From Pseudoselenomonas ruminantium (GTDB lineage: Bacteria > Bacillota > Negativicutes > Selenomonadales > Selenomonadaceae), in assembly GCA_015058625.1 (NCBI GenBank), contig SVCA01000004.1:124001-188000 (forward strand): a DNA stretch of 64,000 nt, written 5' to 3'. The position numbers and the translations under genes are program-made. How positions within the stretch are numbered: position 1 is the first letter of the stretch; each line of letters starts with the position of its first letter. Under the pieces are notes generated by a model. The model was given only the letters and a program-made list of their open reading frames with translations. It searched no databases and was not told where the DNA came from. Positions 1 to 64,000 of the stretch are shown in pieces.

Positions 1-14
1 AAGTAGTATTCCTA

Positions 15-59
15 ATAGAAATGTGGCTGACGTATTTATAACGTCAGCCACATTTCTAT
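15..59. terminator. 19-bp perfect inverted repeat, probable hairpin
   Basis: Arms at 15-33 and 41-59 are exact reverse complements with a 7-base AT loop. It lies just beyond the stop of the broken HTH gene on the minus strand, so it may end that transcript, but neither side has a clear T-tract. It could equally serve a gene that lies left of the window. Confidence 0.55.
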
Positions 60-65
60 GAAGGT

Positions 66-224
66 CTATTCGTCAACTAAGTTACACTGACTTACGACAA
101 GCTCATTTCTATCTGCAATTAGTGAAGATACAATGGCAGTCAGTTTTTCAATGCGTTCGATGTCTTTTTTCGCTGCATGGTCAGTGGCTTTTACATGGTC
201 TTTATAATTATTCCAGTTTCTCAT
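66..224 (-). pseudogene. N-terminal remnant of an XRE-family HTH protein
   Basis: The 52-residue frame begins MRNWNNYKDHVKAT and continues AAKKDIERIEKL..IVSSLIADRN. This resembles the helical lead-in of many Firmicute HTH regulators and antitoxins, which goes on into a GLSQRELA helix. Here the matching place reads VVSQCNLVDE and then stops, so the DNA-binding helix-turn-helix is missing. I read it as a decayed or truncated gene rather than a working regulator. The start at 224 lacks a well-spaced ribosome site. The family assignment is from memory of the pattern only. Confidence 0.45.
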
Positions 225-460
225 TTCTTGTCAGCGTCCTTTCTGTAGAAATACGATGTTTTATTGAAAGATATCATAACTGCTTTCAAAAATCAAGATT
301 GATTAACAAATTGACATCATGGAAGGTGTTAACCTTGCGTATCGTTTTTAGGGTTAAGATTTCAGGCTAATTATCGATATATAAGTTAGGAGTTACCTAT
401 ATGGAAATAGGGCCGACTGATAAACATGGATGTTTATTGACATGAAAGAGCAGGTGTATC
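225..460. other. non-coding gap, no clear feature
   Basis: This AT-rich stretch separates the HTH remnant from the next gene. A TTGACA near 321 has no good -10 at the right distance. I see no convincing promoter, repeat or small gene in it. Confidence 0.4.
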
Positions 461-883
461 ATGGGAATTCAGAACATCCAATCTATGTATGCAGATTGTC
501 TTTGGGGTATGAATTCACTAGAACCATTATCGCAAGGAATACCAAACTATGCACATGGGGCGCAAGGTTTATCCTTTCAGCAGGCTTTGTCCGAAGTTCA
601 ACAGGAAATAGAACGCCCACAAGAAATAGACACGGAAACTTATAAAAATTATCTGGAAAAGAAATTTGGTGTTCGCGTGACAGCTAAATATTTTAAGAAT
701 GACCAGGAAAGCTTAGATGTGCTGGGACGCAGCATGAACGGCAATGATGTGGTTGTGGCGCCAAATATTTTAGAGCAGATGGTGACCAATAGGGAAAAAG
801 CCAACTACTACGAGGAGAAAATTCAATATTATTTTGATAATATTCCCAAGTGGCAGTATAACAGGAATATGGAGCTAGGTTGA
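461..883 (+). CDS. protein of unknown function, relative of the 5793-6788 product
   Basis: A 140-residue protein with no signal peptide or membrane segment. Its C-terminal half contains NDVVVAPNILEQM, followed by a charged helix with NREKANYYEEKI. The protein at 5793-6788 carries the matching pattern NNVSISPKILKQM with DPEKRMEYEALI, so the two share a domain. The pattern recalls uncharacterised Firmicute proteins annotated as DUF6033; that name is from memory. The start was chosen for the AGCAGGTG site upstream. The product stops soon after the shared motif. Dropping one T at about 884 would extend the frame by some 23 codons to a stop at about 953, so a recent frameshift is possible. Confidence 0.6.
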   Translation: MGIQNIQSMYADCLWGMNSLEPLSQGIPNYAHGAQGLSFQQALSEVQQEIERPQEIDTETYKNYLEKKFGVRVTAKYFKNDQESLDVLGRSMNGNDVVVAPNILEQMVTNREKANYYEEKIQYYFDNIPKWQYNRNMELG

Positions 884-923
884 TATCAAAGCAAACACTG
901 GGGCTAAAAACGTAAACATTTTC

Positions 924-952
924 TTGCATGACTTATGGGGCTATGCTATACT
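924..952 (+). promoter_or_regulatory. promoter of the antitoxin RNA
   Basis: TTGCAT at 924-929 and TATACT at 947-952 are separated by exactly 17 bases, and the -10 is preceded by TGC (extended -10). Transcription would begin near 959-960 and run straight into the repeat and the terminator hairpin, giving a very short RNA with no open frame of note. Confidence 0.75.
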
Positions 953-966
953 TTAGGCATAGGCAA

Positions 967-993
967 TGACGAAAGGTATTTAGTCATGACTCA
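967..993. repeat. direct repeat a of the type I TA locus
   Basis: Blocks tgacgaaagg and agtcatgactca, separated by 5 bases, recur at 1160-1182 with a 1-base gap. The copy here lies in the antitoxin RNA. Confidence 0.8.
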
Positions 994-997
994 AATA

Positions 998-1040
998 GAA
1001 AAGCACGTTAGATGGGGTTGGAGCCTCTAACGTGCTTTTC
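998..1040. terminator. shared bidirectional terminator of the type I TA locus
   Basis: Perfect 15-bp arms at 998-1012 and 1026-1040 with a 13-base loop. The outer ends read GAAAAG and CTTTTC, giving T-rich ends on both strands. It can end both the antitoxin RNA (plus) and the toxin mRNA (minus). Confidence 0.8.
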
Positions 1041-1074
1041 TTGCATATTCACAGCTATGCCGGACTGGGGCTGG

Positions 1075-1176
1075 CTACCCCTTGATTAACGTGATTAACC
1101 CATCCAGCCACTTGATGATGTAGTAGGCAACTACATTACCCATGATGGCAATCACTATTTGACGAAAGGAAGTCAT
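1075..1176 (-). CDS. Fst/Hol-Tox-like type I toxin, 33 residues
   Basis: A small hydrophobic peptide, beginning MTSFRQIVIAIMG, followed by VVAYYIIKWLDG and a basic end. It has one predicted membrane helix (about residues 5-30) with flanking charges, as in Fst and TxpA-like membrane toxins. Many Firmicute peptides of this size share the YYI.KWLD pattern. The ribosome site AGGAGG lies about 9 bases before the ATG. The start region is exactly complementary to the convergent small RNA (960-1042), which would block translation. Its own promoter is an extended -10 (TGCTATAAT) at 1235-1243. The leader is about 50 nt long. Toxicity is inferred from layout and composition. Confidence 0.75.
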   Translation of the reverse strand: MTSFRQIVIAIMGNVVAYYIIKWLDGLITLIKG

Positions 1177-1182
1177 GACTCA
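1160..1182. repeat. direct repeat b, overlapping the toxin start
   Basis: The second copy of the two blocks tgacgaaagg and agtcatgactca covers the toxin ATG (complement of 1174-1176) and the first codons. This places the pairing site on the translation start. Confidence 0.8.
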
Positions 1183-1234
1183 CCCCTCCTTCCTGTCGCA
1201 TGAGTTCCAAGTTGGAGGTTGGAGCAACGCTAAC

Positions 1235-1243
1235 ATTATAGCA
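1235..1243 (-). promoter_or_regulatory. extended -10 promoter of the toxin mRNA
   Basis: On the minus strand this reads TGCTATAAT, a TGn extended -10 with a consensus hexamer. The -35 region (TTTATC, 17 bases upstream) is weak. Transcription would start near 1228 and end at the hairpin 998-1040, giving an mRNA of about 230 nt, close to the size of fst RNA I. Confidence 0.65.
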
Positions 1244-1416
1244 TATCAAGACTGTTAGATAAACATCTGGCAGTCTTTTACTATACCTCTAAGAGCATAA
1301 ACGCATGAAAAGGTGCAGTGCTTAAAAATAAGCAGAAAAACCATTAAGTTACAATAGCATTTGTTCGATATACCCAATGAGAAGGATTGAGTACTTTCAT
1401 CAGGGAGGATAAGGCT

Positions 1417-2250
1417 ATGCGTATTTTAAGGAATTTAACCAAGCAGGAGCTGGACTATTACACCAGCCAGCCCACGGCGAAAAAGCTCAATGAGCGCATT
1501 AAGCGGGATGGGATAACCGTTCCGGCTCAGAATGCAGAAACGCCGGCTAAGTATTCAACGACTGAGGACGAGGTGGATATTTCCGCAACTGGTTATGAAC
1601 TGCAGCAGGCCAATAAGGAAAAGGCATCCCATGAAAAAACGGAGAAATCTCGGATTGATTTTTCCGTATTCCGCCAGGGGGACAGCAATAAATTCGTCAT
1701 CAGTTTTGGCAATGCGGCTATGGTCAGCCGGGCGGTGAAGCAGGGTTATATCGAAGTGGAAGGTCAGCGGATTGACCTTTCCGATGAAGTAAAGAAGCAG
1801 CTACTGGCCACCAGCAAGCAGATTCAGGACAAAAAGAAGGGGGTATCCCTGCACAACTTCCTGCTCCATGAAGCGGCCAATGCCCGGCAGAGCAGTGATG
1901 CCATGAAGGAAGCCAACGACAAGATGAGCCGCGCCATGCAGACCGCTTCCCGCATCATGCACGGGCGCAAGGTTTCTCCCGCCGATGAAAAGGAACTGAT
2001 GGAGTTTAACAAAGACCTTTATGCCATGGCCAAAAGTGCCGCAGCTTTGGAACAGCACCGCCGCAAGCGCGACGATAAGGAAGATGAAAAGATTTCCGCT
2101 GACAATGAGGCAGCCCGGGCACGGGAGGCCGAGCCGAAGGATTACAGTGTCGAGGAAATGCCTATGCCTACAGATGAAACCCAGATGACGGTTTCTTTGG
2201 ATGGCGAAATGGGGCAGGTAATCGATGTAAGCGCAGGGAAGGATGTGTAA
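1417..2250 (+). CDS. hydrophilic protein of unknown function
   Basis: A 277-residue soluble protein, rich in charged residues, with no signal peptide or membrane segment. Residues 25-65 are low in structure and include DEVDISATGYELQQA. The middle third (about 85-225) looks helical and may form coiled coils. The C-terminal 45 residues are acidic and disordered. The ATG at 1417 is chosen because AGGGAGG (1402-1408) sits 8 bases upstream; a TTG at 1387 precedes that site. The next gene begins 3 bases after the stop, so the two are probably cotranscribed. I do not recognise the family. Confidence 0.7.
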   Translation: MRILRNLTKQELDYYTSQPTAKKLNERIKRDGITVPAQNAETPAKYSTTEDEVDISATGYELQQANKEKASHEKTEKSRIDFSVFRQGDSNKFVISFGNAAMVSRAVKQGYIEVEGQRIDLSDEVKKQLLATSKQIQDKKKGVSLHNFLLHEAANARQSSDAMKEANDKMSRAMQTASRIMHGRKVSPADEKELMEFNKDLYAMAKSAAALEQHRRKRDDKEDEKISADNEAARAREAEPKDYSVEEMPMPTDETQMTVSLDGEMGQVIDVSAGKDV

Positions 2251-2253
2251 ATC

Positions 2254-2784
2254 ATGGCAGATATGAGAATTGGTGGGGGCTTCAGCCCCTCTTACGACCG
2301 ATATGACCAGTACAGTAACTACGGAGGTTATGGGGGAGAGGAAAACGGCTATGAGGCAGGCGGCGTTTCCCCTCTGCAGGATGATGAGCAGGAGGAAAAG
2401 ACCGTAAATGGCCGCAAGTCCAGCCCTGGGGAATGTGAAACCTGTAAGAACCGCAAATATCAGGATGGCTCCAATGAGATGGTTTCGTTCAAGGCAGCAG
2501 GACATATTGACCCCAACAGCGCCGCTTCGGTGGTTATGAGCCACGAGCAGGAGCATGTTTCCAACGCCTACCAAAAGGCAGAACTGGGCAATGGCGAAGT
2601 GGTACGGGCCAGTGTGCGCCTAAAGACAGATGTTTGCCCGGAATGCGGCCGAACCTATATCTCCGGCGGTGAAACCTCCACCCAGATTCGCTACTACAAC
2701 GAGGATAATCCCTATCAAAAGGATTTGAAATCCGCTGATGTCAGCAAATATCGGGGCGCCAATGTGGATTTTGACGCTGGCTGA
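2254..2784 (+). CDS. SprA-related putative metallopeptidase
   Basis: A 176-residue protein. The N-terminal 45 residues are Gly/Tyr-rich and probably disordered. A conserved core follows: CETCKNRKYQDGS, then SHEQEHVSNAY, which contains HEXXH (H-E-Q-E-H), the zinc-binding motif of gluzincin-type metalloproteases. CPECGRTY downstream gives a second cysteine pair that could bind metal with the first. The HEQ.H core matches the SprA-related family of putative metallopeptidases known from Firmicutes and Proteobacteria; catalytic activity has not been shown here. No export signal is visible. It follows the 1417 gene at 3 bases and probably shares its transcript. Confidence 0.65.
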   Translation: MADMRIGGGFSPSYDRYDQYSNYGGYGGEENGYEAGGVSPLQDDEQEEKTVNGRKSSPGECETCKNRKYQDGSNEMVSFKAAGHIDPNSAASVVMSHEQEHVSNAYQKAELGNGEVVRASVRLKTDVCPECGRTYISGGETSTQIRYYNEDNPYQKDLKSADVSKYRGANVDFDAG

Positions 2785-2835
2785 TGCACATTGCCGTCAT
2801 TCACACCGCAAACCATGCCGTTCACTCCTTGGCCG

Positions 2836-2865
2836 TTGAAACTTCCGTCGATTAGTCGCTATAAT
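2836..2865 (+). promoter_or_regulatory. promoter of the LytTR two-component operon
   Basis: TTGAAA at 2836-2841 and TATAAT at 2860-2865 are separated by 18 bases, a near-consensus housekeeping promoter. The start would fall near 2872, between the arms of the inverted repeat at 2847-2886. Confidence 0.7.
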
Positions 2866-2886
2866 GTATCATGGTGACTAATCGAC
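2847..2886. promoter_or_regulatory. 11-bp palindromic operator around the -10 and start site
   Basis: GTCGATTAGTC (2847-2857) and GACTAATCGAC (2876-2886) are exact inverted copies 18 bases apart. They bracket the TATAAT at 2860-2865 and end where the ribosome site of the regulator gene begins. The left arm lies upstream of the likely start, so this is a DNA site rather than an RNA hairpin. The centres of the half-sites lie 29 bp apart, roughly three helical turns, which suits a dimeric regulator. Autoregulation by the LytTR protein is an inference. Confidence 0.6.
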
Positions 2887-2901
2887 AAGGGAGACTTGAA
2901 T

Positions 2902-3636
2902 GTGAGAATAAAAATCGCTGTTTGCGATGGTGATAAAGAAGTATGCCGCTATATTGCCCAAATCATTGCCCGGCAAAAGCCTGAGGTATTGGTCAAGACC
3001 TTTTACACGGCGGAAACACTGTTGCAGGATAGGGATGACTTTGACATTTACTTTCTGGACATCAAGGATGTCAACGGCATGGAGACCGCCCGCATCCTGC
3101 GTTCCCGAGAACAGGGCCTGCACAGTATCATCATCTTTGTGACGGGCTATCGGGAGTATATGCCTGCCGCCTTTGATGTGCAGGCCTTTCATTATCTGCT
3201 CAAGCCCATCGACAAGCTGAAATTCGCCAAGGTGCTCGAAAATGCCTGTCTGGAAGCCAGCTACCTGCAGGCGCAGAAGGAAGATTATGTACTGCTGAAA
3301 CTCAACGGCTCGGCCGGAGATATGCGCAGCCGCCGTAAAGTGTCCCTGCAGGATATTTACTTCATCGAGAGCAACAACAAGAATGTCATTGTTCATACCA
3401 CCGAAGGCACTTATGAAGTGCAGGGGAAGATGGACGAATTCGAAAAATCCTTAGGCACAGGCTTTTACCGCTGTCATCGGTGCTATCTGGTGAATCTGGC
3501 CAAGATTTCGGCTTACAGCCCGGAAGGGATTCAGGTGACCAACGGCGAAATGGTCATGCTGGCGAACAAGAAATATGCGGCCTTTGTCAAAGCCTATTTG
3601 CATTATGCCAAGGGAGGCGGCATTGTAAATGTCTGA
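2902..3636 (+). CDS. LytTR-family response regulator
   Basis: A 244-residue transcription factor of the AgrA/LytR type. Residues 1-115 form a receiver domain: acidic pair near D9/D11, phosphoacceptor D53 in YFLDIKD, the FVTGY switch region and the LLKP lysine. Residues about 140-240 form a LytTR DNA-binding domain (IYFIESNNKNVIVHT, FYRCHRCYLVNL). The GTG at 2902 is preferred to a TTG at 2896 because AAGGGAG at 2887-2893 is 8 bases from the GTG. The stop overlaps the start of the kinase gene by 8 bases, so the two proteins are translationally coupled partners. The palindrome upstream suggests autoregulation. Confidence 0.9.
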   Translation: MRIKIAVCDGDKEVCRYIAQIIARQKPEVLVKTFYTAETLLQDRDDFDIYFLDIKDVNGMETARILRSREQGLHSIIIFVTGYREYMPAAFDVQAFHYLLKPIDKLKFAKVLENACLEASYLQAQKEDYVLLKLNGSAGDMRSRRKVSLQDIYFIESNNKNVIVHTTEGTYEVQGKMDEFEKSLGTGFYRCHRCYLVNLAKISAYSPEGIQVTNGEMVMLANKKYAAFVKAYLHYAKGGGIVNV

Positions 3637-5095
3637 GCAGTATCTGTTGGAAGCGCTGGTATACGGGGCTTTGGCGTATCTCGCCTTTCGCTATACGGAA
3701 GAGATTTTGACATGTCAATTTTCTAAGCGCAGTGTGGCTTTGGCGGGCTGGCTTATCCTTTATACGGCAGGCAATCTTATCTGGAGTGGGGCACTGGATT
3801 ATGCCCATATAAGCGAAAGCAGTGTTTACGCCAGCTTTCTGCGTCTCATGCCCAACGCATTGCTATTGCTTATCCTGCAAAATAAATATTTCCATACCAA
3901 CTGGCCGAGGCAGGTATTTGCCTTGGCTAGTTTTATTGCCGGCTGGGCGGTGCTGCGCTTTGCCGTAAGCCCGCTATCCTATGTGCTCTTTGATTATTGG
4001 AATCCCTTTTGGACATGGCTGGTAGACTACAGCCTGACACATGGTTGGATTACAGCCGAGCAACTACTGGCGGCTATGGGACTTATCAACGAAGCAGCCC
4101 TAATGGGAGTGCTGGTCTTTTGCCGTCTGGTACAGCTGGGGATTTTTGCATTATATCTTTGGCTTATCCAAAAGTATTTCTGCAGGCAGGATTATGAATT
4201 GTCATGGACGGAAAGCCTGTTCCTGATTTCTCCCTGCATAACGGTGCTGGCAATCGATGTAACTTTGCGGGTGATGGCATACTCCGTGGATAACAGCGCC
4301 TTGATGCTGATTTACTACCGGGTGCCCGAAACCTTGCTGCTTTTGCCATTGGTCAGCCTGCTACTGCTGGGGATGATGGTTACAGCAGTCCGGCTGTTTC
4401 GCGGCGTGGTGCAGTTCAAAGAAGCTGAAGCCAAACGGTTGTTGCTGGAAAACGGCATCACGGACATTCACCGGCAGGTCGCTGAGATGCAGGATATCTA
4501 CGGCGATATGCGTGGCCTGCGGCATGACTTGCGCGGACATATCGAAAGCCTGACCGCCTATGTGCACAATCATCTGCAAGGAGAACAAAACGAACTGGAA
4601 CATTACTTAACCCAAATGAAAAAGACCACGGAACGGCTGGATTTTGCCGATAAAACCGGCCATCCCATCACGGATATCATCCTGCACCAAATTCGTCAGC
4701 AGGCTCGTAGACATCAGATAGATTTTGCCGCCAACTTCCATTATCCGGAAGAATCTCCCTATGATATTTACGATATCAGCATCATCCTCAACAACGGCCT
4801 CAAAAATGCCTTGGAGGCCTGTCAAAAGCTGCCGCCGCCCGCCAGCATGGAACTGCGCTCTTATGCCAAGGGCCATCTCTTTTTTATCGAGATGGAAAAC
4901 GATTTTGCCGGAGAACTGAACTGGGATGAGGATGCGGCGCTTCCCCTGACCAGCAAAACAGATAAAAAAAATCACGGAATCGGCCTTGCCAATATCGCCC
5001 GCTGTGCGGAGAAGTATCAGGGAAGTATCGCAGTAGAAATCGTCCCAAAAGAAAACCGCCAGCGCTTTTGTCTGACGGTCATGCTCTATCATTGA
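3629..5095 (+). CDS. GHKL sensor histidine kinase, AgrC/LytS-like
   Basis: A 488-residue membrane kinase and partner of the LytTR regulator. The first 270 residues hold about six to seven membrane helices. A dimerisation segment follows with LRHDLRGH, where the first H is the likely phosphorylation site. The GHKL ATPase has an N-box (NNGLKNALEAC) and a G-box (HGIGLANI). Such kinases often sense peptides or cell-envelope state; the ligand here is unknown, and no agrB/agrD-like genes are seen nearby. The residues around the end of the first helix include a TTGACATGTCAA palindrome at 3708-3719, one of a recurring set in the window. Confidence 0.88.
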   Translation: MSEQYLLEALVYGALAYLAFRYTEEILTCQFSKRSVALAGWLILYTAGNLIWSGALDYAHISESSVYASFLRLMPNALLLLILQNKYFHTNWPRQVFALASFIAGWAVLRFAVSPLSYVLFDYWNPFWTWLVDYSLTHGWITAEQLLAAMGLINEAALMGVLVFCRLVQLGIFALYLWLIQKYFCRQDYELSWTESLFLISPCITVLAIDVTLRVMAYSVDNSALMLIYYRVPETLLLLPLVSLLLLGMMVTAVRLFRGVVQFKEAEAKRLLLENGITDIHRQVAEMQDIYGDMRGLRHDLRGHIESLTAYVHNHLQGEQNELEHYLTQMKKTTERLDFADKTGHPITDIILHQIRQQARRHQIDFAANFHYPEESPYDIYDISIILNNGLKNALEACQKLPPPASMELRSYAKGHLFFIEMENDFAGELNWDEDAALPLTSKTDKKNHGIGLANIARCAEKYQGSIAVEIVPKENRQRFCLTVMLYH

Positions 5096-5664
5096 GAGGC
5101 TTTTTTCATAAACAAGGATTTATTCCTATCGGCTTGGGAGTCCGTTGCCAGCAGGCGGCGGGCTTCTTTTTTGATGAGTTCCGGTTCATAGCCGATTACC
5201 GGCTGGCCCACGAGCCTGCCAGTGGCATCCACAAAGCAAATGGCAGGAGCAGCCCGCATATTGGTAAGAAATTCTGCCATATCATCATTGACGAGCAGCT
5301 GCGTCTGGGAAAAGTCAGCGGTCATTTGCTGGGCATAGTTGATTTTTGCAGCATCATCTGTGCTCTTTACATCACCTACGAGGCCGATGATTTGTATTGG
5401 GCTAGTTTCAGCTTGCTGCCAGTCGGATAAAAAGCGCCAAAGCTGACGGCTGTTTTCGTCCTTGGTGACCCAGAGCACCACGACGGTAAACCTGCCGGTA
5501 AATATCTTATTGGTTACGGTGTTGCCGTTGAGGTCAACCGTTTGAAATGCGGGAAAGCGAAGGAGGTTTTGCTTGTTGGTATCACGGGCAGAAAAGACAT
5601 TTATGGTCAAAATGGAGAGGAGCAGGGCGAGGGGGAGCAGGATGTAACGCAGGTTCGTGCGCAT
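5089..5664 (-). CDS. exported thioredoxin-fold protein lacking CxxC
   Basis: A 191-residue protein with an N-terminal signal or anchor helix (YILLPLALLLSILTINVFS), followed by a TlpA/redoxin-like fold. FQTVDLNGNTV is the usual lead strand, VVVLWVT the central strand, APAICFVDATG the strand and cis-Pro loop, and VGQPVIGYEP the end. At the place of the redox WCxxC the sequence is WVTKDENSRQ, so both cysteines are absent. It cannot act as a normal thiol oxidoreductase and may be a binding or chaperone variant. The ATG at 5664 is chosen, with GAGGTG 6 bases upstream. It converges on the kinase gene with a 7-base overlap of ends. Confidence 0.7.
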   Translation of the reverse strand: MRTNLRYILLPLALLLSILTINVFSARDTNKQNLLRFPAFQTVDLNGNTVTNKIFTGRFTVVVLWVTKDENSRQLWRFLSDWQQAETSPIQIIGLVGDVKSTDDAAKINYAQQMTADFSQTQLLVNDDMAEFLTNMRAAPAICFVDATGRLVGQPVIGYEPELIKKEARRLLATDSQADRNKSLFMKKASQ

Positions 5665-5792
5665 GATGATCACCTCGATATGTTCACACTGATTTCGTGG
5701 CTGTTCGCGCCATTTGTATTAGGCATTACCAAGATTGGACGATATATAGGTAAGAATATGTAGGGAGCTTATTTACAAGGAGGTTGATTAAG

Positions 5793-6788
5793 ATGCCGGT
5801 GAAGGTTGGAGGCAGTTATGTATCGGAGGCAGCTTATAGCTTTGCCCAGGCGCAGGTTACGGATAAGGAGAAGGAAAAAGACAGCGGCGTGCTGAAAAGT
5901 CTGGCGGAAAAGTTTCCCCATCCCAAGTTCAGCGTGGGAACAAAGCCTTTTTCCGGAACGGGGATGAACAATGTGTCCATTTCGCCCAAAATCCTTAAAC
6001 AAATGGAGAAAGACCCGGAGAAGCGTATGGAGTATGAGGCACTTATCTACGATATTGCCCATACGGATGTACAAAGCGGCCGAGCACCAGAGCATAAGCT
6101 GAAATCCCATGGCTTTATCATTGAGGATGATGGCGGTTTGCGCAGCTGGGGAATTTCAGAATTTAATGGCGGCAACCCTAGACAGCAATCCCATGTAAAA
6201 CGCTCGGACAAGAAAAACTGGTGGCAGGAATTGCTACCTAAAAAGCAAACCAAGAAGTCTACAAAAGACAAAAACGCCTTTCGCAACACCAACGATTTGT
6301 ATGTACATTTGCGGGAAAAGTTCAATGTGGTCAATGCCGGCATGACGAAGATTTCCGGGAAATACCTGCAAAAATGCCTCACCGATGAAGACAGCCGCAG
6401 TAAATTATTCGATACCCTGCGGGCGGCGGACGAAGCCTATGCCAGCCGCAAGGATGAAGTGGGCTTTCAGGGGATGCAGGTGATTATTGACGAGGACGGC
6501 GAAGTAACCATGGAATCCACCATGCGCACGGTATCCATCAACGAAGATAAACGCCGTCGGCAGATTGCCGCCGCAGCGACGCAGGGCGATATGCAGGCAG
6601 TGCTTGCTATTTTAGCGCAAGATTTGCAGGAACTCGAAGACGGATACAAGCAAAATGCCTGTGATGCCGCCGAGGTCGAAAAAGCCAAAAAACTTATCGA
6701 ACAAGCCAAACAGCAAATGGGCAGATTGCCTGACCGTGCGCCCACCTTGTCGGAACAAAGTGCGATGACCATCAATACGCTGCTATGA
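5793..6788 (+). CDS. protein of unknown function with DUF6033-like domain
   Basis: A 331-residue soluble protein. Residues 50-120 contain NNVSISPKILKQM and DPEKRMEYEALIYDI, shared with the 461-883 product. A basic linker follows (KKQTKKSTKDK), then a region about 160-240 rich in charged helices, and a predicted coiled coil at 255-315. The ATG at 5793 follows AAGGAGG (5777-5783) by 9 bases. The last 17 bases overlap the end of the convergent gene on the other strand. No known enzymatic motif is seen. Related proteins occur as several paralogues in Clostridia and Negativicutes, as far as I recall, with no assigned role. Confidence 0.65.
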   Translation: MPVKVGGSYVSEAAYSFAQAQVTDKEKEKDSGVLKSLAEKFPHPKFSVGTKPFSGTGMNNVSISPKILKQMEKDPEKRMEYEALIYDIAHTDVQSGRAPEHKLKSHGFIIEDDGGLRSWGISEFNGGNPRQQSHVKRSDKKNWWQELLPKKQTKKSTKDKNAFRNTNDLYVHLREKFNVVNAGMTKISGKYLQKCLTDEDSRSKLFDTLRAADEAYASRKDEVGFQGMQVIIDEDGEVTMESTMRTVSINEDKRRRQIAAAATQGDMQAVLAILAQDLQELEDGYKQNACDAAEVEKAKKLIEQAKQQMGRLPDRAPTLSEQSAMTINTLL

Positions 6789-7491
6789 TACCGCTAATCG
6801 GATAAATCTGTGATTGAATCTTAAAGACATCGACAATCAATTCATGCTCATTGCGTTCATCAATGTAAGCCAAAACATGCTTTTTGCTGATAACAGCGGT
6901 TAAGAGCTGTCCTTGGCTGTCGCTTTCATAGCGTTTTTTGAACCACATGGCCATGTCCTGGTCTGCTGTCCAGGACAGTCCATACTTTGCCCGGTGCGGA
7001 CTGACGCCGCGATAGATGGTTAAGGTATGGGGAAGATTTTGGTAATAAGCAAGGTCGCTGGGATTCATCAAGCAGCGTTTATCTGCCTGCCGAAAATAGC
7101 GGAGAACTTCCTCGCGGTCAACCGTCGGGTCCTGATTGGGGTCTTCTTCATCGAGCCAGCTGTGCTTGAGATAATAGGCAAAGTCTTCACGGCTCATATA
7201 ATCTTTGCAGAGTTGAAACCAGGTGAGCTTATAGTCATCCAGAATCATGTCATAGATAAATGGCAGACTAAGACTATTTATCCTGTCGAGAATAAGGTGG
7301 CGATAAAACGCGTAGCTGTTCGGTGTAGAAATATCCAGCCATTTTTGTCTGTCCCGGTGATAAAAGAAGATGGACTTCGCAAAGGGATGGCAGGCTGCGC
7401 CCATGTTTTCGATGGCTTTGCTGGGAATGAGGGGCGTTGTGTCAAATAGCTTTATGGTCTGTTCGCGGATTCGGGTGAGATTGGTTTGCAT
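6772..7491 (-). CDS. putative ADP-ribosyltransferase-fold protein
   Basis: A 239-residue soluble protein. The C-terminal third has the order of motifs seen in R-S-E type ADP-ribosyltransferases: TIYRGVS (R161), GLSWTAD (S173, T175), then ELIV preceded by N-E-H-E (E215 and E217). The spacing suits the NAD-binding core. The N-terminal two thirds are helical and unrecognised. The ATG at 7491 follows GAAGGAGGGG by about 6 bases and lies inside the 3' end of hydE, a 50-base overlap, so expression is coupled to hydE. Catalysis is an inference: these motifs are short, and the STS serine motif is SWT here. It could be an inactive fold relative. Confidence 0.5.
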   Translation of the reverse strand: MQTNLTRIREQTIKLFDTTPLIPSKAIENMGAACHPFAKSIFFYHRDRQKWLDISTPNSYAFYRHLILDRINSLSLPFIYDMILDDYKLTWFQLCKDYMSREDFAYYLKHSWLDEEDPNQDPTVDREEVLRYFRQADKRCLMNPSDLAYYQNLPHTLTIYRGVSPHRAKYGLSWTADQDMAMWFKKRYESDSQGQLLTAVISKKHVLAYIDERNEHELIVDVFKIQSQIYPISGIIAAY

Positions 7492-8542
7492 GATATAGCC
7501 CCTCCTTCGTTATATGGTCGCCACGGCTGACGACAATTTTATATCCGGTGGATTCCACACGGGCGGCGAGACAGCGGACACATTCAGCAGCCTCCTCGCC
7601 GGTGCAGATTTTATGGTCATAGAGTGCGTATTTCTTGCGGACTTCCGTCGGCGAAAGATTGGGCATCAGCACATTGGCGCCGGCAAGCAGCCCCTTTTCA
7701 CGCCCCTTGGGGTCAATTGTCCCCAAAGCAGTAGTGGCCGGCAGTAATACATGCGGCAGAAGCAAACGGATAATGGAGAGCAGGCGCACGGTCATAGCGG
7801 CTGTACCGCCCGCCTCCTGTGCAAAGGGAGTATCGTGTTGGGGAATAAAGGGGCCGATGCCGACCATCTCTGGCTGAAGTTCCTGCAATAGGTGCAGATC
7901 CTTTATCAGGCAATTGAGCGTTTGCCCGGGTGAACCGACCATCATGCCACAGCCTACCTGATAACCGATTTTCTTTAAGTCACGCAGGCATTGCAGACGA
8001 TGACTGTGCGACAGTTCCGCAGGATGAAGCTGTTCATAGTGCGCTTTATCAGCCGTTTCATGGCGCAGTAAATAGCGGTCAGCGCCAGCTGCGAATAAGC
8101 GTTGGTAACTTTCTTTACTCCGTTCCCCAATGGACAGAGTTACCGCACAGTCTGCATGGCGCCTCTTTATTTCCTGTATCAGCTGACAGAGACGTTCATC
8201 CGTAAAATAGGCATCCTCGCCACCTTGCAGGACAAAGGTACGAAACCCCAGCTGATAGCCTGTATGACAGCAGGATAAAATCTGCTCAGCGGTTAAGCGG
8301 TAACGCTGGGCATGGGCATTATCCCGACGGATACCACAATAATAGCAGTTATTGCGGCAGTAATTGGTGAATTCAATCAGCCCGCGAATATAAACATCCT
8401 TGCCATAATATTTTTCACGCACATGGCAGGCACGTTGGCTAAGATATTTTTCATCGTCAGGGGAGAGAGGGGCGAGCAGTGCAGCAAATTCATCGTCCGA
8501 CAGAGTATGTGTTCGTTCCAGTTTATCAATGATAGCCTGCAT
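7442..8542 (-). CDS. hydE: HydE-like radical SAM maturase
   Basis: A 366-residue member of the biotin synthase-like radical SAM family. The cluster-binding cysteines are C62, C66 and C69 in NYCRNNCYYCGIR. The substrate-barrel motifs include VLQGGED and GIGPFIPQHDTP, which are characteristic of HydE, the maturase needed to build the [FeFe]-hydrogenase H-cluster in the cytoplasm. The ATG at 8542 is chosen because AGGAGG lies 6 bases upstream. HydE usually works with HydF and HydG; neither is in this window. The 3' end overlaps the next gene by 50 bases. PylB-like proteins are a possible alternative but fit less well. Confidence 0.82.
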   Translation of the reverse strand: MQAIIDKLERTHTLSDDEFAALLAPLSPDDEKYLSQRACHVREKYYGKDVYIRGLIEFTNYCRNNCYYCGIRRDNAHAQRYRLTAEQILSCCHTGYQLGFRTFVLQGGEDAYFTDERLCQLIQEIKRRHADCAVTLSIGERSKESYQRLFAAGADRYLLRHETADKAHYEQLHPAELSHSHRLQCLRDLKKIGYQVGCGMMVGSPGQTLNCLIKDLHLLQELQPEMVGIGPFIPQHDTPFAQEAGGTAAMTVRLLSIIRLLLPHVLLPATTALGTIDPKGREKGLLAGANVLMPNLSPTEVRKKYALYDHKICTGEEAAECVRCLAARVESTGYKIVVSRGDHITKEGLYHANQSHPNPRTDHKAI

Positions 8543-8601
8543 ATAGAACCTCCTGCATCTCAAAAAGGATTATGGCCAGCAGCACAGAATAACAGGATAT
8601 A

Positions 8602-8799
8602 TCAAAGGAGCATATTGTTTACCGCATTACTAAGAGCGATAAGCACCAACAGCACCGTTATGCCGCCGATTAAATATTCTGCACAGCCCAAAAGATTTTT
8701 GGACTGCCAGTGACTTTTTACATTGGCCCAGACAACTTCCAGCGTGATAAACAGCGCAATAAAGCAAACGATATTCACGATATAGCGTAAAATTTCCAT
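8602..8799 (-). CDS. small two-helix membrane protein
   Basis: A 65-residue protein with two hydrophobic helices, at about residues 5-25 and 42-62, joined by a basic loop (KSHWQSKN). AAGGAG lies 11 bases before the ATG at 8799; a TTG at 8808 is too close to that site. It lies 60 bases downstream of the hydE start on the same strand, so it could lead the hydE transcript. The function is unknown. Confidence 0.6.
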   Translation of the reverse strand: MEILRYIVNIVCFIALFITLEVVWANVKSHWQSKNLLGCAEYLIGGITVLLVLIALSNAVNNMLL

Positions 8800-8953
8800 A
8801 ATGGACAAGGCTCCTTTGAGTTTTTATTTTATGCAAAAGAAGATAATTTTATGGTAAGCGACCGAATGGGGAATGTCAAGGTTTCGCCGGTTGCTTATCC
8901 GAAATAAGAATGCTATCATTAACAACAGATAAAGACAGAGGGAGTCAATGTTG

Positions 8954-9694
8954 ATGAATAATAAAATAATCATGCTGCAAGGCGCCATGGATTTAGAAAC
9001 CGAACTGCTTATCGCTTCCTTGGAGCAGCCCCAGGAATATTTACTAGGGAAGTGGCGCTTTGTGGAAGGAATCTATAAAGAAAAGCCTCTGGTAATCGCG
9101 GCCACTTCCATTGGCTCTGCCAATGCTGCAGCAGCTACCGCCTTAGGCATCGAGCATTTTCATCCTGCCGCTGTAATCAATCAAGGGACTGCAGGCGGTC
9201 ATGACCCTGCCTTAAAAGCCTTTGATATCGTGTTAGGCAAACAGTCCTTTGACGCTAGTTCCTATCGTACAGCCAAGGAGGAGCAAGCAGACTGGCAGCA
9301 CATGGAGCTGATGGGCGCTTATGCCTATGACCCGCAGGAAAAAACTTTTCTGCCGCAATCTGTTTACTATGCCGGTGACCAGAAACTATTAGAAGCCGCG
9401 CATAAAGCAGCTTCTGATTATACCCATGGAAAAGTAGTAGATGGCTGTTTTGCCAGCAGTAACACCTGGAACCGTCAAAAAGAACGCATCCGCTATCTGC
9501 ATGAACAGTTCGGTTCCTCCTGTGAGGAAATGGAAGTCCATTCTGCCGCACAAATCTGCCAGCAATACAAAATTCCCTTCCTGGGTATCCGCATCATATC
9601 CAATACCGAATTACAGAATGAGGAATTCCAGCCGGAATCGGCAAAAGCCTGCCAGCAATTCGTACTGAGTGTTGTGCAGAACATCACATATTAA
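8954..9694 (+). CDS. MTA/SAH nucleosidase-family protein
   Basis: A 246-residue member of the nucleoside phosphorylase/5'-methylthioadenosine nucleosidase superfamily. Typical parts are the N-terminal QGAMDLE (matching the catalytic Glu region of MTAN), VINQGTAGGHDP (the phosphate or nucleoside loop), EEMEVHSAAQIC (the ME.....A helix that binds the ribose) and GIRIISNTE, where the usual catalytic Asp is replaced by asparagine in SNTE. It likely cleaves or binds a purine nucleoside in the cytoplasm, but the exact substrate is not clear. The ATG at 8954 is favoured, 9 bases after GAGGGAG. A strong hairpin follows the stop. Confidence 0.72.
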   Translation: MNNKIIMLQGAMDLETELLIASLEQPQEYLLGKWRFVEGIYKEKPLVIAATSIGSANAAAATALGIEHFHPAAVINQGTAGGHDPALKAFDIVLGKQSFDASSYRTAKEEQADWQHMELMGAYAYDPQEKTFLPQSVYYAGDQKLLEAAHKAASDYTHGKVVDGCFASSNTWNRQKERIRYLHEQFGSSCEEMEVHSAAQICQQYKIPFLGIRIISNTELQNEEFQPESAKACQQFVLSVVQNITY

Positions 9695-9697
9695 AAC

Positions 9698-9737
9698 AAG
9701 AACCTGCCATGGTTTTCGCCAAGGCAGGTTCTTATTA
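9698..9737. terminator. bidirectional terminator
   Basis: AAGAACCTGCC (9698-9708) and GGCAGGTTCTT (9723-9733) form an 11-bp stem. It lies between two convergent genes and can serve both. Confidence 0.8.
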
Positions 9738-9757
9738 TGTGCATGGGTAGTCACAAT

Positions 9758-10018
9758 TCAATAGATGTGATACTCTTTCCACGGTATTTGGTCAAGCCGG
9801 ATGGATTTTAGGAATTCCACAATGTCCTTCCGCCCGTAGTAATGGGGTGTGCCACTGCTGTCCTGACTCATGAGGATGATGGGCATATTGGGGAAGAACT
9901 GGGCCAGTTCGTGACGGGTCTGCACCATACGGGCAGTATACATGGTAACGGTTTGTTTCACTGCGATAATGGCAAAGGTCACTCCCTGTTCGATAATGAC
10001 GGCTCCGTGTATGGTCAT
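9758..10018 (-). CDS. small protein of unknown function
   Basis: An 86-residue protein, beginning MTIHGAVIIEQGVTFAI. The pattern of beta strands and one helix (TARMVQTRHELAQFF) followed by MPIILMSQDSSGTPHYYG suggests a small alpha/beta domain. GGGAGG lies about 8 bases before the ATG at 10018. It is transcribed away from dnaE. I do not recognise the family, though short proteins with similar ends occur near other Negativicute genes. Confidence 0.6.
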   Translation of the reverse strand: MTIHGAVIIEQGVTFAIIAVKQTVTMYTARMVQTRHELAQFFPNMPIILMSQDSSGTPHYYGRKDIVEFLKSIRLDQIPWKEYHIY

Positions 10019-10133
10019 GGCGGGCACCTCCCGAAATCTATTGTTACTAATATTTTAGCAAAGAGCCTGCAAGGGGGCAAGGTTTTATGCTATACTAAAG
10101 GGTAATCGTTTTTCGTTTAGGAAGGAACTACTT

Positions 10134-13100
10134 ATGGAAGCAGTTAACAATATAGACTTTGCCCATTTGCACGTCCATACGGAATTCAGTCTGCTGGACG
10201 GTGCCGCCCGCATCAAAGATTTGGTAGCGCGGGCCAAAGAGCTGGGCATGAAACATCTGGCCATCACCGACCATGGCGTGATGTACGGCACCATTGACTT
10301 TTACAAGGAATGCAAGAAGCAGGGCATCAAGCCCATTATTGGCTGTGAGGTCTACTTAGCGCCCGGACCCCGTCAGGAACGGCAGGATGTCAACGGTGTC
10401 CGTTACTACCATTTGATTTTGCTGGCAGAAAATCAAACGGGCTATAAGAACCTCGTCAAGCTCGTGTCGCTGGCCAATATCGAGGGCATGTACTACAAGC
10501 CCCGGGTGGATATGGAACTGCTGCGCCAGTATCACGAGGGCATTATCTGCCTGTCCGCCTGTATCGCCGGCAATGTGCCCCAGGCCCTTATCCAGAACAA
10601 CAAGGATAAAGCCGAACGGCTGATACAGGAATATATCGATATCTTCGGCAAGGACAATTACTTTCTGGAAATCCAAAATCACGGTCTGCCGGAGGAACGC
10701 ACCTCCAATGCAGGCCTTATCGAACTGGCGGAAAAGTACGGCCTGGGCCTTGTGGCCACCAACGACAGCCATTATGTCCGCCGGGAGGACAGCGAATTCC
10801 ATGATATTCTGCTCTGCATTCAGATGAGCAAGACGGTGGATGACCCGGACCGCATGCGCTTCAACAGCGATGATTACTATCTGAAATCCCCAAAAGAAAT
10901 GGCCACTCTGTTCCCGGACCATCCCGAAGCCCTGAGCAATACAGTAAAGATTGCCGAGCGTTGTCAGGTGGACTTTGAGTTTGGCCATATCCAGCTGCCG
11001 TATTATCCCATTCCCGAAGCCTATAAAGATGATGAAGCCTACTTGCGTGCCCTCTGTGAAAAGGCGCTGCCATCCCGCTATCCGGAAGTCACCAAGGAAG
11101 TGCAGGAGCGCTTGGATTACGAGCTTTCCATCATCCACCGCATGGGTTATGACAGCTACTTCCTCATCGTTTGGGATTTTATCAATCATTCCCGTGAGCA
11201 GGGGATTTCTGTCGGCCCGGGCCGTGGTTCGGCGGCAGGCAGTATCGTCGCTTATCTGCTTGGTATCACGAACCTTGACCCGCTCAAATACGATTTGCTC
11301 TTTGAACGCTTCCTGAACCCGGAGCGCGTGACCATGCCGGATATTGATATCGACTTTTGCTATATCCGCCGTGAAGAGGTTATCGACTACGTAAAGGAGC
11401 GCTATGGTTATGACCATGTGGCCCAGATTGTCACCTTCGGTACCATGGCGGCCAAAGGAGCTGTCCGCGATGTAGGCCGTGCTTTGGGCATGAGCTATGC
11501 GCAGGTGGATACCATTGCCAAGCTGATTCCGAACGAACTCAAAATGACCTTAGACAAAGCCCTGAAGGCCTCCACGGAGTTCCGCAATCTCTACGAGTCC
11601 TCGGAGGATGCGCATCGGCTTATCGACTTTGCCCGGAAGGTGGAGGGGCTGCCCCGTCATTCTTCCACGCATGCGGCCGGCGTGGTTATTGCCAAGCACC
11701 CGCTGACGGATTATCTGCCAGTTTCCGTATCCGAAGGCACTTTGGTGACGGAATTTGATAAAGACCACGTGGAGGAGCTGGGCCTCCTCAAAATGGACTT
11801 CCTGGGTCTGCGCACGCTGACGGTTATCAGCGACACCTTAAACAACATCAAAGCCACCCGTGGGGAAACTGTGGACATCAACGCCATCCCTTTGGAAGAT
11901 GAGCTGACCTCCAAGATGCTCTGCGAAGGGCGCACGGGGGCTGTGTTCCAGATGGAATCCTCGGGCATGACCAATCTCGTAAAGGATTTGGCGCCGAAGA
12001 ACTTTGCCGATTTAATTCCTACCGTAGCCCTGTACCGTCCGGGTCCTTTGGGCAGCGGCATGGTGGATGACTTTATCAGCGGGCGTCATGGGCGCAAGGA
12101 AGTCACCTATATGCATCCGCTCTTAGAACCCATCCTCAAGGAAACCTTCGGCGTGGTGCTCTATCAGGAGCAGGTTATGCAGATTGTGCAGGTATTGGCG
12201 GGCTTCTCGTTGGGTCAGGCCGACCTCCTACGTCGCGCCATGGGTAAGAAGAAGCACGAAATCCTGATGGCCCAGAAGGAGAATTTCCTCAAGGGCTGCG
12301 CGTCCAACAATATCGACGCTGACCTTGCCAACACCATCTTCGACCTTCTGACGCACTTTGCCGATTACGGCTTCAATAAGTCCCATAGTGCCGCCTATGC
12401 ACTCGTAGCCTGGCAGACGGCTTATCTCAAAGCACATTATCCCGCGGAGTTTATGGCAGCCATGCTCACGAGCGTCATGGACAATGCAGCCAAGGTGCCA
12501 GTCTATATCGAGCAGGCACATCGCATGGGCATCAAGATACTGCCACCGGACATCAACGCCAGCAACATCATGTTCAGTGTAGACAAAGGGGATATCCGCT
12601 TTGGTTTGGCGGCCGTGCGCAACGTAGGCGATGCTGCCATTAAGGCCATCATGTCCGCCCGGCAAAAGGATGGCGACTTTAAGTCCCTGCTGGATTTCTG
12701 TACCCGCCTCGATATGGGCACAGTCAACAAGCGGGTCATTGAAAGCCTGATTAAATGTGGAGCCTTTGACTCGTTGGGCAATAAGCGCAGTCAGCTTCTC
12801 TCCGTGCTGGACAAGGTAACAGGGGAGGCCCAGAGGCGGCAGAAGGACTTTGCCCATGGCCAGCTTGGACTCTTCGGTGACTTTATGCAGGATGACGCAG
12901 CGGATATGCAGCTGCCGGACGTTGAGGAAGTTCCCAAACTCACCATGCTGGGCTGGGAAAAGGAAAACACCGGTTTTTACATCACAGGCCATCCCTTGGA
13001 CGAATACAAGGACCGAATCGGCCATCTGCCGGGCATTGAAACCCTGCAGGGAAGCGTCAAGGATAAGCAGGTGGTCCGCATTGCCGGGCTGATTACGGAA

Positions 13101-13532
13101 AGCAAGCGCATCACCACGAAGAAGGGCGACACCATGTGCTTTACCACCGTGGAAGATTACACAGAACAGCTCGAAGTCACCATCTTCCCCCGCACTTTTT
13201 TGCAGTATATGAATCTACTGATACCGGACACGCCGGTTGTCATGCAGGGCAAGGTGGATTTGCGGGATGATGAAGTCAAGTTGCTGGCCGACAAAATCTG
13301 GCCCGCCAAAGAATACCAGCCGGAGTATTATCTGATGCCCGCGGCTGAGGGCGGTGAGCAGCTTCTCAAGGACTTGAAGGAGCTCATGGCCAAACACCAC
13401 GGCGACCATGTTGTCTATCTCTATCGCGGCAGCTGGCAAAAACTCGGTGAAGGCTATTGGCTGGACAATGCGCCGGAAACCCTGACCGAGCTGGAAGCTC
13501 TTTTAGGGCCTAAAGGCGTAAAAAAACGCTGA
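10134..13532 (+). CDS. dnaE: DNA polymerase III alpha subunit
   Basis: The replicative polymerase, 1132 residues, the normal size for DnaE1. An N-terminal PHP domain (LHVHTEFSLLDG, ITDHGVMYG) keeps its metal-binding histidines. The palm carries PDIDIDF near residue 401, with two of the catalytic aspartates, and the PGRGSAAGS motif precedes it. Helix-hairpin-helix and OB-fold regions (VVRIAGLITE, near 980) complete the C-terminus. It lacks the PolC 3'-5' exonuclease insertion. A TATACT with TGC in front lies just upstream (about 10090). A strong terminator follows. Confidence 0.97.
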   Translation: MEAVNNIDFAHLHVHTEFSLLDGAARIKDLVARAKELGMKHLAITDHGVMYGTIDFYKECKKQGIKPIIGCEVYLAPGPRQERQDVNGVRYYHLILLAENQTGYKNLVKLVSLANIEGMYYKPRVDMELLRQYHEGIICLSACIAGNVPQALIQNNKDKAERLIQEYIDIFGKDNYFLEIQNHGLPEERTSNAGLIELAEKYGLGLVATNDSHYVRREDSEFHDILLCIQMSKTVDDPDRMRFNSDDYYLKSPKEMATLFPDHPEALSNTVKIAERCQVDFEFGHIQLPYYPIPEAYKDDEAYLRALCEKALPSRYPEVTKEVQERLDYELSIIHRMGYDSYFLIVWDFINHSREQGISVGPGRGSAAGSIVAYLLGITNLDPLKYDLLFERFLNPERVTMPDIDIDFCYIRREEVIDYVKERYGYDHVAQIVTFGTMAAKGAVRDVGRALGMSYAQVDTIAKLIPNELKMTLDKALKASTEFRNLYESSEDAHRLIDFARKVEGLPRHSSTHAAGVVIAKHPLTDYLPVSVSEGTLVTEFDKDHVEELGLLKMDFLGLRTLTVISDTLNNIKATRGETVDINAIPLEDELTSKMLCEGRTGAVFQMESSGMTNLVKDLAPKNFADLIPTVALYRPGPLGSGMVDDFISGRHGRKEVTYMHPLLEPILKETFGVVLYQEQVMQIVQVLAGFSLGQADLLRRAMGKKKHEILMAQKENFLKGCASNNIDADLANTIFDLLTHFADYGFNKSHSAAYALVAWQTAYLKAHYPAEFMAAMLTSVMDNAAKVPVYIEQAHRMGIKILPPDINASNIMFSVDKGDIRFGLAAVRNVGDAAIKAIMSARQKDGDFKSLLDFCTRLDMGTVNKRVIESLIKCGAFDSLGNKRSQLLSVLDKVTGEAQRRQKDFAHGQLGLFGDFMQDDAADMQLPDVEEVPKLTMLGWEKENTGFYITGHPLDEYKDRIGHLPGIETLQGSVKDKQVVRIAGLITESKRITTKKGDTMCFTTVEDYTEQLEVTIFPRTFLQYMNLLIPDTPVVMQGKVDLRDDEVKLLADKIWPAKEYQPEYYLMPAAEGGEQLLKDLKELMAKHHGDHVVYLYRGSWQKLGEGYWLDNAPETLTELEALLGPKGVKKR

Positions 13533-13552
13533 CCATATAAACGCATAAAGAT

Positions 13553-13600
13553 GACCGGTTGACAAGCAGACAAAGGTATTGACTTGTCAACCGGTCTTTT
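13553..13600 (+). terminator. dnaE terminator
   Basis: Perfect 14-bp arms at 13553-13566 and 13583-13596, followed by TTTTATTAT. The right arm contains the palindrome TTGACTTGTCAA (13579-13590), part of a motif set that recurs across the window. Confidence 0.88.
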
Positions 13601-13685
13601 ATTATGCCGCGCTCCCTTTATAATGGCAGGAAATACGGCCATTTTTGGCGAAATAGTAAGCAAATATTTGCGAGGGGGGCTTTTG

Positions 13686-16600
13686 ATGTTCAATACGTTT
13701 TTAGCAGAACAAGATAAATTTAACCATACAGAGAGCATTTTTCCTTTTGTTCCGGTTTTCGTCCAAATTCATCAGCAAGCGTTGAAAACGCCGGATAAAA
13801 TAGCCGTGATTTCCGCAGGCCGCAAAATGTCCTATGGCGAGCTCGATATGCAATCGAGCCGCGTAGCCAATTTTTTGCTGCAAAAAATCAATCATCTGGA
13901 AAATAGCAAGGATATTATCATCGGCGTGGCACTAGAACGCTCTGAATATGCCTATGTGGCAGAGCAGGGAATCTTAAAGGCCGGTGCGGCCTTTCTTCCT
14001 TTTGTGACGTCCTACCCGGATGAACGCATTAACTTTTGCCTGGCAGATGCCAATGCGCCGCTGCTGATTACTTCAGAGGCTTTGCGGCAGACAAGGAACT
14101 TCAACGGCGATTATGAGGTTATCACCATCGAAGAACTTTTGGCGAGTACGGATGTCTCTTATCCCGAAGCCGTAAACATTGCCCCGGATGATTTGGCCTA
14201 TGTCATTTATACATCAGGTTCTACGGGAAAGCCCAAGGGCGTTATGATTGAACAGCACAGTCTGGCCAATTATGTACAGCGCGATGAGAAGTCCCTGGAA
14301 ATCATGCACTATGTGCGCGAGGGACGCGTTTCCCTGGCTCTGGCAGCCTTTTCCTTTGACGTGTCAATCGTAGAGGAGTTTGTCCCCCTGACCAATGGCT
14401 GTACGGTATGTATTGCCACGGAGGAAGAAATTCATGATCCCTTCCTGCTGGCCAAGCTAATGCAGGAGTCGGGAGTAAACGGCATAACCTGTACGCCGAC
14501 TTTTCTGCTTAGCATTTTGAACATCCCGGAATGTGCCGAAGCATTGAAAAATGTCGATTTTTATGATGTTGGTGCCGAGGCATTTCCCGCAGGGCTCTTT
14601 ACCAAGCTCAGAAGCCTGCGTCAGGACAGTGTAATCATGAATGTCTATGGGCCGACGGAATGCACCATGGGCTGCTCCGCGGCCCTGATGGAAGAGGAAG
14701 GCGAAATCGTAGTCGGCGGGCCGATGGTGAATACCAAGTTTTATATCGTCGATCAGCAGGGAGAATTCCTGCCTGTGGGCGAAAAGGGCGAGTTGATTAT
14801 CTGCGGCGATTGCGTCGGCCGCGGCTATATCAATCTGCCGGACAGGACGGCCAAGGCCTTCTTTACCTGCAACGGCCTGCGGGCCTATCACAGCGGGGAT
14901 TTGGCCTCGTGGACAGAGCAGGGAACCATCCGCATTCATGGACGTATTGACAATCAGATTAAGCTGCGCGGCTTCCGCATTGAGCTCGATGAAATTGAAA
15001 AAGTCATGGCGGAATTTCCCCAGGTGGATTCCTGCGCCGTAAAGGTTTTGAACCGTTCCGAGAAATCGGATTATCTGGCCGGCTACTTCACAGCAGCTCC
15101 CGATACCAATCCGCAGATACAGGATATTACCGATTTCATGAAGAACCGTCTCCCCGAGTACATGATTCCGGCCGTCATGCTGCAGGTAGACAGTATGCCG
15201 CAGACGGTAAATGGCAAAATCGACCGCAAGCAGCTGCCCTATATTGCACCTGTTCAGAGTACGGAAAATTATGTGGCTCCCCGAAATGAGAGTGAAGCGT
15301 ATATTTGCAAGACTTTTGCTGAGGTATTGCATCTGGATGAAGGAACCGTCAGCGTGGAGGATGATTTCTTCCAATTGGGCGGAGACTCGCTTTCCAGCAT
15401 GGTGCTGGTTTCGCATTTGATGGACAAGGGCATTTCCAGTGCAGATGTATTCTCGCTAAGAACGGTGGAGCGCTTGGCGGCTCTGCTCGATGAACGCAGC
15501 AATGCCGAATCACTGGATGCCATAGATGATTACGAGCGCCAGCAGCCGCACAAACTTTCTCCCATGCAGTTGGAAATGGTGGACAATCAGATGATGATGC
15601 CGCGGACTACCATGTTCAACAATATGTCCTATTTCTTCCGCTTCTCCCGGAACATCGATTCCCAGAAACTGCAGCAGGCGGTTATTGCGGCCATCCATAA
15701 TCATCCGGCTCTGGCCATGAAGATTATTTTTGATGATGACAATGACATGGTGCAGGTCTATTCGCCGGAAAGTCTGCCGGAAGTCAAAATCGAATATATG
15801 TCGGATTTGGAAATCATCAAATTATCCCACGAGCTGATAAAACCCTTTAAGGTATTTAATGCGCCGCTGCTGAACGTGCGCATGTTTAAGTCAGACCGCT
15901 ACACCTATTTGTTCTTCGACGTGCATCATCTGGCCATGGATGGTTCGTCCCTCAGTATCGTTCTGGCAGATATTATGCGGGCATATAATGGAGAAGCGTT
16001 ACCGCGGGATTATTATTGTGCTTACCTGGCCAATGAAGAAAAAATACGCGAGTCCCCCCAATATGAAGAAGATAAGGCGTATTTTCAAACGACCTATGGC
16101 GGTTATGATTGGTGCAAGATTCCGGAACCAGACAAGGACGATACCTACCATCTGGAGGCAGAACAGCGCAAAGTCCAGCTTCCCTTTGACGAAGTGGATT
16201 TGGCCGAAACCGAGAAGCGGCTGCACACATCCCGAAGCGTTATTGCCATCGCCGCGGCGATTCAGGCCCTCCATGAGTTTTCCGGGAAAAACGATATTAT
16301 GACCAACTGGATTTTCAATAACCGTTTGGGCAGCTATGCAGCCAATTCCGTGGGCATGCTGATTAAAAATCTCCCCGTAGGCATACATATGGACAAGATA
16401 GACAGCACCAGCGCTCTTTTGGCCGAGGTAAAACGGCAGGTGACCGATGGGATTGCCCATTCCAGCTATGATTATTTCGTGGCCAACGACAAGCCCTTTC
16501 TGGATGACCCGATGGAGGTTAACTACCAGTTGAACATTAACGCAGATGAACTGGGTGAACTTCGGCCTTTCTATCTGCCCTTGCCCAATCCTTATTCTGC

Positions 16601-16760
16601 TCCTGGGGCCAGATTGGAACTGGAATTTCTGGAGAATGACAACAATTCCGGCTGCTTTGAATCGGAATTTGAATGGGCGGGGAATTTATTCTCCCGGAAA
16701 AAGATACGCGCCTTCCAGAATCTCTATATCGAAAAATTCATTAGCATTGTCTTTGGTTAG
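13686..16760 (+). CDS. A-PCP-C nonribosomal peptide synthetase
   Basis: A 1024-residue, three-domain NRPS. The adenylation domain (about 25-540) has A3 YTSGSTGKPKG, A4 FSFDVSIVEE with the Asp that binds the amino group, A5 NVYGPTE, A7 YHSGDLA, A8 GRIDNQIKLRGFRIE and A10 NGKIDRKQL with its lysine. The carrier domain has GGDSLSS (S near 568). A condensation-type domain (about 630-1010) has HHLAMDG (HHxxxDG) near 745. There is no thioesterase or reductase. Reading the specificity pocket by hand gives about D-V-V-T-Y-V-V-M-G-K; I cannot name the substrate. The ATG at 13686 follows GAGGGGGG. A MATE exporter follows at 18 bases. Confidence 0.88.
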   Translation: MFNTFLAEQDKFNHTESIFPFVPVFVQIHQQALKTPDKIAVISAGRKMSYGELDMQSSRVANFLLQKINHLENSKDIIIGVALERSEYAYVAEQGILKAGAAFLPFVTSYPDERINFCLADANAPLLITSEALRQTRNFNGDYEVITIEELLASTDVSYPEAVNIAPDDLAYVIYTSGSTGKPKGVMIEQHSLANYVQRDEKSLEIMHYVREGRVSLALAAFSFDVSIVEEFVPLTNGCTVCIATEEEIHDPFLLAKLMQESGVNGITCTPTFLLSILNIPECAEALKNVDFYDVGAEAFPAGLFTKLRSLRQDSVIMNVYGPTECTMGCSAALMEEEGEIVVGGPMVNTKFYIVDQQGEFLPVGEKGELIICGDCVGRGYINLPDRTAKAFFTCNGLRAYHSGDLASWTEQGTIRIHGRIDNQIKLRGFRIELDEIEKVMAEFPQVDSCAVKVLNRSEKSDYLAGYFTAAPDTNPQIQDITDFMKNRLPEYMIPAVMLQVDSMPQTVNGKIDRKQLPYIAPVQSTENYVAPRNESEAYICKTFAEVLHLDEGTVSVEDDFFQLGGDSLSSMVLVSHLMDKGISSADVFSLRTVERLAALLDERSNAESLDAIDDYERQQPHKLSPMQLEMVDNQMMMPRTTMFNNMSYFFRFSRNIDSQKLQQAVIAAIHNHPALAMKIIFDDDNDMVQVYSPESLPEVKIEYMSDLEIIKLSHELIKPFKVFNAPLLNVRMFKSDRYTYLFFDVHHLAMDGSSLSIVLADIMRAYNGEALPRDYYCAYLANEEKIRESPQYEEDKAYFQTTYGGYDWCKIPEPDKDDTYHLEAEQRKVQLPFDEVDLAETEKRLHTSRSVIAIAAAIQALHEFSGKNDIMTNWIFNNRLGSYAANSVGMLIKNLPVGIHMDKIDSTSALLAEVKRQVTDGIAHSSYDYFVANDKPFLDDPMEVNYQLNINADELGELRPFYLPLPNPYSAPGARLELEFLENDNNSGCFESEFEWAGNLFSRKKIRAFQNLYIEKFISIVFG

Positions 16761-16778
16761 AGGTTTGGGGACAGGTTT

Positions 16779-18119
16779 ATGAACATCAAGTTATCGGACC
16801 ATTTTACCTATCAAAAACTGCTTCTCTTTGCTGCTCCGACCATAGGTACCGTGATGATTGCCATCACCTATGATGTGATTGACGGCTATTTTGTCTCCAA
16901 CTATATCGGCAAGACAGCATTTGCCGCGGTTAATCTCATCTATCCGTTTCAACTATTGCTTTCCATTGTGGGCTATATGTTCGGCACGGGCGGCAGTGCG
17001 CTGATTGCCTCAAAATTAGGCAACCATGAACCGGAACGGGCAAACCAGCTCTTTACCATGATAATCAAGACTGCCCTCTATTTAGGTATCGCTTTGGCTG
17101 TAGTCGGCTTTATCTTCCTGCCTGACATTGCCGTCCTAATTGGCGCTACACCTGATATTATGGTCTATGGCCTGCCTTATGGACGGACATTGTTCCTTTT
17201 CCTGCCCGTCATGATTGTCGGCTATGCATTTCAAAGCATATTAATTACGGCAGAAAAACCACAATTGGGCTTATATTTGTCGCTGGCCAATATGTTCAGC
17301 AATCTCATCTTTGACTATCTCTTTATTGTGGCCTTTGACTGGGGGATGGTGGGCGCAGCTGTAGCCACGGGAATTGGAGCCTGCCTGAATGGGATAATTC
17401 CCTGGGTTTACTTTTCACGCCCCAATTCCAGCAATCTGCAGTTCCAGCCATATAAACTGGAACTGCAGCCGCTATGGGCGGCATGCAGCAATGGCATGTC
17501 GGAAATGGTCGATGATATGTCCTATTCGTTGATTTTCGTATTTTACAATATCCAGTTATTGCGGTTTCTCGGCGAGGATGGTGTAGCTGCCTTTGGCGTA
17601 GTGATATTCATTGAAGGTATTTTCGCTGCCGTCTTCACCGGATTGGCCTTGGAGGCAAATTCAGTAGTAGGCTATCATTTTGGAGCAAAGAACTTTACAG
17701 AACTAAAAAGTCTCTTAAAAAAAGGAATCGTGCTCAATCTGACTTTTGGCTTGCTCATGTTCTTTACAGCCCGCTGGACAGCGTCCTATATTGCAGAACT
17801 TTATGTAGGCTATGATACGGCAGTCTGTACGCTGGCAGAACATGCCTTGTCTGTCTTTGCCTTCGCCTTCATCTTTCAGGGTTTTAACGTCTATGCCTCG
17901 GCTTACTTCACGGGCCTCAATAATGGCAAAATCTCCGGGATTATTGCGCTCATGCGCTCCTTTGTTATTCAGACACTGGCAATATTCGGCCTCCCACTGT
18001 TTATGGGAGCAGAGGGCTTATGGATATCCCAGGCGACAGCGGAATTTCTATCCGTCTTTTTGGCAGCAGGCCTGCTGTACAGATACCGCAAGAATTACTG
18101 CGGTGAAAGTTTGAAATAA
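16779..18119 (+). CDS. MATE-family efflux transporter
   Basis: A 446-residue inner-membrane protein with twelve predicted helices and the multidrug/polysaccharide exporter fold. Motifs typical of the family are FAAVNLIYPFQ, GTGGSALIASKLG and GVVIFIEGIF. It would export organic compounds in exchange for Na+ or H+. It starts 18 bases after the NRPS gene on the same strand, so the likely job is export of the NRPS product or self-protection; this pairing is an inference from position. Confidence 0.85.
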   Translation: MNIKLSDHFTYQKLLLFAAPTIGTVMIAITYDVIDGYFVSNYIGKTAFAAVNLIYPFQLLLSIVGYMFGTGGSALIASKLGNHEPERANQLFTMIIKTALYLGIALAVVGFIFLPDIAVLIGATPDIMVYGLPYGRTLFLFLPVMIVGYAFQSILITAEKPQLGLYLSLANMFSNLIFDYLFIVAFDWGMVGAAVATGIGACLNGIIPWVYFSRPNSSNLQFQPYKLELQPLWAACSNGMSEMVDDMSYSLIFVFYNIQLLRFLGEDGVAAFGVVIFIEGIFAAVFTGLALEANSVVGYHFGAKNFTELKSLLKKGIVLNLTFGLLMFFTARWTASYIAELYVGYDTAVCTLAEHALSVFAFAFIFQGFNVYASAYFTGLNNGKISGIIALMRSFVIQTLAIFGLPLFMGAEGLWISQATAEFLSVFLAAGLLYRYRKNYCGESLK

Positions 18120-18151
18120 TATAGTGGGTTTATATGGCAGGAGGTGCTGGC

Positions 18152-18454
18152 ATGAAGAAGGTGCGGATAACGGTTATGCGGAAGGCTTGCTACCCGGATT
18201 TAATGGAAAAGTATGAAAATCCCATCGAGCATGCCTGTGACATAGAGGAAGGCACTGTTTTCATCGCCAATGGCTGGCAAAGACCGGAGGGATTGTGCGA
18301 AAGTGCCTGGGAGACCATGTCGCCATTCGTAATGGGGCTGGCACATGGTGCAGAGAACTTCTACGATGGTTGGATGAAAAATCCTCGGTCAGCTATGATT
18401 TCCTGCAATGATGGCTTCCGTCCGGTAAGTTTTCTGCTAGAGGTGGTGGATTAG
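18152..18454 (+). CDS. TIGR04076-like protein
   Basis: A 100-residue protein. Typical features are an early MRKACYPDLMEKY, a central EEGTVFIANGWQRPEGLCESAW and a C-terminal ISCNDGFRPVSFLLE. This is the pattern of the TIGR04076 family of small cysteine-containing proteins of unknown role, common in anaerobic Firmicutes. The ATG at 18152 follows AGGAGGTG by 6 to 7 bases. It leads a run of genes that are partly decayed. Confidence 0.65.
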   Translation: MKKVRITVMRKACYPDLMEKYENPIEHACDIEEGTVFIANGWQRPEGLCESAWETMSPFVMGLAHGAENFYDGWMKNPRSAMISCNDGFRPVSFLLEVVD

Positions 18455-18610
18455 GATGACGGACCGCGGTTGCGATGGTGTGGCTTATAATCTTATAATA
18501 GCAATGGCGCATAGGTAATGAATGGCACCCGTTTTGGATGGGGCTGGTATTAGCTATACGGTCATATCCCCGTGGGAGACGGATAAGGTGTTGCTGGACT
18601 TGAAGATGAA
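18455..18610 (+). other. probable decayed coding sequence
   Basis: No intact gene is present. Short open pieces on the plus strand, including one ending DKVLLDLKMK just before the next frame, are cut by stops. Together with the three truncated genes that follow, this suggests loss of a former gene. Confidence 0.3.
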
Positions 18611-18886
18611 GTGAGGACTGGGTCATCTGGAGGGAAATACTACGGCGTGGCGGCGATGGCTCTGGGAAAGGGCGCCTACGCCATACATCAGAATGGCTGG
18701 CAGTATACTGCTGAAAACATCGACCGCCTGCTGATGGAGCGTCATATGGCGAAAAAAGCCAGACAATCAAAGAAGAAAGTGCATCTGAAAGGCCCAGATA
18801 AGCGCACCAGGGCAGATAATGAGAAGTTTGCAGATGAGCTGGCTCGTCTGTTGGAGATGTCGAGGAATAATGATGGATTGGTTTAA
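18611..18886 (+). CDS. hypothetical protein or gene remnant
   Basis: A 91-residue frame with a GTG start and no ribosome site of note. YYGVAAMALGKGAYAI and YTAENIDRLLMERH look protein-like, and the tail is strongly basic. It overlaps the next gene by 17 bases. The weak start and the decayed neighbourhood make a C-terminal remnant likely. I do not recognise it. Confidence 0.4.
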   Translation: MRTGSSGGKYYGVAAMALGKGAYAIHQNGWQYTAENIDRLLMERHMAKKARQSKKKVHLKGPDKRTRADNEKFADELARLLEMSRNNDGLV

Positions 18887-19487
18887 ACTGGAAATATACA
18901 TACCGGAATCTCATTTCTCAATGCTGCAAAGGGCACTGCAGTCAGTGGAGGCCGGGCATATTGGCAATTACGACAGTTGCTTGTCTTACTCTCGTGTCAA
19001 GGGTACATGGAGACCGCTTCAGGGAGCCAGCCCGTATAATGGAACTGAAGGCACAATAAGTGAGGCAGAGGAACTCAAGGTAGAGGTCAATGTCAGCAGA
19101 GACAAGCTGAACAGCACCTTACGGGCTATAAGAACTGTCCATCCCTATGAAGCCCCCGTCATAAATGTCATCCCACTATGTGCGACTAGGGAGGAAGCGT
19201 TGATGGAAGAAACAAAAGAAATTCAGGAGCAGCGGCGATTGCTCGGTGCCAAGTATCGCAGGGCAATACCGCAAAGTGAAGAAGTGTGGCATCACTTCAA
19301 AGGAAAAGAGTATAAAGTCTTGGCGTGTCCTGTCATGCACACAGAGTCGCAGGAGATTTACTGCGTGTATCAGGCACTTTATGGCAGCTATGGTATATAC
19401 TGTCGGCCACTGGATATGTTCATGAGCGAGGTTGACCACGAGAAATACCCGCAAGCAGGGCAGAAATATCGGTTTGAGAAAAAATGA
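18870..19487 (+). CDS. YqfO-like domain fused to DUF1653 domain
   Basis: A 205-residue two-domain protein. Residues 1-100 match the ferredoxin-like (PII/CutA-like) insert domain of the YqfO/NIF3 family: IPESHFSMLQRALQ, GNYDSCLSY, TIRTVHPYEAPV-type end. Residues about 130-205 match DUF1653: VWHHFKGKEYKVLA, YQALYGSYGIYCRPLDMF and the end YRFEKK. Both domains normally occur as short stand-alone proteins of unknown function. The start is at 18870 or the adjacent ATG at 18873, 4-7 bases after GAGG. It joins directly to a Sir2 remnant, which suggests a deletion next to it. Confidence 0.7.
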   Translation: MMDWFKLEIYIPESHFSMLQRALQSVEAGHIGNYDSCLSYSRVKGTWRPLQGASPYNGTEGTISEAEELKVEVNVSRDKLNSTLRAIRTVHPYEAPVINVIPLCATREEALMEETKEIQEQRRLLGAKYRRAIPQSEEVWHHFKGKEYKVLACPVMHTESQEIYCVYQALYGSYGIYCRPLDMFMSEVDHEKYPQAGQKYRFEKK

Positions 19488-19683
19488 CTGTACCATGATT
19501 GTAGGCGGTACTTCATTGGCTGTGTATCCAGCGGCAGGGCTATTGGATTATTTTCGGGGCGATAATCTGGTGATTATCAATAAAACTGCTACCAAGGCAG
19601 ATATGAGTGCTAATCTGGTCATTCGGGAACCAATAGGCAAGGTGCTGAGTGCAGCGGTTAGGAAAAACGGAGGTGCGGTATGA
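19488..19683 (+). pseudogene. C-terminal remnant of a Sir2-family deacylase
   Basis: The frame reads CTMIVGGTSLAVYPAAGLL then DYFRGDNLVIINKTAT and ends near EPIGKVLSA. This is the C-terminal quarter of a sirtuin: the IVGGTSL.VYPA segment binds NAD and the INK.AT segment closes the Rossmann fold. The catalytic HG motif, zinc ribbon and N-terminal GAGIS are missing. Similarity begins immediately after the stop of the preceding gene. An ATG at 19495 could start a 62-residue peptide. The stop overlaps the macrodomain start (ATGA), the kind of coupling seen in intact Sir2-macrodomain pairs. Confidence 0.7.
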
Positions 19684-20195
19684 CCATAATCAGAACTGAG
19701 TTAGGAGACATTACAGCAAAGCATTATGCCGATGCCATTGTCAATGCCGCCAATGAGAGCCTGCTTGGCGGCGGTGGCGTAGATGGAGCAATACATCGAG
19801 CCGCAGGGCCGGAACTTTTAGCAGAGTGCCAGACGCTTGGTGGCTGCAAGACGGGGCAGGCTAAAATCACAAAAGCATACAGACTCCCCTGCAATCATAT
19901 CATCCATACTGTGGGGCCGGTATGGCATGGCGGAAAACACGGTGAAGCAGAACTACTGGCTGGCTGCTATCGTCACTCACTGGAGCTGGCCATAGAGAGA
20001 GGCATCCGCAGCGTGGCTTTTCCATCAATATCGACGGGGGTGTACGCCTATCCCGTGCAACAGGCAGCGGAGATTGCCATTGGGGCGGTCAGAGAAGTCG
20101 TAAAGGAGTGCCCTAAGGCATTTGACGAAATCCTGTGGGTATTGTTCGATGAGCGGACAAAGCTGGTGTATGATGGAGCATTACAGAAATGCTGA
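19680..20195 (+). CDS. macrodomain protein, O-acetyl-ADP-ribose deacetylase-like
   Basis: A 171-residue YmdB/MacroD-type macrodomain. It has the conserved [21 protein letters not shown]-like ADP-ribose loop in two parts ([12 protein letters not shown] and [10 protein letters not shown]), IIHTVGPVW, and the second loop [10 protein letters not shown]. Such enzymes release ADP-ribose from O-acetyl-ADP-ribose or from acidic residues. The truncated Sir2 gene upstream suggests the pair once formed an NAD-dependent module; the macrodomain gene itself looks intact. The window also holds a putative ADP-ribosyltransferase-like gene (6772-7491), though 12 kb away. Confidence 0.88.
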
Positions 20196-20389
20196 CCTCA
20201 AAACAAATTTATGACAGACTCATAACCGCCTATGGCCAGCCGGATTGGTGGCCCGGTACCCCTTACGCCATCATGGTTATGGCTATACTGGTGCAGAATA
20301 CTGCTTGGAGCAATGTGGAAAATACGGTGACTGAGATTGGGGAGCGGCTGACACCAAAGTATATCAACAGCTTGACGGAGGAAGAATAG
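20189..20389 (+). pseudogene. N-terminal remnant of an endonuclease III-like protein
   Basis: A 66-residue frame: IYDRLITAYG..DWWPG, AIMVMAILVQNTAWSNVE. This is the first part of an HhH-GPD base-excision glycosylase (endonuclease III-related), whose usual length is over 200 residues. It ends in a stop after LTEEE, before the helix-hairpin-helix and the catalytic Lys/Asp. It overlaps the macrodomain gene by 7 bases. A terminator hairpin follows at once, so the rest of the gene has been deleted. Confidence 0.68.
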
Positions 20390-20399
20390 GGTAGCAGAT

Positions 20400-20430
20400 G
20401 GCACGGGCAAAGTCCCGTGCCAATTTTCTT
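20400..20430 (+). terminator. terminator after the decayed cluster
   Basis: GGCACGGG (20400-20407) and CCCGTGCC (20414-20421) pair, then AATTTTCTT follows. Confidence 0.82.
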
Positions 20431-20483
20431 GTCTTAACTTCTTATTTTATGGTAAAATGATTGTTATGTGATTAACAAGATTA

Positions 20484-21722
20484 ATGGAGTGTATGTTTTT
20501 GAGACGAAGAATCGCCTGTAAAGCAGTCACAGCATTCATGCTGGGAGCTGCTGGTTTTATGATAAATTTGCCGCAGAGTCCGTCTGCTTTTGCCGAGGTG
20601 CAGGATAAGGTCTACGTTCAGCCAGAGCGGCCGAATATTCCGGGACTTGTGGTAAGTCCTGCCGACCCATTGCAAAAGCTGACGGCCCGTTCTGCCATTG
20701 TGATGGACACGGTGACGGGACAGATTCTCTACGAGCGGGATATTGATGCCCGCCGTTATCCTGCCAGCACCACAAAGATGATGACGCTGATTGTGGCCTT
20801 GGAGCATGGCAAGCTGGACGATATCGTTACCGTCAGCAAGAATGCCGAAGGGGTGGAAGGTTCCACGCTCTGGCTGGTGCAGGGGGATAAGATTCCTCTG
20901 GGCGAGCTTTTGACCGGCATGATGATGCATTCCGGCAATGATGCCACCGTGGCGGTAGCCGAACATATCGCAGGCTCTGTGCCCGCCTTTGTGCGCATGA
21001 TGAATGACAAGGCCGAGGAACTTGGGGCTAACAGCACCCATTTCATGAACCCCAACGGCCTGCCGGATGAAAAGCATTACACCACGGCTTATGATTTGGC
21101 AAAAATCGCTGCTTATGGCTACAGCCTGCCTCATTTCGAGGAAATCGTGGGCAAGCAGGAAGCGCTCTATGACTGGGTAAAAGACCCGGCCAAGAAACTG
21201 CGCAACGAAAATCAGATGCTCTGGCTCTATCGCGGGGCCAATGGCGTCAAGACGGGCTACACGGATGCGGCAGGCCGCTGTCTTGTATCTGCCGCCCGCC
21301 GGGACGGTATGCAGCTCGTAGCGGTGGTGCTGGACAGCTACTATATGTGGAACGATTCCATTGCCTTGCTCGACTACGGCTTCCAGAATGCCCATCCCAA
21401 GACTTTGGTCAAGAAGGGCGAAGTGGTGGCCAAAGTAGATGTGGCCGATGGCAACCATGATGAATTGGAACTTGTCGCCGCTGAATCCTTGGTCGCCGTG
21501 GAAAAGACCGGCGAAACGGCCAAGGTGGAGCGCAAGGTGGAAGTACCGCGTGAAGTTGCCGCTCCGATTAAAAAGGGCGATGTCATCGGCAAGGTAGTTT
21601 GCTATTATGATGGCAAAGCCCAGGGTTCCATCTATCTTTTGGCCGCTCAGGATGTGGAATATTATTCCTTCTGGGACAATCTCTTAAAAACGCTGCGTGA
21701 TTTCTGGAAAGGACTGTTCTGA
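20484..21722 (+). CDS. D-alanyl-D-alanine carboxypeptidase (DacF-like)
   Basis: A 412-residue penicillin-binding protein of the S11 family that trims the terminal D-Ala of peptidoglycan stem peptides at the outer face of the inner membrane. A signal peptide (AVTAFMLGAAGFMINL, cleavage near SAFA) leads it. The catalytic motifs are STTK (SxxK), SGN in MMHSGND and KTG in GVKTGYTD. The C-terminal third is the PBP5 beta domain, and an amphipathic helix (DNLLKTLRDFWKGLF) anchors it to the membrane. Starts at 20484, 20493 or a TTG at 20499 are possible. The stop overlaps rluB, and the gene opens a long operon. Confidence 0.9.
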   Translation: MECMFLRRRIACKAVTAFMLGAAGFMINLPQSPSAFAEVQDKVYVQPERPNIPGLVVSPADPLQKLTARSAIVMDTVTGQILYERDIDARRYPASTTKMMTLIVALEHGKLDDIVTVSKNAEGVEGSTLWLVQGDKIPLGELLTGMMMHSGNDATVAVAEHIAGSVPAFVRMMNDKAEELGANSTHFMNPNGLPDEKHYTTAYDLAKIAAYGYSLPHFEEIVGKQEALYDWVKDPAKKLRNENQMLWLYRGANGVKTGYTDAAGRCLVSAARRDGMQLVAVVLDSYYMWNDSIALLDYGFQNAHPKTLVKKGEVVAKVDVADGNHDELELVAAESLVAVEKTGETAKVERKVEVPREVAAPIKKGDVIGKVVCYYDGKAQGSIYLLAAQDVEYYSFWDNLLKTLRDFWKGLF

Positions 21723-22453
21723 TGGAAGAACGCTTGCAAAAAATTATCGCCAAAGCGGGAATTGCTTCCCGGCGGGCGGCAGAGGGGCTAATCCTTGCAG
21801 GACGGGTCACCGTTGACGGCAAGACCATCACTGAGTTAGGCGGTAAGTACGACAGCAGCCGCCAGCGCATCTGTGTGGACGGCAAGCCTTTGACCTTTGC
21901 TGAGGAAAAAGTCTACTTCCTGCTCAATAAGCCCAAAGGCTATCTTTCCACGGCCAAGGACGAGCGCGGGCGGCGCACGGTGCTGGACTTATTGCCCGAG
22001 GTCAAAGAGCGGGTTTATCCCTTAGGGCGTCTGGACAACAACACCGAAGGGCTGCTCCTGATTTCCAATGACGGCAATCTGATGAACGGCCTGCTGCATC
22101 CCCGCTACAAGGTCAATAAGACATACATTGCCAGAGTCGCGCCCATTCCCACAGAAAGTGCTTTGGACAAATTACGCCAGGGCATTAAGCTCGAAGACGG
22201 GCTCACGGCTCCGGCTGTAGTAAAGCGATTGGACACCGCCGAAGATGAAGCCAAGGTGGAAATCACCATCCATGAGGGCCGCAACCGACAGGTACGCCGA
22301 ATGTTTGCCGCAATCGGCTCTGATGTGCGAGCTTTGAAGCGGGTCAAATTCGCCTCTCTTACCTTAGCAGGAGTCAAGCGCGGCCACTATCGGCCTTTGA
22401 CCGATGCCGAAGTAGCAGAACTCTATCGTATAGCAGGTTTAGAACAATCATGA
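21722..22453 (+). CDS. rluB: RluB/RsuA-family rRNA pseudouridine synthase
   Basis: A 243-residue enzyme that isomerises a uridine in rRNA. An N-terminal S4 RNA-binding domain (RLQKIIAKAGIASRR, GRVTVDGK) is followed by the catalytic domain with GRLDNNTEGLLL, where the Asp is the nucleophile, and HEGRNRQVRRMF. It overlaps both the preceding and following genes by 1-4 bases, showing translational coupling. Within the family the large-subunit enzyme RluB is the most likely member; assignment to RsuA is possible. Confidence 0.87.
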   Translation: MEERLQKIIAKAGIASRRAAEGLILAGRVTVDGKTITELGGKYDSSRQRICVDGKPLTFAEEKVYFLLNKPKGYLSTAKDERGRRTVLDLLPEVKERVYPLGRLDNNTEGLLLISNDGNLMNGLLHPRYKVNKTYIARVAPIPTESALDKLRQGIKLEDGLTAPAVVKRLDTAEDEAKVEITIHEGRNRQVRRMFAAIGSDVRALKRVKFASLTLAGVKRGHYRPLTDAEVAELYRIAGLEQS

Positions 22454-23691
22454 AAAAAATCATTGTAATCGGTGCCGGCCCCGCAGGCATGATGGCAGCC
22501 ATCAAGGCGGCGGAGAACGGCGCTGATGTTACCATACTCGAAAAAATGAAGCGCCCCGGCAAGAAGATGCTGATTACCGGCAAGGGCCGCTGCAATATCA
22601 CCAATGCCGCCACCGTGCCCGAAATCATCAAGAATATTCACGGCAATGGCAAATTCCTCAACAGCTCCATGCGAGCCTATGACAATGAGGATGTTATCTA
22701 CTTCTTCGAATCACAGGGCGTACCGACCAAGGTAGAACGCGGCCAGCGGGTTTTTCCCGTCAGCGACAAGGCCCAGGATGTCGTGGATGCCATGGTGCAT
22801 AAGCTCCATGAACTAGACGTAAAAATCGAAACCGACAGCCCGGTCAGCGAGATTCTCGCTCAGGATGGGGAAATAAAGGCCGTGAAATTGCAGAGTGGTG
22901 CCAGCTTCAAAGCCGATGCCGTAATCCTCTGCACCGGTGGGGCATCTTACCCCGGCACCGGCTCCACAGGGGACGGCTATAAGATGGCGCAGAAGCTTGG
23001 CCATACGCTGGTGGATATCCGCCCGTCCTTGGTACCGCTGGAAACAGAGGAGGACTGGGTAAAATCCGTACAGGGCCTTTCCCTGCGCAATGTAAAGGCC
23101 ACACTCTTAGTAGACGGTGAGAAAAAGACGGATATGTTCGGGGAAATGATGTTTACCCATTTCGGCGTGACCGGCCCCATCATCCTGTCCCTAAGCCGGG
23201 CGGCTACCGAGGCACTAGTCAATGATTCCTTTGTGGAACTGGAGCTCAACCTGAAGCCTGCATTAACTGAAGATGTGTTAGATGCCCGCCTGCAGCGGGA
23301 TTTTACCAAGTATCAGCGCAAGCAGCTGGGTAATGCCATGGTGGATTTACTGCCGCATAAGCTCATTGAGCCGGTACTCGATGCTGCTTTCCTCGAAATG
23401 GATAAGCCTGTGCATCAGATAACAGTGGAAGAACGCCACCGTTTAGGGCATACCTTGCAACACCTGCCCTTAACCATAACGAAAGCAAGACCGATTGCCG
23501 AAGCCATTGTGACGGCAGGCGGGATTTCCGTCAAGGAAATCAATCCCAAGACCATGGAATCAAAACTCGTCAAAGGCTTGTACTTTGCCGGCGAAGTGGT
23601 GGATGTGGACGCCTATACCGGCGGCTACAACCTGCAGGCGGCCTTTTCCATGGGCGCAGCCGCTGGCAACTGGAGTGTGTGGAACGATTAA
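22450..23691 (+). CDS. NAD(P)/FAD-dependent oxidoreductase, HI0933/YhiN family
   Basis: A 413-residue flavoprotein. The N-terminal IIVIGAGPAGMMAA is the FAD Rossmann motif. GKKMLITGKGRCNITN is the HI0933 signature. GGASYPGTGSTGDGY and the end LYFAGEVVDVDAYTGGYN complete the family pattern. The substrate is unknown; the family is conserved next to rRNA modification and cell-wall genes. It overlaps rluB by 4 bases. Confidence 0.87.
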   Translation: MKKIIVIGAGPAGMMAAIKAAENGADVTILEKMKRPGKKMLITGKGRCNITNAATVPEIIKNIHGNGKFLNSSMRAYDNEDVIYFFESQGVPTKVERGQRVFPVSDKAQDVVDAMVHKLHELDVKIETDSPVSEILAQDGEIKAVKLQSGASFKADAVILCTGGASYPGTGSTGDGYKMAQKLGHTLVDIRPSLVPLETEEDWVKSVQGLSLRNVKATLLVDGEKKTDMFGEMMFTHFGVTGPIILSLSRAATEALVNDSFVELELNLKPALTEDVLDARLQRDFTKYQRKQLGNAMVDLLPHKLIEPVLDAAFLEMDKPVHQITVEERHRLGHTLQHLPLTITKARPIAEAIVTAGGISVKEINPKTMESKLVKGLYFAGEVVDVDAYTGGYNLQAAFSMGAAAGNWSVWND

Positions 23692-23725
23692 TCATATATA
23701 CCTATAAAACAAAGGGGTTGTCTGA

Positions 23726-25024
23726 ATGGAAAAAATCCAGATTGAAAAAGCCCGTCAGGGCCTGCAAGGCGAAATCGTAATACCCGGTGACAAGTCCATT
23801 TCCCATCGCAGTGTCATGTTCTCTGCCCTTGGGGATACGCCGGTGCGCATCAAGAACTTCCTGCACGCACAGGACTGCATGTCCACGGCAGCCTGCATGG
23901 AAGCGCTCGGCGCAAAAGTCGAATTCATCAGCGACACGGAGCTTATCGTCACGGGTAACGGCCTGCATGGCCTCAAGGAACCGGCAACCATTCTGGATGC
24001 GGGCAACTCCGGCACAACCCTGCGCCTCTTGATGGGTATTTTGGCCGCCCAGCCCTTTCTTTCCACCTTTACGGGGGATGCTTCCCTGCACAAGCGCCCC
24101 ATGGGCCGGGTAATCAAGCCGCTTTCAAAAATGGGCGCGCAGATTTACGGCCGCGAAAACAATGCGAAACTGCCCATCACCGTAGTACCTGCCCAGGAAA
24201 AACTGCACGGCATGCACTACGACAGCCCCGTTGCCAGTGCGCAGGTAAAATCGGCTATTTTGCTGGCTGGCATGTTTGCCAAGGGCGAAACGACGGTCAA
24301 GGAACCCTTTGTATCCCGTGACCATACGGAACAGATGCTCGCGGCCTTCGGCGTACAGCTCAAGCGCGAAGGCACAGCTGTAACCATCCAGCCCGTAGAA
24401 AAGTTCACGGCCCCGCAGGAAATCGAAGTGCCTGGCGATATCAGTTCTGCCGCCTATTGGCTCGTAGCTGGCAGCATCGTGCCCGGCAGCAAACTGCTCT
24501 TAAAGAACGTGGGCATCAATCCCACCCGCACAGGCATTCTCGATGTACTCAAGGACATGGGCGCCAAGATTACCCTGCAGAATGAACGCACAAGCGGTGG
24601 GGAAGCCGCAGCGGATATGCTGGTGGAATACAGCGCCCTCAAGGGCGTGACTTTCGGCGCTGAAATCATGCCGCGCTTGATTGACGAAATCCCCATTATC
24701 GCCGTGGCAGCCCTTTGTGCCCAAGGCGATACCGTGATTACCGGAGCAGGCGAGCTGCGCGTCAAGGAAACCGACCGCCTGATGGCCATTGCCAAGGAAT
24801 TCAACAAGCTGGCGCCCGGCGCTGTAGAAGAACGCGAGGACGGCCTTGTGATTCATGGCGGTGCCAAATTGCAGCAGGCCACGGCCTTTTCCTATGACGA
24901 CCACCGCATTGCCATGTCGCTGGCCATCCTCGGCACCGTGGGCGCTGGCGTGGAAATTGAAAATCCCCAGTGCGTCAATATCTCGTATCCCGAATTTTAT
25001 CAGACTTTGGAGGAAATACAGTAA
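23726..25024 (+). CDS. aroA: 3-phosphoshikimate 1-carboxyvinyltransferase
   Basis: EPSP synthase of the shikimate pathway, 432 residues. It joins phosphoenolpyruvate to shikimate 3-phosphate in the cytoplasm. Signatures are PGDKSISHRS at the N-terminus, LDAGNSGTTLRLL, KRPMGRV, KVKETDR-like RVKETDRL and DDHRIAMSLA. The second residue of the LDAGNSGTT loop region is alanine-glycine, as is common in class II enzymes. Its stop overlaps the cmk start (TAATG). Confidence 0.95.
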   Translation: MEKIQIEKARQGLQGEIVIPGDKSISHRSVMFSALGDTPVRIKNFLHAQDCMSTAACMEALGAKVEFISDTELIVTGNGLHGLKEPATILDAGNSGTTLRLLMGILAAQPFLSTFTGDASLHKRPMGRVIKPLSKMGAQIYGRENNAKLPITVVPAQEKLHGMHYDSPVASAQVKSAILLAGMFAKGETTVKEPFVSRDHTEQMLAAFGVQLKREGTAVTIQPVEKFTAPQEIEVPGDISSAAYWLVAGSIVPGSKLLLKNVGINPTRTGILDVLKDMGAKITLQNERTSGGEAAADMLVEYSALKGVTFGAEIMPRLIDEIPIIAVAALCAQGDTVITGAGELRVKETDRLMAIAKEFNKLAPGAVEEREDGLVIHGGAKLQQATAFSYDDHRIAMSLAILGTVGAGVEIENPQCVNISYPEFYQTLEEIQ

Positions 25025-25680
25025 TGAAAAACTTAGTAGTAGCAATCGACGGCCCTGCCGGAGCAGGCAAAAGCACCGTGGCACAGTTAGCTGCCAAGAA
25101 ACTTGGCTATACCTATATCGACACCGGTGCCATGTACCGCGCTGTAGCCTGGAAAACCCTGCAGCAGAAGAAGGACGTCACCGACGAGCTGATTCTCGAA
25201 GTGGTCAAGGATATTGATGTAGACCTGCAGTACAAGGACGGCAAAACCACCGTTGCCGTTGACGGTACGGATGTAACGGGCGAAATCCGCACGCCGGAAG
25301 TCAGCGCCATCGTGTCCCAGGTCGCTGCCCTCGGCCCTGTCCGCGAAAAGATGGTAGACCTGCAGCGCAAGATGGGTGAGCGGGGCAGCGTGCTCATGGA
25401 TGGCCGTGATATCGCCACCAACGTCCTGCCCAATGCAGATGTCAAGATTTTCCTGACTGCCTCCATTGAAGAACGCGCCCGCCGCCGCCACAAAGAGCTC
25501 ACGGAAAAAGGCTATACCATCGACATGGAACAGATGAAAGCCGATATCGCCGCTCGCGACAAAGCCGACAGCGAACGGGAAATCAGCCCGCTGGTACAGG
25601 CAGAAGATGCCACGCTGCTCGACACCACGGGCCTGTCCATTGACGAAGTGGTAGAGCGCATCCTCTCCATGTGCAAATAA
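25024..25680 (+). CDS. cmk: cytidylate kinase
   Basis: A 218-residue nucleoside monophosphate kinase that phosphorylates CMP and dCMP. P-loop GPAGAGKST, followed by YIDTGAMYRAV, the MDGRDIATNV segment and the lid ARRRHKEL. The ATG overlaps the aroA stop codon. The aroA-cmk-plsC order is common in Firmicutes. Confidence 0.95.
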   Translation: MKNLVVAIDGPAGAGKSTVAQLAAKKLGYTYIDTGAMYRAVAWKTLQQKKDVTDELILEVVKDIDVDLQYKDGKTTVAVDGTDVTGEIRTPEVSAIVSQVAALGPVREKMVDLQRKMGERGSVLMDGRDIATNVLPNADVKIFLTASIEERARRRHKELTEKGYTIDMEQMKADIAARDKADSEREISPLVQAEDATLLDTTGLSIDEVVERILSMCK

Positions 25681-25690
25681 GAGGTGCATC

Positions 25691-26290
25691 ATGTTATATA
25701 GTCTGTTACAGCTGATTTTCAGCATTTTCTTCAAACTCTTTTTCCGCGCCGAAATCTACGGCCGGGAGAATATGCCCAAAGACGGCGCCGTGATTCTGGC
25801 TGCCAACCACATGAGCAACTGGGATCCGCCGCTTGTGGCCACCTTCCTGCACCGTCCGGTGAGCTATATGGCCAAGATTGAACTCTTCAAGAATCCCATC
25901 TTTGGCCGGGCCATTACCGCCTGCCATGCCTTCCCCGTAAAGCGGGGAGCTGCTGACCGTGGCGCCATCAAAGCCGCCATGCAGGTACTCAAAGAGGGCC
26001 GCTGTCTGGGCCTGTTCCCAGAAGGCACCCGCAGCCGTACCGGGAAACTCGGCAAAGCCGAAGCCGGTGTCGGCCTTATCGCCGCCATGAGCAAAGCCCC
26101 GATTGTACCGGCTGCCATCATCGGCACCGATAAGATTTTTGCAGGTGGGGAACATTTCCCGAAACTCAAGGTTATCTACGGCGAACCCATGAAATTTGAA
26201 GGCGACCATAAGGACAAAGAAGCGCTGGAAGCATTTTCCCAGAGCATTATGGATAAAATCGCCGCCATGAAAGCTGAATATCAGGATTAA
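25691..26290 (+). CDS. plsC: 1-acylglycerol-3-phosphate acyltransferase
   Basis: A 199-residue membrane-associated acyltransferase that makes phosphatidic acid. It has an N-terminal hydrophobic helix, NHMSNWDPP (the HX4D catalytic block), FPVKRGAADRG and FPEGTRSRTG for phosphate binding, and VPAAIIGTD. It follows cmk by 10 bases with GAGGTG as ribosome site. Confidence 0.92.
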   Translation: MLYSLLQLIFSIFFKLFFRAEIYGRENMPKDGAVILAANHMSNWDPPLVATFLHRPVSYMAKIELFKNPIFGRAITACHAFPVKRGAADRGAIKAAMQVLKEGRCLGLFPEGTRSRTGKLGKAEAGVGLIAAMSKAPIVPAAIIGTDKIFAGGEHFPKLKVIYGEPMKFEGDHKDKEALEAFSQSIMDKIAAMKAEYQD

Positions 26291-26309
26291 CGAATATGAG
26301 GTGAGACAC

Positions 26310-26951
26310 ATGATTTTGCAGGTTACCGTCACGGAATATCTTCCCACCAATGTTTACTTCTACATTGACGAGGAAAGCAAGCATGGCTTCATTATCGACC
26401 CGGGTGCCGAAGCCGATAAGCTCAAAAAAGTTGCGGAAGATAGGGGCTTTGTCATTGAAAAAATCCTGCTGACCCACGGCCACTTCGACCATATCGCTGC
26501 AGTAAACGAATTGCAGGCAGCCTGGGGCGCCGAGGTCATTATGCAGGAGAACGGCAAGAACTACGCAGAAAATCCCGACTGGAATCTTTCGAGCCAGCTG
26601 CGGAAGGAAATCATACTCCATGATGTCACGTACCTGCCTCACAACGCGGTAATCACCTTAAAGGACAATCCTGACCACAAGCTGCAGCTCATCCATTGTC
26701 CCGGCCATACCTCCGACGGCTGTGCCTTCTATAGCGAAAAGGACGGCATCGCCTTTGTAGGGGATTGTGTCTTCCGCGAAAGCTACGGCCGCACCGATTT
26801 GCCCGGCGGGGATGAAGAAACCCTGCTGCGCCATATCACGGACCGCCTGCTGACCCTGCCGCCGGAAACCATCCTGCTGAGCGCTCACTCGGAAGAAACC
26901 ACCGTGGAGCATGAACGCAAGATGCCCTGGTACGCCGGGCGCCTCAAATAA
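26310..26951 (+). CDS. metallo-beta-lactamase-fold hydrolase, glyoxalase II-like
   Basis: A 213-residue zinc hydrolase. THGHFDHI gives HxHxDH; HCPGHTSDG, GDCVFRESYGRTDLPGG and the final LSAHSEETTV supply the remaining metal ligands. The pattern fits the YqgX/GloB-like group that hydrolyses thioesters. The ATG at 26310 is preferred to a GTG at 26301. It ends the operon that begins at dacF; a terminator follows. Confidence 0.85.
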   Translation: MILQVTVTEYLPTNVYFYIDEESKHGFIIDPGAEADKLKKVAEDRGFVIEKILLTHGHFDHIAAVNELQAAWGAEVIMQENGKNYAENPDWNLSSQLRKEIILHDVTYLPHNAVITLKDNPDHKLQLIHCPGHTSDGCAFYSEKDGIAFVGDCVFRESYGRTDLPGGDEETLLRHITDRLLTLPPETILLSAHSEETTVEHERKMPWYAGRLK

Positions 26952-26954
26952 AGA

Positions 26955-27003
26955 AAAAATGACATCTGACTTGTCAAAATGACCGGTCAGATGTCATTTT
27001 TAT
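26955..27003. terminator. bidirectional terminator with two TGACNNGTCA sites
   Basis: AAAAATGACATCTGAC and GTCAGATGTCATTTTT form a long stem. The hairpin contains TGACTTGTCA (26967-26976) and TGACCGGTCA (26980-26989). It serves the operon on the left and the yihY-like gene on the right. Confidence 0.85.
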
Positions 27004-27923
27004 TTCGCCTGCTTGGCCTGCAGGGCGGCAATCTTACGCCGCAGTTCGATTTCATTTAGGGCCATGAGAAACTCAATGCCATAGATGATAAAGCTGACAA
27101 TAAACTTAAACCACACGAACAAGGCAAAGAGCCCAAAGAGGGAACCATAGGCAATGCCCATGCTCGGAATGAGGGTCATGAACCAGCCGTAAATCCCCGT
27201 AACCGCCAGCCACAAGCAAGTGACCAGCAGAGCCGTGATTAAGGCCTGCCGGAAAGGCGGCGTGTAGGAGTGGGGGGCAAAGATATAGAAGAAGGTCAGC
27301 CACACCACGAGCACCACAAACGGCAGGAAAACTCGCAGGAAATTCCACAGCCAGAGGAAAAAGGCGGGGAAGTGGCTGCTTTCATTCAGATAATACACCA
27401 GCGAATTGCCAAAGACCGGCAGCCCCAAAGAAAGGAAAATCACCACCATGAGGCCAAAGGTAAAGATAATGCCCTTGGCATACACCAGAACATTATGGCG
27501 GTTATCCCGCGCTATGTTTTCCGTCTGCGCATAATCCAGACTGTCCGTAGCCCGGGTCAGAATCACCAGCCCCTGCACAAAACTGTACAGAGAGAAAAGC
27601 CCCGTCACCCACATCCACAGGGAACTGCGGCTGGCCATAATGCGGGTGATGTCGCTCATCAACGGCCCCGCCATCCGCTCCGGCAGATAATGCGCGGCCA
27701 CACCGTAAATGGCATCCACCTGCGCAGCCATGACAAACAGCATCAGATTGACCGTAAACACCAGAAAGGGCAGAAAGCCCAACAGGAAATAATACGTTGT
27801 TCCCGAAGCCATATCAAACCAGCTGGCAATACGATGGTAATCCGTAAAGCGCTGATAGAAGAAGTAAAGCGTCTCCCAAAGAGGCGTAAGCCGCTTCAAC
27901 AGGCTCTGCACCAATTTATCCAT
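27000..27923 (-). CDS. YihY/BrkB-family membrane protein
   Basis: A 307-residue inner-membrane protein with six predicted helices. It has the family pattern: RFTDYHRIASWFDMASGTTYYFLLGFLPFLVF at the start (given here as the positions 20-50 region), and FAPHSYTPPFRQALITALLVT later. YihY proteins were once called RNase BN; that role is now assigned elsewhere, and their function is unsettled. The ATG at 27923 follows AAGGAG by 6 bases; a longer frame begins at 27950. Confidence 0.85.
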   Translation of the reverse strand: MDKLVQSLLKRLTPLWETLYFFYQRFTDYHRIASWFDMASGTTYYFLLGFLPFLVFTVNLMLFVMAAQVDAIYGVAAHYLPERMAGPLMSDITRIMASRSSLWMWVTGLFSLYSFVQGLVILTRATDSLDYAQTENIARDNRHNVLVYAKGIIFTFGLMVVIFLSLGLPVFGNSLVYYLNESSHFPAFFLWLWNFLRVFLPFVVLVVWLTFFYIFAPHSYTPPFRQALITALLVTCLWLAVTGIYGWFMTLIPSMGIAYGSLFGLFALFVWFKFIVSFIIYGIEFLMALNEIELRRKIAALQAKQAK

Positions 27924-28048
27924 AACTTTCTCCTTGCCGATATCCATCATTTCCTATAAGTATTCGTCCTTCACCGCGCATTTTCCTATTTACACCCAAG
28001 GGAATATCCTGTATATTAAGAGCGGGATAAGTTTTAATCAATGAAAAG

Positions 28049-28435
28049 ATGGAGAGGAAGAGTGAGCGCTTGATATCACTTAACAATGTTCACCATGCCA
28101 TGCAGGCCTACCACGGGCCCATTAAGCAGCCGTCCTACAAAGAGGACGAGATTGAAGCCCTGAAGGCTCAGAAAAGCAAATTCGAGGACCAGATTACCGA
28201 TTTGCAGGGCGATAACAACGAAGACAACCAGACAAAGCTGAGCAGCGTGCAAAATGACCTGGCCAGCGTCGAGGACAAGCTGGAGGATTTGAAACCCATT
28301 TCTACAGTAAACCCCTCTGAACCGGCTCCGCCGCCCAAAGAAGTTCCCAGCGATGAGGAAATGAACCGCCGCTTTGGCGCCGCCTATTCGGTGGAACTGA
28401 GCCATATCAAAACCTCCCGCATGGCAGAGGAATAA
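28049..28435 (+). CDS. FlxA-like coiled-coil protein
   Basis: A 128-residue soluble protein. Residues 40-95 form a coiled coil (EIEALKAQKSKFEDQI, KLSSVQNDLASVEDKL). A proline-rich linker (SEPAPPPKEVPSDEE) follows, then a short tail. The pattern resembles FlxA-like proteins of Firmicutes, of unknown role. The start is uncertain: the ATG at 28049 lacks a clear ribosome site, and a TTG at 28073 is possible. Confidence 0.6.
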   Translation: MERKSERLISLNNVHHAMQAYHGPIKQPSYKEDEIEALKAQKSKFEDQITDLQGDNNEDNQTKLSSVQNDLASVEDKLEDLKPISTVNPSEPAPPPKEVPSDEEMNRRFGAAYSVELSHIKTSRMAEE

Positions 28436-28458
28436 TAAACGATAGGGAGTGGTTTCTC

Positions 28459-28794
28459 ATGATAGATGGAAAGCAAAAAGCATTAGCACTGGCGGCCCAC
28501 ATCGGCTACCTGTTCTTCGGTGTCGGTTATGTACTGGTGCCGCTGGGATTGTATTTGATTTACGATAAGCATGACGATTTTATCGCTGGACACGCCAAGC
28601 AGGCATTGCTGGCCCAGGCAATTTTCGGCGTGATTAGTGCCATTGTCGCAGTGCTTACCATGCTGCTGGTCGGAGTGCTCCTCTGGCCGATAGTATTCCT
28701 GCTCGGCATCGTATGGTTCTGCTGCTCCATAATCGCCTGCTTCAAGGTGATTAACGAAAAGGAATACCACTATCCCTTGCTTGGAAAGTTTTAA
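28459..28794 (+). CDS. DUF4870/Tic20-like small membrane protein
   Basis: A 111-residue membrane protein with three hydrophobic helices. KHDDFIAGHAKQALLAQ is a pattern typical of DUF4870, with the conserved F..HA.QA.. segment between helices one and two. It lies 24 bases after the coiled-coil gene and probably shares its transcript. A terminator follows. Confidence 0.72.
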   Translation: MIDGKQKALALAAHIGYLFFGVGYVLVPLGLYLIYDKHDDFIAGHAKQALLAQAIFGVISAIVAVLTMLLVGVLLWPIVFLLGIVWFCCSIIACFKVINEKEYHYPLLGKF

Positions 28795-28809
28795 CACGTT
28801 GTACAAAAT

Positions 28810-28852
28810 AAAAATACCTGACAAGTCAATTGATTTGTTAGGTATTTTTATT
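28810..28852 (+). terminator. terminator
   Basis: AAAATACCT and AGGTATTTT arms with inner pairs, then TTATTTT. The left side holds TGACAAGTCA (28819-28828). Confidence 0.82.
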
Positions 28853-28868
28853 TTGCAACTATATTTGG

Positions 28869-28897
28869 TTGCTAAAAATCATCAGAAATGATATACT
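28869..28897 (+). promoter_or_regulatory. hicAB promoter with operator
   Basis: TTGCTA (28869-28874) and TATACT (28892-28897) are 17 bases apart. ATCAT (28878-28882) and ATGAT (28888-28892) form an inverted repeat inside the spacer and touching the -10, a good place for repression by HicB. Confidence 0.65.
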
Positions 28898-28919
28898 TCA
28901 TGTAAGGAGATAATATTTC

Positions 28920-29174
28920 ATGGGAAAGAAAGATAAACTATTAGCACGCTTAAAATCCAAGCCAAAAGACTTCACATTTGCAGAAACAGAAGCTTTGCTG
29001 GAATACTTAGGTTATGTACGAAATGACAAGGGAAAAACTAGCGGTTCACGTATTGCATTCAAAAATCCACAACATCGAACAATCATGCTGCACAAACCGC
29101 ATCCACGCAAAGAGTTGTTAGAATATCAGGTAAAAGAATTGATTTCTACATTAAAAGAGGAGGGCTTACTGTGA
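28920..29174 (+). CDS. hicA: HicA-type mRNA interferase toxin
   Basis: An 84-residue RNA-cleaving toxin with the double-stranded RNA-binding-like HicA fold. GYVRNDKGKTSGSR is the loop leading to the strand, and KNPQHRTIMLHKPHPRKEL contains the HKPHP segment with the conserved catalytic histidine. It comes first in the operon, and its stop overlaps hicB by 4 bases. It lies in a markedly AT-richer stretch than the core genes on either side. Confidence 0.92.
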   Translation: MGKKDKLLARLKSKPKDFTFAETEALLEYLGYVRNDKGKTSGSRIAFKNPQHRTIMLHKPHPRKELLEYQVKELISTLKEEGLL

Positions 29175-29515
29175 ATAATACTATGCGCTATAAGGGGTAT
29201 GTGGGTTCTGTTGAGTTCTCAGAAAATGATGCTGTTTTTTATGGCAAGGTATTGGGCATACGCTCCTTAATCTCTTACGAAGGTGCAAATGCAACTGAAC
29301 TAATTGCTGATTTTCACGGAGCAGTTGATGATTATTTAGCAATGTGCAAGGAAGATGGCGTAGCACCTGAAACAGCGTATAAAGGCAGTTTCAATGTCCG
29401 CATCACACCGCAACTTCATGAAAAACTGGCTATTTGTGCTCAAAATCAGGGAATTAGTCTTAATAAACTAATAGAAAAAGCATTACAGGCTTATCATCCA
29501 ATAAAGGCTATCTAA
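29171..29515 (+). CDS. hicB: HicB-type antitoxin
   Basis: A 114-residue antitoxin that neutralises HicA and represses the operon. A partially degraded RNase H-like N-terminal domain (YKGYVGSVEFSENDAVFYG, SYEGANATELIADFH) is followed by a ribbon-helix-helix DNA-binding domain (GSFNVRITPQLHEKLAICA, SLNKLIEKAL). The start is a GTG at 29171 inside hicA. Confidence 0.92.
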   Translation: MNNTMRYKGYVGSVEFSENDAVFYGKVLGIRSLISYEGANATELIADFHGAVDDYLAMCKEDGVAPETAYKGSFNVRITPQLHEKLAICAQNQGISLNKLIEKALQAYHPIKAI

Positions 29516-29550
29516 CCAACGCGTAATCCACTGTCCATAGCGTTGGCTAG

Positions 29551-29697
29551 AATCATAACCAAAATAAAATCCCTTTTACAATCACGGGTAAAGAGGAAAG
29601 TGAATTTTTGAAAACAATTCATGAAGTTGAAGCTGGCAAAGGGTTTAGCAAGGGATACACCCCTAAAAATGAACTATATAGGGACTTAGAAATATGA
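29551..29697 (+). pseudogene. C-terminal remnant of a RelB/DinJ-like antitoxin
   Basis: A 48-codon open frame with no start. It reads IPFTITGKEESEFLKTIHEV and ends GYTPKNELYRDLEI. The pattern is that of the C-terminal, toxin-binding part of small antitoxins. No matching toxin gene remains. This stretch (29516-30066) otherwise holds only a hairpin and low-complexity AT-rich sequence. Confidence 0.35.
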
Positions 29698-29845
29698 TTT
29701 TTGCTGTACAGTATTCCAATATTTAATAGGTGTTATGAGTGCCATACCCTGACCAGATTAGCTATTATTTTATAAAATAGAACACCACACGATTTATTTT
29801 AAATGCCTCAAAATCATAAACAAGTAAATATTATCTATCTTAGAG

Positions 29846-29900
29846 AAGTTGAGAAGTTGACAAATCAAAAATTGACCAATCAATTTCTCTTTTTAGTATC
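29846..29900. terminator. AT-rich hairpin
   Basis: GAGAAGTTGAC..AATCA pairs imperfectly with TTGACCAATCAATTTCTC and is followed by TTTTTAG. It could end a transcript from the left. The TTGAC..TCAA pattern resembles, but does not match, the TGACNNGTCA set. Confidence 0.4.
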
Positions 29901-30066
29901 TTTAGCAGGAAATCACAGCGTAAATGCAGAAAAGAACACATAAAAGAATCTTCTTATTAATTACTCGATATGAATGTTCACGGATTCGGATATTGTTTTA
30001 GAACCTATGGGACGTCGCAGGTAACGGCATTAGAGATAGACTAACAAATTATTGGGAGGAGATATA

Positions 30067-32853
30067 ATGGAAATGTATCCACGTGGTTCCGAATGGCGAA
30101 GATGGGATTTGCATATGCATACGCCAGGAACGCAGAAGAATGATTGCTTTGAAGGAAAAAGCCAAAATGAAAAATGGGACAAATTTTATACTACCATAGA
30201 CGAGTATATAGGATTTACACCTGATGCAGATAAAGATATTGTCGCCATTGGCATAACTGACTATCTGTCGATAGATAATTATTTAAAGGTAAGAAATGAT
30301 AATAGACTAAACCGCAACATAAAACTTGTATTACCAAATGTGGAATTGAGAATGATACCACTAGCAAAGAATGCACCTATAAATATTCATTGTATTTTTA
30401 ACCCAGATATTGTTGACGAGTTGGAAGATCGTTTTTTCGGGAATTTAGAATTCAATTATGCAGAGCGGAAATATTCAGCAACTCATTCTGAGCTTATAAG
30501 ATTAGGCAGGGTTATATCTGACAACAATAACATTAGCGACTCTGATGCATATAGGTTTGGCCTGTCGCAGTTTATTGTCGATATCCCTACATTAAAAAAT
30601 TTGTTCAACAAAGATAAGCATCTTAGAGAGAACACAATAATTGTGGTTTCAAATAGTACCAATGATGGAGTAAGCGGTGTTACGAAGCACGCTGATTTTT
30701 TTACGCACAATGGGATATTACAAACTGAAGCAACTAGAAGAGAGATATATCATATTTCAGATTTAATTTTTTCAGCTAATGAGTCTGATAGAAAGTATTT
30801 TCTTGGTCTGGCAACAGATGATGTAGAGACGGTAATAAAAAAATGTGGCTCTCTAAAAGGTTGTATACATGGGTGTGACGCTCATAAAAATGCAGACATA
30901 TTTGAACCAAGGGAGAAAAGATATTGTTGGATAAAAGCAGATCCAACTTTTAATGGATTAAAGCAAATTATTTATGAGCCAGAAACGAGGGTGTGTATAA
31001 GTGCTGTAAAACCCGAAGAAAAACCCGCGTATCAAGTAATTAAATCCATTAGAATTGGCGATAAGAAAGTACAAGATGAAGAAATATTATTCAATGATAA
31101 ATTGACATGTATTATTGGTGGAAAGTCTACTGGAAAATCACTGCTTCTTCATAATCTGGCTTTTGCAATAGATCCTGCTCAAGTAAGCGAGAAGGCAAAT
31201 ATTACAATGCAGAAAAATGATGGAAGGCAACTAGAAGATGTTGTCGTTACATGGAATGATGGAACAAACACAAGGGATGAAGGGGCAAACGAAAGGAAAA
31301 TAGTCTATATTCCTCAAACATATCTAAATCGACTTAGCGATGAAAATGAAGAACTTACCGAAATAGATGCGATAATAAAAGATGTAGTCTTAATAGCCCC
31401 TGAAGCGAAGCATGCGGATATAAAAATGCAAGAGTCGTTAAAAAATCAGAAGTCCAAAGTAGAAAAACTAATATATGAAGTGGTAAATGCATACGAGACC
31501 ATTAAGAAAAAAAAGGAAGCGGAAGCGGAAATTGGATCAAAATCTGGAATAGAGAAAGAACTGAAAAAATTGAATACGCAAAAAAAGAAGCAATCAAAGG
31601 ATGGAACTATAAGTGATGAAGAAATAGTAAATTATAACAGTGCTGTTTCCGAGTTTAAAAAACGAGAAACGTTGATATCAGTGCTCACTAGCGACATAGA
31701 GTACATAAAGTCATTAGACAATGTCGTTGTTAGGGCATCGATTTCTCACCGGTTAGAAGACGAAAATTTGCGCTTATTTGATAATTTAGTTAAAGATGTA
31801 CTCATTGATGCTAAGAATTCTTGGATAGAGAAGCAAGCAAAGTTTATAGATAAAACAGAAAAACGTATTTCTACTCTTAAACAGGAAAAGGAACTATTTA
31901 ATAAAACTATCGCATTATTAAAGCCTAGGATAGATGAAAACGAATCTATAAAAAAAATATCCGAAGCTATCCAAGCTGAAAATGAAAAATTGGCCAAAGT
32001 TAATGCTTATGAAAAAGAAATTGAGAAGTTGCAGAATAATTGCTCTTTCAGTATTGAAAACCTATTAAGCGAATTTTTTACATATCATAGTATCCATGAA
32101 CAGTATGAAGATACGATAAATAAAAAGCTCAGTCTAAATAAAGATGGTCTCACTTTTTCCGTAGAAACTCCTTTTAGAATGGATTCTTTTATCCAAACAA
32201 TAGAAAATATAATTGATAACCGCTCTTTAAAATCCAATCGTGAATTGATTGATGTCAATAATGTTACGGCAGAGTGGATTACAAAAGAAAACATGAAGAT
32301 ATTTGTGGAGGCATGTTTAGATAGCAGATTAAAATTCACCAAAAAGAAGTCTAAGGAAAGCGCTTTACGAGATATTCTTGCTGATTGGAACAATACAACA
32401 TACAGAGTGAGTATGGATGGAGATTCCATAGATGATATGTCTCCTGGGAAAAAGGCTTTAGTTCTTCTTAAGCTTCTTATAAATTTAGCTGAGAGTCGAT
32501 GTCCTATTCTTATTGATCAACCAGAAGATGATCTTGACAACCGATCGGTATTCGAAGAACTGATACCGTTTATTAAGACAAAAAAACTTCAAAGGCAAAT
32601 AATTATTGTTACTCATAATGCAAATGTTGTATTGGGTGGAGATGCAGAGGAAATAATTGTTGCTAATCAAAATGGAATAAACACTCCTAATAAATCATCA
32701 AAATTTGAATATAGATCTGGGGCAATAGAGGAAGATAGAGCAATAGATGATAGCTGCACCCTTAATGCTCGTGGAATTCAACAGCATATTTGCGACATTC
32801 TCGAGGGAGGAGAAAAGGCTTTTGATCTACGAAAACATAAGTATCAAATATGA
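30067..32853 (+). CDS. PHP-SMC ATPase of the Ppl/TrlF type, likely antiphage
   Basis: A 928-residue protein with an N-terminal PHP phosphoesterase domain (WDLHMHTPG near 13-20; AIGITDYLS; CDAHKN near 280) and an SMC/RecN-like ABC ATPase. Walker A GGKSTGKS is near residue 351, a long coiled-coil region spans about 450-670, the signature is SPGKKALVLLKLL, and Walker B ILIDQPEDD is near 814, followed by the switch HNANVV. This architecture matches the single-gene defence Ppl (polymerase/histidinol phosphatase-like) and proteins named TrlF. It would sense a phage cue via the ATPase and cut nucleic acid or nucleotides via PHP; the target is unknown. It is AT-rich, next to TA genes. The ATG at 30067 follows GGGAGGAG. 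Confidence 0.82.
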   Translation: MEMYPRGSEWRRWDLHMHTPGTQKNDCFEGKSQNEKWDKFYTTIDEYIGFTPDADKDIVAIGITDYLSIDNYLKVRNDNRLNRNIKLVLPNVELRMIPLAKNAPINIHCIFNPDIVDELEDRFFGNLEFNYAERKYSATHSELIRLGRVISDNNNISDSDAYRFGLSQFIVDIPTLKNLFNKDKHLRENTIIVVSNSTNDGVSGVTKHADFFTHNGILQTEATRREIYHISDLIFSANESDRKYFLGLATDDVETVIKKCGSLKGCIHGCDAHKNADIFEPREKRYCWIKADPTFNGLKQIIYEPETRVCISAVKPEEKPAYQVIKSIRIGDKKVQDEEILFNDKLTCIIGGKSTGKSLLLHNLAFAIDPAQVSEKANITMQKNDGRQLEDVVVTWNDGTNTRDEGANERKIVYIPQTYLNRLSDENEELTEIDAIIKDVVLIAPEAKHADIKMQESLKNQKSKVEKLIYEVVNAYETIKKKKEAEAEIGSKSGIEKELKKLNTQKKKQSKDGTISDEEIVNYNSAVSEFKKRETLISVLTSDIEYIKSLDNVVVRASISHRLEDENLRLFDNLVKDVLIDAKNSWIEKQAKFIDKTEKRISTLKQEKELFNKTIALLKPRIDENESIKKISEAIQAENEKLAKVNAYEKEIEKLQNNCSFSIENLLSEFFTYHSIHEQYEDTINKKLSLNKDGLTFSVETPFRMDSFIQTIENIIDNRSLKSNRELIDVNNVTAEWITKENMKIFVEACLDSRLKFTKKKSKESALRDILADWNNTTYRVSMDGDSIDDMSPGKKALVLLKLLINLAESRCPILIDQPEDDLDNRSVFEELIPFIKTKKLQRQIIIVTHNANVVLGGDAEEIIVANQNGINTPNKSSKFEYRSGAIEEDRAIDDSCTLNARGIQQHICDILEGGEKAFDLRKHKYQI

Positions 32854-33047
32854 TGGAGAAACCTCTTGAATAATTCTTGCTTCCATTTGAATAATCAACA
32901 GAACAATCTTGGTCTTGAATTCAGCTGTGTACGTTTTTGGTGCATGATGACAACTTCCAATTTTTGTTGCTTATAATATATAATTTACTTTTATCGAACA
33001 ATAATATATAGATAGTTTAATTTTAGATTTATAGAAGGTGGAAAATC

Positions 33048-33923
33048 ATGAATAAATTGTTAGTATATGTACTTATTTGTGTTTTTTCTTTTACAGCATC
33101 AGCATTTGCTGCAGAAAAAACAATAAACGTTACGGGTATGTATATTGCTGGAGCATCTGAATCTCTTAACAGTGCAAAACAACATGCATTGGAAGATGCC
33201 ATGAGATTAGCTACAGAACAAGCTGGTGTGCTTGTGTCATCGTACTCGAAGACACAAAATATGGTTTTAACTGATGATGAAGTTACTACTGTTGCTTCAA
33301 AAATTATAAAAGTTAATAAAAAAAATTATAGTGTTAATTTACTCTCTGATTCTGAGATAGAAGTAAAAGCTTATATTGAAGCAATTATAAATACGGATAA
33401 CCTTAATGAAGATATAGTTAATTTGAAAAAAGAAAATAAATTATTAAAGGAACAGAACTATGATTTGAAAAATATATCTTCTCAAAAAGAGAAATTAAAA
33501 AACAAAATATGGCTTATGTATCGAGACGAAAGAAGGAAAAAGTACATTGGTAATCCTAATATACTTTGGAGAAACAGTTTAAATTCTTTTATTATAAGAA
33601 TGAATAAAAATATTTATTCATCTGATACTGGTGCTTTACCTAATATTGCAGAACATTATTATAAAGAAATACATCCGAATGTTGATAAAAATATTGTTAT
33701 GCTTACCATATTTGAAGGAGAATATGAACTTATGGCAGGTTTTGAACCGCCTGCATATGGTAGTTTCAAACGTGCATACAATTTGATAAAAAAACATAAT
33801 ATAAATGATTTAGATGCTGACCTTTATAATGATTTAAAAGAGTATTGTATAATAATGAGTGCTTATATTAAAGAATATTATCCCGACCGCTATGGTAAAG
33901 ATGTGAATTTTGAATTTGAATAA
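33048..33923 (+). CDS. exported protein with FlgT/LPP20-like domain
   Basis: A 291-residue protein with a clear signal peptide (LLVYVLICVFSFTASAFAAE). Residues 25-115 follow the pattern of the FlgT N-terminal/LPP20-like domain: NVTGMYIAGASESLNSAKQ, ALEDAMRLATEQAGVLV, then the VEVKAYIEAI-like strand. A coiled coil (about 120-150) and a helical C-terminal half follow. It is AT-rich like the Ppl-type gene upstream (195-base gap). A role in the envelope is likely; a link with the defence gene is only positional. Confidence 0.62.
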   Translation: MNKLLVYVLICVFSFTASAFAAEKTINVTGMYIAGASESLNSAKQHALEDAMRLATEQAGVLVSSYSKTQNMVLTDDEVTTVASKIIKVNKKNYSVNLLSDSEIEVKAYIEAIINTDNLNEDIVNLKKENKLLKEQNYDLKNISSQKEKLKNKIWLMYRDERRKKYIGNPNILWRNSLNSFIIRMNKNIYSSDTGALPNIAEHYYKEIHPNVDKNIVMLTIFEGEYELMAGFEPPAYGSFKRAYNLIKKHNINDLDADLYNDLKEYCIIMSAYIKEYYPDRYGKDVNFEFE

Positions 33924-34297
33924 TAAAAAGACACATACTACTTATATTCCTTATCAAGAATGTGATGAGGATAAACATAAAAATGAACTATTTATTCTAA
34001 GAAAGGAATCACTTGAACGATTAGTCATTATGATTTCATGAGTTTTAGCTACTCGTAAAAAAATCATCCGCATCATTATTATTTGATGCGGATGATTTTT
34101 TATGTCATCTAGGGCGCCATAACTTCTTTTTGAAAAGTCATGAATAATATATGAATACTCACATTTTTGTGTTCTAGAAAACAGTCTCTTAGAATCGTTT
34201 ATAAGGCTACGCAAAGCCTTTACGCATATAAGATATTGCCTGTTGTCAAAAAATCGCTCACAGAAGCTTCTAGGCGATTCAAAGCGAATTTGGCCAT
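33924..34297. other. decayed end of a second recombinase-higBA unit
   Basis: No intact gene. A minus-strand piece at 34109-34165 reads MTFQKEVMAP, matching the last codons of higA (MRFPKEVMVA), and is followed by a terminator of the same design (34057-34101). A further hairpin (34249-34283; AATCGC/GCGATT with an inner AGAAGCTTCT, then T6 on the minus strand) stands where the recombinase remnant would end. Confidence 0.5.
34057..34101 (-). terminator. terminator of the decayed higA copy
   Basis: AAAAAATCATCCGCATCA pairs with TGATGCGGATGATTTTTT over 18 bp. It resembles the terminator at 34587-34628 behind the intact higA. Confidence 0.8.
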
Positions 34298-34570
34298 TTA
34301 ATCAATTTTCGGCGCTAGTTTCTCCGTATGCCGATTGGTCATACGCTCATGTACATGGGCATATCTGGCGGTCATCTTGGGGTCGGAATGGCGAAGCTGT
34401 TCCTGAACCAGGCGGATGTCTTTGGTTTCGCTGTAGAGGTTGGTGCCGCAGCTATGGCGGAGGATATGGCAGGAGTAGCCAGGATGTTTGAGGTCGCAGC
34501 CACGAAGGATGCGGTTCATGATGTCGCGGATGCTGTTGCGACTGTAGTTATGGCAATGGTCAGAAACGGT
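34298..34570 (-). pseudogene. 3' remnant of a tyrosine recombinase (second copy)
   Basis: About 270 bases, over 90 percent identical by eye to 35332-35600, the 3' end of the intact recombinase. The 74-residue translation carries HILRHSCGTNLY (HxxR box), HSDPKMTARYAHV (with the catalytic Tyr) and the same stop. The N-terminal three quarters are missing. Identity fades near 34555-34570. It is evidence of a tandem duplication that then lost most of one copy. Confidence 0.85.
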
Positions 34571-34586
34571 AGTTGGATAACAAAGT

Positions 34587-34628
34587 AAAAAACCTCCGCA
34601 TCATAGAATAAAGATGCGGAGATTTTTT
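34587..34628 (-). terminator. higBA terminator
   Basis: AAAAAACCTCCGCATC and GATGCGGAGATTTTTT pair. It begins at the higA stop codon. Confidence 0.82.
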
Positions 34629-34930
34629 CATGTCATCTGAGCTACCATAACTTCTTTCGGAAAACGCATAATCGTTTTCAAATAAGCAATGGCAGTGGTA
34701 TCAAGTTTTCGGCGGCCTTGTTCCCAGTTCCGTAAAGTGGCAAGAGGAATACCGTAGGCTTTAGAAAATTCCTGCTGAGACATATTAAGTTTTTCACGTA
34801 TTTCTTTCGGCTTAACTGGATAAATAACTGTCTTTCGCAATCCTTCAACATGTACGCCTTTAGCATCGAGTATAGCTTCATTCAGTCCGTCAATTATACC
34901 TGCCGTAATAGGAGAAAATTTTTCGCTCAT
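34628..34930 (-). CDS. higA: HTH antitoxin, HigA-like
   Basis: A 100-residue XRE-type protein. Its C-terminal part has a helix-turn-helix, EIREKLNMSQQEFSKAYGI and LATLRNWEQGRR, typical of HigA-2/NadS antitoxins. It would bind the toxin encoded just upstream and repress the operon. The ATG at 34930 lies 6 bases after AGAGGTG. It starts 12 bases after the toxin gene. Confidence 0.8.
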   Translation of the reverse strand: MSEKFSPITAGIIDGLNEAILDAKGVHVEGLRKTVIYPVKPKEIREKLNMSQQEFSKAYGIPLATLRNWEQGRRKLDTTAIAYLKTIMRFPKEVMVAQMT

Positions 34931-34942
34931 AATATTCACCTC

Positions 34943-35293
34943 TTATTCCTTAAAAGTATTTTTCAAAATAGAAACCAAATCTGATAATATTTTCTTTTCC
35001 TTTTCGGAAATATTAGCCTGAACATTTTTGGGATAAGCAAAGAGTAAATAAATAGGGTGCTTATCATTATAGACATAATATATGATGCGGGAACCGCCTC
35101 TTTTTCCGTGACCGCTGCTTTGCCAGCGTATTTTTCTAATGCCACCAGTCCCGGGGATAATATCTCCCTGCTGAGGATTTAAGGCGATATAGTTCTTAAA
35201 TTCAATTTGCGTTGTCTCATCCCACATGGCATTGACAGCCTTTACATACGATGCAGTCTCAACGATTGTCTGTGGTATTTGTTTCGTATCCAT
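34943..35293 (-). CDS. higB: RelE/HigB-type toxin
   Basis: A 116-residue ribosome-dependent mRNA interferase of the RelE superfamily, HigB-2-like. Key pieces are GDIIPGTGGIRKIRW, GKRGGSRIIYYVY and PIYLLFAYPKN, which form the central sheet. The toxin precedes the antitoxin, as is normal for higBA. The ATG at 35293 lies only 6 bases downstream of the -10 box, so the mRNA would be leaderless or nearly so. Confidence 0.82.
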   Translation of the reverse strand: MDTKQIPQTIVETASYVKAVNAMWDETTQIEFKNYIALNPQQGDIIPGTGGIRKIRWQSSGHGKRGGSRIIYYVYNDKHPIYLLFAYPKNVQANISEKEKKILSDLVSILKNTFKE

Positions 35294-35299
35294 GATTTT

Positions 35300-35328
35300 A
35301 TTATACGTCATTGGCTTACATTTATCAA
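35300..35328 (-). promoter_or_regulatory. higBA promoter
   Basis: On the minus strand TTGATA (35328-35323) and TATAAT (35305-35300) are 17 bases apart. Transcription would start at about 35293, the A of the higB start codon. The promoter sits between the recombinase stop and higB. Confidence 0.72.
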
Positions 35329-35331
35329 GCA

Positions 35332-36339
35332 TTAATCAATCTTCGGCGCCAATTTCTCCGTATGCCGGTTGGTCATACGCTCATGTACATGGGCGTATCT
35401 GGCGGTCATCTTGGGGTCGGAATGGCGAAGCTGTTCCTGAACCAGACGGATGTCTTTTGTTTCGCTGTAGAGGTTGGTGCCGCAGCTATGGCGGAGGATA
35501 TGGCAGGAGTAGCCGGGATGTTTGAGGTCGCAGCCGCGGAGGATGCGGTTCATGATGTCGCGGATGCCGTTACGGCTGATGCGGCCGTAGTTGTGACGAT
35601 GGTCGGAAATAATGGTGGGGGTGAGAGTGCCATCTTTGGTGGGGCGGGGACGGGCTGCCAAATAGCGTTCCAGAACGGTGAATGTGGCATCGCAGGGGTA
35701 AACCATTCCCCCATGGCCTTTACCACGGACGTTGATGGAGCGGTATTCCCAGTTGATATCTTCATCGCAGAGGCGATGGACTTCGACGTTGCGGAAACCT
35801 TCCACGCCCATAAGGTAAATCATCAGCGTATCACGGTAACGAATAAACTCGTTGTCCTCATTAATGTGTTTGACATAGTCACACATTTTTTGAATCTGAT
35901 CAGAGGAGTAAAAACGGAATTGTTCGTCCCAGCTGATTTTTTTTTCGGATTTGATATCGTCGCAGGGATTGGCCTTGATGAGGTCCATTTTGCAAGCAGT
36001 ATGGAAAAAGGCCCGGACAGCAGCCAGTTTGATGGCAATGGTATTTTCGGAATAGTTCTGGCTAAAGAGGTATTCCATATAGACGCGCATCTGGTAGTCC
36101 TGGATATCCAAGGGATGCCGCTGATTGGCAAAGCACCATTTGATAAAGGCATTGATATGGATGCAGTAATCCCTCATGGTATCCTGGGTCGGTCGGCCGC
36201 TGGCAATATAACGTGGCAGGAACTGCCAGTAGTAAGCCACAAAAAAATCCGGCGTGATGGCGGTCATGTCCAAATTATTTTTAACGGTCAAATTTGTTTC
36301 CTTAAAATCTTCGGGGATTGTCAGTTTATTATCAGCCAT
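35332..36339 (-). CDS. tyrosine recombinase/integrase
   Basis: A 335-residue site-specific recombinase. The N-terminal SAM-like DNA-binding domain is about 20-125 (YIASGRPTQDTMRDYCIHIN). The catalytic domain has the Arg in GVEGFRNVEVHRL, HILRHSCGT with the His and second Arg, and Tyr in ARYAHV. XerC/D-like size suggests integration or resolution of a mobile unit. The ATG at 36339 follows GAGAGGAG by 5 bases. The 3' end is duplicated at 34298-34570. Confidence 0.88.
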   Translation of the reverse strand: MADNKLTIPEDFKETNLTVKNNLDMTAITPDFFVAYYWQFLPRYIASGRPTQDTMRDYCIHINAFIKWCFANQRHPLDIQDYQMRVYMEYLFSQNYSENTIAIKLAAVRAFFHTACKMDLIKANPCDDIKSEKKISWDEQFRFYSSDQIQKMCDYVKHINEDNEFIRYRDTLMIYLMGVEGFRNVEVHRLCDEDINWEYRSINVRGKGHGGMVYPCDATFTVLERYLAARPRPTKDGTLTPTIISDHRHNYGRISRNGIRDIMNRILRGCDLKHPGYSCHILRHSCGTNLYSETKDIRLVQEQLRHSDPKMTARYAHVHERMTNRHTEKLAPKID

Positions 36340-36363
36340 AAATACTCCTCTCCAGTTATCCAC

Positions 36364-36401
36364 ATCTAACTGTGTGTAATTTCCATTAACCACAGTTAGA
36401 T
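36364..36401. promoter_or_regulatory. 11-bp inverted repeat upstream of the recombinase gene
   Basis: ATCTAACTGTG (36364-36374) and CACAGTTAGAT (36391-36401) are exact inverted copies 16 bases apart, 25 bases before the recombinase start. It may be an operator or a recombinase core site. No matching copy was found elsewhere in the window. Confidence 0.5.
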
Positions 36402-36445
36402 AGATTTTAGAAAAGGCAGAGGGATTTTCCCCTACCTTCTCCTTA

Positions 36446-36480
36446 TTTTGACACGTCAGATTTGACTTGTCAAATTTTTA
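36446..36480 (-). terminator. pnp terminator region with two TGACNNGTCA sites
   Basis: TGACACGTCA (36449-36458) and TGACTTGTCA (36463-36472) lie just past the pnp stop. On the minus strand TTTGACA and TGTCAAA can pair over a 14-base loop. Confidence 0.55.
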
Positions 36481-36482
36481 TT

Positions 36483-38552
36483 TTACAGCAAAACTTTGTG
36501 GCTGACATTTATGCGCCCCTTGTCGTCAATCTCAACGACTTTGACTTCAAGCTGGTCGCCAACCTGCACAACATCTTCCACATTTTCAACGCGGCGTTTC
36601 GCCAGCTGGGAGATATGGCACAGACCTTCTTTGCCAGGCAGCAGTTCTACGAAAGCGCCGAACTTCATCAAGCGCGTAACCTTACCGGTATAAACTTCGC
36701 CGACTTCAACTTCACGCACGATGTCTTCAATCATCTGGCGGGCTTTCTTCATGCCCTCTGCATCTGCGGAGAAAATGAAAATGTTGCCGTCTTCATGAAT
36801 GTCAATCTGTACGCCCGTTGCATCGATGATGCCCTTGACCACTTTGCCGCCCGTACCGATAACGTCGCGAATCTTATCGACCTTGATGGTGATGGTTTCC
36901 ACACGCGGTGCATACGGAGACAGGTCATCATTCGGCTTAGCAATGCAAGCCAGCATCTTGTCCAGGATGAACGCACGGCCACGTTTTGCCTGCTGCAATG
37001 CCGAGGACAGGATGTTACGGTCAATGCCGTCTACCTTAATATCCATCTGAATAGCCGTTACGCCTTTTTCCGTACCAGCTACCTTGAAGTCCATGTCACC
37101 CAAGGCATCTTCCATGCCCTGAATATCGGTCAGGATGGTATAAGCATCCCCTTCTTTTACCAGACCCATAGCTACGCCGGAAACCGGACGCTTGATGGGA
37201 ACACCAGCCTGCATCAGGGACAGCGTGCTGCCGCAGACAGAACCCATGGAGCTGGAGCCGTTGGATTCAAGGATTTCCGATACGAGACGAATCGTATACG
37301 GGAATTCATCCGTGGACGGAATTACCGGCACCAGAGCGCGTTCTGCCAGAGCGCCATGACCGATTTCGCGGCGTCCCGGGCTGCGGATGGGTTTTGCTTC
37401 GCCGACGGAATAGCCGGGGAAGTTATAATGATGGATATAATGTTTCGTGGTTTCGGGGCCAAGGCCATCGATAATCTGCTCGTCGCTCAGGGGTCCCAGG
37501 GTTGTAACCGTCATAACCTGCGTCTGGCCACGGGTAAAGAGTCCGGAACCATGTGCACGCGGCAACAGTCCTACTTCGCAGCTTACCGGACGTACTTCTT
37601 CGAGGCCACGGCCGTCCGGACGAATCTTTTCATGAGTAATCATATGGCGCACGATTTCTTTTTCCAAATCATGCAGCGCCATAGCGATTTCCTTGTCCAT
37701 TTCCGGATAATCTACGAGGAAGTGTTCCATGGTATCGGCATTGATTTCGGCGATATGCGCGTCGCGGTCGAGCTTATCCGGGTTGCGGGTAGCTTCATCC
37801 AGACGGTCTTTGGCATATTCGCGGATGCCGGCTTCCAGTTCTTCCGGCACCTTGAACAGCTTGGATTCACGTTTTTCCTTACCGCAGGCCTGCTGAATTT
37901 CTTCCTGAAACGCTACAATGCGCTGGATTTCCTGATGACCATAGAGGATGGCATCGAGGATAACATCTTCCGGCAGTTCGTTGGCACCAGCCTCCACCAT
38001 CATCACGGCATCTTTCGAGCCGGCAACGGTGAGGTTCAGGGTGCTGACTTTGCGCTGTTCTTCCGTGGGATTGATGACGAATTCATCATTTACACGGCCT
38101 ACGCGCACACCGGCAATCGGGCCCATAAAGGGAATATCGGAAATGCAGAGTGCTGCAGAGGCACCAATCATGGCTGCCAGTTCCGGTGCATTGTCCTGTT
38201 CTACGGACATAACCGTAGCGACAATCTGCACGTCGTTGCGGTAGCCTTTCGGGAACAGCGGACGAATCGGACGGTCAATCAGACGAGCGCAAAGGATGGC
38301 GTCACTAGACGGACGGCCCTCGCGCTTAATGAAACCGCCGGGAATCTTGCCTGCAGCGTACATCTTTTCTTCATAGTCCACGGTCAGCGGGAAGAAATCC
38401 ACACCTTCACGGGGTTCTGCGGATGCAGTAGCCGTAACCAGCACTACCGTATCACCATAACGAACAAAGGCAGCACCATTGGCCTGTTTTGCCAGCTTGC
38501 CGGTTTCAATCGTCAGCTTGCGGCCGCCCAGTTCCATTTCAAAACTTTGCAT
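36483..38552 (-). CDS. pnp: polyribonucleotide nucleotidyltransferase
   Basis: A 689-residue 3'-5' phosphorolytic exoribonuclease, a ring-shaped trimer in the RNA degradosome. It has two RNase PH cores (first: [25 protein letters not shown]; second: [25 protein letters not shown] with DMDFKVAGT), then a KH domain ([11 protein letters not shown]) and an S1 domain ([15 protein letters not shown]). It lies 129 bases downstream of rpsO on the same strand, the usual rpsO-pnp order. Confidence 0.97.
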
Positions 38553-38634
38553 AATTTTCCTCCTACGTCAAACTCATACTTTATTATAGTTCGACATGTA
38601 TTGTATGAATCCTGTCACCTTGCGGATAATAGAT

Positions 38635-38667
38635 AAAGAAAAAAGCGGGAAATCTCCCGCTTTTCTA
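38635..38667 (-). terminator. rpsO-pnp intergenic terminator
   Basis: AAAAGCGGGA and TCCCGCTTTT pair with a short loop; on the minus strand the T-run follows. Read-through would feed pnp. Confidence 0.82.
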
Positions 38668-38681
38668 AGCAAATCTTGCTA

Positions 38682-38957
38682 TTAGCCGATCGTAGCGCGG
38701 ATGCCGAGCTTAGCGATGATGGAACGATAACGCTCGATGTCCTTCTTGTAGAGGTAGCTGAGGAGACGGCGGCGATGACCAACCATCTTCAGCAGGCCAC
38801 GACGGGAATGATGGTCCTTCTTATGCTCCTTCAGATGATCCGTGAGGTACTGAATGCGAGCGGTCAGTACAGCAATCTGTACTTCCGGAGAACCCGTGTC
38901 ACCTTCGTGAACGGCATACTTCTGCATGATTTCCTGTTTTGCTTCCTGAGTCAACAT
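38682..38957 (-). CDS. rpsO: 30S ribosomal protein S15
   Basis: A 91-residue protein that binds the central domain of 16S rRNA. The signature [16 protein letters not shown] is followed by [15 protein letters not shown] and [12 protein letters not shown]. The ribosome site is AGGAGGAG. A leader of about 100 nt with a GGCG/CGCC stem may bind S15 itself, as in other bacteria. Confidence 0.97.
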
Positions 38958-39060
38958 GTGAAAACTCCTCCTATAAAAATAAATCTTAATGTCCTACAGC
39001 TAAGATGGCGTCGGAGTACTTCGCCGTCCGGGCTGTGGATTGGTGTCAAACACCTTCGTT

Positions 39061-39089
39061 AGTATAGCATAGGCCGCCCGAGATGTAAA
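39061..39089 (-). promoter_or_regulatory. rpsO promoter
   Basis: On the minus strand TTTACA (39089-39084) and TATACT (39066-39061) are 17 bases apart, with TGC before the -10. Confidence 0.75.
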
Positions 39090-39108
39090 GAAAATTTATT
39101 GCAGGCCC

Positions 39109-39666
39109 TTACTTTGGCCAAAACTTCATAAAAACCCGCTCATCCTGCCGCATTTCCCCGGACAAATGCTGATATTTCACCAATTGGGTCATGCCCTGTA
39201 CGACCCGGTAGCCGAGTTTTTTATGCGCTTTCAAGGATGCCAGATTGCTGGTCTTGGTGCGGCTCAGTAAGCCTTTGACGGGGATTTTCGTGCGCATTTC
39301 CTGTTCCATGGAAGAAAAAATCTGCCGGTGACGGTAGGCCTTGCCTACGCCGCCCTCCTCTAAAAACCAGTAATCATCCACATTCAGCCCATGGTTTGCC
39401 GCAATCTGGGCTACTTCCTCATCCTCTGCTAAAGGCACCGCCGCCAAAAAACCGGCACAGCGGTCAAGCTCACTATCCAAACAGAGGATGATGCGTCCCT
39501 TGTCCGCATACTGGGCAAAAAGCTGCTGCACCTCATCCGCCGTAAAGACTTCCTCATAAGGCGGCTGGGCAAAACATTCCATATAAATCTCATAGAGTTC
39601 GACTTTGGCGAACAACTCCGCCATTTTTTCTCCCGTTTCTACGGTTATCAATTCTAAATTATTCAT
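39109..39666 (-). CDS. GNAT-family acetyltransferase
   Basis: A 185-residue protein. The N-terminal half has the EIYMECFAQPPYEEVFT pattern, the middle holds the sheet strands (RIILCLDSELDRCAGFLAAV), and the C-terminal part has GGVGKAYRHRQIFSSM, in the place of the acetyl-CoA loop, and NLASLKAHKKLGYRV, the usual GNAT end. The substrate is unknown. Confidence 0.72.
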   Translation of the reverse strand: MNNLELITVETGEKMAELFAKVELYEIYMECFAQPPYEEVFTADEVQQLFAQYADKGRIILCLDSELDRCAGFLAAVPLAEDEEVAQIAANHGLNVDDYWFLEEGGVGKAYRHRQIFSSMEQEMRTKIPVKGLLSRTKTSNLASLKAHKKLGYRVVQGMTQLVKYQHLSGEMRQDERVFMKFWPK

Positions 39667-39670
39667 AGAA

Positions 39671-39715
39671 AAAACCTCGCGAATCTATACTACATTACAT
39701 TATTCGCGAGGTTTT
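39671..39715. terminator. terminator between the acetyltransferase and LysR genes
   Basis: AAAACCTCGCGAAT (39671-39684) and ATTCGCGAGGTTTT (39702-39715) are exact inverted copies with an A/T-rich flank. It ends the LysR transcript. Confidence 0.85.
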
Positions 39716-39728
39716 GCGTTTTTCCTGT

Positions 39729-40613
39729 TTATAAATGTTTTTCTGCGTAATCTTTGATAAAGCCGCTGAACTGCTCATCCACATCCGTGAGCTGCTTGCC
39801 GATGCTCCAGTTCAAGGTTATCTGCACGGAAAGGTTCGGCAATAGCGGACGGCGGACAAAGATATTCTCCGTGCCCGTGACGAAGTTGGGCAGGATGGAA
39901 ATGCCCATGCCGTTAGCCACGAGCTGTTTGATGGTCTTTAGCTGGGACGTACACAGGGTGATATTCGGCACAAAGCCCACCTCATTGCAGCGACGGTAGA
40001 CTTCCTTATATTGATAGGTATGGGGCTGCTGCATGATGAATTTTTCTGCAGCGATATCGCCAAAGCCGATTTTTTCCTGATTCGCCAAAGGATGGGATGG
40101 CGGCAGGCAAACGCTCATGCTATCCTGCATCAAAAGCATTTCATTTTCCGCCGGAGTCCGCACCTCGCCCAGAACAATGCCAAAATCCAAATCCCCCAGA
40201 GCCAAACGGTTGCGAACCTCGTCAGAATCGCTGTATTCCTGCACATCGAGACTGATGTCCGGGAAGGAATTTTGAAACTTGGTAAAGAGGTCCGGAAAGA
40301 GATAAGCTTCCACCATAGGCGGCAGTCCGAACTGGATTTTTCCCCGGCTGTCCCCGCGATAACGCGCCATATCCTTCTTGGCAGCACTGGCCGCGCTCAT
40401 GATTTTCTGGGCGTGCAGGAGAAAGGCCTGTCCCTCTGGTGTCAGATTGACCTTCTTCTGGCTGCGGTCGATAAGCACCAGCCCCAGCTCGGCTTCCAAA
40501 GCCTTGATAGCCTTGGTTACGGAAGGCTGGGACACATGCAGGGTCTCGGCGGTGCGCGTAAAGTTCTTCAAGTGACTAATGGTGCAAAAATACTCCAACT
40601 GGCGAAATTCCAT
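39729..40613 (-). CDS. LysR-family transcriptional regulator
   Basis: A 294-residue regulator with an N-terminal winged helix-turn-helix (QLEYFCTISHLKNFTRTAE, VSQPSVTKAIKALE) and a C-terminal periplasmic-binding-like effector domain. It resembles the CidR/AlsR/CynR branch. The ATG at 40613 follows GGGGG. The target is unknown; the next upstream gene on the same strand is the molybdopterin oxidoreductase (120-base gap). Confidence 0.88.
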   Translation of the reverse strand: MEFRQLEYFCTISHLKNFTRTAETLHVSQPSVTKAIKALEAELGLVLIDRSQKKVNLTPEGQAFLLHAQKIMSAASAAKKDMARYRGDSRGKIQFGLPPMVEAYLFPDLFTKFQNSFPDISLDVQEYSDSDEVRNRLALGDLDFGIVLGEVRTPAENEMLLMQDSMSVCLPPSHPLANQEKIGFGDIAAEKFIMQQPHTYQYKEVYRRCNEVGFVPNITLCTSQLKTIKQLVANGMGISILPNFVTGTENIFVRRPLLPNLSVQITLNWSIGKQLTDVDEQFSGFIKDYAEKHL

Positions 40614-40732
40614 ATTAGGCGCCCCCATACATATATATAATCAGTTCTATGAATTGGCCTGCGCTCTATTTTCTTTGCAGGCTCATGCTCTAACTTACAT
40701 TATACTATGCTTTTGGGTTATTATCCAGCCTT

Positions 40733-42742
40733 TTAGCTTAGCGAATGGAGATTTATGCGTGCATCGTAAAAGGTACTGCCTGCGGCCTTGTCTGTGGTAC
40801 GGGCCGGAAGCAGGCGGTTGGTGTTACCGCAGGCCGTGTATTCCTGCCACCAGACGCCTTCGCTGACGACCGTTCCCGGGGCAACTCTATCGCTAAGCTT
40901 CAGGGAAAACTCGGCTGAACCATAGGTGTTTTCCGCCATGACCTTATCGCCATCGCGGAAATTTAACCGCGCCGCGTCGGCAGGATTTACCTGCAGTACC
41001 ATGATGCCGCTGCGGGTTAGTTCTTCGCGTTCGTTAAAGGAGCTGTCCAAAATCCGCGGGTCAGGGGAATTTATCAGAATAAACTCTCCCCCATCGCTTG
41101 CATAGTGGGGAGGGAAATAATCCGGCAAGGCAGGGGTGATTTTGGGATTGAGAATCTCGATTTTCCCCGAGGGAGTCTTAAAGTCCAGCTTGTAGTTTTG
41201 CGGCAGGGGAAGTTCCACCGGCTCCCCGGCTTCTAATTTTGACAAGTCAACCGGCAGGGGCCAGCAGGTCTTTGTACTCGCCATAATGTGGTTGACTAAG
41301 TCTATTTCCTCCTGACAGAAGAAATCATCCGTAAGTCCCATGGCCTTGGCCAAGGCCTGAGTTACCTGCCAGTTGGATTTGCTCTCGCCTACCGGCGGGA
41401 TAATCTGCCGCCCGCGCTGAATTACATACTGGCCATAGGAATAATAGATATCCTCATGCTCCAAGGAGGTAGTGGCCGGCAGAACAATATCGGCAAAGCG
41501 TGCCGTGTCCGTCATAAAGCGTTCATGGACAACGGTAAATAAATCCTCCCGCATGAGGCCAGCCATAACCTTGTTCTGGTCAGGAGCCGTGCAGGCCGGA
41601 TTGGAGGAATAGACATAGAGCGCCTTGACCTGGGGCTGCAGATTCTTATCCGTCAACACCTCGCCGAGCTTAATCATATTGATATGGCGAACCCCAGCCT
41701 TCTCCATATCAGGACGGCGAATGATGTCCTTATCAAAGGCATGGCTGCCGGAAGAAGACGTCAGCATGCCGCCTCCCTTTCTGGCATACGTTCCGAGCAC
41801 CGCCGGCAGACAGGTAATCAGCCTTGAAGTCATAGCGCCGTTGCCATAACGCGACTGACCGCTGCCCAAACGGATAAAGGGCGCCCTGGCATTTGCCAGT
41901 TCATGAGCAAATGCTTCTATTATATTTACACCCACACCGGTAATTTCTGCCACAGTTTCCGGCGTATAACGGGGCAAAACTTCTGCCTGCAGCTCCTGCC
42001 AGCCCTGTACGAACTGCTCGATAAAGTCTTCGTCCGCCAGCTTGTCCCGGGCGATAATATGAAGCAGTCCCAAAGCAAGGGCGCCATCTGTCCCCGGCTT
42101 TACCCGGATAAATTCATCCGCATATTGAGCCGTTTTCGTTTCGTAGGTGTCAATGCAGATGACTTTAGCGCCATTTTTCCGAGCTATATCCACATCATGC
42201 TTGAAATGAATATCCGTAGCCAGCATGCTGATGCTCCAAAGAATAATCAAGTCACTGTACTGGGCTTCCTGCGGTGCCGTGGGCAGAGTGGCCCCCATCA
42301 ACGCCCGATAGCCGTAACCTTTGGCGGGCGCACAGATGGTCCGGTCTAGGCTGCTTGCCCCCAGCGCATAGAACAGAGCATGACCTGCACTGTACTGAAT
42401 GGTTCCCATGGTGCCTGCATAGGAATAGGGCAAGATGGCCTCTGCCCCGTCACGGGCGATAATCTTCTGCCAGTGGGCGGCGATTTCCGCAATAGCCTCG
42501 TCCCAGCTGATGGGCTGGAATTTTCCCTCGCCCTTTTTCCCGACCCGCTTTAAGGGTGTCGTCAGGCGCTTTGCCGAATGTACCGTGCGCTCGTAATGCG
42601 CCATCTTCGGACAAAGCGTCCCGCGGGTAAAAGGATGTTCCCTATCACCTTCCACTTTCAGGGCTTTTCCCTTATCTATCGTCACCAAGAGCCCGCAACA
42701 GTCGGGGCAGTCATAAGGGCACGCTGATTTCTTTATCTCCAT
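40733..42742 (-). CDS. molybdopterin oxidoreductase
   Basis: A 669-residue member of the DMSO reductase superfamily. A [4Fe-4S] motif opens it: CPYDCPDC followed by GTLCPK. The molybdopterin-guanine-dinucleotide domains follow (SWDEAIAEIAAHW; LWSISMLATDIH; RLGSGQSRYGNG) and the C-terminal dinucleotide-binding domain ends it (INSPDPRILDSSFNERE, NPADAARLNFRDGD). There is no Tat signal, so it is cytoplasmic. No electron-transfer or membrane subunit gene adjoins it. The ATG at 42742 gives CPYDC near the N-terminus; an upstream extension looks non-coding. A TGACAAGTCA palindrome lies at 41240-41249. Confidence 0.85.
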   Translation of the reverse strand: MEIKKSACPYDCPDCCGLLVTIDKGKALKVEGDREHPFTRGTLCPKMAHYERTVHSAKRLTTPLKRVGKKGEGKFQPISWDEAIAEIAAHWQKIIARDGAEAILPYSYAGTMGTIQYSAGHALFYALGASSLDRTICAPAKGYGYRALMGATLPTAPQEAQYSDLIILWSISMLATDIHFKHDVDIARKNGAKVICIDTYETKTAQYADEFIRVKPGTDGALALGLLHIIARDKLADEDFIEQFVQGWQELQAEVLPRYTPETVAEITGVGVNIIEAFAHELANARAPFIRLGSGQSRYGNGAMTSRLITCLPAVLGTYARKGGGMLTSSSGSHAFDKDIIRRPDMEKAGVRHINMIKLGEVLTDKNLQPQVKALYVYSSNPACTAPDQNKVMAGLMREDLFTVVHERFMTDTARFADIVLPATTSLEHEDIYYSYGQYVIQRGRQIIPPVGESKSNWQVTQALAKAMGLTDDFFCQEEIDLVNHIMASTKTCWPLPVDLSKLEAGEPVELPLPQNYKLDFKTPSGKIEILNPKITPALPDYFPPHYASDGGEFILINSPDPRILDSSFNEREELTRSGIMVLQVNPADAARLNFRDGDKVMAENTYGSAEFSLKLSDRVAPGTVVSEGVWWQEYTACGNTNRLLPARTTDKAAGSTFYDARINLHSLS

Positions 42743-42819
42743 AGGAACACGCTCTCCTTTATCTCGTAATGCTCTTATTATACCCTTCACAATAAAATTT
42801 GGCCATAACATTTGACACA

Positions 42820-42862
42820 TAAAGAAAAAGTGTGACCAGTCAAAATTGGACCAGCCACACTT
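42820..42862 (-). terminator. cstA terminator
   Basis: AAGTGTG and CACACTT pair around TGACCAGTCA (42833-42842), just after the cstA stop. Confidence 0.6.
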
Positions 42863-42876
42863 ACAAAGGTCTATTA

Positions 42877-44556
42877 TTATTTCGCTGCCATAGCAGGAAC
42901 CTCTTCCTTCTTCAAGAGTCCGCTGCCGCAGTGACGGGCTACCAGGACTGCCAAGGTCATCAAAGCAATCGCCAGCACCAGCTGCAGGCCATCCACCATC
43001 AGTGTGAAATCGCCCGTGCCAATCTTGCCGACAATGCCCACCACGCTGATAACCAATGCACTCATGGTCACCAGGAACATGAAGGTCATGGGAACATAGA
43101 GCATCCAACCCTTGCGGCCTGTGGATTTCAGGAACAGGGCCAAGGAGATGAGAACCATCGCCGACAGCAGCTGATTGCCCGCACCAAAGAGCGGCCAGAT
43201 ATTCATATAACCGGCCAGGCACAGGGCATAAGCCAGAACCAGCGTCAGAATCGTCGAAACGTACTTATCCATAAGCAGTTTAGCCAGGCTGCCAGCTTCT
43301 TCCCCTTCACCGGGAGCTACCAGTTCCTGCAGGGACATACGACCGATGCGGGCCACGGAGTCAATGGTCGTCATGGCCAGCGCCGAAACACACATGGTAA
43401 TGATGCAGGCCGAAACCGCAGCAGGCAGGCCGAACATCTGGAAGAAACCGGCGATAGCCCCGGCAAAAATCTGGAAGGGTGTGCCCTGCGGCAGTGTGCC
43501 GTTCGATGCAGCAGCGCAGGCGATAACGAGAGCCACCACACCAAGCAAAGACTCAACGAGCATAGCACCATAGCCAACAGGCAGCATATCCTTTTCATTG
43601 GCAATGGCCTTGGAAGAAGTTCCCGAAGATACCAGACTATGGAAGCCGGAAACAGCACCGCAGGCAATCGTGATAAAGAGAATCGGGAACAAGGACTGCC
43701 CCTTAACCGTAAAGCCCACAAAGGCCGGCATGTTGATAACAGGATTGGCCACAAGAACGCCAACCACACCACCGAACACCATGCCCAACAGCAGGAAGGA
43801 ACTCAAGTAGTCGCGCGGTTCCATCAAAAGCCACATAGGCAGAACCGAAGCGATAAAGCAGTAACCAAAGGTCACATAACGCCAGCCCGTGGCATCAAGA
43901 TATAGCGGAAACTGCATCCCTACAGCAAACATCGCTACCACCAGAACAACTGCCACCAGGAACTTTACGAGGCCGCTGGGCTGTACCTTGCGGATAAATA
44001 CACCAAAGCCCATCGCTACCACAATGTAGAGCATGGAAATCGTGGCGGCCTGCGCGCCCGGTACATTGAGGGCACCGCTTTTGGTAAAGCCGTTAAAGGT
44101 ATTGGCCAGAATATCGGCAAAGGCTGCCAGTACGAGCAACGTGAACAGCCAGCAGAACAGCAGGAACAACCGGCGGCCCGTGCGGCCTACATACTGTTCA
44201 ATCAACATGCCCATGCTCTTGCCCTGATTCTTGACCGAAGCGTAAAGCGCCGTGAAATCCTGCACCGCACCGAAGAAGATACCGCCAACGAGCAGCCAGA
44301 GCATCGCCGGAGCCCAGCCGAACATCGCAGCGATAATCGGCCCAGTCACAGGGCCTGCACCAGTAATGGAGGAAAACTGATGCGCAAACACTGTAAACCG
44401 CGAAGCCGGAGCAAAATCCCCGCCATCTTCGAGAGCAACCGCCGGCGTCTTGGCCGCAGGGTCAATCCCCCAGGTCTTTACCAGCCAGCGTCCATAGAGA
44501 AAATAGGCCGCCACAAACGCCACCATGGCGAACCCCACCAACATTAAACCATTCAT
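42877..44556 (-). CDS. cstA: carbon starvation protein, pyruvate/peptide transporter
   Basis: A 559-residue inner-membrane protein with about 15 helices. Signatures are ASRFTVFAHQFSSITGAGPV and GPIIAAMFGWAPAML, and HSLVSSGTSSKAIANE. CstA and BtsT take up pyruvate or peptides. The promoter 60 bases upstream is near-consensus with a palindrome next to the -35, which suggests tight control. Confidence 0.93.
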   Translation of the reverse strand: MNGLMLVGFAMVAFVAAYFLYGRWLVKTWGIDPAAKTPAVALEDGGDFAPASRFTVFAHQFSSITGAGPVTGPIIAAMFGWAPAMLWLLVGGIFFGAVQDFTALYASVKNQGKSMGMLIEQYVGRTGRRLFLLFCWLFTLLVLAAFADILANTFNGFTKSGALNVPGAQAATISMLYIVVAMGFGVFIRKVQPSGLVKFLVAVVLVVAMFAVGMQFPLYLDATGWRYVTFGYCFIASVLPMWLLMEPRDYLSSFLLLGMVFGGVVGVLVANPVINMPAFVGFTVKGQSLFPILFITIACGAVSGFHSLVSSGTSSKAIANEKDMLPVGYGAMLVESLLGVVALVIACAAASNGTLPQGTPFQIFAGAIAGFFQMFGLPAAVSACIITMCVSALAMTTIDSVARIGRMSLQELVAPGEGEEAGSLAKLLMDKYVSTILTLVLAYALCLAGYMNIWPLFGAGNQLLSAMVLISLALFLKSTGRKGWMLYVPMTFMFLVTMSALVISVVGIVGKIGTGDFTLMVDGLQLVLAIALMTLAVLVARHCGSGLLKKEEVPAMAAK

Positions 44557-44622
44557 ACATAAGACCTTCTTTCTCCAAGCAAATATAATGTATTATTGCA
44601 GTTGGATAATTGTACAATGTGT

Positions 44623-44665
44623 ATACTACCACTTTGTAAAATATGTGTCAACTTGTAAATTTACA
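44623..44665 (-). promoter_or_regulatory. cstA promoter with upstream palindrome
   Basis: On the minus strand TTGACA (44651-44646) and TAGTAT (44628-44623) are 17 bases apart. The 12-base palindrome TGTAAATTTACA (44654-44665) abuts the -35 and could bind an activator or repressor. Confidence 0.7.
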
Positions 44666-44743
44666 CATTTTATAAAAAGGCGCGCATTATTTCATCTTTT
44701 ATTGCATATCATTACACTGAAATTATAATTTTGTCCGCCAAAT

Positions 44744-44777
44744 AAAAACGCCACCGGAATACTCCGATGGCATTTTT
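44744..44777 (-). terminator. aminotransferase terminator
   Basis: AAAAACGCCACCGGA and TCCGATGGCATTTTT form the stem, giving a T-run on both strands. Confidence 0.82.
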
Positions 44778-44794
44778 ACATTTATTTGCTTATC

Positions 44795-45979
44795 TTATTT
44801 ATATTCTGCAGCCAGTTTTTTGAACAGGGGCAGGGATTTTTCGATGGTTTCCGTCTTGATGCAATAGGCGGCACGGAAGTAGCCGGGGCAGCCGAAGTCG
44901 GTGCCGGGCACGAGCAGCAGGTCATATTTCTGTGCTCGTTTGCAGAAGGCATAGTCGTCCTCTTCAAGGCACTTGGGGAAGAGATAGAACGCCCCCTGGG
45001 GTTTCACACATTCAAAGCCTGCGTCAACGAGCCCCTGATAAAGGAGCTGGCCGTTTCTCACATAGGTACTGATATCCGAAGGCATGTTGGCACAGCGGCC
45101 CACCACGAGCTGCCACAGGGAAGGCGCATTGACATGGGTCAGCACTCTGGCAGCACCGGCAATGGCACCGTAGACCTTCTCGAAGCTTGCAACGGTGTCC
45201 GGCACGACAATATAGCCGATACGCTCACCGGGCAGGGAGAAGGATTTGCTGTAGGAATAGCAGACCAATGTGTTATCGTAGTATTTCGGAATATACGGCA
45301 CAGTATATCCTTCAAAGGCAATTTCCCGATAGGGTTCATCCGCGATGATAAAGATGGGATGATGGTATTCCTTTTCCTTGGCCTGCAGAATCTGCGCGAG
45401 CTTCTTGATGGTTTCCTCGGAGTATACGGCACCGCTGGGATTGTTGGGGCTGTTGACGATAACGGCTTTGGTATGGTTATTCACCAAGCGTTCAAAGGCC
45501 GCAAAGTCAATCTGCCAGTCCTCTGGCTGGGCTGGCACAACCACGAGCTTGCCGCCAACAGATTCCACGAAGGCCCGGTATTCCGGAAAGAAGGGTGCAA
45601 AGGTGATGTACTCATCCTCCGGCTGGGAGAGTGCCTTAAAGCAAATAGTAATAGAGGCCGCAGCGCCTGCCGTCATAAACAGATTTTTCTCCGTGATATG
45701 CATGCCAAAACGGCTGTTGATGCTGTCAGCCAGCGCCTTGCGCACCTGCGGATTGCCCGGAGCCACGGTGTAACCATGAATGGCGGATGGTTCCATATTG
45801 GTCAGGATGTCCACGGCCGCTTCCTTGATAAAGTCCGGCGTGGGCACGTTGGGATTGCCCAGACTGAAATCATAGACATTTTCCTCCCCTACTTCGGCAG
45901 CCCGTTTTCTGCCGAACTCGAAGATGGTGCGGATGGTGGATTTTTTCGTACCCAGTTCATACATTTTGTTATTGACCAT
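44795..45979 (-). CDS. class I/II PLP-dependent aminotransferase
   Basis: A 394-residue aspartate-aminotransferase-fold enzyme. SLGNPNVPTPDF binds the substrate carboxylate, VNSPNNPSG and ADEPYRE contact the cofactor, and the Schiff-base lysine is in YSYSKSFSLPGERIGY. The C-terminal FGCPGYFRAAYC carries the Arg. The amino donor is unknown. Confidence 0.88.
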   Translation of the reverse strand: MVNNKMYELGTKKSTIRTIFEFGRKRAAEVGEENVYDFSLGNPNVPTPDFIKEAAVDILTNMEPSAIHGYTVAPGNPQVRKALADSINSRFGMHITEKNLFMTAGAAASITICFKALSQPEDEYITFAPFFPEYRAFVESVGGKLVVVPAQPEDWQIDFAAFERLVNNHTKAVIVNSPNNPSGAVYSEETIKKLAQILQAKEKEYHHPIFIIADEPYREIAFEGYTVPYIPKYYDNTLVCYSYSKSFSLPGERIGYIVVPDTVASFEKVYGAIAGAARVLTHVNAPSLWQLVVGRCANMPSDISTYVRNGQLLYQGLVDAGFECVKPQGAFYLFPKCLEEDDYAFCKRAQKYDLLLVPGTDFGCPGYFRAAYCIKTETIEKSLPLFKKLAAEYK

Positions 45980-46060
45980 ATGGATTACCTCGCTTATAAG
46001 TGAAAATTGTATTTATTGGCGAAACACTGTTTACATATTATCATATTTTTATAATAAAAT

Positions 46061-46101
46061 AAAGTAAAAGAGACAAGTTTGGCGCTTGTCTCTTTTACTT
46101 T
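46061..46101 (-). terminator. ahbB terminator
   Basis: AAAGTAAAAGAGACAAG and CTTGTCTCTTTTACTTT are exact 17-bp arms around a 7-base loop. It overlaps the ahbB stop codon and T-tracts on both strands. Confidence 0.85.
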
Positions 46102-46591
46102 ATTCACAAAAATACTTCATCGCCGTCTTTTTCCACTCGTGTTTGGAGTAGAGCATCACATGCTTGCTGACGTTGCATTCCTGACCTAAATCCCGTACTA
46201 CCTGCTCACATTCTTCACGGGTGCGGCCATGTACCATGGTATAGAGGTTATAGGGCCAATTCTCGGCGGTATTTCTATCGTAGCAATGGGTTACGAAGGG
46301 ACTGGCGGCCATGTGGCAGGCAATTTCGTCCAGACGCTGCGCAGGCACTTCCCAAGCCACTAAGACATTGGCCTTAAAGCCAACCTCACGATGGCAAAGC
46401 ACGGCGCCCATCTTGCGGATTTTTTTCGTCTGCTGCATGGACTTGACCCGTTCCATGAAAATCTCTTCGCTGACGCCTACCTGTTCGGCCAAAGTCTTAT
46501 AGGGCTCTGCCACCAAAGGGAACTCGCCCTGCAGGGCACGGACAATGCGTTTGTCTAATTCGCTTAATTCATCGATAACTTCTGCTGCCAT
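46100..46591 (-). CDS. ahbB: siroheme decarboxylase subunit, AhbB-like
   Basis: A 163-residue Lrp/AsnC-like protein. It has an N-terminal HTH-like part (LDKRIVRALQGEFPLV) and a C-terminal ferredoxin-like part with HCYDRNTAENWPYNLYTMVHG, in which the conserved His and Tyr/Arg pattern is that of AhbA/B and NirDLGH. It would work with the next gene to remove two acetate carboxyls from siroheme, giving 12,18-didecarboxysiroheme in the alternative haem pathway. It starts 13 bases after ahbA. Confidence 0.82.
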   Translation of the reverse strand: MAAEVIDELSELDKRIVRALQGEFPLVAEPYKTLAEQVGVSEEIFMERVKSMQQTKKIRKMGAVLCHREVGFKANVLVAWEVPAQRLDEIACHMAASPFVTHCYDRNTAENWPYNLYTMVHGRTREECEQVVRDLGQECNVSKHVMLYSKHEWKKTAMKYFCE

Positions 46592-46604
46592 AAAACTGTC
46601 CCCC

Positions 46605-47063
46605 TTAATGCAATTTGAACTGCACGTTGATTTTGTATTTCTTATTGGCCTTGAGGTTCAGCATATCCTCCACGCCGTTTAAGGACTGCACCTCATCCAA
46701 AATCTTGGCTTCGGTTTCGAGATTCGGAGACAGCAGAGTAAACCAGAGATTGTAGCGTCCCTCACGCTCATAGTTATGGGTCGCTCCGGGATAACGGTTA
46801 ACGGCCTCGGCTACAGTCTGCATTTTGGCAGGGTCTACCTTCAGGGCCACCAATGTGCCCTTATAGCCCAGGTTATTGGAGTCAAAAAACGTGCCAATGC
46901 GGCGCAGGTATCCCTCTGCTTTCAACTCCTGCACCCGGCTGAGCACCGTCTGCTCATCGGTGCCCAGCTCCTCTGCCAGCTTGGCAAAGGGGTGACTGCA
47001 TACAGGCAGATTCCCCTGCAGCAAATTCAGCAAATCCTTGTCAAATGCCGTTAATTCCATCAT
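46605..47063 (-). CDS. ahbA: siroheme decarboxylase subunit, AhbA-like
   Basis: A 152-residue paralogue of the AhbB-like protein, with FDKDLLNLLQGNLPVCSHPF as N-terminus, LRRIGTFFDSNNLGYKGTLVAL and ATHNYEREGRYNLWFTLL with the conserved His/Tyr/Arg. The two subunits form a heterodimer in known systems. The start is at 47063 or the adjacent ATG at 47060. The 91-base leader has a TGAATCGGATTCA palindrome and two ATTACGC repeats 21-22 bases apart, possible regulator sites. Confidence 0.82.
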   Translation of the reverse strand: MMELTAFDKDLLNLLQGNLPVCSHPFAKLAEELGTDEQTVLSRVQELKAEGYLRRIGTFFDSNNLGYKGTLVALKVDPAKMQTVAEAVNRYPGATHNYEREGRYNLWFTLLSPNLETEAKILDEVQSLNGVEDMLNLKANKKYKINVQFKLH

Positions 47064-47154
47064 GGTTATCCCTCTCCCCTAAATCGCTATCATGATTTCC
47101 GCGTAATACACATTGTTTTTGCGTAATATGAATCCGATTCACATTTCTCTATTA

Positions 47155-47778
47155 TTATTCTAACAAAGAATCACCGATAACGTCAAGTAAATCTGAACGA
47201 CCTTCATTTTTTAGTGAGGAATACGGCAGTACGGAAATTTCTTTAATGCCCAGCTTGCGCTTGATGGCGGCAATGTTCTTGGCCCGCTCGTTCTTGCCAA
47301 TCTTATCCACCTTGGTAGCGATTATGAGCACAGGAATGCCATTATCCACCAGCCAGTTGAACATCTCCACATCGGAAGCCATCGGTTCGTGACGGCTGTC
47401 GATAAGCTGGCAGACAAAGGTCAGGCGCGGGGAGTTCAGCAGATACTCCTCGATAAATTTCGACCAGATTTTGCGCTTTTCCTTGCCGGTCTTGGCGTAA
47501 CCATAACCGGGCAAGTCCACGAGGTAAAAGGCCTTGCGTTCCTCAACCTCGGCAATCTTGACACCGACTTCAAAAAAGTTGATGGTCTGCGTCTTACCGG
47601 GTTGAGAGGATACACGGGCCAGATTATTGACACGGGTCAGGGAATTAATCAGCGAGGACTTGCCTACGTTGGAACGCCCGATAAAGACGATTTCCGGCAG
47701 GTCGGCTTCGGGGTATTGGTCTTGTTTGACCGCAGAAGCCACATACTGTCCTTGCGTGATAATTACTCTATCCTTCAT
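47155..47778 (-). CDS. engB: ribosome-biogenesis GTPase EngB/YsxC
   Basis: A 207-residue TrmE-Era-EngA-EngB-like GTPase required for 50S assembly. G1 GRSNVGKSS, G3 DLPGYGYA, G4 TKVDK and G5-like SVLPYSS. The ATG at 47778 follows AAGGAG by 8 bases; a longer frame would run into the structured element upstream and looks non-coding. Confidence 0.95.
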   Translation of the reverse strand: MKDRVIITQGQYVASAVKQDQYPEADLPEIVFIGRSNVGKSSLINSLTRVNNLARVSSQPGKTQTINFFEVGVKIAEVEERKAFYLVDLPGYGYAKTGKEKRKIWSKFIEEYLLNSPRLTFVCQLIDSRHEPMASDVEMFNWLVDNGIPVLIIATKVDKIGKNERAKNIAAIKRKLGIKEISVLPYSSLKNEGRSDLLDVIGDSLLE

Positions 47779-47860
47779 ACATTCATCTCCTTTACATATA
47801 AATTGCAGTTTGCCGGGGAGTTCAGTTCGTAGTAAAGGTATCTTGTTCATACTTAGTTTA

Positions 47861-48055
47861 GGGCCAGACGGGGGAGTAATTTTTCTGTTTTCCGCTAAAC
47901 GACCCCTTCGCAAAGTAGAGCTGTCTAGCTACTCGCGCCGGGCAGGCCAACGGCGCTGCTTTCAGCGTATTTGCTTAGTTGCTTCCTACAGGGGCCGGCC
48001 TTCACTGCGTTCAGGCAGTCGCTCCCTACAGAAAAATCACTCCCCCGTCCGACCC
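47861..48055 (-). ncRNA. candidate structured RNA element, copy A
   Basis: About 195 nt on the minus strand. The outer stem pairs 48049-48029 with 47887-47867 (21 bp, one G-U on this strand). Inside are the hairpin GCCT-loop-AGGC with loop GAACGCAGTGA, a second stem GGCCCC/GGGGTC, a GC-rich hairpin (GCGCCG..CGGCGC) and the unpaired-looking GGGGTCGTTTAG. Copy B (48164-48357 plus) has the same order of parts with compensating base changes in the stems. It lies 83 bases upstream of the engB start, so it may be part of the engB leader. The family was not recognised. Confidence 0.7.
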
Positions 48056-48099
48056 AAGCTACGGCCTATACTATTGCCACGAACTCGTTGCTCCCGTTA

Positions 48100-48119
48100 C
48101 AAGAACATCGATGTTCTTG
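48100..48119. repeat. 20-bp perfect palindrome between the two elements
   Basis: CAAGAACATCGATGTTCTTG is its own reverse complement. It marks the axis of a quasi-palindrome of about 500 bp made by the two divergent elements and their upstream regions. Confidence 0.75.
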
Positions 48120-48123
48120 CTGC

Positions 48124-48152
48124 TTGTCACTACGAAAATGCCGTCTTATACG
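48124..48152 (+). promoter_or_regulatory. promoter of structured RNA copy B
   Basis: TTGTCA (48124-48129) and TATACG (48147-48152) are 17 bases apart. The predicted start near 48159 falls 5 bases before the outer stem. Confidence 0.6.
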
Positions 48153-48163
48153 GACATCGCTTA

Positions 48164-48357
48164 GGGCTGAGGTGGTGATGCTTTTCGCCGTGGAACGACT
48201 GTCCGAACGCAGTGAGGACTGGCCCACAAACAGTAGTTCCTAAAAATTGAGCTGAACATACGCGCCGCCGGTCTTGCCCGGCGCAGGTAACTATAAGCCC
48301 ATAAATTTACTTGTGGGTCATTTAGTGCAACGGCGAAAAGTATTACCACCTCCGCCC
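48164..48357 (+). ncRNA. candidate structured RNA element, copy B
   Basis: About 194 nt on the plus strand. Outer stem: 48169-48190 with 48331-48352 (22 bp, two G-U pairs on this strand, A-C mismatches on the other). Hairpin GTCC-GAACGCAGTGA-GGAC at 48201-48219; second stem CCCACAA (48223-48229) with TTGTGGG (48311-48317); GC hairpin GCGCCG..CGGCGC (48262-48284); GGGTCATTTAG just before the outer stem closes. Stems differ from copy A by matched changes while loops are kept. A terminator at 48411-48447 would give an RNA of about 290 nt. Confidence 0.7.
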
Positions 48358-48410
48358 AAACTGAGCTGTAACAAAAATTTCAGCACGTACTGGCAAACTG
48401 CAACGTACTC

Positions 48411-48447
48411 AAAAGCCCGTTGACTTTTCGTCAGCGGACTTTTTAAG
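48411..48447. terminator. bidirectional terminator of lon and the RNA element
   Basis: AAAAGCCCGTTGAC pairs with GTCAGCGGACTTTTT with two mismatches. T-tracts lie on both strands, so it can end lon (minus) and copy B (plus). Confidence 0.75.
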
Positions 48448-48454
48448 GGAAGCA

Positions 48455-50758
48455 CTATTTTAACAATGCTATTTTCAGCACTTCATCCATGGATTCCACA
48501 GGTCTGAATTCCAGTTTCTCCCGCACGGTTTCGGGGATATCTTCGATATCCTTTTCGTTGTCCTTGGGCAGAACGATGGTCTTCATGCCTTCGCGGTAAG
48601 CGGCGAGCACTTTTTCCTTGAGGCCGCCGATGGGGAGCACATTGCCCCGCAGGGTGATTTCGCCGGTCATGGCTACATCACTTCTGACCTTGCGGCCGGT
48701 TAGGGCTGAAATCATGCCCGTAGCCATGGTAATGCCTGCTGAGGGGCCGTCTTTCGGGATTGCTCCTTCGGGCAGATGGATATGAATATCTTCCTTCTCA
48801 TAGAAGTCATCTGCCAGTTTCAGCTTATCGGAACGGCTGCGTACATAAGTAAGCCCTGCCTGTGCCGATTCCTGCATGACATCGCCAATCTGACCGGTCA
48901 GAATCAGCTTGCCCTTGCCTTTGAGCACGGTGACTTCCGTAGGCAGAATCGTGCCGCCAACTTCCGTCCAGGCCATGCCGGTAACTACGCCGACCTGCGG
49001 TTTCTTATTGGCCTTGGTGTCCTGGAATTTGACCTTGCCCAAGAAGTCCGTAAGATTCTTCTTGGTCACTTTAATCGGTGCTTCTTCGCCCTCGACAATC
49101 TTGCGGGCGGCCTTGCGGCAGACACTGCCAATTTCACGTTCGAGTTCGCGAACACCGGATTCACGGGTGTAATCGCTGATGATTTTCTGCAATACACCTG
49201 CACCAAAGCTGATATCCTTGGCTTTGAGGCCGTTCTGGGTGCGCTGACGGGCTACCAGATAGCGTTTGGCAATCTCTAATTTCTCCACTTCCGTATAACT
49301 CGAAAGCTGAATGATTTCCATTCTGTCCCGCAGCGGACGGGGAATATTGCCAAGGTTATTGGCCGTCACAATCCAGAATACTTTGGAAAGGTCAAAGGGC
49401 AAATCCACAAAGTGGTCGCTAAATGTGGAATTCTGCGCTGGGTCAAGCACCTCTAGGAGTGCCGCTGACGGGTCCCCATGGTAATCGCCCGAAAGCTTAT
49501 CCACTTCATCGAGCAGGAACACAGGATTCTTCTTGCCGACCTTGCGGATGCCTTCAATAATACGGCCGGGCATAGCACCCACATAAGTACGGCGATGGCC
49601 ACGGATTTCGGCTTCGTCGCGGACACCGCCCAGAGATGCGCGCACGAACTCACGCCCCGTAGCTCTGGCGACGGAAGTCGCAAGCGAAGTCTTGCCCACG
49701 CCCGGAGGCCCTACCAAACAAAGAATCGGTGCACTCTTATCCTTGGCCAGCTTATGTACAGCCAGATAGTCCAAGATTCTGTCCTTGACCTTGGTCAAAC
49801 CATAGTGGTCTTCATCGAGAATCTTTTTGGCAGCGGCGATATCCACCGTGTCTTCGGATTCCTCATTCCAAGGCAGTTCCAGCAGGCAATCCACATAATT
49901 GCGGATAACGCCGGTTTCCGCATGCATGTTGCTCAGGGACTCCAAGCGGTTTAATTCTTTTTCCACCGCTTTTTTGACCTCATCGGGATAATTGCCCTCA
50001 TTGAGCTTCTTGCGGGCTTCGTCAATCTCGCCCTTATTGCTGTCGCCGAGCTCCTGACGGATGGCTTTAATCTGCTCACGCAGATAGTAGTCCTTCTGGA
50101 TTTTATCCATCTGCTTGCGCACCTGTTTGCCAATCTTATGCTCCATCTGCAGGATTTCCATTTCCCGCGTCAGCACAGCATAGAGTTTTTCCAGACGTTC
50201 CTTGACGTCAATAGCTGCCAAAAGTTCCTGACGAGTTTCCACCTTGAGGTTCAGATGGCTGGCAATCAGGTCAGCGAGTCTGCCGGCATCATCAATGATG
50301 GCCACAGAAACTAACGTCTCGGGCGGAATCTTCTTGGACAGGCGCACCCATTCTTCAAACTGATGTACTACAGCCCGGTTCAGGGCTTCCATATTCATGG
50401 ATGTATCGATTTTATCGGAAAATTCCTCTACCGTAGCGGTATCGTAATTTTCCTCCGCGTGGAATTCGTGGATAACAGCCCGGTGTTTACCTTCCACCAA
50501 TACCCGTACCGTATCGCCAGGCAGTTTAATAACCTGACGGATTTCCGCCACGGCTCCCACCGGATACAAATCCTTGAAGGCAAACTCTTCCTGCTCCGCA
50601 TCGGTCTGCGCCGTCAGGATAATCTCCCGATTTTCCACCATGGCTTCCTCGATGGCGGCCATGGAACGTGCACGGGCGACATCGAGATGTATCATCATAT
50701 AAGGGAATACGACCATGCCTCTTAAAGGCAACAATGGCAAAGTACGAAGTTCAGCCAT
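48455..50758 (-). CDS. lon: ATP-dependent protease Lon
   Basis: A 767-residue cytoplasmic AAA+ protease. The N-terminal LAN domain begins [15 protein letters not shown]. Walker [10 protein letters not shown] and Walker [10 protein letters not shown] follow. The protease domain has PKDGPSAG with catalytic Ser and [22 protein letters not shown] with catalytic Lys. It is the last gene of the tig-clpP-clpX-lon block. Confidence 0.97.
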
Positions 50759-50788
50759 TTTACTCCCTCCTTTTTCCTAAATATTAAA

Positions 50789-50814
50789 CAAGGCGCTGCC
50801 TTAGCAACGCCTTG
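50789..50814 (-). terminator. weak hairpin between clpX and lon
   Basis: CAAGGCG and CGCCTTG pair over 12 bases. The T-run is poor, so some read-through into lon is likely. Confidence 0.5.
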
Positions 50815-50831
50815 CCTTACGCCTGCCGTAA

Positions 50832-52097
50832 TCAGGCAGATGCTTCACTGTTCTGTACCTTCTTGTCGATGGTGAGAACAGGGTCTTTTTTGTTGTTTAC
50901 CGTGTCTTTGGTCACATGGCAGGCCGTGACACCCTCAATGGAGGGAATGTCGTACATGACATTGCACATAATGCCTTCAATAATGGACCGCAGGCCACGG
51001 GCGCCAGTCTTGCGCTTCAGGGCTTCCTTGGCGATAAGACGCAGAGCCTCATCATCAAAGGACAGCTTCACGCCGTCCAGTTCCAAAAGTTTGGCATACT
51101 GCTTAACCAGCGCGTTCTTCGGCTTGGTCAGAATGCTGACCAGCGCATCCTCATCCAAAGATTCCAGCGTTACCACTACCGGCACACGGCCGATAAATTC
51201 CGGAATCAGGCCATGTTTGAGCAAATCCTCCGGCAGAAGTTTCTTGAGGGTTTCCCCTACATTACGCTGCTGCTTTTTGGATTTGATATTAGCACCAAAG
51301 CCCATCTGCTTCTGACCAATACGACTCTCGATAACCTTCTCAATGCCATCAAAGGCACCGCCACAGATAAAGAGAATATTCGTCGTATCAATCTGGATAA
51401 GCTCCTGATGCGGATGCTTGCGTCCGCCCTGCGGCGGCACAGAAGCAACCGTACCTTCCAGAATCTTCAGCAAAGCCTGCTGCACGCCTTCACCAGATAC
51501 ATCACGGGTGATGGAAGGATTTTCCGACTTGCGGGCAATCTTGTCGATTTCGTCGATATAGACAATGCCGCGTTCCGCTTTCTCCACATCATAATCCGCT
51601 GCCTGAATGAGCTTCAAGAGGATGTTTTCCACATCCTCGCCCACATAACCGGCTTCCGTAAGCGCCGTAGCATCTGCGATGGCAAAAGGAACATTGAGAA
51701 TCCGTGCCAGCGTCTGCGCTAAGAGCGTCTTGCCGCTGCCTGTGGGGCCAAGCATCAGAATATTGGACTTCTGCAGTTCCACATCATCTGTCTTAGCTGC
51801 ACCCATATTAATGCGCTTATAGTGATTGTAAACAGCCACGGCGAGGCTCTTTTTAGCCTCATCCTGACCGATTACATACTGGTCGAGGATTGCGCGGATG
51901 TCCTTCGGTTTTGGGACGTCCTTGAGTTCTACTTCTGCTTCTTCACTGAACTCCTCCTCAATGATTTCATTGCACAGTTCAATGCATTCATCGCAGATAT
52001 AGACGCCGGGACCTGCAACCAGCTTTCTTACCTGCTCCTGCGTCTTACCACAAAAAGAGCACTTGAGCTGACCTTTTTCATCCCCAAACTTCAACAT
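50832..52097 (-). CDS. clpX: Clp protease ATP-binding subunit ClpX
   Basis: A 421-residue AAA+ unfoldase. It has an N-terminal C4 zinc finger ([16 protein letters not shown]), Walker A GPTGSGKT, Walker [12 protein letters not shown], the pore loop GYVGEDVE and the ClpP-docking IGF-like MGFGANI. It begins 12 bases after clpP. The ATG at 52097 is preferred to an upstream TTG. Confidence 0.97.
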
Positions 52098-52108
52098 GAC
52101 ACCACCCC

Positions 52109-52720
52109 TCAATCTTTAGCGTCGGTTTTCTTGGTCTTTTTGGGACGGGTAATCACTTCATCCACAATGCCGTAAGCCTTGGCTTCGGCTGCGGTCATGA
52201 AATTATCGCGTTCCGTGTCGTTATTGATTTCCTCAGCGGATTTGCCCGTGGTTGCAACGAAAATATCGTTAATGGTCTCACGGATGCGCTGAATCTCACG
52301 GGCCTGAATCTGAATATCCGTAGACTGCCCCTGAGCACCGCCTAACGGCTGGTGAATCATAACCCGGGCGTTGGGCAGCGCAAAGCGCTTGCCCTTGGCG
52401 CCAGCCGTCAGGAGCACCGCTCCCATGCTGGCCGCCTGACCAATGCAAATCGTGGAAACGTCCGGTTTAATATACTGCATGGTATCATAGATAGCCAGAC
52501 CGGCAGTTACTACACCACCGGGGCTGTTGATGTAGAGGTAGATGTCCTTGTCCGGGTCTTCCGACTCCAAAAAGAGCATCTGAGCCACTACAACATTGGC
52601 TACATTATCGTCAATCTGACCGCCCAGAAAGATAATTCTGTCCTTGAGCAGGCGGGAATAAATATCATATGCCCGCTCGCCACGGTTAGACTGCTCTACA
52701 ACCATTGGTACATAACTCAT
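52109..52720 (-). CDS. clpP: Clp protease proteolytic subunit ClpP
   Basis: A 203-residue serine protease forming a 14-mer. Ser in GQAASMGAV, His in MIHQPLGG, with the Asp further on (NDTERD). It lies between tig and clpX in the common Firmicute order. Confidence 0.97.
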
Positions 52721-52747
52721 TGGTATACCCCCATATACAGGGAAAAA

Positions 52748-54034
52748 TTAGGCAATGTTGTCGATGATGAACTGTGCCGTCTTCTTGCGAAGTACCGTAG
52801 CAGCCAAATCGTTAATGCGTCCCTGTTCCTTAATAATCTTCTGAACCTGCTGCGGCGTAGCACCGTAAGCAGCAGCCATGCCGGCAACTTCAGCATCGAG
52901 GTCTTTTGCTTCAACCTTGATATCTTCAGCCTTGGCAACTTCTTCCAGCATGAGATCCGTGCGAACGTTCTTTTCAGCCGTTTCGCGGTAGTCTTCACGA
53001 ATCTTGTTGATGTCCGTGCCAGCGTACTGCAGGTAAGCATCAAAGCTCATGCCCTGCTGTTCGAGACGCATAGCCATTTCACGAATCATGCCTTCTACAC
53101 GGTTGTCAATCATAACAGCCGGAATGTCAACGGTGATGTTGTTCGTAGCCATCTCGATAGCAGCGCTCTTCTGGTCGTTTTCAGCTTTGCGAGCAGCATT
53201 TTCTTCGAGGTTCTTGCGTACATCAGCCTTGAGTTCTTCAAGAGTTTCGAACTTGCTTACTTTCTTAGCCAGTTCATCGTCCATAGCCGGCAGTTCTTTC
53301 TGCTTGATGCTGCGGATGGTGCACTTGAACGTAGCAGCCTTGCCAGCCAGTTCCTTAGCATGGTATTCTTCCGGGAACGTTACGTTGACTTCTTTTTCTT
53401 CGCCAATCTTAGCGCCGATCAGCTGATCTTCGAAGCCCGGGATGAAGCTGCCGGAACCAATCTGCAGCGGGTAATCCTGGCCCTTGCCGCCTTCGAATGC
53501 TTCGCCATCTACGAAACCTTCGAAATCAAGCGTCGTGAAGTCGCCATCTTTAACTTCGGAACCTTCCGGAGCGTCAACCATCTTGCCCTGACGATCCTGG
53601 AACGTCTTGAGCTGCTTTTCAACGTCTTCATCCGTTACAGCTTCTACGTTCTTTTCAACCTTCAGGCCCTTGTATTCGCCGAGTTTAACTTCCGGACGCG
53701 GCGTAACCGTAGCCTTGAATACGAGATCCTTGCCATCTTCAAGGGTTTCGATGTCAATCTGCGGACGGCTGACCGGCTCAATCTTCTGTTCTTCAAGAGC
53801 ATCAGCGAAAGCCTTGGGACCTACGATATCAAAAGCTTCCTGCATGATAGCATCCATACCCACGTTGCGCTCGATGATCTTGCGCGGAGCCTTGCCCTTG
53901 CGGAAACCCGGAATATTTACACGGTTGCTGAGACGCTTTACAGCCTTTTCTACTGCCTTGGAAACTTCCGCAGCTTCAACCTCAACCGTCAGAGTAACCT
54001 GCTGGTTTTCACCATTTTCAACCGTAACTTTCAT
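52748..54034 (-). CDS. tig: trigger factor
   Basis: A 428-residue ribosome-bound chaperone. The N-terminal ribosome-binding tail has GFRKGKAPRKIIE, the middle PPIase (FKBP) domain is about 150-245 (FTTLDFEGFVDGEAFEGG), and a helical C-terminal domain ends it. The ATG at 54034 gives MKVTVENG, the normal start; a longer frame to 54160 is non-coding. It opens the protease block. Confidence 0.96.
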   Translation of the reverse strand: MKVTVENGENQQVTLTVEVEAAEVSKAVEKAVKRLSNRVNIPGFRKGKAPRKIIERNVGMDAIMQEAFDIVGPKAFADALEEQKIEPVSRPQIDIETLEDGKDLVFKATVTPRPEVKLGEYKGLKVEKNVEAVTDEDVEKQLKTFQDRQGKMVDAPEGSEVKDGDFTTLDFEGFVDGEAFEGGKGQDYPLQIGSGSFIPGFEDQLIGAKIGEEKEVNVTFPEEYHAKELAGKAATFKCTIRSIKQKELPAMDDELAKKVSKFETLEELKADVRKNLEENAARKAENDQKSAAIEMATNNITVDIPAVMIDNRVEGMIREMAMRLEQQGMSFDAYLQYAGTDINKIREDYRETAEKNVRTDLMLEEVAKAEDIKVEAKDLDAEVAGMAAAYGATPQQVQKIIKEQGRINDLAATVLRKKTAQFIIDNIA

Positions 54035-54205
54035 TGTCTGAAACGACCTCCTGTAATTATCTGAATCAAGGTATGGCCGTTTTTTGCGTACTCTACCGCA
54101 AATATGCCATACTCTTGCTATATTATCACAGAACGCGAACAAACACAAGGTTTTATCCACGTTCCGTAGAGTATTTCTTATAAAAAAGTCAAAAAAGCAA
54201 TGCGC

Positions 54206-54796
54206 TTATTTGATTAGGTTATCCATGCGTTCCACGGGCTTGGTCAAATCCAGATGGCCGGAGATGGATTCAATCTTCTTGCCCTCCACCAGAAGCTGAA
54301 CTTTCTTGATTTCGCTAAACTCCGTCAGTGTGTTGACGATGGAACCTACCAGCATTTCTTCCCCGGTGGAACCGCCGATGAACTTTTTAATTAAGTTATC
54401 GTCAAAATCGACAAAAGCGGTATCGCCCTGCACCTTGACGCTCTTGATTTTGGCCTGCTTGGGCACGATGGTGGCCAGACCTTTTTCCTTGGTGCCATCG
54501 AGCAGGGCTTTGAGCGCTGCGGTGTACTTGTCATCACTGCCGACCTTAACCGTCTTTTTCACGGCCTGCAGTTTCAACCCCTGTTCATCGGGATAGTAGA
54601 CCTTGATGGTCAACTTGCCCTTGGCTGCCTTCTCCTTTTCCTTGTCCGGCAAAGCCTTGGGAGCACTTCCCTTATCGGCGGTGATGGTGGTCTTGTTGTC
54701 ATCCCCACCAACATTATTCTTATTATCGCTGCAGCCTGCAGCTGCCAGCAAAGTCAAAGCCAGCACCATCAGCAGCAGATAACGCAATTTCTTCAT
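54206..54796 (-). CDS. GerMN-domain lipoprotein
   Basis: A 196-residue lipoprotein with lipobox LAAAGC. After an acidic, Lys-rich linker, residues about 70-190 form a GerMN domain: KVYYPDEQGLKLQAV, AALKALLDGTKEKGLATIVP, GGSTGEEMLVGSIVNTLTEF. In sporulators GerM is needed for germination; in non-spore formers such proteins are of unknown envelope role. It lies 27 bases after the amidase gene. Confidence 0.82.
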   Translation of the reverse strand: MKKLRYLLLMVLALTLLAAAGCSDNKNNVGGDDNKTTITADKGSAPKALPDKEKEKAAKGKLTIKVYYPDEQGLKLQAVKKTVKVGSDDKYTAALKALLDGTKEKGLATIVPKQAKIKSVKVQGDTAFVDFDDNLIKKFIGGSTGEEMLVGSIVNTLTEFSEIKKVQLLVEGKKIESISGHLDLTKPVERMDNLIK

Positions 54797-54822
54797 GATC
54801 TCACCTCATCTATTATCAGGCC

Positions 54823-55875
54823 TTAGCCCTTAAAATAACGGGCAATGCCCCGCACAATGGCATTGGCCAGTTTCGTCTGATAAGCATCGCTGCGCAGCAG
54901 CTTTTCCTCTCTGTAATTGGTCACAAAGCCCAATTCCAGCAAAGTAGCCGGCATACTGGTGTGGCGCAGCACATAGTAGTTGGCGGTTTTGACACCGCGG
55001 TTAAAGAGACCGCCAGCTTTTGCCAATTCCTCATTGATGAAATTGGCCGCCTCATAGCCCTTTTGAGAACCTGCACAGTAGTAAGTCTCCATGCCATTAG
55101 CAGCAGGATTGGAAAAAGCATTGCAATGAATGGAAACAAATAAAGCGGCACGCGGGGCGCGGTTGCCCACATTGCAGCGGGCCTGCAGTTCCTGTTTGTC
55201 CGTGGCATTGGGTGCATACACATCCACATCACGGCTGCGGGTCATAATCACCCGGGCGCCGGAACTAGCAAGCAGGCTTTCCACCTTCTTGCTCACCGCC
55301 AGCGCAACATCTTTTTCCTTAACCCCCGTTGGCCCTACGGCACCACTGTCGCTGCCCCCATGACCGGGGTCAATCACGATGGTCTTTCCCTTGATGCCAG
55401 GAACAGCATCCATAGCCGCGCCGTTCTCAAAGAGTTCTACAATGATGCGGGCAGGCTTATTGAGCCGCCGTTCAGCAGGCGCCGTGGTCACCCGATAATT
55501 GCCGTCAACCGGCGTATTCACGCAGTCAATAATCACCTGCGTGCTGCCTTCAACCTCCATGATTTTCACATGCTTAGCCAAGTCGTTATTCAGCTTCACC
55601 TGTTCCTTGACCTTGCCCCGGCGCGTTTCCGGCAGGGTAATCACTACCTGCTTGCGCAGGAGGGAATCCTTAACGGTATACTTGGGTTCCTCTCCTGTCA
55701 TACCTATTTCGATACGCAGGGCGCTTGCACCTGCTATTTTTACCTTACTGGTCTGAAAATAATTTAATTCGTGGCTCTGGCTGGAACGGGCTTCTGCCAT
55801 CTGCGGCAGCCACAGGCCACAAATAAACGCCATGAGTACGCCCACCAAACTTGCCCAGCGGAATACGTTATTCAT
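54823..55875 (-). CDS. N-acetylmuramoyl-L-alanine amidase with AMIN domain
   Basis: A 350-residue exported enzyme. A signal peptide is followed by an AMIN domain (about 40-150) that targets the envelope, and an Amidase_3 domain with IVIDPGHGGSDSG (zinc His), the Glu and His in FVSIHCNAFSNP, and LLELGFVTNYREE. It cuts the amide bond between MurNAc and L-Ala during cell separation. It shares an operon with the GerMN lipoprotein. Confidence 0.92.
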   Translation of the reverse strand: MNNVFRWASLVGVLMAFICGLWLPQMAEARSSQSHELNYFQTSKVKIAGASALRIEIGMTGEEPKYTVKDSLLRKQVVITLPETRRGKVKEQVKLNNDLAKHVKIMEVEGSTQVIIDCVNTPVDGNYRVTTAPAERRLNKPARIIVELFENGAAMDAVPGIKGKTIVIDPGHGGSDSGAVGPTGVKEKDVALAVSKKVESLLASSGARVIMTRSRDVDVYAPNATDKQELQARCNVGNRAPRAALFVSIHCNAFSNPAANGMETYYCAGSQKGYEAANFINEELAKAGGLFNRGVKTANYYVLRHTSMPATLLELGFVTNYREEKLLRSDAYQTKLANAIVRGIARYFKG

Positions 55876-55893
55876 TAAAACAGCCTCCTACCA

Positions 55894-56094
55894 TCAATCC
55901 CGAAGGAGCTCCAATGCCTCTTCCTCAGCCTTTTTATTGGCTTCTTCATCCAAGGCGATATCCAAAGTGATATAATCTCCCTCATCTACATCATCCGGCA
56001 GAAACTCCCGGGGAAAGTTCACCTTTTTCATGCTCTCCCCTAACAAGAGTACTGCCAGCTCGCCTTCGTAGCGGTCAATATATGCAGAAATCAT
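55894..56094 (-). CDS. DUF3006 protein
   Basis: A 66-residue acidic protein, YIDRYEGELAVLLL...REFLPDDVDEGDYITL. It matches DUF3006, small proteins usually encoded after ComEC-like metallo-beta-lactamases. It overlaps that gene by 4 bases here. The function is unknown. Confidence 0.8.
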   Translation of the reverse strand: MISAYIDRYEGELAVLLLGESMKKVNFPREFLPDDVDEGDYITLDIALDEEANKKAEEEALELLRD

Positions 56095-57032
56095 TGCGCA
56101 TCCCCCGTTTCCGGCACAATACTGTAGTCCTTGCCATCCGTTTTCACCGTGATGGTGCCATTCTTGTCCGTCTCAAAAATTTTCAGCTTCATCATCTGAT
56201 AGCGCTTCATGGTCTGCGCATGGGGATGGCCATAGTCATTGCCAGCCCCACAGGAAATCAGTACAGCTTCCGGGCTCACGGCCTTCAGGAACGCTGCCGA
56301 AGAGGACGTCTTGCTGCCATGATGGCCGGCCTTGAGTATCTTGCTTTTCAAGTTATTGCCATAAGCATGAACCATCGGCTCTTCTTCCGCCTTTTCCGCA
56401 TCGCCGGTAAACATCATGGTAAAGTCACCAAAAATCAGCTGGCCGACTACGGATTCATTATTGGGGTCATGCCCCTCCGTGGTCTTGCTGCCCTTTTCCA
56501 CCACAGACTTTTCAGGGGCGAACACCTTGAACTTCACGCCGCCGCCAAAATCCAGTTCATCCCCGGCCGTGAGACCGTGACGCTTGATGTTCTTCTGCTT
56601 CAAGAGCTTCATATAGCGGGTGTAAATCTTGGACTTGGAGGGCATGCCGTTATCGTAGACCTCACCGACCTCGTAGTCCTTCAGCGCCACACCTTCCACG
56701 CCGCCGATATGGTCCGCATGGGGATGGGTCAGAATCAGTTTATCAATGCGCTTGATGCCCGCCTTCTTGAGCTCGGTCCGCAGTTTTTCCTGCTCGTCCA
56801 AATCACTCGTATCAATGAGCACCGTCTGTTCCGGCGTTTCAATGAGGATGGCATCCCCCTGCCCTACATTGAGCATCTTAACGGTCATTTCCCTGGCCGC
56901 TTCCGTCTGTGCCGCTGCACGGGATGCCTCGCTGTCAGTTTGCGCCGCCTTGCTGCCGCAGCCCGTAAAAAACAGACTCATGGTGAGCAAAGCCATCAGG
57001 ACTATGCTTAATCTTTTCTTCAACTGTATCAC
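56091..57032 (-). CDS. ComEC/Rec2-like metallo-beta-lactamase lipoprotein
   Basis: A 313-residue protein with lipobox LFFTGC, then a metallo-beta-lactamase domain of the ComEC type: MLNVGQGDAILIE, LTHPHADHIGG (HxHxDH), FTGDAEKAEEE, LKAGHHGSKTSSS. It may act on extracellular DNA. It lacks the ComEC membrane channel. It is in an operon with DUF3006 downstream and a HAD gene just upstream (2-base gap). Confidence 0.85.
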   Translation of the reverse strand: MIQLKKRLSIVLMALLTMSLFFTGCGSKAAQTDSEASRAAAQTEAAREMTVKMLNVGQGDAILIETPEQTVLIDTSDLDEQEKLRTELKKAGIKRIDKLILTHPHADHIGGVEGVALKDYEVGEVYDNGMPSKSKIYTRYMKLLKQKNIKRHGLTAGDELDFGGGVKFKVFAPEKSVVEKGSKTTEGHDPNNESVVGQLIFGDFTMMFTGDAEKAEEEPMVHAYGNNLKSKILKAGHHGSKTSSSAAFLKAVSPEAVLISCGAGNDYGHPHAQTMKRYQMMKLKIFETDKNGTITVKTDGKDYSIVPETGDAQ

Positions 57033-57033
57033 C

Positions 57034-57837
57034 TCAAATGCGTTTCAAAATGTAGCGGTAAATGCCCTCCGCTGCACCGTCCTCATCCACCGTGGGCAGG
57101 ATGTGTTCGCCCAGAGCTTTGAGCTCCGGCCCGGCATTGCCCATGACGAGTGGATGGCCTACGGTACTCATCATTTCCAAATCGTTCAGACCATCCCCAA
57201 AGGCATAGCTGTTCTCCACAGGAATGTTCAGGTAGTTCAAAGCCTGCTGAATGCCTGTGGCCTTGGAAATATCTGCCGAGTAAAGTTCCATATACTTGCG
57301 CAAGGTGGGGTCAATTAGGCCCGTAACCCCGGGCCAGGACAGGAGCTTTTCGAAAACGCCATTCGCGCCCGGCGTATCGCAGAGAAATTCCAGCTTGGCG
57401 GCCTTCACCTCTGACAAGTCAAAATCGCGGATAAACTGCTCAACATCAATGTCAATATTGCGATAGACATTTTCCAGGCCCTTGTACGCTTGACGCAGAT
57501 AAACATGCGGATGGCTTTCCAGGATATATTCCAGGCCGTGCGCCTCGGCCAGTGCCGCCATGTCCCTAACCGTCGCCGGCGGCATGTCCTGACGGAAGAT
57601 GACTTTTCCCTCCAGTATCACCACGGCACCATTCATCAGCACGAAGCCATCGAAAAGCCCTTCTTTGGTCAGCTCATCACTGAGGTACGCCCAGGGGCGC
57701 CCCGTGGCGATAAACGTATGATGCCCAGCCGCCCGCAGTTCGCGGATGGCTTTCTTTACGGGCAGGGATATGCTTGTTTTTTTATGATGAATATTAATTA
57801 GTGTGCCGTCGATGTCGAAAAATATTGCTTTGGTCAC
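57034..57837 (-). CDS. Cof-type HAD phosphatase
   Basis: A 267-residue HAD-IIB phosphatase: FFDIDGTLI (nucleophile Asp), TGRPWAYLSD, the Lys region DISKATGIQQAL, and GDGLNDLEMM with the metal-binding Asp pair. The substrate is probably a sugar or nucleotide phosphate. A TGACAAGTCA site lies at 57412-57421. Confidence 0.88.
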   Translation of the reverse strand: MTKAIFFDIDGTLINIHHKKTSISLPVKKAIRELRAAGHHTFIATGRPWAYLSDELTKEGLFDGFVLMNGAVVILEGKVIFRQDMPPATVRDMAALAEAHGLEYILESHPHVYLRQAYKGLENVYRNIDIDVEQFIRDFDLSEVKAAKLEFLCDTPGANGVFEKLLSWPGVTGLIDPTLRKYMELYSADISKATGIQQALNYLNIPVENSYAFGDGLNDLEMMSTVGHPLVMGNAGPELKALGEHILPTVDEDGAAEGIYRYILKRI

Positions 57838-57950
57838 GAAAAAACCTCAATCCTTAATAACTAGTGAGAATACTTCTTCTCCTCATGTTACTAAAAATCG
57901 AGGTCTCTTTCAAGTGATTTTAGCTATAGATTGGCGTATTTGTAAGAAAA

Positions 57951-60900
57951 TCAGGCTTTTGCTTCCGGCGTATCCTCCGTTATGGGAGCAGCCGCAGATT
58001 TCTTGCCGGCAAGTTTCATCGCCACCCAGACGACGATAACGTAAAGTACGGGAATCAGGAAAATTCCCAGACAGGTGGCAAAGAGCATACCGCCGACCAC
58101 AGCCGTGCCCATGCTGTTTCTGGCCGCTGCACCGGCGCCATGCGCCATGGCCAGCGGCAGACAGCCGATGATAAAGGCCAGCGAGGTCATAATAATGGGG
58201 CGCAAACGCAGCCCTGCGGCTTCAATCGCCGCTTTTACCGGCTCCATGCCATGATCCACACGGACTTTGGCAAATTCCACGATAAGGATGGCGTTTTTGG
58301 CTGCCAGTCCCATAATCATGATGACACCAATCTGCATATAGACCGTGTTCTGCAAACCGGGGTTGAAATGCCCAAAGCTGAGTTCCAGCATCAACAGCGC
58401 GAACTGCACAAAGAATGCGCCGAAAAGTCCTGTGGGTATCGTGAGTAGTACCGCAAAGGGAACGCTCCAGCTTTCATAGAGAGCCGCCAGGCACAGGAAG
58501 ACAAACACCAGCGAGAGGGCCATAACCTGACCGGTAGAGCTGGCAGATTTCTTTTCCTCGCGGCTTTGGCCCGACCATTCGATATTAAAGCCTGCCGGTG
58601 CTGTCTGACGCACCACTTCTTCCATGGCAGCTAATGCCTGTCCAGAGCTGTAACCTTCACCGACGCTTCCCTGTATGCTGATACTGCGTGTACCGTTGAA
58701 ACGGGAGATGATGGATGTAGAGGTGGAAAGTTTTGGCGTGAGCAGACTGTCCAGAGGAACCATATTGCCTTCGCTGTTGCGCACATAATTGAACTTCAAG
58801 GCTTCCTTTTCACTGCGATACTGGGCATCCGACTGCATGATAACCTTGTAGTTGCGTCCGAACTGCATGAAGTCATTTATCTGACTGCCGCCGTAATTGA
58901 CCTGCAGGGCCGTAAATACATCGGAGAGGTTTACGCCGAGCTGTTTGACCTTCTCACGGTTCACATCAAACTTACAGATGGGTGACTCGACAGAATACGT
59001 GGTATACACAGCGGCAAGTTCCGGACGCTTATTGGCTGCTGCCAAAAGCTCTTTGGTGATGGCATCCAGTTCCTTGTCCGTATGACCGGTCATATCCAGA
59101 AGTTCCATACTCCAGCCGCCCACCATGCCAAGACCGGGCAGGGACGGCGTTTGGAAGGCCATAAGCTGAGCCTCCGGATGTTTTGCCTGCAGTTCATTGG
59201 CCTTGTTGACAATGGAGAAAATGCTAAGGTCGGAAGTGGTCCGCTTACTCCAGGAATCAAGGCTGATAAAGAATGTACCGGCATTGGCCTTATTACCGTT
59301 AGACAGTACATCATAGCCGGCGATTTTCATGACGTTCTTGACACCGGGAATCTCGCTGAACTCACCGCTCAGCGCATCCATGGTTTCCAAGGTGCGATTC
59401 AAAGAGGTGCCCTCCGGCATGGTAACCGAAGCGAGGAAATATCCCTGGTCTTCGTCCGGAACAAAGGTTGAGGGCAAAAGTTTGAAGCACAGCCCGGCGA
59501 GAACGCAGATTATCAGCAGGGAGGCCACACCGACCTTGGCATGGTCGATGAACCAGCTCACCTTTCCTACATAACGGTTCTGCGTACGTTCAAACCAGTT
59601 GTTGAAGCCATCAAAGAAACGATCCAGAATGTTTTTCTTTTTATTGGGGTCATGGGGCTTCATCAACAATGCACATAACGCTGGTGTCAGCGTCAGGGCA
59701 ATAAAAGCCGACAGCGCCATGGATACGGCAATGGTCAGGGCAAACTGGCGATAGAGCACGCCGGTTGTGCCGCCCAGGAAGGCGCAGGGAATAAATACTG
59801 CCGACAAGACAAAGGCAATGGCCACTACCGGCCCCTGCACTTCATCCATAGCGACTTCCGTTGCCTCCACCGGCCCTAAGCCGTCTTTTTTCATATGGGA
59901 TTCCACGTTTTCGATAACGACGATGGCATCATCAACTACCAGACCGATAGCCAGTACCATGGCAAAAAGCGTCAGGGTGTTGATACTGAATCCCAGCGCC
60001 ACAAAGCTGGCAAAGGTGCCGATAAGGGATACGGGGATAGCCAGCACCGGAATAAGCGTGGCCCGCCAGCTCTGCAAAAAGAGGAACACGATGAGGATAA
60101 CCAGCATCAATGCTTCCTTAAAGGTATTGATTACTTCCGTGACGGATTCGTTGATATACTCCGTACTGTCGATAACGGGGATAAATACCAAATCATCGGG
60201 GAAGTTTTGCGCGGCTTCATCCAATACCTTTTTGACTTCACTGATGGTTTCCACGGCATTGGCATCATCCGTCAGCTTGACACCAAATCCGGCACAGGGA
60301 GCACCATTGGCATCAGCCACCATGTTCGTGGACTTGGCACCTGTTTCTATACGGGCAACATCCCGCAAGAATACATAGGAGCCATCCGGTTTGGCTTTTA
60401 AGATGACATTGCCAAATTCCTGCGGTGTGGTAAGGCGTCCCTGTACGCTGCCTGTATACTGCTTTTCCTGATTGGCCGGCACAGGCATCTGCCCGATAGT
60501 ACCTGCCGGAGCCTGCACATTCTGTTCTTTGATGGCAGCCTCAACATCTCCGACCGTCAACCCTAAATCCGACAGGCGGTCAGGGTTAAGCCAGACACGC
60601 ATAGCATACTGTGAACCAAAGGTGCTGACATCGCCGACACCTTTGATGCGTTTGAGGGCATCAATGATGTAGATGCTCGCATAATTCATGATAAAGGTGC
60701 GCTTAAATGTCCCATTGGGCGAATAAATCGCAAACATATAGGACATATCACTGGATGCCTTTTTGGTCGTAACACCTACGGCCTGCACATCAGAAGGCAG
60801 GCTGGATGTGGCAATGGAGACATTATTTTGCACCAGCACCGAATCCATATCGCCGTTGGTGCCGAGGTCAAACTTTACATCCAGATTGTAACTGCCGGTA

Positions 60901-61151
60901 TCATCAGAGCTCGAACTCATATAGGCCATGCCCTGCGTGCCGTTGATCTGCTGCTCAATGACCTGGGCTACCGCCTGATTGATAACACTGGCGTTAGCTC
61001 CCGTATAGATGGTGCTCACGTTGACCGTGGGCTGCGTAATCTGCGGATACTGGGCTATAGGCAGACTCAGCCCGGAAAGTACACCCAGAATGACGATAAT
61101 AATGGAGATGACAATGGCGAAGATAGGACGATGAATAAAGAATCGTGACAC
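57951..61151 (-). CDS. RND multidrug efflux pump, AcrB-like
   Basis: A 1066-residue HAE1-type inner-membrane transporter of 12 helices and two large periplasmic loops. The proton-relay Asp pair is in AIGLVVDDAIVVIENVE, and the second half has AKNAILIVEFAK. It starts 13 bases after the adaptor gene. No outer-membrane factor gene is in the window. Its presence supports a diderm envelope. Confidence 0.95.
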   Translation of the reverse strand: MSRFFIHRPIFAIVISIIIVILGVLSGLSLPIAQYPQITQPTVNVSTIYTGANASVINQAVAQVIEQQINGTQGMAYMSSSSDDTGSYNLDVKFDLGTNGDMDSVLVQNNVSIATSSLPSDVQAVGVTTKKASSDMSYMFAIYSPNGTFKRTFIMNYASIYIIDALKRIKGVGDVSTFGSQYAMRVWLNPDRLSDLGLTVGDVEAAIKEQNVQAPAGTIGQMPVPANQEKQYTGSVQGRLTTPQEFGNVILKAKPDGSYVFLRDVARIETGAKSTNMVADANGAPCAGFGVKLTDDANAVETISEVKKVLDEAAQNFPDDLVFIPVIDSTEYINESVTEVINTFKEALMLVILIVFLFLQSWRATLIPVLAIPVSLIGTFASFVALGFSINTLTLFAMVLAIGLVVDDAIVVIENVESHMKKDGLGPVEATEVAMDEVQGPVVAIAFVLSAVFIPCAFLGGTTGVLYRQFALTIAVSMALSAFIALTLTPALCALLMKPHDPNKKKNILDRFFDGFNNWFERTQNRYVGKVSWFIDHAKVGVASLLIICVLAGLCFKLLPSTFVPDEDQGYFLASVTMPEGTSLNRTLETMDALSGEFSEIPGVKNVMKIAGYDVLSNGNKANAGTFFISLDSWSKRTTSDLSIFSIVNKANELQAKHPEAQLMAFQTPSLPGLGMVGGWSMELLDMTGHTDKELDAITKELLAAANKRPELAAVYTTYSVESPICKFDVNREKVKQLGVNLSDVFTALQVNYGGSQINDFMQFGRNYKVIMQSDAQYRSEKEALKFNYVRNSEGNMVPLDSLLTPKLSTSTSIISRFNGTRSISIQGSVGEGYSSGQALAAMEEVVRQTAPAGFNIEWSGQSREEKKSASSTGQVMALSLVFVFLCLAALYESWSVPFAVLLTIPTGLFGAFFVQFALLMLELSFGHFNPGLQNTVYMQIGVIMIMGLAAKNAILIVEFAKVRVDHGMEPVKAAIEAAGLRLRPIIMTSLAFIIGCLPLAMAHGAGAAARNSMGTAVVGGMLFATCLGIFLIPVLYVIVVWVAMKLAGKKSAAAPITEDTPEAKA

Positions 61152-61164
61152 TTTCCTCGCCTCC

Positions 61165-62361
61165 TTACGATTTATCCGTGATTTCCGTAGATTCAGTAGT
61201 GGAGAAACCCATTTCCTCAGGTGTCACCATGGTGACATCGATATCCTGTCCGGCCCGCAGCGTGGTCAGACCTTCCACAATAACTACATCAGTGGGCGAT
61301 AATCCTTTCTCGATAATGTAATAGCTGCCTACTTTTTCCCCAACTTTGACGTTTTTGGAAATGGATTTTCCATTTTCCCCTACGACCAGCACAAAAGCCT
61401 CATCCAGGAGCTGCTGGACAGCCCGCTGGGGAACCAGTATGGCGTTATCCGTCTTTACCCCTACCATGTGAACCTGTACGAACATTCCCGGCAATAAAAT
61501 GCCCTGCGGATTGGCAATAGTGGCCTCAATCGTCAGCGAGCCTGTATTGGTGGACAAAGCTCTGTCAGCCGCAATAATGGTCCCTTCAAATGGATATTCC
61601 CTGCCGTTACTCAAGGTAATTTTTACTTTGGGCAGCGGTGTGTTATCCCTGTCAATATCTGCACCGGTTTCCATAGCTTCTGCCAGCAGATTCAGATATT
61701 CTGTTTCACTGACGCTGAACTGAATATTGATGGGGTCCATGGTGCCGATCGTCACCAGATTGGTCGAACCGGCGGTAGCATACGTTCCCACCGCCACATC
61801 ATCTACGGACACCCGGCCACTCATCGGTGCGTAAACAATCGTATCATCCAGATTCTCCTGTGCTTTGCGCACCGCTGCCCGTTCGGCGGCCACCGTTGCC
61901 ATATAGCCTTCTACATCAGCCCGCTTGTTGGTCAATGTCTGTTCCGAAACAGCCCGATCCTTCCACAGCGTTTCATAGCGGCCCAGTTCCTCCTGAGCAT
62001 TGCGCAGATTTGACTCGGCTTTACTTAATTCTGCCTGAGCGGAAATTATGGCCGTTTCATACTGTCGGGAATCCAGCTTGTATAACGGCTGTCCGGCATA
62101 AACATAATCGCCGCCGTCAAAGTATTTTTCCAGAATACTGCCGGATACACGGGCATGTACCCGAACTTCTTCTTTGCCCAGCAAATGACCGGGATAAGCA
62201 TAAGCTACCGGTGTATCCTGCTGGATTACCTTCATAGCTTTCACTGGCGTATTCTTCTGCTCGGCCTGTTCCTGTTGGCCGCACCCGGAAAAAATGATGC
62301 TCGTTCCCAGGATAATGGTACTTATGATTGCTGCTGTCTTTCTTCCTAAAAATCCTGCCAC
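61165..62361 (-). CDS. RND efflux periplasmic adaptor, AcrA-like
   Basis: A 398-residue membrane-fusion lipoprotein with lipobox IIFSGC, a hairpin of helices (about 100-160), a lipoyl-like domain (RVSVDDVAVGTYATAG) and a beta-barrel. The GTG at 62361 follows AGGGGG by 8 bases. It is cotranscribed with the pump gene. Confidence 0.93.
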   Translation of the reverse strand: MAGFLGRKTAAIISTIILGTSIIFSGCGQQEQAEQKNTPVKAMKVIQQDTPVAYAYPGHLLGKEEVRVHARVSGSILEKYFDGGDYVYAGQPLYKLDSRQYETAIISAQAELSKAESNLRNAQEELGRYETLWKDRAVSEQTLTNKRADVEGYMATVAAERAAVRKAQENLDDTIVYAPMSGRVSVDDVAVGTYATAGSTNLVTIGTMDPINIQFSVSETEYLNLLAEAMETGADIDRDNTPLPKVKITLSNGREYPFEGTIIAADRALSTNTGSLTIEATIANPQGILLPGMFVQVHMVGVKTDNAILVPQRAVQQLLDEAFVLVVGENGKSISKNVKVGEKVGSYYIIEKGLSPTDVVIVEGLTTLRAGQDIDVTMVTPEEMGFSTTESTEITDKS

Positions 62362-62449
62362 CTCATATTCCCCCTTATTTACATCAATTCAGAACATATT
62401 TTTATTTTCATAATATTCTACACGAGGAGATTTTTTCCTTCTTATTTTC

Positions 62450-62494
62450 AAAAAGCCCAGAAGCAGTTGACAGGTCAACCGCCTCTGGGCCATT
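62450..62494. terminator. hsdR terminator
   Basis: GCCCAGA and TCTGGGC arms enclose GC/GC and TTGACAGGTCAA (62467-62478). On the minus strand a T-run follows. Confidence 0.78.
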
Positions 62495-62516
62495 TCTTGT
62501 ATCGAGTTCCTTTTTC

Positions 62517-64000
62517 TTATGCAATTTCACTGCCGTTGCTGGTAACTTCCTGCACCTTAGCAAAAATATTGCTGACTTCGCCCACATTTCCCTTAAACAG
62601 CTGTGCGACATTACTCATACCAGCAAAGGCCGGTTTCTTGACATCCCTAGGGATCATCTCACCATTCTTGGCCAGATAGTCAATAATGCGCCGTACAAAG
62701 TTTATCTGTTGAAGGTTCAGGCGATTCTCCTGCAGGAATTCAGCGAAGGCTTCTTCCAGTGCCGCCCTGTCCATCCCTACAGTTTTACGCACCATCAGCC
62801 CGACAGGACATTCACCGTAAAGATTACGATAATCCTCATGGGTTCCCAATTCTTCCCACAGAATGCGCTCCAGTTCCCGCAAATCAACAGCAGTCAATCG
62901 CTTGTTCGTCCGCAGTTTATGAACGGCAATATTATCCTGATGTTCTTTCAGATAGCGTTCCACCTTTTTCCTGTAGCTTTCCGAAGTCTGCTCCGGCGTA
63001 ACCACATGCGTTTCCTTGACCATAAGGAGATTGTCGGTAAAATCCGTATAATAGATTTTCGTAGTCTCAGGTTCCAAGAATTTCAGTAACTCACGCAGTT
63101 CTGTACGGACTTTTTCGATTTTATCCAGCGTCACATCATCCCAGTATTCAGGATAACGCACCTGTTGGATAAAGGCCTGTTTCGCCTTTATCTGCGGAAT
63201 GGTCTGCAGATTCGGGGAACTAAGTGTGTCGGCAGTTTCCTCCACCTGCACGGCCTTCGTTGTAATATCCTTGGCCATCAGGTAATCGTACATAATGCCA
63301 TACATCTTCTGGTCAAAGAAGCGGGCCATTACATCATCATCCTGTGCCGGAATGATCGGAGCTATATGCTTGGCAATCTCCGCCACATCTTCAGCCGTCA
63401 GATTGGCCCAACTGCGTCTATCCCGATACTTCTCGACCTGCTGACGATTCTGAATGACACGGAAACTGTCGTTATCCAGTGCCATCACCGCACCATGCAA
63501 CTGTGTAAATAGTTTTTGTGCAAACTCCTGCCGCTCCTCATCTTTATCCTTGTATAGCAGCAGATACAGATTGGCCTGTAAATTGTAAATGCGTTCTGTC
63601 AGTGACGGCTGATTCTTGGATTCCTTCAGCTTATTGCCTTGGAGACTGAAGTATTCAAAGTTTCCACCATAGTCAAAGATATAAAAGTTCTGCTTATTCT
63701 GTCCCGGGCCAAAAAGGTCAGGGCAAAGGCGCGTGCCACGGCCTATCATCTGCCAGAATTTGCTATAAGAACGCACCATCTTGAAGAATACAAGATTCAG
63801 CACTTCCGGCACATCAATGCCCGTATCCAGCATATCAACCGATACAGCAATCTGCGGCATCTTGTCCGGCGTACGAAAATCATCAATGATTTGCTCGTGA
63901 TAGTCAATGCTACCATCTACCTGCTGAATGAACGCATCGCCAAATTCCGGATACATTTCATGGAAAATATCCACGATGAATTTGGCATGCTTCCTGTTCT
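62517..64000 (-). CDS. type I restriction enzyme HsdR, C-terminal part (runs off the window)
   Basis: The last 490 or so residues of a type I restriction endonuclease motor subunit; the frame is open to the window edge. It has helicase motif V-like VSVDMLDTGIDVPEVLNLVF and VI QMIGRGTRLCPDLFG, then a helical C-terminal region used to bind the methylase. The nuclease and Walker motifs lie beyond the edge. hsdM and hsdS are not in the window. It belongs to the defence content of this genome, 26 kb from the TA/Ppl island. Confidence 0.85.
   Translation of the reverse strand, partial: NRKHAKFIVDIFHEMYPEFGDAFIQQVDGSIDYHEQIIDDFRTPDKMPQIAVSVDMLDTGIDVPEVLNLVFFKMVRSYSKFWQMIGRGTRLCPDLFGPGQNKQNFYIFDYGGNFEYFSLQGNKLKESKNQPSLTERIYNLQANLYLLLYKDKDEERQEFAQKLFTQLHGAVMALDNDSFRVIQNRQQVEKYRDRRSWANLTAEDVAEIAKHIAPIIPAQDDDVMARFFDQKMYGIMYDYLMAKDITTKAVQVEETADTLSSPNLQTIPQIKAKQAFIQQVRYPEYWDDVTLDKIEKVRTELRELLKFLEPETTKIYYTDFTDNLLMVKETHVVTPEQTSESYRKKVERYLKEHQDNIAVHKLRTNKRLTAVDLRELERILWEELGTHEDYRNLYGECPVGLMVRKTVGMDRAALEEAFAEFLQENRLNLQQINFVRRIIDYLAKNGEMIPRDVKKPAFAGMSNVAQLFKGNVGEVSNIFAKVQEVTSNGSEIA

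Follow-up and report, generated by a model that had tools for sequence, protein, structure and literature searches.

Several kinds of bacterial sequence share features with the locus described here. Invertons are invertible DNA segments that lie between inverted repeats. The MITE-like repeats of bacteria (Correia/NEMIS, ERIC/RU-1, RUP, RPE and CIR) are reviewed in PMC2229807, which, in the excerpts used here, defines MITEs by terminal inverted repeats, the lack of an encoded protein, a length below 200 bp, a target site duplication, TA ends and richness in A+T. For the Bacillus cereus group, excerpts of PMC3446304 describe the repeats bcr1 to bcr18, of which some are MITE-like (bcr1-3) and some have a conserved secondary structure (bcr10 and bcr18), and about half of the bcr copies are transcribed. 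Families of repeated sequences with a common stem-loop fold are likewise described in bacterial genomes (PMC2267715); that text mentions neither 'Selenomonas' nor 'Negativicutes'.

The window analysed here is a stretch of 64,000 nucleotides and part of contig 10 of G000, a Selenomonas ruminantium-group genome with 20 contigs and a total of 2.86 Mb. The first-pass annotation had placed an inverted pair of unrecognised structured RNA elements, A and B, between two genes that it named engB and lon. The pair is real, but it does not stand alone: A and B are the two halves of a unit of about 600 bp that has inverted ends of 12 bp and a palindrome at its centre, and this unit is one copy of a repeat family. 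Like the MITE-like repeats in the excerpts of PMC2229807, the units are scattered over intergenic places, contain no protein genes, have terminal inverted repeats and would give transcripts predicted to fold. Unlike those repeats as described there, the unit is about 600 bp long rather than below 200 bp, shows no consistent target duplication by eye, and combines twin homologous folded RNAs and a palindrome with matched changes across genera and inversion in place. The bcr repeats are also families of interspersed repeats, some MITE-like and some with a conserved fold; compared by their description in the excerpts of PMC3446304, they differ from the present unit, which joins the two sets of traits in a doubled, divergent form and occurs in other bacteria. 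As in invertons, the unit lies between inverted repeats in either orientation at one site, in this case in different species. Unlike invertons, it belongs to tens of scattered related units, its flipping is known here between species only, and no recombinase is named. Scattered folded repeats are already known; the RNA family, the twin layout centred on a palindrome and the inversion in place appear to be new, as no description of them turned up in the open-access literature searched.

The repeat unit and its copies

The unit spans about 47803-48403 of the window, as delimited by the repeat search and by the conservation profile of the aligned units, which drops outside about 47800-48405. The left end, TTGCAGTTTGCC (47803-47814, plus strand), is 100% complementary to the right end (48392-48403, minus strand), which reads GGCAAACTGCAA on the plus strand; among the aligned copies the ends vary in sequence. 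The longest mechanical ORF wholly within the unit has 90 aa, so that no protein appears to be encoded. Element A (47861-48055, minus strand) and element B (48161-48360, plus strand) were each recognised by the repeat search, by a match to the covariance model R1 and by folding against shuffles. Both are present where they had been reported, with the same order of parts: the outer arms of A (47861-47888/48028-48055, 28 nt) are 89% complementary and those of B (48161-48196/48325-48360, 36 nt) are 83% complementary. The R1 matches mark the cores of A (47880-48036, minus; L024:1581-1737) and of B (48181-48340, plus; L024:1882-2041), with a GC content of 51-55%. No Rfam 15 family was found at gathering scores over the window, or at E values up to 5 over 47790-48420, and the elements are indeed unrecognised in this respect. 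A promoter had been placed before B; a sigma-70 consensus scan of 47780-48470 found none, and by eye none is kept in two more distant units.

Between the two elements lies the 20-bp palindrome that had been noted before, which reads CAAGAACATCGATGTTCTTG at 48100-48119 and is a possible protein-binding site. Among the matches listed in the genome, the exact palindrome core ACATCGATGTWC falls within units at all but one place, and this place (C7:354256) is a coding stretch. A palindrome regulon outside the units was rejected on these exact matches; a site with one mismatch (L361) adjoins a bare long hairpin. This GC-rich hairpin (L361:700-1250, contig C4 of G000) stands beside the palindrome core ACATCGATGT; the model does not recognise it, and it may be a decayed unit.

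In G000, 31 loci hold A and B back to back. The gap between the A and B search queries is 93-95 bp in 28 of them, and 224, 227 and 359 bp in the other three; the alignment of 28 units leaves out these enlarged centres and the broken copies. Incomplete copies comprise A alone (L028 and L039), B alone (L057) and pieces at contig edges (L058 and L059). One divergent pair (L060:1128-1591, G000:C19; 82 and 93 bits with the later model R2) represents a clearly distinct subfamily of the RNA. Searched for exactly, the end pattern WTTGCAGTTTGY occurs 26 times in the genome, every time at a unit position (control, 0), and an autonomous parent sharing the ends was rejected by this exact-pattern search. 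By a rough longest-ORF call, the gene contexts of 34 places are mixed (12 tandem, 12 convergent, 8 divergent and 2 unclear), which rules against a cis-regulator of a single neighbour.

Fold, strand and flanking hairpins

On the strand named for each copy, both elements fold far better than 200 shuffles (z = -7.1 for A and -8.9 for B, with 0 of 200 equally good), in agreement with the first-pass annotation. Folding on the opposite strand is weaker (z = -4.2 and -6.3), likewise with 0 of 200 shuffles equally good. Model R1 was built from the A and B copies of G000 after removal of identical ones (48 of 51 kept), leaving out five B copies without an exact motif. Matched stem changes, noticed before between the two copies, are also seen in this larger set: 8 of the 30 modelled pairs are changed on both sides with pairing kept, nearly all of them between A-type and B-type copies.

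The evidence widens in an alignment of 41 matches across species (A3; 40 distinct sequences), where 95.0% of the cells are standard pairs and double-sided changes occur in 23 of the 30 pairs, spread over all five helices. When the partners were slid by 1 to 3 columns, only 39.5-49.1% of the cells were paired and 5-8 pairs had double changes. The covariation score of A3 was reached by 0 of 500 shuffles, and its measure of further pair types by 48 of 500; A3 was fitted to the structure of the model, and kinship among the sequences inflates covariation scores. With no structure supplied, RNAalifold predicted 18 pairs on the wider alignment A2, 15 of them with double changes, and the GC hairpin was absent from this prediction. 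Helices of 2 to 7 pairs that close over long distances also vary in step. Unpaired letters are kept across genera as well, namely GACT after the first short helix and ATTTAG or near variants before the closure. The loop GAACGCAGTGA, which had been called invariant, differs between copies of this genome, some of which have matched changes to GAGCGCAGCGA, and in some distant relatives only GAA or GCA is left. Many copies with random drift in their stems had been named as the sign of a MITE without RNA function; the copies are many, but their stem changes are mostly compensated (the same 23 pairs). The doubly changed pairs, together with 95% paired cells against 40-49% in the slid control, are strong evidence of a selected fold. 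It is thus well supported by the alignments that the fold of A and B is under selection despite the many copies, and that it is kept across genera through matched changes in all five helices.

The strand is a separate matter. G-U pairs had been thought to occur only on the strand named for each copy. In the outer stems of the two copies in the window we count three G-U and one A-C in A, and three and none in B. Over the 30 modelled pairs there are 46 G-U against 10 A-C, of which 26 of the 46 G-U come from one pair in a structure that was chosen allowing G-U. An alignment that does not reward G-U, with 41 outer-stem rows (one of which, from G008, gave only gaps), has 43 G-U against 29 A-C cells (p = 0.12); this is not significant, and G-U pairs were set aside as proof of the strand. 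The named strand is favoured by the predicted folding energies and not by the unbiased G-U test.

The terminator reported after B corresponds to a terminator-like hairpin found by the hairpin scan at 48417-48437 (plus strand), but this hairpin lies outside the unit and belongs to the site. Such hairpins occur within 70 nt of the unit at 16 of 31 loci in G000, against 3 of 31 control positions 600 nt further out, and at 15 of 30 loci in the related genome G011, against 3 of 30; they never flank a unit on both sides. By eye, several of them have the common motif GTC(A/C)(A/G)CGG.

Distribution, inversion and exchange

Model R1 matches 17 of the 22 genus genomes and 22 of 380 class genomes. A second model, R2, whose build left out the sources L092, L096 and L100 and matches above an E value of 1e-5, realised the covariance-model search that had been suggested: it finds the RNA in 27 of the 380 class genomes, in 6 of 102 genera, all within the window's own family; an even draw of 398 genomes over the phylum yielded 6 with the RNA, again in this family only. 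A partial R1 match in a genome of another family (G325) was not recovered with R2 and was treated as chance. In just one of the five genus genomes without an R1 match does R2 add a copy, and the copies per genome range from one to tens. Among the matches listed, the genomes that bear a name belong to strains and metagenome assemblies of Selenomonas ruminantium and to Selenomonas sp. AE3005. One exact-pattern scan found it on 0 viral contigs, and a similarity search found it in no phage record and in one plasmid record; a phage origin was rejected on these grounds.

The twin layout is not the only arrangement of the RNA in the family, where it is also found in tandem (L082, L096, L098 and L226) or in other divergent pairs (L097, L099 and L223). 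At L082:1054-1658 (G031:C5) three copies follow one another (1054-1211, 1281-1432 and 1501-1658), flanked by frames that resemble purN and purH. In G014 the aligned repeat is longer (L217 and L218 are left out of the alignment), and the model barely recognises its second half, scoring 9.9 bits at one locus out of eight. A small tree splits the copies of the S. ruminantium group into a B clade (support 0.896) and an A clade (support 0.946) that also contains the single copy of G035; with the two types in separate clades, the twin arrangement looks old.

The site between the putative engB and lon genes is occupied in G000, G011, G009 and G003. Among 16 relatives in which this site was compared, three have a unit there, one (G016) is matched on one side, and 12 have the ends of both genes but no unit, with 43-153 bp between the matched flanks and the sequence beside the site too diverged to read the junction. 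Between G000 and G011, the latter a single contig, at least 24 sites match on the two flanks and contain A as well as B in each genome; the units have the same orientation at 14 of them and are inverted at 10. This and the following counts are lower bounds covering part of the units of G011 (30 loci), G003 (12) and G017 (19). The flanks at these sites are mostly 90-98% identical (lowest, 76%). Inverted units were also found at two of three sites between G011 and G017, at one of four full sites between G000 and G003, and at one of four between G000 and G017, a genome with its units on a contig of 3.0 Mb; orientation may be wrong at repeats in draft assemblies, so that an assembly error is possible at single sites. 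One site, L042, matched two loci of G011 and is counted once in the 24, and a pair involving the lone A of L028 is outside them. At L053 a full unit in G000 faces a lone inverted A in G011, and L059 and L060 had no match in the BLAST comparison of sites. At most of the ten inverted sites the similarity between the two species continues into the inverted ends before it breaks off; L035, L046 and L048 lack an end, or have only a short one, on one side. The unit is thus found in either orientation between its inverted repeats at shared sites, between species, and the switch lies inside the inverted ends at most inverted sites. Inverted sites hold less similar orthologous copies than sites of the same orientation (one-sided rank tests, p = 0.024 for A and 0.039 for B), by tests that are weak and may not be independent.

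Copies at orthologous sites are slightly more alike than copies at other sites, with a mean identity of 88.4% against 86.4% for A and 90.2% against 88.9% for B. When the closest relative of each of 28 units of G000 was sought among the other copies, A and B pointed to the same one for a single unit only. In four pairs of units, stretches of 178 to 321 identical bases break off within the unit. Judged from such comparisons each copy is a mosaic of others, a pattern that segmental gene conversion should leave, and whole-cassette replacement as the sole form of exchange was rejected, the copies being mosaic by half. Recombination between units may also have left a trace in S. ruminantium HD4, where some 4.7 kb of ordinary genes lie between two directly oriented units with 96.2% identity over 447 bp. 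The deposited 'plasmid' pSR1 (L327, NC_002139.1, the whole record) equals this stretch (L318:1654-6792, NZ_FRBC01000015.1), being 99.5 and 99.8% identical to the chromosome in two pieces and closed through one hybrid unit. Among 69 diagnostic positions of the hybrid unit, including its flanks, the first 31 are those of one unit and the last 38 those of the other, with a single switch. Hence pSR1 looks like a chromosomal excision circle formed by recombination between direct units, or a cloning product of one.

Possible origin and role of the unit

We consider it probable that the unit is a non-autonomous, MITE-like intergenic repeat of about 600 bp, with two back-to-back copies of a new structured RNA as its conserved cargo. 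A and B would be transcribed outward from the centre, and the central palindrome would bind a protein. New insertions would be rare events, brought about by a trans-acting enzyme that works on the inverted ends, and later change would come from homologous recombination between copies and from flipping at the ends. On this best account, the units for the most part stay where they are in the chromosome, and exchange and flipping alter them. The RNA may act in trans or may serve the element through tolerance, upkeep or mobilisation; this is more likely than a switch for one neighbouring gene, because the place of the units, their neighbours and their orientation vary. Counted against this explanation are the exact end, which an exact-pattern search found on no other element in G000, the lack of a consistent target duplication by eye at the aligned unit ends, the sigma-70 scan that gave no promoter, and the unbiased strand test that did not reach significance.

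The selected fold, the old twin layout with A and B types in separate clades, and the sites and halves mostly retained between two species would also suit a family of host small-RNA genes that serve the cell in trans, for instance by binding and titrating a protein, with the copies setting the dose and the repeat serving as vehicle only. The five genus genomes without an R1 match, in which R2 adds a single copy, and a copy number of one to tens with no fixed neighbour make such a family unlikely. Somewhat less likely again is a fold that works as single-stranded or cruciform DNA, on which a recombinase would act to move or flip the unit, and for which no RNA would be needed. Such a role would agree with both strands folding better than shuffles, with the lack of significant strand bias in the outer-stem mismatches and with the flipping and recombination of the units; the better folding of the named strand in A and B, the lean of the modelled pairs to G-U and the kept unpaired letters point the other way and are not decisive.

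The finding of either orientation at the same site (10 of 24, two of three and one of four in the comparisons above), with junctions inside the inverted ends, could also be seen as the mark of an inverton, that is, a phase-variable segment with a dedicated recombinase at its ends that changes the RNA or promoter facing each neighbour. However, the comparison is between species and not within a culture, no recombinase is named, the gene contexts are mixed, and L035, L046 and L048 have no intact end on one side; we regard this as improbable, clearly more so than a fold in DNA. Template switching can correct palindromes, and a plain MITE with incidental hairpins would account for the many copies, the inverted ends and the broken copies, its matched changes arising at palindromes with no selection on the fold. 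This is the least probable of the explanations, since long-distance helices of 2-7 pairs show coordinated changes too and unpaired letters are conserved between genera. It is also conceivable, at the same low probability as the inverton, that the two RNAs are working parts of the DNA rearrangement of the element and guide a recombinase, of the host or encoded elsewhere, in flipping and exchange at its short inverted ends; the unit would then be an RNA-assisted, gene-free mobile and invertible element.

If the preferred reading of a MITE-like repeat with a conserved RNA cargo is true, the genome of the window would hold about 60 copies of an undescribed structured RNA family, with both halves at 31 loci, and a single repeat would be both the bearer of a selected RNA and a site of inversion and recombination in the chromosome. 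With so many copies, each strain would then offer natural replicates for asking why a repeat without genes keeps a folded RNA.
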